A stretch of DNA of 20,255 bases from a virus. Numbering within the stretch: position 1 is the first letter of the stretch; the number at the start of each line of letters is the position of its first letter. The stretch lies in IMG/VR virus record IMGVR_UViG_3300042445_002676, positions 1 to 20,255 of that record; one strand, 5' to 3'. The position numbers and the translations under genes are program-made. Below are positions 1 through 20,255 of the stretch, piece after piece. Below the pieces are notes generated by a model. It had not been told where the DNA came from. It worked only from the letters and a program-made list of their open reading frames with translations, and made no database searches.

Positions 1-35
1 TTCCACCCGACCGTATTTTTGTCAGAAAGGTATTG

Positions 36-64
36 GGGCAAGCTCGCAAGGGCTTGCCCTTTTT
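36..64 (+). terminator. rho-independent terminator
   Basis: A perfect 8-bp stem, GGGCAAGC at 36-43 against GCTTGCCC at 52-59, closes an 8-base loop and is followed by TTTTT at 60-64. It should end rightward transcription arriving from before the window. No stop codon occurs in any plus-strand frame between base 1 and the stem, so bases 1-35 look intergenic rather than the tail of a gene. Confidence 0.85.
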
Positions 65-69
65 GCATT

Positions 70-77
70 TATAAATA
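70..77 (+). promoter_or_regulatory. T4-type late promoter (TATAAATA)
   Basis: The octamer is an exact match to the T4 late promoter core recognised by the gp55 sigma factor with the gp45 sliding clamp. It lies directly after the terminator and about 35 bases before the ATG at 112, so it would start a fresh late transcript with a leader of roughly 30 bases. Confidence 0.8.
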
Positions 78-111
78 TGATAAAATCTTCTCAATAACTC
101 TGGGGATAGTA

Positions 112-1590
112 ATGTTTTCATTTTCACAATACTTGACAGAAAAGAAGGATCTTGGCGGACTTTCTACTAATGAAGCAGGAAAGTTGCACGAAGTTCTATT
201 AGGTGGGCTAGTCCATCACTACGCCCAAGAATACCAGAAGAACAAATCTTTGGGTCATAAAAAGGCTCATGAGGCTGCATTGGCTGCTATTAGCAACCCT
301 AAGAGAGTTAAAGGCAGTTATATGTATGATATTACGCATATGCCTCAGTTCAAGGACGTAGATAATAAAACTGCTAAACAGTTGCATGATGAATTTGGTT
401 CTAAACTTTCATCGGAAAAATACCATGATAGTTATTTACATGCGCTTCATGGCGCATCACATTTAATAGATCATCTTCACAAAAATGGTATCAAAGATAT
501 TAAAGGTGTTCATTTTACTGCAAACAAAAAAGACATTAACAGATTGCCTGGATATGAAAATATAGAAGATAAGAAAAATAATTCAGATATTGTTGTTGAA
601 CATGGTCACAAGGGAAGATATTTTGGTGTAAGTTTGAAATCAGGAAAAGAATCAAAATTAAACAATCCTGGTATGGGTCCGTTGAGAAAATTTATAGATG
701 AATATCATCAAAAAATAACAGGTAAAAAAGGAACTTTTGGGGTTGACGCATTAAATGCAGAAAATGCTGCTAAACAAGCTCATTTGGGTATTCTTAATAA
801 AAATAAATCGTTTTTAAATAAACATTTTGGCGAAAATGGAATAACATTACCTGGCCATATCAAAACAAATAAAGAAGGTAATTTAGAATTAAGCGAAGAT
901 GCTTTTAGATATTTAGAAAAAGCAGAGCCAGCAAAAGAAGACAAATATGCTCACATGTATTCCGACCCCAAAACAAGAAAACAATTTCAAGATTTGTATG
1001 CAAATCTAAGAGATTCTAGAACAGAAACTGCTAAGAGAGCTACAAACGCTTCTATGTCAAAACATTTACAAAATATTTTTGCTCAACAAAAAGATCCTTC
1101 TAAACATGAAGCGATTAGAGAATTTATGAAGAAGTTTTATAACATTGGTAGACAAGAAGGGCAAATGCCTGTTGTGAGATTAAATACTGCTAAAAATACT
1201 GCAGCAGCTGTCAAAAAAGGTGCACCAGAAAGATTCTCTACAATCTCTGATGCAGAATCAGATTTTGATAAAGGTTTTGATTCTTCAATTGGTAATTATA
1301 AAATTACCAGCAATCCAGGAACTATTAATACAACAATATCTTCTCCCACTGGCCATAATACCAGTTTGGTAGTTGACTCATCGCCAGCTGGTGGTGGTAG
1401 TATGGTAAATAGAGCTGGCGTTCACGTTTGGGATAAATCAGAACATGGCGTAGAACCACCGTCAGTCCCTGCATCAGCACCAGTAAAAAGATCTAAGCCA
1501 GTAAGCACAAGGGTTGCACCAAACGGTTATCCAGAGCACATGCATCAAGCGCATAAAGATTCAACATATATGGGGCATCAGGACATATGA
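112..1590 (+). CDS. probable internal head protein, possible PD-(D/E)XK-like nuclease
   Basis: A protein of 492 residues. The frame is open further upstream, through the terminator and promoter, but the ATG at 112 has GGGGA six bases before it and is the sensible start. It begins MFSFSQYLTE, which fits the T4 capsid-targeting pattern F-x-x-Y-L-x-E that is cut after the Glu by the prohead protease. Around residues 145-190 a hydrophobic strand SDIVVEH is followed by YFGVSLKSGKES; D159 and S174-x-K176 are spaced like a PD-(D/E)XK nuclease core. I recall cyanophage proteins with the same head-type N-terminus and a similar D...SxK block followed by NPG, as here. The C-terminal 150 residues are Ser/Pro/Thr-rich and look unstructured. 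It is the first gene of the late transcript and its stop overlaps the next ATG. The coding call is certain. Head packaging is likely. Nuclease activity is a weak inference. Confidence 0.85.
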   Translation: MFSFSQYLTEKKDLGGLSTNEAGKLHEVLLGGLVHHYAQEYQKNKSLGHKKAHEAALAAISNPKRVKGSYMYDITHMPQFKDVDNKTAKQLHDEFGSKLSSEKYHDSYLHALHGASHLIDHLHKNGIKDIKGVHFTANKKDINRLPGYENIEDKKNNSDIVVEHGHKGRYFGVSLKSGKESKLNNPGMGPLRKFIDEYHQKITGKKGTFGVDALNAENAAKQAHLGILNKNKSFLNKHFGENGITLPGHIKTNKEGNLELSEDAFRYLEKAEPAKEDKYAHMYSDPKTRKQFQDLYANLRDSRTETAKRATNASMSKHLQNIFAQQKDPSKHEAIREFMKKFYNIGRQEGQMPVVRLNTAKNTAAAVKKGAPERFSTISDAESDFDKGFDSSIGNYKITSNPGTINTTISSPTGHNTSLVVDSSPAGGGSMVNRAGVHVWDKSEHGVEPPSVPASAPVKRSKPVSTRVAPNGYPEHMHQAHKDSTYMGHQDI

Positions 1591-2816
1591 GAATAGATTT
1601 CAAAACATTCCTTTCAGAACAAGCCGAAGCTCCAGAAGGCAAGGCATTGAAGCATTTAACACACGTCGAAGATCATGTTATTCATAATGGACATGAAGGA
1701 GTTGCTACAGCGGATGAACATCTTCGTGGCATGCATGACATGTTGTTAGGAAAAAGATCTAAACTACATGCTTCTACAAAATATGATGGAGCTCCGTCAA
1801 TTGTATTTGGTATTCACCCTGAAACTGGTCAGCCTTTCGTAGCTTCTAAATCAGCGTTTAATAAAACGCCAAAGATTAATTATAGCGATGAGGACATTGA
1901 AAACAACCACGGTCATGCTCCTGGATTAGTTGATAAGCTAAAACACGCATTGCGTCATCTTCCAAATATCTTGCCACGAGAAGGCGGTGTTTATCAAGGC
2001 GATCTAATGCACACAGAAGGCGATGCTGTTGAAAAAGATGGCAAAACTTCTGTAACTCCTAATACGCTTTCGTATTCTGCTGATAGTAATTCACCAGAAG
2101 GTAGAAATATGTTCAAAAAATTGGGCATTGTTGTTCATACAAAATATTCTGGACGTGGCGGTTTGGGTAGCATGTCAGCGCAACCACTAGACGATAAAAC
2201 ACGTGCTAAGTTCAGGGATCATCCGGATGTTAATAACATTGATCCTACTATAGATGTAAATGCATCAAACTATACACCGCTTGAACAAAAAGCGTTTCTC
2301 AATCATATGGAGAAAGCTAAAAGAGTTTACGCTTCTATGAAACCAGAGGCAATGGATGCGGTTTCTGGGCACGGAGCTAATTTAGAAGCTCATGTGAATA
2401 ACATGATTAGAACTGGCGGTGATCCGTCAGTTCAAGGATATATGGATCATTTGACTGCACGTCATCAGAAAGATCTAGAAAAAGTTAAAACTGAAGCAGC
2501 CAGACAAAAGAGAATACAGGCTCATGGCGAAATGCTTTCTCACATTAGTAATAATAGAGATCATTTCGATAAAGTGTTAAAGCTACACGGTCATCTTCAA
2601 AACGCTAAAAATGTATTAGTCGGTGTTCTAGCAAAGAACTCTCCATATGAGCATAGCGTTGCAGGAGAACATACTGGTCCAGAAGGAACAGTAGTAGTTG
2701 ATAAACAGGGCAATGCTTCTAAGTTTAATAATAGAAGAGAATTCAACCGCCTAAATTTCTTGAAAGGCGCATTCCAGAAACAGCAGGTAGCAAATGCAGA
2801 AGCTCAACTTCAGTAA
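1587..2816 (+). CDS. DUF6267-like protein with ligase-type KYDG motif, probable internal head protein
   Basis: A protein of 409 residues starting in an ATGA overlap with the previous stop. It begins MRIDFKTFLSE, another capsid-targeting-like peptide with a predicted cut after E11. Residues 65-68 are K-Y-D-G inside STKYDGAPSIVFG, which resembles motif I (KxDG) of ATP-dependent nucleic-acid ligases and capping enzymes. Further possible ligase-fold elements are GVYQGDLMH (134-142, motif III position), TPNTLSYSA (157-165) and GIVVHTKYSG (180-189, a possible motif V with K186). T4-like marine phages carry a family with the same KxDGAP, GTKSVFNK-like and NT..Y blocks; I believe this is DUF6267, but the accession is from memory. 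The C-terminal 200 residues are charged and helical. If the Lys is adenylylated, a joining or capping role on nucleic acid follows; this is untested inference. Confidence 0.85.
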   Translation: MRIDFKTFLSEQAEAPEGKALKHLTHVEDHVIHNGHEGVATADEHLRGMHDMLLGKRSKLHASTKYDGAPSIVFGIHPETGQPFVASKSAFNKTPKINYSDEDIENNHGHAPGLVDKLKHALRHLPNILPREGGVYQGDLMHTEGDAVEKDGKTSVTPNTLSYSADSNSPEGRNMFKKLGIVVHTKYSGRGGLGSMSAQPLDDKTRAKFRDHPDVNNIDPTIDVNASNYTPLEQKAFLNHMEKAKRVYASMKPEAMDAVSGHGANLEAHVNNMIRTGGDPSVQGYMDHLTARHQKDLEKVKTEAARQKRIQAHGEMLSHISNNRDHFDKVLKLHGHLQNAKNVLVGVLAKNSPYEHSVAGEHTGPEGTVVVDKQGNASKFNNRREFNRLNFLKGAFQKQQVANAEAQLQ

Positions 2817-3717
2817 TTATCTAATAGAGTCTGATCGTTCAACTCATGTTATGACATTTATGAGAGCCAATCCACCAACGATTGGTCATGAACGTGTGGT
2901 GAATCATGTTATGGATCTTGCTAAAAATTTAGACGCTGGTCATAGCATAGTTCTTTCACACTCTTTTGATGGTGATAAGAATCCATTAACAGGTGAACAA
3001 AAGTTGAGACACGCTAAATTGGCATTTCCCGGAGCTAATGTATCAACTTCTTCTCCGGAACGACCTAACATTATGAATCATGTTTCTGACCTTTATGGTA
3101 AGGGCGTGAGAAACTTACACGTTGTAGTGGGTCAAGATAGAGTTGATCAGTTCAACAAACTATTAAATCAATATAAGGGTATTAATGGCCCACATGGTCA
3201 TTATGGTACTGATATGAATATTACAGTTCATTCTGCTGGCGGGCGTGACCCTGACGCTGAAGGTGTAGAGGGCGTTTCCGGAACTGGTCAAAGAATTCAT
3301 GCAAGAAACAATAATTTTGAAGGATTCCGTGCAGGCGCACCAAGTCGTATGACTGATGAACAAGCAGCTTCGCTTATGAATGATATTCGTAACGCACAAC
3401 CTCCAGCAAAACCAGTAAAACCAGCTAAAAAGAAGTTAAAAGAAGAAACAGTTGCTGGTGGTGAAATGGTAAGAGGATTTGGTGATGTTTCTGGTAATCC
3501 AGCAGTTCAAGATAATCCTTTACAACAATATATTGGCGCTAATGCTTTGGCAAAAGATAAACAAAACGGCGCATTAATGAAGATGATGAAAGACAGTCAG
3601 CACAATTTGATTGGGTTTAAAGAATTTAATCCTCATAAAAATACTAGGGATAAAACTCTAGCTTACTATGAAGAAGACCCAAATGGCGATTATTTAAAAA
3701 ATAGAAAGAAAAAGTAA
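2794..3717 (+). CDS. HxGH-type nucleotidyltransferase (cytidylyltransferase/NMNAT-like), probable internal head protein
   Basis: A protein of 307 residues whose start lies 23 bases inside the preceding gene. The first residues, MQKLNFSNYLIE, form a capsid-targeting-like peptide. After it comes a Rossmann-like nucleotidyltransferase domain (about 17-175): FMRANPPTIGH carries the T-x-G-H form of the HxGH signature at 29-32, LHVVVGQDRVDQF is the central strand, and VSGTGQR near 162-168 matches the final (I/V)S(S/G)Txx(R) motif. This superfamily moves a nucleotidyl group from CTP or ATP to a small phosphate (glycerol-3-P, pantetheine-P, NMN, FMN); the substrate cannot be read here. The last 80 residues (GGEMVRGFGDVSGNP, MKDSQHNLIGFKEFNPHK) form a separate module that I recall in many phage proteins. 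It sits in a late operon between likely virion proteins, so it is probably packaged and injected. Confidence 0.88.
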   Translation: MQKLNFSNYLIESDRSTHVMTFMRANPPTIGHERVVNHVMDLAKNLDAGHSIVLSHSFDGDKNPLTGEQKLRHAKLAFPGANVSTSSPERPNIMNHVSDLYGKGVRNLHVVVGQDRVDQFNKLLNQYKGINGPHGHYGTDMNITVHSAGGRDPDAEGVEGVSGTGQRIHARNNNFEGFRAGAPSRMTDEQAASLMNDIRNAQPPAKPVKPAKKKLKEETVAGGEMVRGFGDVSGNPAVQDNPLQQYIGANALAKDKQNGALMKMMKDSQHNLIGFKEFNPHKNTRDKTLAYYEEDPNGDYLKNRKKK

Positions 3718-5030
3718 TGGCACAGTTTCGTAAAGATACACATCAATTTTTAGGCGATAATAAAACTCTTTTTGAAGTTGTGCAAATTGCTGATCAATAT
3801 GGAAATATGGTTGGCGCTGCCAATCCTTCTGGAGTTGCTGTTGATGCTTTTGGTAGAGCCAGAGTTTCAACCCCTTTAACACTTTTTGATTCTTCTCATC
3901 GTTATCGCGATAATAACTTGTGGTCGACTTCAAACACTGCTGGTGGAACTTATGCTTTTTCTACCAATGAAGGTCTTGTAAATCTAAACGTATCAACAGC
4001 AAATAATGCAGAAATTATTCGTGAAACAACTAAAGTGTTTTCTTATCAGCCTGGTAAATCATTACAAATTCTACAGACATTTGTTATGCAACCAAAGGCA
4101 AATGTTCGTCAGCGTGTAGGATATTATGGCGCTAACAATGGTATCTATTTTGAGTTGGTAGGTAATACAGCATATTTGGTCGAAAGATCTTTATCAACAG
4201 GAGTAATGCAAGAGACAAGAGTAGCACAGTCTGATTGGAATATGGACACTCTGTTGGGTCAGGTCGCTTCAAGTCCATCTGGCATAACTTTGGATTTAAC
4301 CAAAGCCCAAATTATGTTCATTGATATTGAATGGCTTGGTTTAGGTACAGTAAGATGTGGTTTTGTTATTGACGGTAAATTCATTCACTGTCATTCCTTT
4401 CACCATGCTAATTTTGTTACCACAACATATATGACCACAGCATCTCTTCCATTGAGATATGAAATTAAAAATACAGGCGTAACTGCAAGTAATACAACTC
4501 TAAAACAAGTATGTTCCACTGTTATTTCTGAAGGCGGATATGAACTAAGAGGTCTTCAACAAGCAGTTGGAACAGCTATTGGGGCGCCAAGAGATTTGAC
4601 AACAGTTAATACATACTATCCAGTTGTCTCAATTAGATTGAAGGCTTCTCCAGATAGACTTGACGGTATTGTTATTCTTACTGCTTTATCATTAATAGCA
4701 ATAACCAACAATGCTAATTATAATTGGAGAGTTGTAGCTTCTGGCGCAACTACAGGCGGAACATGGGTTTCTGCAGGAGATGATTCTGCTGTTGAATATA
4801 ATATTACAGGAACAAGTTTCGCTGGTGGTAGAATTTTGGCTTCTGGATGGACTAATGGTTCTAATCAGGGTTCAAGTCCTGTTGATATTTTAAAAGAAGC
4901 ACTATTCAAGTTTCAGTTAGAAAGAAACGGTCTAACTTCTAGTTCTTATGAGTTAACATTAGTTGCTGCAGCAGATTCTGCGGGCGCTGATATATACGCA
5001 TCTATGGATTGGGAAGAAATCTCAAGATAA
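3717..5030 (+). CDS. phage virion structural protein
   Basis: A protein of 437 residues beginning in a TAATG overlap with the nucleotidyltransferase gene. It is beta-rich, with many Ser/Thr/Gly/Asn residues and no membrane segment. The central DIEWLGLGTVRCGFVIDGK and FHHAN stretch (roughly residues 203-238) is a block I recall from structural proteins of T4-like marine phages and other large tailed phages. The opening is also typical of virion proteins (QIADQYGNMVG, VDAFGRARVSTPLTLFDS). No capsid-targeting peptide is seen, so it is more likely an outer or tail-associated part than an internal one. Its exact place in the particle is unknown. It closes the first late operon. Confidence 0.8.
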   Translation: MAQFRKDTHQFLGDNKTLFEVVQIADQYGNMVGAANPSGVAVDAFGRARVSTPLTLFDSSHRYRDNNLWSTSNTAGGTYAFSTNEGLVNLNVSTANNAEIIRETTKVFSYQPGKSLQILQTFVMQPKANVRQRVGYYGANNGIYFELVGNTAYLVERSLSTGVMQETRVAQSDWNMDTLLGQVASSPSGITLDLTKAQIMFIDIEWLGLGTVRCGFVIDGKFIHCHSFHHANFVTTTYMTTASLPLRYEIKNTGVTASNTTLKQVCSTVISEGGYELRGLQQAVGTAIGAPRDLTTVNTYYPVVSIRLKASPDRLDGIVILTALSLIAITNNANYNWRVVASGATTGGTWVSAGDDSAVEYNITGTSFAGGRILASGWTNGSNQGSSPVDILKEALFKFQLERNGLTSSSYELTLVAAADSAGADIYASMDWEEISR

Positions 5031-5037
5031 GATCTTT

Positions 5038-5045
5038 TATAAATA
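5038..5045 (+). promoter_or_regulatory. T4-type late promoter (TATAAATA)
   Basis: An exact TATAAATA in the only sizeable gap of the left half, just after the stop of the structural gene. It is 71 bases from the octamer end to the ATG at 5116, giving a leader of about 65 bases, longer than at the first late promoter. It would drive the Dps and low-complexity protein block. Confidence 0.8.
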
Positions 5046-5053
5046 AAACGTCA

Positions 5054-5086
5054 GTGCGAGTAAAAAGGGTACGCCAGACCTCGCAT
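5054..5086 (+). other. leader hairpin between late promoter and gene
   Basis: TGCGAG at 5055-5060 pairs with CTCGCA at 5080-5085, with a possible extra G-U pair at 5054/5086, around a 19-base loop. It lies inside the transcribed leader of the 5116 gene. It has no T-run, so it is not a terminator. Role unknown. Confidence 0.4.
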
Positions 5087-5115
5087 ATAATTGGAAAGCC
5101 CAAGGGAAACTCCAT

Positions 5116-5883
5116 ATGAAAAAGTTTAATTCATTTGAAACTCAGCTAGGCGAGTCTGTCGTACTCACTGACAAGGCCAAATTATCCCTTTATAAAAAAT
5201 CCCAAAATTCAGGTTACTCAGTCGATATTCTTGAAGAAGTATATCGTAGAGGTTATAATTGCTGGACCGAATCATTCGGCGGCAATGCGAATTCATTTGC
5301 ATTCGATAGAGTAAATTCATTCATTGCAGGAGGTTTCGCTGTGGAACTAGACGAAGATCTTAAAAAAGCATGCTGGAAAGGTTATGAAGCCGTTGGCATG
5401 AAGATGAAAAACGGTAAAAAAGTTCCAAACTGCGTCCCTGTAAAAGAAGAAGATGCGGAAAAACATTCAACAGATTCAGAGGATCCAACTTCAAGATTTA
5501 TTGGTTCTGACGAATTAGTTGCTATCTATAAAAAAGAAACTCCTGGCCAAATTGTTAAAAGAGTAGTTCGTGAAGCAATTGAAATTGTTGATGCTATGGA
5601 CGAACTTGAAGAAGATTGGCAGGATTCAAAATATAAGAACCCAACAGGCGGTTTAACAAAGGCTGGTGTCATGGCATATCGTCGTGAAAATCCAGGTTCA
5701 AAGTTACAAACAGCAGTTACAACTAAGCCTTCTAAACTAAAGAAGGGAAGCAAGGCGTATAATCGCCGTAAGTCATTCTGCGCTCGTATGGGTGGCATGA
5801 AGAAGAGACTTACATCTGCTAAGACTGCAAGAGATCCAGATTCAAGAATCAACAAAGCACTACGTAAGTGGAACTGCGAGTAA
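5116..5883 (+). CDS. modular phage protein (DUF5824-like and DUF6321-like segments)
   Basis: A protein of 255 residues, first gene behind the second late promoter, with GGGAAAC-type upstream sequence before the ATG. Three blocks are visible. Residues about 30-85 (GYSVDILEEVYRRGYNCW and ARVNSFI-like DRVNSFIAGG) resemble the small family I know as DUF5824. Residues about 90-115 carry ACWKGYEAVGMKMKNGKK followed by VPNCVPV, a motif common in phage head-region proteins. The C-terminus (about 172-255) has KNPTGGLTKAGVMAYRRENP, PSKLKKGSKA, RRKSFCARMGGMK and a final ALRKWNC, a cassette usually listed as DUF6321. Family numbers are from memory. The first residues, MKKFNSFETQLGE, contain an L-x-E that could be a prohead protease site. 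Basic C-terminus (many Lys/Arg) suggests nucleic-acid contact. Function unknown. Confidence 0.82.
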   Translation: MKKFNSFETQLGESVVLTDKAKLSLYKKSQNSGYSVDILEEVYRRGYNCWTESFGGNANSFAFDRVNSFIAGGFAVELDEDLKKACWKGYEAVGMKMKNGKKVPNCVPVKEEDAEKHSTDSEDPTSRFIGSDELVAIYKKETPGQIVKRVVREAIEIVDAMDELEEDWQDSKYKNPTGGLTKAGVMAYRRENPGSKLQTAVTTKPSKLKKGSKAYNRRKSFCARMGGMKKRLTSAKTARDPDSRINKALRKWNCE

Positions 5884-5895
5884 GGAATTAATCAA

Positions 5896-6807
5896 ATGGA
5901 CCAGAGACATATAGACATTATTAAGAAAGTCATCAAAGAAATAGCAATGGACATGCCTCCGCAGATCGAGCGTCCATCAATTACTCGTGCTGCTCCTCAG
6001 AGACAGTTTAGTCGTTCAGTTACAACTAGCGGAAGAATGGGTTCTGGCGCAGGAGCAATGCGTGGTGGCGTTCAGGTTCAAAGAGCCGCACCTGCAAGAC
6101 CAGTTTCTGCTAGAATGAATGCTTCTCAGGGCGGATCATTGAAAGTTTCTTCAACAAACGTTCCTGCAAGAGCAGCCCCACCAGCCCCACCATCAGGAAG
6201 AATGGTAGGCACAGGTGGTTCTATGAGCGTAAAGCCAACCGTTACTAATAGAGGAATGGAAGCATCAAAGTTTTCTGTTCAAAAGGGAATGTCTGCAGCT
6301 GGTAGAGAAGCAGGTGAGAAAGCAGCATCAAAAATTATTCCAGCTGCAGCTGAAAAGGTTGCTGGCGGTGTATTAGGAAAGATTGCTAAAACAGCAATGG
6401 GTCCTGCTGCTGGCGCTGCTATGGCAGTTATGGAACCAACTCCAGCTGGCGAAAAGATGTCAGAGTTCCAGAGACAGGATGTTATGAAGAAGTATAACCC
6501 ATTCAAGTCTCAGGGTCGTTCTATTGATGATTATGAAAAGCAGCAGGTAACACGCAAATCAGCTAGTGCTCCAACAGCTGCAGAAGCACCAAGACCAAAG
6601 GTTGATGCTCCAACTCCACCATCAAGACCAGAATATTTCTCACGTGGTCAGGCATTCCAGGCTGCTAGAGCAGAAAAAGGTGGTGCAGGTGGTAAGTTTG
6701 AATATGGTGGTAAAGAATTCCAGACTAACGTTAAGAGCGAACCATACGTTAAGTCACCAACTGCTACAAGCGTAAAGAGCGAAACTGAATCAGGAAAGAA
6801 AAAATAA
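5896..6807 (+). CDS. Ala/Pro/Arg-rich low-complexity protein with FxxAFxxAR module
   Basis: A protein of 303 residues, 12 bases after the previous stop, with AAGGAA before the ATG. Most of it is low-complexity (Ala, Pro, Ser, Arg, Met, Gly) and strongly basic, typical of disordered DNA-associated virion proteins. An Ala/Gly-rich stretch near residues 130-180 (AAGREAGEKAASKIIPAAAE, GPAAGAAMAVM) could be helical or membrane-active. Near residues 247-280 there is a compact module, GQAFQAARAEKGGAGGKFEY then GGKEFQTN, repeated in the 794-residue protein at 9034. The N-terminus includes VIKE (I-x-E), a possible protease cut point. It ends KSETESGKKK, similar to ESGGKK tails in neighbours. No enzyme motif was found. 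Confidence 0.8.
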   Translation: MDQRHIDIIKKVIKEIAMDMPPQIERPSITRAAPQRQFSRSVTTSGRMGSGAGAMRGGVQVQRAAPARPVSARMNASQGGSLKVSSTNVPARAAPPAPPSGRMVGTGGSMSVKPTVTNRGMEASKFSVQKGMSAAGREAGEKAASKIIPAAAEKVAGGVLGKIAKTAMGPAAGAAMAVMEPTPAGEKMSEFQRQDVMKKYNPFKSQGRSIDDYEKQQVTRKSASAPTAAEAPRPKVDAPTPPSRPEYFSRGQAFQAARAEKGGAGGKFEYGGKEFQTNVKSEPYVKSPTATSVKSETESGKKK

Positions 6808-7253
6808 TGATTGGCAAGATTGAACCAGTTGAAGCATTAAAGGTAGCATTAGCTGACACATACGTGTTTGCTGTAAAGGCTCAGCATTATCACTGGAATG
6901 TAACAGGTCCGCATTTCTCTGATTACCATGCTTTCTTTGGTGCTTTGTATGCAGAGTTAAATCCTGCAATAGATTTAATTGCTGAATCTATTAGAACATT
7001 TGATGCATTTTCTCCTGGTTCTATGAAAAGATTTTTAGAACTAACAACTATTGAAGAAGCAACTAATATTCCTGATGGTCTAGTTATGATCAGCAAGCTT
7101 GCTTCTGATAACGAAAGAGTTATTGCTTCTCTTACTTCTGCATACGAATTATGTGAAAAGCATAAACATTACGCTGTATCAAATATGTTACAGGATCGTC
7201 TAACTGCTCATCAGAAGCATGGTTGGATGCTAAGATCGTTTATAAAGGCATAA
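6807..7253 (+). CDS. dps: Dps-like ferritin-family protein
   Basis: A protein of 148 residues, starting in a TAATG overlap. The Dps signature is clear: QHYHWNVTGPHFSDYHAFF followed by YAELNPAIDLIAESIR. Dps proteins form dodecameric shells that oxidise Fe(II) with H2O2 and may bind DNA. Mapping the inter-subunit ferroxidase ligands of E. coli Dps (H51, H63, D67, D78, E82) gives H29, H41, G45, D56 and E60, so four of five are kept and the acidic residue at the D67 position is Gly. The N-terminal tail is short and lacks the Lys-rich DNA-binding extension of E. coli Dps. Length is normal for the family. The gene is embedded among low-complexity virion-type genes and should be transcribed late with them. 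No L/I-x-E site is present near its N-terminus, so packaging by the same signal is not supported. Family call is strong; catalytic competence is open. Confidence 0.92.
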   Translation: MIGKIEPVEALKVALADTYVFAVKAQHYHWNVTGPHFSDYHAFFGALYAELNPAIDLIAESIRTFDAFSPGSMKRFLELTTIEEATNIPDGLVMISKLASDNERVIASLTSAYELCEKHKHYAVSNMLQDRLTAHQKHGWMLRSFIKA

Positions 7254-7256
7254 CAA

Positions 7257-8564
7257 ATGAGAAGTTTAGAACACATCATCAGAGATATAAGAGAGGGCAA
7301 GGCTTCTAAGGGCAAAAAGAGTAGCCTAGAACACTCTATTCGTAAAGTTGTATCAAAAGAATACGAATCTTCATTCGGCGCTAAAGATAGCAAACCAGTT
7401 GATGAAGATGTCGGTGGATTGGCTGGCAGCGGTACTGGTGGTGAACCTAAACTTCATACAGAAGACGGAAAGAAAAAGAAAACTGATGAAGCAGTTGTTG
7501 GTGCTATTGGTACAGACAAGTTTCAAGGTAATGAATTTAAATCAATAAGAACTACAACACCTCATATTAAGCCACCAGCTGGCGAAGGAAGTCATTCACA
7601 GGCTCCCGAAAACGCTTCAAGACAAAGATCTATTGCTAAAGAAAGAGCAGGCATTAATAGAGTTAGCGAATCAAAACTTGATTTCGCTGATCCAATAGCA
7701 AAAAACGCTGCAGAATTGCTACTTAAAGTAGCTCCAGAAGCTAAACTTCCTGCTATTTTCAGACCAAAAGGAATGCCAGCTAAACCAAAAGCTGGAGTTC
7801 CGGAAGTTATACCACCAAAGAAAGCTGAAGTTCCAGCTAAGGTTGAACCCAAGACTGTTGTTGAACCTAAGACTGAAGTCCCAGCAAAAGTTGATACTAA
7901 AACTGAACCAAAATTAGCAGCACCTGAAAAGGTAGACACTAAAACTGAACCAAAATTGGTTTCGCCAGAAAAGGTAGATACTAAACTTGCTGCACCTGGT
8001 AAAGAAGATGTTAAACTTGCTGACCCTGATGTTAAAACATCACCAAAACTTGCAGCTGTTGAACCAGCCGTAAAGGCAGCTATTCCTGGAATAGCAAAAA
8101 CTGCTGGAAAATTGGCACCATTTATTCCTCCATTTATCGGAGGCATGGGTTCAATGCCAACAAAAGACGCTTTTGATTTCAGATCAAAAAAAGTGCCAGT
8201 AGCTTCTCACATTCATCACGCAAAAAGACATATGAAAGAAGAAGTTGCTTCTGAATTGAGAAAGAAGATTCAGAACATGCCAAGAAAAGATGCTGGAGAT
8301 CGTAAGTCAATTGAATATGTTGGTCGTATGGATTCTGATCCTAAGTCTGCTAAAGAAAAGACTTCAAGATTGGCAATAATCAAAAATGTAATTGATGAAG
8401 CCAAAAAAGAAAAGGCAATGAAGCCAAGAGTTGAAACTGAAAGCGGTATGGGTAAAGAAAAAAAGTTTATTTATCCAAATGATACTGAAGTTGTTATTGG
8501 TCCAAACCCAAAGAACAATTTTCTAGATGTAGAAACAAGGAAAATGCCAAATGACAACCAATAA
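7257..8564 (+). CDS. Lys/Pro/Glu repeat protein with SLEHxIR N-terminus
   Basis: A protein of 435 residues starting 3 bases after the Dps stop, with AAAGG before the ATG. The N-terminus holds two copies of a short motif, SLEHIIRDI (3-11) and SLEHSIRKV (23-31); I recall MRSLEH-type starts in T4-like phages of Alphaproteobacteria. IRE at 11-13 is a possible prohead protease site. Residues about 175-280 are a degenerate Lys-Pro-Glu repeat (K-V-D-T-K-T-E-P-K-L units). A hydrophobic Gly/Pro-rich stretch follows near 275-300 (LAPFIPPFIGGMGSM), then a charged C-terminus rich in Lys/Arg with KKVPVASHIHHAKRHMKEEV. The composition suggests a disordered, DNA- or protein-binding internal head protein. 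No catalytic motif is visible. Confidence 0.8.
   Translation: MRSLEHIIRDIREGKASKGKKSSLEHSIRKVVSKEYESSFGAKDSKPVDEDVGGLAGSGTGGEPKLHTEDGKKKKTDEAVVGAIGTDKFQGNEFKSIRTTTPHIKPPAGEGSHSQAPENASRQRSIAKERAGINRVSESKLDFADPIAKNAAELLLKVAPEAKLPAIFRPKGMPAKPKAGVPEVIPPKKAEVPAKVEPKTVVEPKTEVPAKVDTKTEPKLAAPEKVDTKTEPKLVSPEKVDTKLAAPGKEDVKLADPDVKTSPKLAAVEPAVKAAIPGIAKTAGKLAPFIPPFIGGMGSMPTKDAFDFRSKKVPVASHIHHAKRHMKEEVASELRKKIQNMPRKDAGDRKSIEYVGRMDSDPKSAKEKTSRLAIIKNVIDEAKKEKAMKPRVETESGMGKEKKFIYPNDTEVVIGPNPKNNFLDVETRKMPNDNQ
7887..8000 (+). repeat. in-frame 42-bp tandem repeats
   Basis: Two adjacent 42-base units at 7887-7928 and 7929-7970 encode KVDTKTEPKLAAPE and KVDTKTEPKLVSPE; a third, diverged unit begins at 7971 (KVDTKLAAPG). 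Synonymous differences between units show the copies are not fresh. Confidence 0.75.
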
Positions 8565-9009
8565 AGATTTCAAAGATTTCATCAATGATATGAAAAATTC
8601 ACGTCAAGAAAATCTTGATGAAGGTGTTTGGGACGTTGTTAAGGGTGCTGCTAAAACTGTTGGTAGATTTTTAGGGCCAGCTGCAACAGCAATTCAAGGC
8701 TATGACGCTTATCAAAAATATCAAAAAGGAGATTATCCAGGCGCTGCATTGTCAGCAGCTGGAGCAGTTCTTCCTGGGCCATTGGGTTGGGCGGCTACTG
8801 GTGCTAGTATTGCTCGCGATCAACAAAAAGACGATGAACCAGAGACGCCAAAGGCTCCAGAAACACCAAAACCAGCAGAGCCTGAAACACCAAAAGCTCC
8901 AGAACCAACTTCTGAACCTTTGAATTATAGAAAGGTTAAAACCACTATTGAAAAAGAAAGTGGTGGTAAAAAGATTAAATCTTTTAAACAATTTCATAAA
9001 AATAAATAG
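8551..9009 (+). CDS. small Gly/Ala-rich protein with Pro-Glu-Thr repeats, possible processed head peptide
   Basis: A protein of 152 residues whose start overlaps the previous gene by 14 bases. It begins with an acidic/basic helix (DFKDFINDMKNSRQ) that ends in ENLDE, an L-x-E prohead-protease-like site at residue 24. What follows, GVWDVVKGAAKTVGRFLG, is amphipathic, and then a Gly/Ala-rich hydrophobic segment (about 43-88: GAALSAAGAVLPGPLGWAAT) resembles membrane-active or glycine-zipper segments. Residues about 95-125 are PETPKAPE-type repeats, and the tail carries TIEKESGGKK, shared with the protein encoded at 9034. No enzyme motif. It may be an internal head protein matured by cleavage; a membrane role during DNA entry is speculation. 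Confidence 0.78.
   Translation: MTTNKDFKDFINDMKNSRQENLDEGVWDVVKGAAKTVGRFLGPAATAIQGYDAYQKYQKGDYPGAALSAAGAVLPGPLGWAATGASIARDQQKDDEPETPKAPETPKPAEPETPKAPEPTSEPLNYRKVKTTIEKESGGKKIKSFKQFHKNK
9001..9008 (+). promoter_or_regulatory. possible late promoter variant (AATAAATA)
   Basis: One mismatch from TATAAATA, 25 bases from its end to the ATG at 9034, overlapping the 3' end of the previous gene. The same variant at the same distance precedes the gene at 11690. In AT-rich DNA this can occur by chance, so it is only a candidate. Confidence 0.3.
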
Positions 9010-9033
9010 TTGAAATAATTCAGAGGATCTAAA

Positions 9034-11418
9034 ATGTCTGACAAAAAAACAATTCAAGAAGCTCTTGCTGAAGTTCAAAGAAATGCAGAACTTATGGAAG
9101 CGCCAAACGTTTTTAAGCTATTTGGTCGTGGTGCAGCAAAAGTTCCAAAATCAGCACCAATACGCCCTATGCCGCATGGCGGAGAAGATCTGGTTGGTAA
9201 AGCAAAACAGGCTCCAAAGGAACCACCAACAATTGATCTTAAGGCAGAAAAGCCAAAAACAACAACACCTAATGTCCCTGAAGCTCCAAAATCAACTATC
9301 AAAGATTTTGGTAAAGCTGTTGCTGGAGCTGGACTTGCAGCTGGTGCAGGTTATGCTGGTTATAATGCATTCACTAAAGGAGCAGTCAATCCTCCTACTG
9401 AAAAGTTTACAAAGGACGAGCCGAAAGCAGAAAAGCCAAAGGCAGCTGAAACACCAAAAGCTCCAGAAGCTGCAAAACCACAAACTTTTGGTCAGGCGTT
9501 TGCTGCTGCTCGTAAGGCTGCTGAAGCAAAAGGCGCAAAGACATCTGGTCAGTTTGAATTCCAAGGTAAGAAATATCAGACAAACCTTCAAGGAACAGGA
9601 ACTACTAAAAAGCCACAAGAAAAATATGTTTCTATGAGCAAACAGACAAAGGTTGACGTAAGTGCGCCAAAGGCAGCAGCAACTCCTACAGTCACAAAAA
9701 CACCTGAAACTCCAAAGCCAGCTGAAACATCAAAGGCTCCAGAAGCATCACAAACTTCCCCAGCACCAAAGGCTCCAGAAGCTCTAGGTAAAACTATTGG
9801 TTCTTTGATGAGAGGAAATGTCTCTAGAGCAGGAGAAGGTGCTAAGGAATGGGTTTCAGCTGTTTCAACAAGCAGTAGCAGAGCTTGGAACAAAACAGCA
9901 GACGCCTTCGATCCAAAGGGCGCAGAATCAGAAAGCGGATATTCTAAAAAAGGAAAAACTAAAATGTCAGAAGAAAACGAAATTAATGAAGCAATGCCTT
10001 TACCACCACGTCGTCCAGGGCAAACTGGTAGCTCTATGATCCAGAGAGGAGATACTTTATCTTCTCTTAGTAAGAGATCTGGACTTTCTGTTGCTGATAT
10101 TATGAAACAAAACCCAAATATCAAAGATCCTAACAAAATTAGTGCTGGCGCTTCAATTAACTTACAGAAGCCAGAGCAAAAAACTGTTTGGAAAGATCCA
10201 GTTTCTGCTGGTTATGATAAACCAGCACAAACAACTACTACAAGCCCAAATACAACTAAGTCTTGGGATTCTGATATTCCAAAAATTGATAAAGGGCCAA
10301 CTACTTCTGCAGCGCCCACACCAACACCTGCTCCATCCACATCAAGTAGTTCATCAATGCTTTCTGGAACTCCAGTAGCACAACAGAGAACACTAGAAAA
10401 AGAAAGTGGTGGTAAGAAAAAAGTGGCAGAAGAAAATAGCCCACTAATTGCAGCATTCCTAGACCTACAGGCTAAGAACCCAGCAAACATGTTCGAAGCT
10501 GCTAAGAAGGCTAAGAAAGACTATGACCGTGACGGCAAGGTAGAGTCACCAAAGGACGAAGTTTGGGGTTCACGTTTCCGTGCTGCTAAGGCAGCTGGTA
10601 AGATGGCGGAAGGCGTAAAGGCTGATCCAAACGATCCTTCATATCAGGGTGGTGGTGATGTAACATCTACACCTGAAAAGAAAACTTCTATGCCAAAGCC
10701 AACTGCTCCTAAGACTGATTCATCAGTTCAAGGTTCAGGCGATGTCACTATGAATGGCAAGCCAACAAGAGTTAAGGAAGAAGTTACTTTCTCACAGGCA
10801 GAAATCGACCATATTAACTCTTTTTTTCTTGAAGCCTCTGTAGCACCAAATAGACCTGAAGTCGCTATAGGGGCAGATTCTACTTCAGATAAGATGTCAC
10901 AGAACGATGTTACTGCGACAGCTGAAAGTGGTAAGAAAATCAGAAAAGAAGAAGTTGAAGTTGATGAAGGATACGGAAACACTCCTTCTGTTCGTTCATT
11001 TGGTCATGATCCGCTTTCAGGCGGTCGTGGTCGTCCAAGAACAGATGTTGCCACTAAAGGCGAAAGAAAGGGTATGGTAAAAAAGTCCACTCAGGATTCA
11101 ATGAAGCGTAGAATTGCTGACCGTCTTGGTTCGCATGCTAAGGCAAATCTACCAGAAGAAACTCTTGAAGAAGGTCGCCCAAAGAAGAACCCAACACCTG
11201 AAACAACTGAACGTGATCCACGTAAGCATATTCAGGTAGAGGCAGGGCGTGCTGCTGCTGGTAACGTTGTTGACTTTACTCACAATGATGGTTCGAGATC
11301 AAAGATTACACCAGCAATGGGTAGAAAAATTGTTTCTCATCTTCAGGGTCTAAAGCCAGCTGATCGTCAGACAGCTGTTAATAAAATGCATGATAGCGCA
11401 GAAGGACTAAAGGTCTGA
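9034..11418 (+). CDS. large low-complexity virion protein with LysM domain and AT-hook-like motifs
   Basis: A protein of 794 residues with AGAGGAT upstream of the ATG. The N-terminus contains several L/I-x-E sites (TIQE, ALAE, ELME). Residues about 90-115 form an Ala/Gly hydrophobic segment (GAGLAAGAGYAGYNAF). The GQAFAAARK...FEFQGKKYQTN module at about 152-186 matches one in the 5896 protein. Residues about 335-379 are a LysM domain (IQRGDTLSSLSKRSGLSV, IMKQNPNIKDPNKI, GASINL), which usually binds peptidoglycan or chitin GlcNAc. KKDYDRDGKVESPKDEVWGS near 495 is a block common in phage internal proteins and superficially like a calcium loop. GGRGRPR near 664 has the RGRP AT-hook core and EEGRPKK near 710 is a weaker one. 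The last 65 residues (HIQVEAGRAAAGNVVDF, GRKIVSHLQGLKPADRQ) form a conserved-looking domain. Linkers are Pro/Ala/Lys repeats. Probably a virion protein; which side of the capsid is unknown. Confidence 0.82.
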   Translation: MSDKKTIQEALAEVQRNAELMEAPNVFKLFGRGAAKVPKSAPIRPMPHGGEDLVGKAKQAPKEPPTIDLKAEKPKTTTPNVPEAPKSTIKDFGKAVAGAGLAAGAGYAGYNAFTKGAVNPPTEKFTKDEPKAEKPKAAETPKAPEAAKPQTFGQAFAAARKAAEAKGAKTSGQFEFQGKKYQTNLQGTGTTKKPQEKYVSMSKQTKVDVSAPKAAATPTVTKTPETPKPAETSKAPEASQTSPAPKAPEALGKTIGSLMRGNVSRAGEGAKEWVSAVSTSSSRAWNKTADAFDPKGAESESGYSKKGKTKMSEENEINEAMPLPPRRPGQTGSSMIQRGDTLSSLSKRSGLSVADIMKQNPNIKDPNKISAGASINLQKPEQKTVWKDPVSAGYDKPAQTTTTSPNTTKSWDSDIPKIDKGPTTSAAPTPTPAPSTSSSSSMLSGTPVAQQRTLEKESGGKKKVAEENSPLIAAFLDLQAKNPANMFEAAKKAKKDYDRDGKVESPKDEVWGSRFRAAKAAGKMAEGVKADPNDPSYQGGGDVTSTPEKKTSMPKPTAPKTDSSVQGSGDVTMNGKPTRVKEEVTFSQAEIDHINSFFLEASVAPNRPEVAIGADSTSDKMSQNDVTATAESGKKIRKEEVEVDEGYGNTPSVRSFGHDPLSGGRGRPRTDVATKGERKGMVKKSTQDSMKRRIADRLGSHAKANLPEETLEEGRPKKNPTPETTERDPRKHIQVEAGRAAAGNVVDFTHNDGSRSKITPAMGRKIVSHLQGLKPADRQTAVNKMHDSAEGLKV

Positions 11419-11657
11419 TGCCTATCTTTGCTAAGAATATTATTGTTGGGGCAGAAAAAAAGGAAGAACCAAAAGTTCTTCCTGCCTCCAGCACCAATTC
11501 CTTTGACAATTTACGTTCAAAAATAGTTAGAACTATTCCTTTTCAAGAAAAGGTTGAAGAAAAAACACATTATGAAATTGTCAAAGATGGCGATTTAATT
11601 AAACATCACAATACCAAGTCTAACTATCTTAATGATATGACAGGATTTGGGAATTAA
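11418..11657 (+). CDS. small hypothetical phage protein
   Basis: A protein of 79 residues starting in a TGATG overlap with the 794-residue gene, so likely translationally coupled to it. It is charged (Lys/Glu) and soluble, with a short hydrophobic start (MPIFAKNIIVG) and a C-terminal EKTHYEIVKDGDLIKHHNT stretch. I do not recognise the family. Its position between two virion-protein genes in the late unit suggests a morphogenesis role. Confidence 0.7.
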   Translation: MPIFAKNIIVGAEKKEEPKVLPASSTNSFDNLRSKIVRTIPFQEKVEEKTHYEIVKDGDLIKHHNTKSNYLNDMTGFGN

Positions 11658-11663
11658 TAAATA
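11656..11663 (+). promoter_or_regulatory. possible late promoter variant (AATAAATA)
   Basis: One mismatch from TATAAATA in the 32-base gap before the Ig-domain virion gene. It lies 26 bases before the ATG, and a near-perfect AGGAGG ribosome site (11677-11682) sits between. The strong ribosome site fits a gene needing high late expression; the promoter call itself is tentative. Confidence 0.4.
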
Positions 11664-11689
11664 AAATAAATTCTTTAGGAGGAATACAA

Positions 11690-12313
11690 ATGCCATTATG
11701 GGGTAATCAAGACACTGCTTCTAATTCAACTATCTTTGCGCCAACAAGCGTAAAGCTAGCACCAAACAGTGCAAACAGAGACAATCTTTTCGGTAACACA
11801 ACAGCTAACGCTTTTATTGATGGCGTAACAGTTGGACAATTTGGTGTTGATGGTAACGAAGTTGCTGCCAATCCAGGAATCACCCACACTGGTTGGGTTC
11901 TTCGCACTGCAGGTTCAGGAGGACGTGCTGGCCGTGTTATGACAGAAGTTCTAGTAGCTGGTGGTATTACTACTGATGCTTCGGACGACGTATCAATGCC
12001 TGATTACGTTATTCTTGTTAACACACAGCCTGTTAATACAACAATTAATGCAACTTCAAACGTAAATAACACTGGTGTTATCTTTACTGTTGCTGCAACA
12101 AGACCAGCTGGCGGAACAATTTCTTATCGTTGGCAAGCTAATACAGGTTCTGGCTTCGTTAACGCTGCTGCAGGAACAACTGGCAATACAACAGCCAATC
12201 TTACTGTCCATGCTAATAGCTTCACAACTGGCGCACAGTTCCGTGTTCTTCTTCAGGCAACTGGAGCAGCAAACGTCACTTCAAGCGTTGCTACACTAAC
12301 TGTTAATACTTAA
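11690..12313 (+). CDS. virion structural protein with C-terminal Ig-like domain
   Basis: A protein of 207 residues with the strongest ribosome site in the window (AGGAGG, 7 bases before ATG). The N-terminal half starts MPLWGNQDTA and contains HTGWVLRTAGSGGRAGRVM (around 63-82), a block I recall from structural proteins of T4-like cyanophages and related phages. The C-terminal 95 residues (TGVIFTVAATRPAGGTISYR, W, then LTVHANSFTTGAQFRVLLQA, ending in SVATLTV) have the spacing of an Ig-like beta-sandwich with the typical Y-x-W strand. Phage Ig domains decorate capsids and tails and can bind cell-surface sugars. High expression and the family memory support an abundant decoration or neck protein; the exact location is inference. 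Confidence 0.82.
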   Translation: MPLWGNQDTASNSTIFAPTSVKLAPNSANRDNLFGNTTANAFIDGVTVGQFGVDGNEVAANPGITHTGWVLRTAGSGGRAGRVMTEVLVAGGITTDASDDVSMPDYVILVNTQPVNTTINATSNVNNTGVIFTVAATRPAGGTISYRWQANTGSGFVNAAAGTTGNTTANLTVHANSFTTGAQFRVLLQATGAANVTSSVATLTVNT

Positions 12314-12323
12314 TAGGTGATAT

Positions 12324-12593
12324 ATGACAGATAACAGCAAAAAAGTTTCGCAATTACCAACTGCTGCTAATGTAGCTTCTTCAGATAGAGTCTTAGTCCT
12401 CCGAGATCCTTCTGGAGCTCCATCTGTTCGCACAGTAAATGCAAACATTTTTGCTGCTAATCTAGTAACAGGAACTGTTCCGGCAACTGCTAATACAACA
12501 GGTATTGCCGGAACTATTCGTTATAACGATTCTTATATCTATGTGTGCGTTGCTAATAACACATGGAAAAGAGCAGCACTTAGCACCTGGTAA
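12324..12593 (+). CDS. small phage structural protein, fibre N-terminus-like
   Basis: A protein of 89 residues, 10 bases after the preceding stop with AGGTGAT before the ATG. The start, KKVSQLPTAANVASSDRVLV, resembles the opening of many phage tail-fibre and structural proteins (xxSxLPxAxxVxxxDxxxV). The end has GIAGTIRYNDSYIYVCVANN plus TWKRAALSTW, a motif I recall at the C-terminus of structural proteins of large marine myophages. It is complete, not a fragment of a longer fibre: its stop overlaps the next start. Likely a small virion component. Confidence 0.78.
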   Translation: MTDNSKKVSQLPTAANVASSDRVLVLRDPSGAPSVRTVNANIFAANLVTGTVPATANTTGIAGTIRYNDSYIYVCVANNTWKRAALSTW

Positions 12594-12982
12594 TGAATGA
12601 AAATTTGACTGATAAAAATTTTTTATTATATTGCGCTTCACATTATGATAACGCAAGATATGTTTCTACTGAAGATTTTTTAGAAGATCTTAATAGATTA
12701 AAATATATTAAAAAATTAATTACAAGATATACTGAATATGGTGAGTTGAAAGAACGTTTGATACTTAACCATATTATTATTTTAAATAATTGTTTTGGAC
12801 CTGAGGTTCTTTGTAAAATTTTATATTTAAAAATGAAACCTCAGATGAAATACATTAAACCTTTTTTGATAATGCTTAACATATTACCAGATTATATTTA
12901 CAATGTAAATAATGAAAAAACAATTGACACAAATTTAATTGAAATGGATGCAAAAATTGTCGCAAAACTAAGGGAAGTTTAA
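12593..12982 (+). CDS. conserved T4-like phage protein (DUF7207-like)
   Basis: A protein of 129 residues starting in a TAATG overlap. The text NENLTDKNFLLYCASHYDN, then EDLNRLKYIKKLITRY, GELKERLILNHIIILNN and CFG is very close to a family I recall in many T4-like phages, which I believe is DUF7207. It is alpha-helical, with a hydrophobic C-terminal half but no clear membrane helix. Its function is unknown. The fixed company of virion genes and the metallopeptidase downstream suggests assembly or late regulation. Base composition is markedly more AT-rich than its neighbours. Confidence 0.82.
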   Translation: MNENLTDKNFLLYCASHYDNARYVSTEDFLEDLNRLKYIKKLITRYTEYGELKERLILNHIIILNNCFGPEVLCKILYLKMKPQMKYIKPFLIMLNILPDYIYNVNNEKTIDTNLIEMDAKIVAKLREV

Positions 12983-13548
12983 TGCAAAGTATAATAAAAC
13001 AATTAGAAAACTTTGTAAAGTTTGCGGCAAAAGAAATAAACCTTACAAAACTACCAAAGATTCATTTCGTAGGTAAGTCACAAAATTCAAAAGCAGCCTT
13101 CGGTCATTCTAATGGCAACGAAATATATGTTCGTATAACAGAGCGCCATCCTGGCGACATTATGCGCACTATTGCCCACGAGCTTATTCATATTAAGCAA
13201 ACACAGATGGGTAAAAAAGGCGAACAATACAGAGAAGACGAAGCTAACGCTATAGCAGGAAGAGTAATGAGAAAATTTAATACAACCTACCCTAGCGTAT
13301 TTAATCAAAAACCAACTTCATCAAACATCGCAGAGACTGAATCTCTTATGCCAGCCAACGTAATGGGATCCGGTGGTCCAGGTGCTGGTATTCAAACCTA
13401 TAGTCCATTGATTGATATGGACAGAGGCAATAAAAAATTCAACCCTATGTCAGCTCTATACAAAAAGAAGAAGCTAAGAGACATTGTTGGTCTTAAAGCT
13501 GCGTTCAAGAGAGAACGTAGAGCAGAAACAAGGAAAGATCAGAACTAA
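12982..13548 (+). CDS. zinc metallopeptidase-like protein (HExxH)
   Basis: A protein of 188 residues beginning at the last base of the previous stop. TIAHELIHIKQTQMGKK holds the HELIH zinc site (about residues 66-70), and EDEANAIAGRVMRKF supplies a likely third ligand Glu near residue 88, the arrangement of SprT/IrrE-like gluzincins. The preceding NEIYVRITERHPGDIMRTI is also typical of phage members of this family. Such proteins recur next to head genes in T4-like phages; the substrate is not known. The C-terminal 70 residues (ESLMPANVMGSGGPGAGIQ, then a basic KKKKLRDIVGLKAAFKRERR tail) are non-catalytic and may anchor it to nucleic acid or to the virion. Family call is strong, role is open. 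Confidence 0.85.
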   Translation: MQSIIKQLENFVKFAAKEINLTKLPKIHFVGKSQNSKAAFGHSNGNEIYVRITERHPGDIMRTIAHELIHIKQTQMGKKGEQYREDEANAIAGRVMRKFNTTYPSVFNQKPTSSNIAETESLMPANVMGSGGPGAGIQTYSPLIDMDRGNKKFNPMSALYKKKKLRDIVGLKAAFKRERRAETRKDQN

Positions 13549-13934
13549 TGGACGAGAAGACTTGCAACAATCTAGAATTGAAACAAAATAAACTAGAAGA
13601 TGCTATCTCTAAATTAACTGATATATCTGCTGATCTTAATAAAATGATCGCAGTTCATGAACTACGTTTGACTCAACAAGAGAAAATTACTGATAGCTTA
13701 GAAATTATTTTAGAAAAAAGAAGAGATGAATTTGATACTCGTGAAGAGAAAATTTATGAAACAATTGAAAAAGAAGACGCTAAAATTAGCGAAAAGCTAG
13801 ATGAATGTTTTGATAAATTTTCTAAAAAGATGAATGATCTAGAAAAAATGATGTGGGTGTATGGCGGCGGATTTGCCCTTGCTGCTTTTATTTTGGCCAA
13901 TTGGGGCGATGTTATGAAATTGATGGCTCGTTAA
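13548..13934 (+). CDS. coiled-coil protein with C-terminal membrane helix (DUF7201-like)
   Basis: A protein of 128 residues starting in a TAATG overlap. Residues about 8-100 are a charged heptad-rich coiled coil (LEDAISKLTDISADLNKM, LRLTQQEKITDSLEIILEKR). Residues about 103-121 (MWVYGGGFALAAFILANWG) form one membrane helix near the C-terminus, leaving a short MKLMAR tail. I recall a family of this shape in T4-like phages (DUF7201, from memory). The topology suggests a tail-anchored protein with most of its mass in the cytoplasm, or a lysis/envelope factor; no spanin lipobox or holin-like pair is seen. It ends the late block. Confidence 0.8.
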   Translation: MDEKTCNNLELKQNKLEDAISKLTDISADLNKMIAVHELRLTQQEKITDSLEIILEKRRDEFDTREEKIYETIEKEDAKISEKLDECFDKFSKKMNDLEKMMWVYGGGFALAAFILANWGDVMKLMAR

Positions 13935-13942
13935 AAAACAGT

Positions 13943-13970
13943 TTGCCTTTTTTGAAAATGCCAGTATAAT
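13943..13970 (+). promoter_or_regulatory. sigma70-type promoter for primase
   Basis: TTGCCT at 13943-13948 and a perfect TATAAT at 13965-13970 are separated by 16 bases. Transcription would start near 13977, giving a leader of about 23 bases before the ATG at 14000, with GAGGA at 13989-13993 as ribosome site. This marks the change from late virion genes to early/middle replication genes. Confidence 0.65.
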
Positions 13971-13999
13971 CATATATGAGGTCATTATGAGGATAGATT

Positions 14000-15022
14000 A
14001 TGGATTGGCTGGCTCACAAGTATATCGGTATTATTTCTACTCGTTTAGAAAAGTTTAAACGTAAGGGTCCAAACCTTTACAACTTCCGCTGTCCTGTATG
14101 CGGGGATTCCGAAAGTCATCAGAATAAAGCACGAGGATACATCTACCAGAAGGATGGCAAGATGTTGTTCCATTGTCACAACTGTAATGCTACAATGGGA
14201 ATTCCCAACTTTATTAAGATGCTTGATGTCAACTTATATAATGAGTATCAGTTAGAAAAGCTGGCTGATAAGAAAACGCCTGAGCAAGATGATTACGAAA
14301 AGTTCGTAGAGAAAATGCGGAAGCCAGTTTATATGACTTCCGGACCATTGAAAGGATTGAAGAAAGTATCTCAGCTTTCGCCATTTGATCCAATCAAAAA
14401 GTTTGTTGTGGAGAGAAAGATACCTAATGTATATCACGCCAAGTTATTTGCATGTCCTAATTTTAAGCATTTTACTAATAATTTGGTTCCCAACAAGTTT
14501 TCAGCTGAGTCTCTGGCTAAAGATGAGACAAGACTTCTTATCCCTTTTCTTGATAGTAATAAGACTGTTCATGCCTTCCAAGGGAGAACGTTGGGATCTT
14601 CAACAGTTAAATATATTACAATTGTTCTTAATCAATCAATACCTAAACTTTATGGCTTGGACACTGTTGATCGTAACAGAATTATTCCTGTCCTTGAAGG
14701 TCCGATTGACAGTATGTTTGTTCCTAATAGTATTGCTACTGCTGGAGGTGATCTCGTTAGTGCAGTAACAGATTTTGATAAATCTAGGTTGACAATTGTG
14801 TATGATAATGAGAAATATTCTAAAGAGACCGTTAAGAAAATGGAAAAGGCTATTCTTAATGGTTACTCTGTGTGTATTTGGCCCGATAATTTAGATCAAA
14901 AAGATATTAACGATATGGTTTTATCTGGTATGAGTTCTGAATTTATTGAACATATTATCAAAACTAACACCTATCGTGATTTACCGGCACAATTAAGGTT
15001 GAATCAGTGGAAGAGAGTTTAG
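14000..15022 (+). CDS. 61: DNA primase, T4 gp61-like
   Basis: A protein of 340 residues, nearly identical in length to T4 gp61 (342). It makes short RNA primers for lagging-strand synthesis together with the replicative helicase (gp41 in T4). A zinc-binding domain lies at about 29-58: [12 protein letters not shown] and FHCHNCN give the C-x2-C...C-x2-C set. The TOPRIM catalytic core includes [11 protein letters not shown] (Glu near 231), TAGGDL, and [10 protein letters not shown] (Asp near 266), followed by [16 protein letters not shown]. The C-terminal [18 protein letters not shown] looks like the native end of this family. GAGGA precedes the ATG at 7 bases. The last 59 bases overlap, on the other strand, the end of a homing endonuclease gene. 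Confidence 0.93.
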
Positions 15023-15485
15023 ATTTCTTTGATGCTGAGATTTTTGCTTTATGTTCTTCGGACATAGGACCACGAGGGCCAGTTTTTACGCCTTTGTTCC
15101 AAGCAGGTCTTCCTTTCATTCGAAGCGAGTGAGCAGGATTTTTGCCTCTTCTAGAAGCGTATTTTTTAATACGATCTTCTATGCTATACGGACCATATGG
15201 ACCCACAGGACCGGATCTGACAGGCGGCATATCTCCTCCTTCAGTTTTATTATGGAGAACACCATTGTTTAAATCTTTTCTGCCATACCATCTGATATAT
15301 CTGCGTTCTAATGCTAAGGCGCCAATTTCTGTTAAATTGCTCTCTAAGAATACAATTTTGGATTTGTCTTTTGGAACAGAAACACCATGTTGTTTGGAGA
15401 AAGCTCTTTTATCTTTTCCCTTACCAATGTAATATGGAGTATTATCTGATGATCTTAGGTAGGCGTATACGTAATAAATATTCAT
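14964..15485 (-). CDS. GIY-YIG homing endonuclease with NUMOD3 motif
   Basis: A protein of 173 residues from the ATG at 15485, chosen because GAGGAG lies 8 bases upstream on the minus strand; an in-frame start 14 codons earlier lacks such a site. Residues 3-13 ([11 protein letters not shown]) and 18-24 (YYIGKGK) are the GIY and YIG motifs, and [17 protein letters not shown] followed by NKTEGGD holds the conserved Arg and Glu of the catalytic domain. Near the C-terminus, [20 protein letters not shown] and [10 protein letters not shown] form a NUMOD3 DNA-binding module. These enzymes cut alleles that lack them and spread by repair. It is the only minus-strand gene here and is free-standing, with no intron seen. 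Its last 18 codons are antisense to the primase end. Confidence 0.92.
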
Positions 15486-15501
15486 GCTGTCGCTCCTCTT
15501 T

Positions 15502-15543
15502 AGCGGTAGAGTAGGTAGAGACTGCAATCTCGTGACCTACGCT
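15502..15543 (+). other. imperfect hairpin upstream of homing endonuclease
   Basis: GTAGGT (15511-15516) pairs with ACCTAC (15535-15540), GAGA (15518-15521) with TCTC (15528-15531), and AGC (15502-15504) with GCT (15541-15543). On the minus strand it falls in the leader of the endonuclease transcript. It has faint tRNA-like text but cannot be folded as a tRNA. Confidence 0.4.
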
Positions 15544-15544
15544 T

Positions 15545-15552
15545 TATTTATA
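15545..15552 (-). promoter_or_regulatory. antisense T4-type late promoter (TATAAATA)
   Basis: Plus-strand TATTTATA reads TATAAATA on the minus strand. It lies 59 bases before the endonuclease ATG at 15485, pointing at it, so the endonuclease is probably made late from its own transcript running against the primase. Confidence 0.7.
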
Positions 15553-15556
15553 AAAC

Positions 15557-15585
15557 TTGACTTTTAACAATGGAGAATATATAAT
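15557..15585 (+). promoter_or_regulatory. near-consensus sigma70 promoter overlapping a start codon
   Basis: TTGACT (15557-15562), a 17-base spacer and TATAAT (15580-15585) form an excellent sigma70 match. The -10 box overlaps the ATG at 15584, so a transcript from it would start within that gene and serve the genes after it, not the first one. Confidence 0.5.
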
Positions 15586-15841
15586 GAAAGTTCGTAAGAA
15601 GCCAGTTGATGTAGAAGCACATCAACTAACAGAGGATAATGCTGGAGTATTATCAGATTGGTGTGGTGGTTTACTTATTCTTCGTGATGATAATTTCGAA
15701 CCAACAAAGATTAAAATTCTTACACTTGAAGGCATTATGACAGCACGTGTTGGAGATTATATTATTAAGGGAATTGCTGGTGAGTTTTATCCTTGCGCTC
15801 CTGCTATTTTTGATCAGACCTATGAGGTTATTGTACCATGA
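15584..15841 (+). CDS. PGDYG-type phage protein
   Basis: A protein of 85 residues. The ATG at 15584 is chosen over an upstream TTG because GGAG sits 8 bases before it and the family starts MKVRKKPV. The text KVRKKPVDVEAHQL, TLEGIMTARVGDYIIKGIAG and EFYPCAPAIFDQTYE is characteristic of a small protein common in phages and prophages; the VGDYIIKG block is the PGDYG family core. It is a compact beta fold of unknown function. It heads a run of small genes, each linked by overlapping starts and stops. A promoter-like sequence overlaps its start codon. Confidence 0.88.
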   Translation: MKVRKKPVDVEAHQLTEDNAGVLSDWCGGLLILRDDNFEPTKIKILTLEGIMTARVGDYIIKGIAGEFYPCAPAIFDQTYEVIVP

Positions 15842-16017
15842 CAAAATATCTTGTCGATGTAAAAGTTGCTGGATGGAAGACGTATCTTATTGATGTTCCA
15901 GAAGGCGAAGACTTGTATGATAGCATTTATGAACAGTTAGAGTCAGATTTACTCGATCCAATTATTGATGACACTTATGACGAATTGATGGGTGATCCAA
16001 AGGAATATAAGAAATGA
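15838..16017 (+). CDS. small acidic hypothetical protein
   Basis: A protein of 59 residues beginning in an ATGA overlap with the previous stop and ending in another with the next gene, a strong sign of a real coupled gene despite its size. It reads MTKYLVDVKVAGWKTYLIDV then an acidic tail with many Asp/Glu (EQLESDLLDPIIDDTYDELM). No known domain is recognised. Small acidic early proteins are often host-takeover inhibitors, but nothing here shows that directly. Confidence 0.7.
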   Translation: MTKYLVDVKVAGWKTYLIDVPEGEDLYDSIYEQLESDLLDPIIDDTYDELMGDPKEYKK

Positions 16018-16172
16018 CCGATGAAGAAACAAATAAGCTAAAGAAGATTCTTTTTGTCTTAACTCTTATTAAAAATAAAGAATCTGATGAACGCAAGCTT
16101 GCATACTTAGAAGCAATTGAAGAAGCAATTGAACATGCAAAAGAACTTTTGGGAATAAAAGTTAAATTGTGA
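16014..16172 (+). CDS. small helical hypothetical protein
   Basis: A protein of 52 residues (MTDEETNKLKKILFVLTLIK ... AIEHAKELLGIKVKL) starting in an ATGA overlap. It is almost entirely predicted helix with alternating charges, including a repeated EAIE unit (EAIEEAIEHA). There is no membrane segment long enough to span. The family is not recognised. The gene fills the space exactly between its neighbours in the coupled early array. Confidence 0.65.
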   Translation: MTDEETNKLKKILFVLTLIKNKESDERKLAYLEAIEEAIEHAKELLGIKVKL

Positions 16173-16179
16173 GACAATT
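16165..16179 (+). repeat. perfect inverted repeat before a small gene
   Basis: AATTGT-GAG-ACAATT, arms of 6 bases, spacer of 3. It covers the stop codon of the preceding gene and ends one base before the ATG at 16181, so it could be an operator or fold over the ribosome site of that gene. Confidence 0.45.
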
Positions 16180-16180
16180 A

Positions 16181-16285
16181 ATGAGCGAAGAACAGTTTGT
16201 CAAATGTTATGTTGTTTTTGGCTGTGTATTTCTGATCTTAATAGTGATGGATATGTTTGGATTATGGGGGAACAGTGATGAATGA
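16181..16285 (+). CDS. single-span membrane miniprotein
   Basis: A protein of 34 residues. After MSEEQFVKC comes one hydrophobic segment, YVVFGCVFLILIVMDMFGLW (about residues 10-29), then a short GNSDE tail. The length and profile fit a single membrane helix. The next gene starts inside it, 8 bases before its end. No family is recognised. It has only a weak ribosome site (GAG in the spacer of an inverted repeat). It could be a lysis-control or superinfection-type membrane peptide, but this is not shown. Confidence 0.55.
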   Translation: MSEEQFVKCYVVFGCVFLILIVMDMFGLWGNSDE

Positions 16286-16922
16286 CATTCATCAGCAGCA
16301 ATTGAAGCAAGTAAGAGAAAGCGTATATGAGGAAAATCTGCGGCTTCGTGCCGAACTCGCCGCAGCCAATGAGTTTAAGAAGCATTACACTGATTTGATT
16401 TCAGTCAATGCTGAACTAATGGGAGCACCTAATGACGGATCGATTACAGACTCAGTAGTTCAAATAGAGAAACTTGTAAAGAAACTTCGTGCCGACCTCG
16501 ATGCCGCTAATGAGGAAGTCGAAAAATTACGGGAACGCCTTGGTCCACATGGACTAGTCGTCGTAGACATAGACAAGACGGGGCATTACGTGTCTGAGAA
16601 AGTTGCCGACGAAATCACCCGCCTCCGTACCGACCTTGCCGTAGCCAATGAGCGATGTGAGATGCTGACAAAGGAAGTCGTAGAGTGGCGTAGTCGCCCC
16701 GATGCTTTGCGGGCTGACAAAGCCGAAGCCGACCTCGATGCCGCCATTTCAGAGCGTAATGGCCATTACGCTACATTGAAGCATGTGGCTAAAGAGCGTG
16801 ACGAAGCCTTGCGTAATCAAGCAGAAACTCAATCTAAACTAGATGCTCTTGAAAAACTGTTTCAGATGACCTGTCAACAGTTTGAAGAAAAGCGCCAGCG
16901 TATTCTAGAGGTTCTTGACTAA
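16278..16922 (+). CDS. coiled-coil repeat protein
   Basis: A protein of 214 residues. I chose the ATG at 16278 (GGGGG upstream) over a TTG seven codons earlier. It is a long coiled coil built from a recurring unit: LRAELAAANE, LRADLDAANEEVEKLRERLG, LRTDLAVANERCEML, and KAEADLDAAISERN. Between units sits a short globular-looking stretch, LGPHGLVVVDIDKTGHYVSE. Such LRAxLAxANE proteins occur in phages of proteobacteria, in accessory early regions. Codons are visibly more GC-rich here (gccgaactcgccgcagcc) than in neighbouring genes, which suggests recent acquisition from a GC-richer source. Function unknown. Confidence 0.8.
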   Translation: MNDIHQQQLKQVRESVYEENLRLRAELAAANEFKKHYTDLISVNAELMGAPNDGSITDSVVQIEKLVKKLRADLDAANEEVEKLRERLGPHGLVVVDIDKTGHYVSEKVADEITRLRTDLAVANERCEMLTKEVVEWRSRPDALRADKAEADLDAAISERNGHYATLKHVAKERDEALRNQAETQSKLDALEKLFQMTCQQFEEKRQRILEVLD

Positions 16923-16965
16923 TGACGAAGCATTGTGTATATTTTTAGTGGAAAGGAGCCTACAC

Positions 16966-17271
16966 ATGACCAAGAATAAAGCAGAATCGGAGTATGTTAT
17001 GATAAGGCGAAAGTGTGAAGATTCGGATATGGCAGAGTTAACATTCGCTAAGAATAACGAAAAACTTGACCTGACAGATTATAGGTGTATCCGAATGTTT
17101 TCAGAGACCACAGAGGAATGGGTTCATAAAGATGAATACGAGCATTTCTATGAAGAGTATCGCAAATTCAATGGTCTGATGATGAGGCATGGTGCGATAC
17201 TATCATATATAAGTGAACCGTGTGAAGAAAAGGCTGTCACCACTTTCTTGAGGATGAAGGCGAAAGACTGA
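16966..17271 (+). CDS. hypothetical phage protein
   Basis: A protein of 101 residues. The ATG at 16966 is preferred to an upstream TTG at 16915 because AAAGGAG lies 7 bases before it and the upstream option overlaps the previous gene with no ribosome site. It is charged and soluble, with three Cys (RRKCEDSD, YRCIRMF, EPCEEK) and a Tyr/Glu-rich middle (WVHKDEYEHFYEEYRKFNGL). No family is recognised. Its stop overlaps the next ATG, so it belongs to the coupled array. Confidence 0.7.
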   Translation: MTKNKAESEYVMIRRKCEDSDMAELTFAKNNEKLDLTDYRCIRMFSETTEEWVHKDEYEHFYEEYRKFNGLMMRHGAILSYISEPCEEKAVTTFLRMKAKD

Positions 17272-17525
17272 TGACCTATACGTGGAGTAAGTATCCTGAT
17301 GCCAAACCTAACCGATCTGGATACTATTACACATACTATTTCAATAACGAAATGAATGATTGTTTTTACAAAGCGATATACTATAATACTTCCGCAGACG
17401 AGTGGATCGGGTGGAGAAGAGGTATAGAACCTAAAGTTATAGGATATGTAGATAAGACGTATGCGAAGTTCTATGTTCCTTGTTTAGATTTGGTAACGCC
17501 AGACATAGGGAGTTTCTTGGAATGA
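17271..17525 (+). CDS. hypothetical aromatic-rich phage protein (DUF551-like)
   Basis: A protein of 84 residues starting in a TGATGA overlap. It is rich in Tyr and Trp: TWSKYPDAKPNRSGYYYTYY, then WIGWRRGIEPKVIGYVD and KFYVPCL. The pattern W-x3-P-x3-P near the start, a strand pair and a W..WRRG ending recall the small DUF551-type proteins common in phages, but the match is loose. It overlaps the next gene by 4 bases. Function unknown. Confidence 0.72.
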   Translation: MTYTWSKYPDAKPNRSGYYYTYYFNNEMNDCFYKAIYYNTSADEWIGWRRGIEPKVIGYVDKTYAKFYVPCLDLVTPDIGSFLE

Positions 17526-17800
17526 GTGAAGATATTGTGAAGCGACTGCGTGAACCATGCTTTTTCAATGGATACGATCAGCAAACTTCTGAAGAAGCCG
17601 CTGATGAAATCGAGCGTCTTCGTAAGTATGAACAACTAGTCAATTTCATTGCTACGGACTATGTTGAACTCTCGCATGATAAGGTTCAAAATGAATATCT
17701 TCTTATCATAAAGAAGTGCCGAGAGTTGGTTAAGGAAGATATGGTAAAGATATTTGATGAATACCTTGAGGGTCTCAAAGACGTAAAGGATATTTTCTGA
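17522..17800 (+). CDS. ea22-like accessory phage protein
   Basis: A protein of 92 residues starting in an ATGA overlap. The first 40 residues, MSEDIVKRLREP and then SEEAADEIERLRKYEQL, form a widespread phage module (xDIVxRLRx...EAADEIERLR) seen in small early proteins such as ea22-like ones. The rest is helical and charged (ELVKEDMVKIFDEYLEGLKD). No catalytic motif. The role of this family is not established. Confidence 0.78.
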   Translation: MSEDIVKRLREPCFFNGYDQQTSEEAADEIERLRKYEQLVNFIATDYVELSHDKVQNEYLLIIKKCRELVKEDMVKIFDEYLEGLKDVKDIF

Positions 17801-17817
17801 TGGCCAGACAAATATAG
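17800..17817 (+). other. possible five-codon leader ORF
   Basis: ATG at the last base of the previous stop codon reads M-A-R-Q-I and stops at TAG. Its end abuts the AGAGGAGGT ribosome site of the next gene, so reinitiation could couple the genes. It may also be chance. Confidence 0.25.
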
Positions 17818-17843
17818 AGGAGGTCAACGTGGAGGAGATAGAA

Positions 17844-18122
17844 ATGACTGACGATGTATATGTGATTATTCTTTCGAATGGTAGAGCAGAGAACGTTCCA
17901 CCATCATACAACTGGTATGATATTCTTATCCAAGCAGAAAGCGCTTGGAGACATAGTTGCAGTTCTTCGGCTATTCCTGAGAAGCTAATAAAGAACGGTA
18001 AGATCATTGTTGAAAAACAACTTTGGTATGTAGCAAGTAACTATGTTATAGAAAAAAATCATCTGGTAGATAAGGCTTACGAACAAGCGAAAGAAATGTT
18101 CCCAGAACCAAAAGGTGAGTGA
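17844..18122 (+). CDS. hypothetical phage protein
   Basis: A protein of 92 residues from ATG 17844, which has GGAGGAG six bases before it. A GTG at 17829, preceded by an equally good AGGAGGT, would add five residues (MEEIE); both starts may be used. The sequence MTDDVYVIILSNGRAENVPP, then WRHSCSSSAIPEKLIKNGK and LWYVASNYVIEKNH is soluble and mixed alpha/beta, with no recognised domain. The stop overlaps the next small gene. The array-wide coupling supports it being real. Confidence 0.7.
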   Translation: MTDDVYVIILSNGRAENVPPSYNWYDILIQAESAWRHSCSSSAIPEKLIKNGKIIVEKQLWYVASNYVIEKNHLVDKAYEQAKEMFPEPKGE

Positions 18123-18220
18123 TGAACTACTGCTTCATGTATGACGGGATAGTTCTAGTGTTTCACAATGATCGATATGCTCATTGTTGGGACAAACAGT
18201 TTGTGACAGAGAACTGGTGA
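18122..18220 (+). CDS. very small hypothetical protein
   Basis: A protein of 32 residues (MNYCFMYDGIVLVFHNDRYA ... TENW) starting in a TGATG overlap with the preceding gene. It has two Cys and many aromatics and could fold as a beta hairpin pair. The only support is its perfect placement between neighbours and the overlap; codon content is ordinary. It may be a decayed gene. Confidence 0.45.
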   Translation: MNYCFMYDGIVLVFHNDRYAHCWDKQFVTENW

Positions 18221-18228
18221 GAAAGATA

Positions 18229-18465
18229 ATGAAATACAATATTGAACTAGACCATGACCAAACTGATGCTATTGTCATTGCTTCTCTAAAGGAGGCGTAT
18301 CGTCTCAATGCTGATCCTCTTCCGGACGAAGGTGGAGAGAAATGGGTTGATGTCGAGTTTCTGGCTGCTATAGATCATGTCCTAGAATATTATCATAACT
18401 ATGAGCAGAAGAAGTTATGGATTGTTGAAAAAGAATCGTTTAATAATGGAAAGAGTAACAAATGA
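18229..18465 (+). CDS. hypothetical phage protein
   Basis: A protein of 78 residues. The ATG at 18229 was chosen over a TTG at 18184, which would overlap the previous gene; the upstream site (GAGAAAG) is weak. MKYNIELDHDQTDAIVIASL, KEAYRL, EFLAAIDHVLEYY resembles small helical proteins I have seen in many large phages (MKYxIELxxDQxDxIVxxxLKExY). Function unknown. Its stop overlaps the following ATG. Confidence 0.75.
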   Translation: MKYNIELDHDQTDAIVIASLKEAYRLNADPLPDEGGEKWVDVEFLAAIDHVLEYYHNYEQKKLWIVEKESFNNGKSNK

Positions 18466-18620
18466 ACAACGCTAAGATTGAAGAACTTGCAAAATGGGCT
18501 GCTAACAAACTAAACGGTGGCAACTGGTATGATGAAAAATTCTATCAGTTCGGACACAAAGAAGCATGGATGAATATGATCAAAGAATTGATTGAAAGGT
18601 TAGAAGATGAACGACGCTAA
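18462..18620 (+). CDS. small hypothetical protein overlapping thyX
   Basis: A protein of 52 residues, MNNAKIEELAKWAANKLNGG, then NWYDEKFYQFGHKEAWMNMI and a helical KELIERLEDERR end. It begins in an ATGA overlap and ends 14 bases inside thyX, so it is probably translationally coupled to thyX. Its first six codons (MNNAKI) are nearly the same as those of thyX (MNDAKI). No domain is recognised. Confidence 0.7.
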   Translation: MNNAKIEELAKWAANKLNGGNWYDEKFYQFGHKEAWMNMIKELIERLEDERR

Positions 18621-19401
18621 AATTATTGCTATTACACAACCAACGATAACACTTCCGCCAAGCGATGAATTGTTTGGACAAATCCGCCCTATGACTGCCG
18701 AAGAGTTTATCTGTTATACAGCAAGAGTTTCTAATCCATCTAATCAGAATAACACACTAACTGCACCTAAACTTCTAAAGTATCTGATTGAGCATAAGCA
18801 CTGGAGTCCTTTTGAGATGGTGTCTATCACAATGGAAATCAATACAACCCGTGATATCTCGCATCAGATCATTCGTCACCGTTCATTCTCATTCCAAGAG
18901 TTCTCACAGCGTTATGCTGATCCGACCAAGGACATGGCATTCGTAACGAGAGAAGCACGATTGCAGGATGCTAAGAACCGTCAGAATAGTATTGAGATTA
19001 CAGGTGATAATGCGGATGATAATGAAGTGAAGAATCTTTGGGGTTTCTGGCAAAGAGAAGTCACACAGAAATCAAAAGAAGCATACAAAGAAATGATTGT
19101 GATGGGTCTGGCAAAAGAGCAAGCCAGAGCAATTCTTCCAGAAGGTCTAACTTCTACTCGTCTATATATGGCAGGGACGCTTCGTTCGTGGATTCATTAC
19201 ATTGATGTTCGTGCAGAAGAAGGCACACAAAAGGAACATCGTGAGGTTGCACTAGCAGCACAGCAAGAGATTCTAAAGCACTTCCCATCATTGGAAGAAT
19301 ATTGGTATCCGACTCCTCCAACACCAGAAGAGTTAGAAGCGACATACGGTGTTGAAAAAATTGAACAACTCTGTAAAGAACCTTGGTGGAGGTTTTGGTG
19401 A
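18607..19401 (+). CDS. thyX: flavin-dependent thymidylate synthase ThyX
   Basis: A protein of 264 residues, a normal ThyX length. The signature RHRSFSFQEFSQRY (about 90-103) matches RHRxxSxxxxSxRY exactly. Upstream, HWSPFEMVSITMEI holds the His/Glu of the nucleotide site, and EQARAILPEGLTSTRLYMAG followed by HYIDVRAEEGTQKEHR gives the C-terminal flavin/dUMP-binding Arg residues. It makes dTMP from dUMP using methylene-tetrahydrofolate, FAD and NADPH. It lies just before a ribonucleotide reductase gene, so the pair supplies dNTPs for phage replication. GGTTAGAAG upstream is a weak ribosome site, so coupling to the overlapping gene is likely. Confidence 0.96.
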   Translation: MNDAKIIAITQPTITLPPSDELFGQIRPMTAEEFICYTARVSNPSNQNNTLTAPKLLKYLIEHKHWSPFEMVSITMEINTTRDISHQIIRHRSFSFQEFSQRYADPTKDMAFVTREARLQDAKNRQNSIEITGDNADDNEVKNLWGFWQREVTQKSKEAYKEMIVMGLAKEQARAILPEGLTSTRLYMAGTLRSWIHYIDVRAEEGTQKEHREVALAAQQEILKHFPSLEEYWYPTPPTPEELEATYGVEKIEQLCKEPWWRFW

Positions 19402-19700
19402 TGAGTAAAATAGTTCTCGTTGAAACCGTGTCTATGTTCAGGCATATATATGCTGTGGAACTTACTGATAATGATCCACCAGAATATGCACTTGATGATG
19501 TCATTGACTCTTTAAATCAGGAAACTAAATTAGAAGAGTTTGCGCAAGAACACATTGAGGAGAATATTTTTTCACATCGTGTTATTACAGAAGAAGAATA
19601 TCTACAACTATTTGATCAGCATCATCCATATGCTGCTCTATTATGGACGAACGAAGAAAAGAAAAAATATATTTTTAAGAACAAAGAGGCAGTAGAATGA
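19401..19700 (+). CDS. conserved phage hypothetical protein
   Basis: A protein of 99 residues starting in a TGATGA overlap with thyX; an upstream in-frame start inside thyX is less likely. It reads MSKIVLVETVSMFRHIYAVE, then PPEYALDDVID, HRVITEEEYLQLFDQHH and WTNEEKKKYIF. I recall similar small proteins (MKIVLVETVSQFRHRY...) beside nucleotide metabolism genes in several large phages. Acidic, no catalytic residues obvious. It overlaps the reductase gene by 4 bases. Confidence 0.8.
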   Translation: MSKIVLVETVSMFRHIYAVELTDNDPPEYALDDVIDSLNQETKLEEFAQEHIEENIFSHRVITEEEYLQLFDQHHPYAALLWTNEEKKKYIFKNKEAVE

Positions 19701-20255
19701 CAGACATGAACGTTTACCAGCAGTATATACATAAGAGCCGCTACGCTAGATTCCTTCCAGAAAAGAATCGTCGAGAACATTGGAACGAAACTGTTCAACG
19801 TTATGTTGATTATATGTTTGAAAAGGTTAAGATTGATGATGAAAAGTTAAAGAAAGAAGTATTTGACGCTATTTATAATCTAGAAGTTATGCCATCGATG
19901 CGTGCATTGATGACTGCCGGTAAAGCTCTTGATCGTGACAACGTTGCTGGTTATAATTGTTCATATCTACCAATCGACGATCCCAAGGCATTTGATGAAG
20001 CTATGTGCATTCTTATGAATGGCACAGGTGTTGGTTTTTCGGTTGAGCGTCAGTATGTAAACAAGCTACCAGAAATTCCAGAACAGCTATTTGATTGTGA
20101 TACTATGATTACAGTTCGTGATTCTAAGGAAGGTTGGTCAAAGGCATTACGTATGCTTATTTCTTTGCTTTATGCAGGAGAAATTCCAAAGTGGGATCTA
20201 TCAAACCTTCGTCCAGCTGGTGCACCACTAAAGACATTCGGTGGACGTTCTTCTG
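19697..20255 (+). CDS. nrdJ: class II (B12-dependent) ribonucleoside-triphosphate reductase, 5' part
   Basis: The first 186 codons are present; the gene runs off the right edge. SRYARFLPEKNRREHWNETV, VAGYNCSYLPIDDPKAFDEA, LMNGTGVGFSVERQYVNKLP, DSKEGWSKALRMLISLLYAG and PKWDLSNLRPAGAPLKTFGG match monomeric adenosylcobalamin-dependent reductases of the Lactobacillus leichmannii RTPR type. The Cys in NCSYLPID is the first of the redox-active pair. These enzymes reduce rNTPs to dNTPs without oxygen need and without a separate beta subunit. The cofactor radical residues lie beyond the window. It starts in an ATGA overlap, so it is coupled to the preceding small gene. T4 itself uses a class I enzyme; class II is known from alphaproteobacterial and marine relatives. 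Confidence 0.94.
   Translation, partial: MTDMNVYQQYIHKSRYARFLPEKNRREHWNETVQRYVDYMFEKVKIDDEKLKKEVFDAIYNLEVMPSMRALMTAGKALDRDNVAGYNCSYLPIDDPKAFDEAMCILMNGTGVGFSVERQYVNKLPEIPEQLFDCDTMITVRDSKEGWSKALRMLISLLYAGEIPKWDLSNLRPAGAPLKTFGGRSS

Follow-up and report, generated by a model that had tools for sequence, protein, structure and literature searches.

The window, by which we mean the whole 20,255-nucleotide stretch of viral DNA analysed, carries near its start three consecutive plus-strand genes: g1 (112-1590; 492 amino acids from an ATG at 112), g2 (1587-2816; 409 amino acids) and g3 (2794-3717; 307 amino acids). The first two overlap by 4 nt and the last two by 23 nt. They encode, respectively, a restriction-endonuclease-like putative cargo protein, a DUF6267 protein predicted to be an RNA-ligase-like nucleotidyltransferase, and a predicted NMNAT/cytidylyltransferase-like protein. 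The longest reading frame for g1 begins at a TTG at position 19; its relatives begin at the leader ATG. The same block continues after g3 with g4 (3717-5030, plus strand), a virion structural gene (phrog_1645, head and packaging, E = 8.8e-155).

Upstream of g1, a terminator-like hairpin on the plus strand (35-60; a stem of 11 pairs, 7 of them G-C, with a T-rich tail) closes the preceding unit, and directly past it lies a pattern match to the T4-type late-promoter core, TATAAATA (70-77, plus strand), with its first base 42 nt upstream of the g1 ATG. The core is not rare in the window, with four copies over both strands against a shuffle mean of 1.31 (four or more in 7 of 100 shuffles). Of 22 related loci, 11 have an exact core beginning 29-46 nt 5' of the start of the g1 slot (3 of the 22 starts used did not fall on an ATG), compared with 94 of 3,853 background 150-nt windows from the same loci. 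The placement of the core across related loci fits the predicted late transcription of g1-g3. A second match to the core (5038-5045, plus strand) precedes the gene after g4. A DUF6321 protein (5116-5883, plus strand; PF19846, E = 1.5e-18) has the degenerate leader MKKFNSFETQLGE and is possibly, judging from its N-terminus, a fourth packaged protein; another DUF6321 protein (L252:5191-5823) has the full leader MKSFTDYLNE.

Each of the three proteins begins with a plus-strand-encoded leader of 10-12 residues that follows the T4-type pattern: MFSFSQYLTE in g1 (112-141), MRIDFKTFLSE in g2 (1587-1619) and MQKLNFSNYLIE in g3 (2794-2829), with predicted mature starts KKDLGG, QAEAPE and SDRSTH. These are the reading frames and N-termini first proposed, and the assignment of the leaders to the T4 internal-protein type also holds in a residue-by-residue comparison with the T4 capsid-targeting sequence (CTS) and in relatives. 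The spacing in g1 matches the T4 CTS exactly, whereas that in g2 is shifted by one residue and that in g3 by two; residues 1-21 of g2 are modelled with pLDDT below 50. A strict leader pattern occurs in 78 of 103 distinct g2 relatives (DUF6267), 51 of 108 g3 relatives and 29 of 82 g1-slot relatives, with ORFs cut by contig ends included. Because it is far commoner there than in the other ORFs of the same loci (41 of 1,021, several of which look like genuine leaders), the match is not due to chance. The leader is missing from many cyanophage g2 proteins and some g3 proteins. When five cyanophage g3 relatives are aligned, M1, F4, F7, E10 and A11 are invariant and no other residue ahead of 111 is (numbering of the first sequence), so that F4, F7, E10 and A11 are the sole invariant columns between M1 and the catalytic domain. 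A census of three long related records with a loose expression, for which about one chance hit per record is expected, returned g1, g2 and one more conserved leader-bearing ORF in each.

Excerpts of PMC9026906 report that 10 residues of the T4 CTS are enough, with targeting chiefly through residues 4 and 7 and processing through residues 8 and 10. Of 10 related records, most of them fragments, 3 have a gp21-type prohead protease (PF03420) above cut-off; none is found within the 20-kb window. The capsid-protein motifs LLTE-A (S-CREM2) and TLTE-T (the clade) lie in the region of the T4 gp23 cut, for which the literature gives '65 residues'. The leader might instead be a docking peptide for another part of the virion (tail, neck or outer head), or serve the scaffold only, with no gp21 cleavage or injection. 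A processed N-terminus is seen in none of the sources examined, and g4, directly after g3, is a structural gene of the virion. In addition, the leader-bearing proteins S-SZBM1_191 and _192 adjoin head genes and are absent from the mature virion list, which is what degraded core proteins would show. We nevertheless consider docking of this kind unlikely: the leaders agree with the T4 CTS at each position, the (L/I)-x-E cut site among them, the major capsid protein has the LTE motif too, and where the cargo has a recognisable fold it is enzyme-like.

Support for packaging comes from relatives. Excerpts of published mass spectrometry studies list leader-bearing g3 relatives among the virion proteins of S-SM1 (T4-GC190, protein MKKFSAFLNEAER), S-CREM2 (gp154), S-SCSM1 (S-SCSM1_91, or ORF91) and S-SZBM1 (S-SZBM1_140), and the leader is present in all four. 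Three of these NMNAT-like proteins were compared with g3 and are homologous to it (33-35% identity, E = 1e-26 to 4e-19). Unlike for g3 here, no targeting tag is named in the excerpted descriptions of the cyanophage proteins. A sceptical reading is that the leader is a mere conserved N-terminal element of late intracellular enzymes and that virion detection reflects contamination; excerpts from the S-CREM2 and S-SCSM1 papers allow for carry-over through CsCl (PMC10665884, PMC9602691), and T4-GC190 went undetected in an earlier study of S-PM2 virions, as excerpted. Contamination is in our judgement very improbable, because the leader is common to three different folds, its residues are the invariant ones in the g3 alignment, leaderless copies occur naturally, and the g3 family recurs in four virion proteomes. 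Packaging is well supported by relatives, the virion data found being for leader-bearing g3 proteins among the three families, and it is predicted for g1, g2 and g3 themselves. Since g3 relatives are found in purified phage particles, the set is probably carried into the host at infection.

We extended the comparison to whole virion lists. In S-CREM2, leaving the two endolysins aside, the non-structural virion proteins number four (gp6, gp12, gp14 and gp154); all are leader-bearing, with the gp12 leader at residues 19-25. Counting T4-derived pattern hits only where they coincide with an annotated start (shorter ORFs being allowed), virion proteins make up 6 of 11 annotated hits in three pooled phages as against 121 of 708 other CDS (P = 0.006). 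S-CREM2 alone gives 4 of 5 against 48 of 214 (P = 0.012), and the difference is not significant without it (2 of 6 against 73 of 494, P = 0.22). Virion totals were taken from the papers (52 of 219, 45 of 282 and 30 of 218); the S-SCSM1 record itself flags 48. In S-CREM2, a first regular expression matched 4 of 51 virion proteins and 2 of 165 others (P = 0.029), and a less strict one gave 5 and 5 (P = 0.058). These counts cover 216 of 219 CDS, without gp131, gp132 and gp181 and with only the N-terminal part of gp85 and of gp130. A weight matrix built from clade leaders gave no separation in this phage (2 of 26 virion against 2 of 165, P = 0.09). All these P values are optimistic, because the patterns were tuned after the S-CREM2 N-termini had been seen. 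S-SCSM1_90 is virion-flagged and has no T4-type leader, and five annotated hits fall outside the virion lists (S-CREM2 gp30, S-SCSM1_30, S-SZBM1_3, and the aforementioned _191 and _192). Unlike g2, the DUF6267 proteins of S-CREM2, S-SZBM1 and S-SM1 are leaderless at their annotated starts, and those of S-CREM2 and S-SZBM1 are absent from the respective virion lists.

Searches of Pfam, PHROGs, NCBIfam, PADLOC and the sequences of the PDB yielded no meaningful match for g1, and neither g1 nor one divergent g1-slot relative had a match at E 0.01 in the phage collection. In BFVD, the better matches are three uncultured-phage proteins without function (E = 2e-11 to 3e-8), and two 276-residue cyanophage proteins (E = 0.012 and 0.21) are suggestive only. 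The AlphaFold model is of moderate confidence (pLDDT 71.7, pTM 0.57). Its structural alignments with VIA-align are led by HinP1I (Z = 9.0 and 7.9; 227 of 247 residues aligned) and MspI (Z = 6.9; 224 of 262), dropping to 4.2 at the fourth match, on a scale where Z near 7-8 is common for models that lack a clear counterpart and values near 8-9 come close to what such models attain. The structural reading of both g1 and g2 rests on such alignments; in the PDB, Foldseek found nothing below E 0.001 with either model (best for g2, E = 0.23). The g1 core is PD-(D/E)XK-like, running from D159 to GVSLK176 (586-639, plus strand); D159 and K176 do not vary among the 12 sequences aligned, S or T stands two residues before K176 in place of the second acid, and E27 is also invariant. 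g1 resembles a nuclease, in a model of moderate confidence and with the second acid of the motif missing.

That relatives keep the same three-gene order is supported: 41 of 51 upstream ORFs join g1 by single linkage, although identity to g1 in this slot is often just 21-26% and some marine relatives have other proteins there. A g1 profile gave no significant match to the same-slot proteins of S-SCSM1, S-SM1, S-SZBM1, Melnitz and HTVC008M, for which we claim no homology; the short alignments fall on GVSLK in S-SCSM1_90, on a D...K stretch in S-SM1, on the leader in Melnitz and on unrelated places in S-SZBM1 and HTVC008M.

g2 belongs to PF19782 (E = 1e-83), the DUF6267 family, which is present in 470 of 50,697 phage records and is named in no paper found in the literature searched. 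Its model is better defined (pLDDT 87.3). RNA ligases head its VIA-align matches (best Z = 8.1 over 183 residues, again close to what models lacking a true counterpart attain), and 48 of the best 50 are polynucleotide ligases, the other two being chains of end-joining complexes. In alignments of 30 sequences, K65, D67 and G68 of motif I (K65-Y-D67-G68; 1779-1790, plus strand), Q137 and D139 of Q137xD139, and E366, G367, K379 and R383 of a motif IV/V-like stretch running from E366-G367 to K379-x3-R383 (2682-2735, plus strand) are invariant; in our reading, Q137xD139, E366G367 and K379 would be ligase motifs III, IV and V. g2 shares the nucleotidyltransferase fold and the KxDG, E-G and K-R motifs with the Naegleria RNA ligase, REL1, Trl1, T4 Rnl1 and Rnl2, but differs from them in its low identity (11-14%), a long helical stretch (231-350) before the E-G strand and the N-terminal packaging tag. 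PDB sequence searches with g2 and g3, single or profile, returned no useful relative. Motifs and structure together fit a predicted RNA-ligase-type nucleotidyltransferase. A LigA-type NAD-dependent mechanism, attractive because g2 is fused to NMNAT-like g3 in some relatives, was dropped, there being no such entry among the best 50 structural matches, which does not amount to exclusion.

For g3, family searches return phrog_3041 (E = 9e-46) and phrog_395 (E = 1.8e-30), no Pfam match, and NCBIfam TIGR00125 below cut-off only. CTP_transf_like is found on 12 of 29 aligned members; of five cyanophage relatives, three have TIGR00482 as judged by E value, with 1e-5 as the best. The first description, an HxGH nucleotidyltransferase, holds for the class, but the motif in the window is TxGH (PTIGH; T29-I-G-H32, 2878-2889, plus strand), HxGH being the form in relatives. 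P27 and H32 are invariant in 29 sequences, as are S162 and R167 in the S-x-x-x-x-R motif; we take these to be NMNAT motifs, which other dinucleotide-forming transferases share. g3 is thus an NMNAT-like nucleotidyltransferase with a predicted role in NAD synthesis. In 15 ORFs g2 and g3 are fused, which suggests that they work as one module. All 14 fusions with a complete start carry one strict N-terminal leader, and none of these has a full leader at the joint. A role for the leader as a capsid-targeting tag is therefore supported by the residues named for T4, virion mass spectrometry of g3 relatives, the gp21-type protease and the single leader of the fusions. The proposal that three leaders sit on three possible enzymes stands for g2 and g3, and for g1 at the confidence of its model.

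Other proteins also carry the leader, among them a SAM lyase, an anti-restriction type of enzyme, in S-CREM2 virions (PF23780, E = 2.3e-19), an adenylate kinase (PF00406, E = 3e-41) and NTP_transf_2 proteins. Cas9 in S-CREM2 virions was considered and dropped, gp12 having no Pfam match at E 0.1. The set could be packaged for repair of the incoming DNA or for metabolic reprogramming, with a nuclease, a nick-sealing ligase and a supply of NAD; the ligase fold also spans DNA ligases (most of the g2 matches ranked 22-50), and the adenylate kinase and NTP_transf_2 proteins look metabolic. We regard this as possible but doubtful: the top structural matches of g2 are RNA ligases, the leader-bearing SAM lyase points to counter-defence, and the g1 slot diverges while its leader stays constant, as in an arms race. 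Our best guess is that g1-g3 form an injected counter-defence kit.

We propose, with a probability of roughly 0.7, that g1-g3 are late cargo of a T4-like phage with kinship to the Kyanoviridae, packed by their leaders, cut by gp21 and injected, with g2 acting in RNA sealing, g3 in NAD supply and g1 in cutting or anti-restriction. The leaders would dock the three proteins to the prohead core, as the T4 CTS does for internal proteins, and a gp21-type protease would cut after (L/I)-x-E. The mature proteins would sit with the DNA inside the head and pass with it into the host. There, g2 would most likely rejoin RNA that host defence nucleases have cut, g3 may maintain the supply of NAD or of a related dinucleotide, and the fast-evolving g1 may cut host or rival DNA or interfere with host restriction. 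Folded proteins of about 400-490 residues would have to pass the portal, which counts against delivery from the head.

More tentatively, and with real doubt, we suggest that in the Kyanoviridae and related aquatic phages one short N-terminal code serves as a general means of protein delivery and fills the head with a varying set of enzymes, with an injected RNA-sealing/NAD module, DUF6267 plus NMNAT and sometimes fused, as the core cargo. If so, an RNA ligase delivered by the virion and acting before phage gene expression would represent a novel form of counter-defence by injection. Should the cargo indeed be injected, RNA repair, NAD supply and nuclease-like proteins would reach the host cells of aquatic phages ahead of transcription. 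The leader offers an explanation for the NMNAT-like, kinase and SAM-lyase proteins of cyanophage virions, for which packaging or contamination has been discussed in print. It is also a testable code, in that cargo should be predictable from the tag in its sequence, and DUF6267 gains a predicted fold and a testable activity.

The CTS has already been proposed, in excerpts of PMC9026906, as a means for T4-like phages to pack various proteins, and T4 Alt, an NAD-using ADP-ribosyltransferase, is a precedent for enzyme cargo in excerpted accounts (PMC9026906, PMC9958956, PMC9503650). What is new here is a variant of the T4 internal-protein system with three enzyme-like cargoes. As in the T4 internal proteins, there is a leader of about 10 residues, with aromatics at 4 and 7, L/I at 8 and E at 10 in g1, a late-type promoter upstream and a gp21-family protease in the clade. 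The g1 cargo differs from HinP1I and MspI in its 9-11% identity, the S/T-x-K at its core, its extra regions and its packaging tag. In contrast to the T4 internal proteins, the cargo here is restriction-enzyme-like, RNA-ligase-like and NMNAT-like, encoded by consecutive or partly fused genes.

The N-termini of three neighbouring genes, g1 (nuclease-like), g2 (a DUF6267, RNA-ligase-like protein) and g3 (NMNAT-like), bear out the original observation that each fits the T4 internal-protein leader, a capsid-targeting sequence (CTS) that in T4 is cut after L/I-x-E by the prohead protease. The leaders of g1 (MFSFSQYLTE), g2 (MRIDFKTFLSE) and g3 (MQKLNFSNYLIE) share an aromatic residue, a second aromatic three residues on, then L, then E two further, an arrangement comparable to the positions of T4 IPIII. 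According to PMC9026906, packaging requires the first 10 residues of IPIII, among which residues 4 and 7 account for most of the targeting and residues 8 and 10 for processing.

The window is a virus record of 20,255 bases, classed as linear, with a terminator-like hairpin near its start (35-60). A late-promoter core, TATAAATA (70-77), precedes the first of four tightly packed genes, g1 (112-1590), g2 (1587-2816), g3 (2794-3717) and g4 (3717-5030), the last a virion structural protein by its PHROG match; the TATAAATA core recurs at 5038. All three leader-bearing genes lie behind one predicted late promoter, as had been proposed, and an exact core starts 29-46 nt 5' of the g1 slot (the gene position upstream of g2) in 11 of 22 related loci, against 94 of 3853 background windows. 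The gene block also holds a Ferritin/Dps-like protein (6807-7253; PF00210, E 1.7e-23) and a long protein of 794 aa, biased in composition, that contains a single LysM domain (9034-11418; PF01476, E 3e-9). A possible GIY-YIG-type homing endonuclease, recognized by eye from YYIGKGK (14964-15527, minus strand), adjoins a primase-like gene; neither ORF has a Pfam match.

We assessed leader conservation in related loci fetched with g2 (73), g1 (12) and g3 (21) as queries. Leaders are kept down to 28% identity, with one clear exception (L070), in which the g2 and g3 relatives both lack them. In a cultured isolate, Methylophilales phage Melnitz, leaders stand at the starts of the DUF6267, NMNAT-like and g1-slot proteins, that of the NMNAT-like protein (MKKFSEIIEA) being a weak form. 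After two further scans, 82 of 101 distinct DUF6267 N-termini had the strict form of the pattern, 11 a loose form and 8 neither. At the first four ATGs, the strict pattern occurred in 78/103 DUF6267 proteins, 51/108 members of the g3 family and 29/82 g1-slot proteins, and in 41/1021 of all remaining ORFs of at least 100 codons in the same loci. Because the scans comprise the best 80 matches, most of them to leader-bearing queries, and the sets include ORFs truncated at contig ends, these fractions hold for the portion of the family that was sampled rather than for the whole. Conservation of the pattern positions as such follows by construction, but the first aromatic is F in 78/78 matched DUF6267 leaders, where Y and W were also permitted. 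The cleanest sequence evidence for selection on the tag is the alignment of five cyanophage g3 relatives (40-47% identity to the first), in which M1, F4, F7, E10 and A11 are invariant and the next invariant column comes only at residue 111 of the first sequence, at the start of the catalytic domain. The intervening linker varies in sequence and ranges from about 25 to about 100 residues.

The set is also modular. Of 15 ORFs in which g2 and g3 are fused, one is truncated at a contig end, and each of the other 14, whose starts are complete, has a single strict N-terminal leader. A full leader is absent at all 12 distinct g2-g3 joints; one joint (L037) retains a leader remnant, SESFLAEG. The three-gene order to be sought in relatives is recovered in that 41 of 51 upstream ORFs form one cluster by single linkage, but the g1 position has diverged widely, with aligned members often only 21-26% identical to g1. 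These divergent proteins keep the tag, for example as MLGFQNYITE, MINFSQFLVE or MLKFNDYLTE. Several of them also share the C-terminal tail of g1, APNGYPEHMHQAHKDSTYMGHQDI (1516-1587), which could act as another signal for targeting or processing, or as a common element for interaction.

Other tagged proteins are found in the flanks, including an adenylate kinase, an AAA_33/Zeta-toxin-like protein, a nucleotidyltransferase and DUF6321 proteins. The adenylate kinase (L281:1261-1860; PF00406, E 3e-41) bears the leader MKRFKSYIKEE, a packaging tag on a core metabolic enzyme. In the window, a DUF6321 protein (5116-5883) starts with a degenerate leader, MKKFNSFETQLGE; because DUF6321 proteins elsewhere carry a full leader (L252:5191-5823), it is a candidate for a fourth member of the packaged set. 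A weak M78-type metalloprotease match lies at 12982-13548 (E 0.006), and a leader-bearing family just 5' of DUF6267 in other loci (L237:3012-3998) has the same weak match (E 0.007).

Published virion proteomes place leader-bearing g3 relatives in the particles of four cyanophages: T4-GC190 of S-SM1 (PMC3037559), gp154 of S-CREM2 (PMC10665884), ORF91 of S-SCSM1 (PMC9602691) and S-SZBM1_140 (PMC9146016). According to the S-SM1 paper, T4-GC190 was not detected in an earlier S-PM2 study (PMC3037559). The S-CREM2 authors name six non-structural virion proteins, of which two are endolysins (PMC10665884), and all four others in that account are tagged: gp6 (MKDFDSFLEE), a SAM lyase (PF23780, E 2.3e-19), gp14 (VKRFDAFLTE), gp154 (MKNFSSFLTE) and gp12 (FASFMAE at residues 19-25). 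Two further listed virion proteins carry the tag (gp136, MQTFSMFFSE) or its loose form (gp13, MKDLHSFLTE). The DUF6267 proteins S-CREM2 gp87 and S-SZBM1_141 have no leader and are missing from the published virion lists. There are counter-examples: S-SCSM1_90 is flagged as a virion protein yet is untagged, and the pattern occurs on S-CREM2 gp30, S-SCSM1_30 and S-SZBM1_3, _191 and _192, none of which is in those lists. Pooling three phages, virion proteins make up 6/11 annotated pattern matches and 121/708 others (p 0.006), with a pattern that was not blind to S-CREM2. Because the comparison without S-CREM2 gives 2/6 and 73/494 (p 0.22), the tag as a virion predictor rests statistically mainly on that phage.

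Two S-CREM2 virion proteins deserve separate mention. gp12 (L123:7704-10313, minus strand) is annotated as Cas9 but has no Pfam match, and its label looks doubtful. gp156 (L121:22013-22726), a virion protein by mass spectrometry (PMC10665884), belongs to a nucleotidyltransferase-like family (phrog_36119) and has a shorter start than its homologue at L103:16737-17477 (G001), which has MHNFSEFIAE near its start.

Structural comparison supports the predicted ligase-like KxDG protein in g2. The model has pLDDT 87.3, with residues 1-21 below 50. VIA-align ranks an RNA ligase from Naegleria first (183 residues aligned, Z 8.1), although by the tool's own note Z 7-8 is common even without a true match, so the fold case rests on row consistency and invariant motifs. 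Rows 1-21 comprise 20 named RNA/tRNA ligases and one putative ATP-dependent DNA ligase; all but two of the 50 rows carry the name of a polynucleotide ligase, and those two come from end-joining complexes, of which they are chains. Invariant across 30 aligned sequences are K65xDG, Q137xD139, E366G367 and K379xxxR383, which we take to be motifs I, III, IV and V. The nuclease-like fold proposed for g1 is partly upheld: HinP1I (Z 9.0, 227 residues aligned of a 247-residue chain) and MspI (Z 6.9) lead before scores fall to 4.2, and D159 and K176 are invariant in 12 sequences, but pLDDT is 71.7 and S or T stands two before K176. For g3, cytidylyltransferase PHROG matches agree with the suggested nucleotidyltransferase. 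Because NMNAT models weakly match some cyanophage relatives, NMNAT is the likeliest of several possible dinucleotide-forming activities.

The most economical role for the set, as we infer it, would be counter-defence at entry. The three proteins would be made late alongside capsid proteins, docked to the prohead core by the tag, freed of it by the protease, sealed in the head and delivered to the next host together with the DNA. Right on entry, g2 might seal RNA cut by host nucleases, g3 might restore NAD or a related cofactor, and g1 would be a variable nuclease-like partner. PMC9503650 argues that myovirus particles frequently contain NAD-linked proteins and connects RNA repair with the use of NAD; the terms NMNAT and DUF6267 are absent from its main text.

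A gp21-family protease gene is present in 3 of 10 related records. About 55 residues into the capsid proteins of S-CREM2 and three clade records lie LLTE-A and TLTE-T, respectively, which resemble the leader ends; in T4, 65 N-terminal residues are removed from gp23 (PMC9958956). A search for DUF6267 in one literature collection gave no paper, and searches on capsid targeting, prohead protease and internal proteins gave no title on cyanophage tags among the matches listed (titles and abstract openings). CTS packaging in T4 is already known, and T4-like phages have been suggested to pack various proteins in this way (PMC9026906). What is new here is the combination of cargo proteins and their fusion, together with the interpretation of DUF6267 as RNA-ligase-like and the occurrence of the tag across several enzyme families.

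Follow-up and report, generated by a model that had tools for sequence, protein, structure and literature searches.

A phage-encoded Dps miniferritin with glycine at the disputed fifth ligand position, and the recurrent placement of its relatives among head and packaging genes

The Dps protein of Escherichia coli binds DNA. The role of its fifth ferroxidase ligand, the acidic residue at position 67, is disputed. In canonical Dps proteins this acid reaches iron site B only via a water, and Dps4 of Nostoc punctiforme has a non-coordinating Asn at this position but still binds two irons and uses O2 to oxidise Fe2+ (PMC6675082). Elsewhere, E. coli Asp67 has been assigned to a low-affinity site and, together with Glu64, to nucleation (PMC6150300). 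Dps PA0962 of Pseudomonas aeruginosa binds two irons via four ligands only (His37, His49, Asp64 and Glu68) and, given divalent cations, cleaves DNA in vitro (PMC10002758), and Agrobacterium Dps protects DNA without binding it, according to the entry title of PDB 1o9r. Phages encode Dps as well; the proteins of gut and Lactobacillus phages have been read as an aid in host stress (PMC8008677, PMC6669764), i.e. as a metabolic extra helping the host. The internal proteins and prohead core of phage T4, encoded between genes 20 and 21, are products of late genes located beside head genes.

The window analysed here is a viral DNA stretch of 20,255 nt (positions 1 to 20,255 of IMG/VR record IMGVR_UViG_3300042445_002676), for which a preliminary description had proposed a Dps protein with Gly at the fifth ligand position. 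This observation was confirmed by family, structure and ligand comparisons. The product of the gene (Table 1) matched PF00210 (Ferritin) at 1.7e-23 and 83.6 bits, above the curated cut-off of 24.5, and phrog_3636 at 9e-29; its best match in the PDB was P. aeruginosa PA0962 (8ff9; 2e-26). The AlphaFold model (57 aligned sequences; pLDDT 96.3, pTM 0.91) is a four-helix bundle with a short BC helix (helices 5-31, 37-63, 73-79, 91-118 and 122-146) and was superimposed on 8ff9 by VIA-align with a Z of 24.3 and an rmsd of 1.1, all 148 residues being covered. None of the NCBIfam Dps equivalogs reached its cut-off (54.7 bits vs 170 for NF041388; 35.2 bits vs 114 for NF006975). By fold and sequence the protein is a Dps, and fold and conserved interface ligands point to the usual 12-subunit cage as its most likely assembly.

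The window Dps has the same four direct iron ligands as PA0962 at about 35% identity. In contrast, PA0962 is chromosomally encoded and has a short N-terminal extension, Glu at position 45 (which is no iron ligand there) and Asp at pore position 134. Equivalents of E. coli His51, His63, Asp78 and Glu82 are present, whereas Asp67 is replaced by Gly45, Glu64 by Ala42, and the Lys-rich DNA-binding tail is missing. The lack of an acid at position 67 is shared with the His-type centre of Nostoc Dps4, whose Asn also occurs in 41 viral sequences (see below); unlike the window protein with its Asp56, however, Dps4 has His at position 78, and it has a third-subunit His where the window Dps appears to have Met141. 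Comparison with relatives of the same clade gave dN/dS values of about 0.02-0.15, indicating strong purifying selection. In a tree of 79 representatives, viral and nearest bacterial Dps were split by one branch (support 98/87), with a long-branch warning for the S-SRM01 type. No close relative occurred in cultured phage records, where all matches were below 60% identity and the best was at about 35%. Nor did the phage record collection searched contain a cultured phage with dps adjoining packaging or portal genes.

Table 1. Features of the dps region of the window
Feature	Position	Strand	Evidence
Virion structural protein (head and packaging)	3717..5030	+	phrog_1645, 8.8e-155
T4-type late promoter motif TATAAATA heading the operon (putative)	5038..5045	+	Kept in relatives
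First operon gene, C-terminal DUF6321, phrog_727 family	5116..5883	+	PF19846, 1.5e-18; phrog_727, 4e-44
Low-complexity protein, stop overlaps dps start (TAATG)	5896..6807	+	No family match
Dps-family miniferritin, 148 aa	6807..7253	+	PF00210, phrog_3636, AlphaFold, VIA-align
Codon of H29 (E. coli Dps His51), ferroxidase ligand	6891..6893	+	Same residue in all 179 viral and 79 bacterial sequences
Codon of H41 (E. coli His63), ferroxidase ligand	6927..6929	+	Invariant
Codon of Gly45, at the E. coli Asp67 position	6939..6941	+	Alignment
Codon of D56 (E. coli Asp78), ferroxidase ligand	6972..6974	+	Invariant
Codon of E60 (E. coli Glu82), ferroxidase ligand	6984..6986	+	Invariant
Codon of N126, at iron-pore residue D134 of P. 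aeruginosa Dps	7182..7184	+	Alignment; D134 role, PMC10002758
Low-complexity protein, N-terminal motif SLExxIRxIxE	7257..8564	+	Motif search

The gene had been described as locked between low-complexity virion genes downstream of a late promoter. The tight arrangement was borne out, as the dps ATG overlaps the stop of the upstream gene and the next ATG follows 3 nt after the dps stop. A virion assignment was obtained only for the phrog_1645 gene ahead of the run, whereas the low-complexity neighbours themselves had no virion family match. The putative promoter TATAAATA lies in the intergenic stretch ahead of the run's first gene, 1.77 kb upstream of dps. Its number in the window (4 vs 1.3 expected; as many in 7 of 100 shuffles) is not striking alone; however, the motif recurs 72-79 nt upstream of the first operon gene in most distinct relatives, where 0.018 would be expected per stretch, which supports the proposed late promoter. 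Sigma-70 promoters and terminators around the operon did not exceed the shuffled background, and no tRNAs were found.

The motif SLExxIRxIxE at the N-terminus of the downstream product was detected in 15 of 224 distinct genes directly following dps, including those of the distant phages L497, L518, L545 and L571, and was absent from all 1338 genes at a greater distance. The DUF6321/phrog_727-type product of the first operon gene has a CWKGYEAVGMKMKNGKKVPNCVPV-like motif, and similar ones adjoin Dps in unrelated phages, e.g. L641 and L495. Two further ORFs of the window, 1587-2816 and 2794-3717, start with N-termini (MRIDFKTFLSEQ and MQKLNFSNYLIES, respectively) that match the T4-like capsid-targeting motif. 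Such N-termini occurred in 54 of 1338 genes of these phage loci compared to 4.2 in shuffles (about 13-fold), which hints that many proteins of these phages may be head-targeted or ejected; as the enrichment extends across the loci generally, they are not specific to dps neighbours. The window Dps did not match the motif, and a capsid-targeting N-terminus common to Dps and its neighbours was accordingly rejected.

Relatives of the window Dps are encoded within head and packaging genes in several arrangements. In 104 of 316 viral loci (62 distinct Dps, down to 55% identity), dps directly follows terS and directly precedes terL; most gaps to TerS measure -1 to 11 nt and most gaps to TerL -1 to 6 nt. 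In L034, for example, the order according to PHROGs is head-tail connector genes, sheath stabilizer, TerS, Dps, TerL, sheath, tube and portal. Among 76 new contigs found by TerL alone, Dps was present in all 73 informative ones, the remaining three beginning too close to TerL to show it. In the window lineage, terL directly adjoins terS with no dps in between, and the large records have one Dps each; thus, the placement of Dps differs by lineage.

A second setting is the vicinity of the portal gene. A pattern scan for Gly-type Dps yielded 80 loci among the matches listed, and two of these, L519 and L547, code for a protein of 440 aa whose residues 111-240 form the Dps domain. The fusion gene lies downstream of portal and is followed by two small genes and then by those for head maturation protease, scaffold and major head protein. 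It thereby sits in the portal-protease interval, as do the T4 core genes between genes 20 and 21, although the T4 internal proteins have no sequence relation to Dps. In L541 and L504, Dps fusions directly follow a phrog_776 portal, and that of L541 has DUF5824. In a further scan, 41 additional loci were obtained from another phage type, with portal directly upstream in 40 of the 40 that had a complete Dps motif (position 45: Gly 30, Ala 5, Arg 4, Ser 1). In addition, a BFVD fold search returned three models named 'Prohead protease' (333-763 aa) that contain a Dps fold, a putative fusion as judged from names and lengths. The DNA of these fusions was looked for and not found; a protease domain is absent from the recovered Dps fusions, whose other parts are low-complexity or DUF5824. 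The loci of any one context share ancestry and do not represent independent events, and Fisher p-values calculated from these sequences are descriptive only because of that relatedness. No account of Dps within phage packaging genes was found in the open-access full texts searched; judged by these, the head/packaging contexts in particular, but also the clade and its Gly/Asn site, look undescribed.

The terS-Dps-terL, portal-Dps and portal-Dps fusion-protease relatives, taken together with the conserved late-promoter motif, support the earlier proposal that Dps would be made at the packaging stage. On balance, and with moderate confidence, we favour the explanation that the protein is a phage-specific, late-made Dps miniferritin that would serve head assembly and genome packaging, probably by detoxifying iron and peroxide near the DNA. 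Fold, ligand set, conservation, gene run, late-promoter motif and recurrent head/packaging placement argue for it; late clusters also host unrelated genes, however, so that position alone is no proof of a head role. Dps would be produced late, together with the head-assembly and packaging genes, and would bind Fe2+ at the retained four-ligand site between subunits. The bound Fe2+ would be oxidised, preferably with peroxide, and free iron and peroxide would be kept from forming hydroxyl radicals (Fenton) beside genomes that are packaged or stored, phage DNA being the presumed target. Gly45 may weaken or retune the second iron site only, and, as the protein has no basic tail, Dps would act through iron chemistry rather than by coating DNA.

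The occurrence of Dps in head/packaging clusters of many uncultured aquatic phages suggests that genomes are shielded with miniferritin help. Tentatively, Dps might recur as a structural or functional component of phage heads: tailed phages of different types might repeatedly have recruited a miniferritin into the prohead/packaging machinery, the genome being packaged or travelling with an iron- and peroxide-scavenging cage. If true, oxidative DNA protection would be part of phage head assembly, which bears on virion lifetime in water and sunlight.

Dps cages or domains might also be built into the head as prohead or virion components and stay there, guarding packaged DNA or acting as a core. 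This possibility, which we regard as real but rather unlikely, overlaps with the favoured late-made miniferritin and adds physical presence in heads. The Dps domain in the protein filling the slot between portal and prohead protease, the three BFVD models and the phrog_1645 virion protein as a neighbour in the window are all consistent with it. However, a T4-type capsid-targeting N-terminus, as encoded by other window genes, is missing from the Dps, and the BFVD fusion is judged from names and lengths.

Several phage Dps are encoded outside head modules, as would be expected of an auxiliary host-stress gene, i.e. a captured Dps that lowers iron and peroxide throughout infection and keeps the host alive, with no special link to the head. 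This role has been proposed for the gut and Lactobacillus phage proteins (PMC8008677, PMC6669764). In the cultured phages Salmonella 7-11, Proteus Privateer and Aeromonas LAh_8, Dps (phrog_3636-like) belongs to a phage-encoded family like that of the window, but keeps Asp at position 45 and lies in metabolic regions, among nucleotide-metabolism genes. The cyanophage-like clade D (S-SRM01) has Gly at position 45, as does Synechococcus phage S-EIVl, but adjoins PstS, porin and Zn-ribbon genes instead of head genes; S-SRM01 Dps is 33-35% identical to the window protein, and the S-SRM01 and S-EIVl contexts comprise porin/sugar genes or sulfate adenylyltransferase. In the clade D loci L347-L395, Dps lies beside an 85-aa Zn-ribbon-like protein, downstream of PstS-like or porin-like genes. 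Both the clade D loci and the three cultured phages also count against a dedicated head-related function. The terS-terL, portal-adjacent and portal-protease placements and the conserved late-promoter motif would nevertheless be left unexplained, and we consider a pure host-stress role unlikely for the window Dps. In contrast to the earlier view of phage Dps, a large uncultured aquatic phage clade has the gene repeatedly in head/packaging genes, and one lineage has it as a fusion in the prohead gene row.

Ligand positions were assigned by aligning the window Dps to 8ff9, 1ji5 and 1jig. The alignment agreed with the preliminary description in that H29, H41, D56 and E60 are kept while Gly45 takes the place of Asp67; all three structures have Glu there. 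Across 179 distinct viral relatives, H29, W30, H41, D56 and E60 were invariant, whereas position 45 was Gly in 118, Asn in 41, Asp in 15, Ser in 3, and Ala and Met in one each, but never Glu. The 79 nearest distinct bacterial Dps had Glu (69), Met (8) or Gln (2). Gly, Asn or Asp at position 45 is, on these alignments, a trait of the viral Dps clade. Gly is not universal in phage Dps, as Coruscant, like 7-11, LAh_8 and Privateer, has Asp, and BS162P1 has Glu. A sample of 790 genomes, unranked by similarity and searched with one DNA pattern for the surrounding motif, gave 185 bacterial Dps in which the residue, read by eye from the listed matches, was Glu in 143, Met in 26, Gln in 11, Asp in 4 and Gly in one, the acid thus being missing in 38 (21%). 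The sole Gly belonged to a chromosomal gene adjoining an Hsp70-like gene (L400), and bacterial Dps with Met or Gln were common (L092, L094, L098 and others; Massilia and others). Lack of the acid is therefore common, while Gly or Asn is nearly confined to these phages.

Since the acid is absent from these 38 proteins and from the active Nostoc Dps4, it is not a condition of Dps membership, and the missing ligand was dropped as an exceptional feature after the bacterial sample. With Gly45 and D56, the window protein has neither the acid at position 67 of the canonical E. coli-type centre nor the His for Asp at position 78 of the His-type ferroxidase. The check for another acidic residue filling the site, suggested in the preliminary description, was run on all alignment columns, and no acid gained in phage Dps was found near Gly45. 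Position 42, the equivalent of E. coli Glu64, is acidic in 64% of viral Dps but Ala in the window and was rejected as a substitute for Asp67; the acid at position 50 is also present in normal Dps.

As published structures give position 67 a water-mediated role or none, Gly45 does not imply loss of ferroxidase activity. The reports on PA0962, Dps4 and E. coli Dps, combined with Ala42 and Gly45, lead us to expect that the strong iron site works and that the second site or core formation is altered. The weight that had been placed on the missing ligand was not upheld, given the four ligands used by PA0962 (PMC10002758), the active Dps4 with Asn (PMC6675082) and the 38 of 185 bacterial proteins. 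The iron pore of the viral proteins, as judged by alignment, is remodelled: the position of PA0962 Asp134 is Asn in 165 of 179 viral but Asp in 73 of 79 bacterial Dps, and that of Gln138 is acidic in 165 of 179 viral Dps, so that the pore acid is shifted to position 130. A degenerate Dps that serves as a structural cage only, with no iron chemistry, could be proposed on the grounds that Gly45 and Ala42 remove both reported E. coli nucleation residues (PMC6150300). The four direct ligands and the adjacent Trp, invariant in 179 sequences, and the retained, shifted pore acid make this improbable. With its natural variation between Gly, Asn and Asp at the disputed position, the viral clade lends itself to a ready test of what the fifth ligand does in Dps chemistry.

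The preliminary description had also considered compaction of phage DNA. In the window Dps, helix A is preceded by 7 residues, one of them Lys; the C-terminus is not extended, and the pI is 6.2. The median number of residues before helix A is 2-7 in phage Dps and 15 in bacterial Dps, and phage Dps have a pI of 4.6-6.4. E. coli Dps binds DNA and related genes lie beside packaging genes, but without a basic N- or C-terminal tail and with an acidic pI, coating or condensation of the phage genome is not favoured and appears very improbable. Protection without binding has a precedent in Agrobacterium Dps (1o9r). Iron sequestration with DNA protection is the favoured half of the earlier interpretation, which stands in part: the packaging stage is supported, the emphasis on a missing ligand and DNA compaction are not. 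Least probable of all is a metal-dependent DNA-cleaving Dps used on host or concatemer DNA, since cleavage by PA0962, although this is the closest solved structure and cuts DNA in vitro (PMC10002758), has no mapped catalytic residues, overall identity is only about 35%, and cutting would be harmful beside packaging DNA.

A few further features were observed. In helix B of L047 and its relatives (clade C), which include contigs of 320-331 kb, one extra residue lies between position 45 and D56 and might form a bulge close to the ferroxidase site. In the window, a homing-endonuclease-like gene (14964-15527, minus strand; phrog_314, phrog_15526) overlaps the end of the DNA primase gene, and ORF 18607-19401 encodes a ThyX thymidylate synthase (PF02511).
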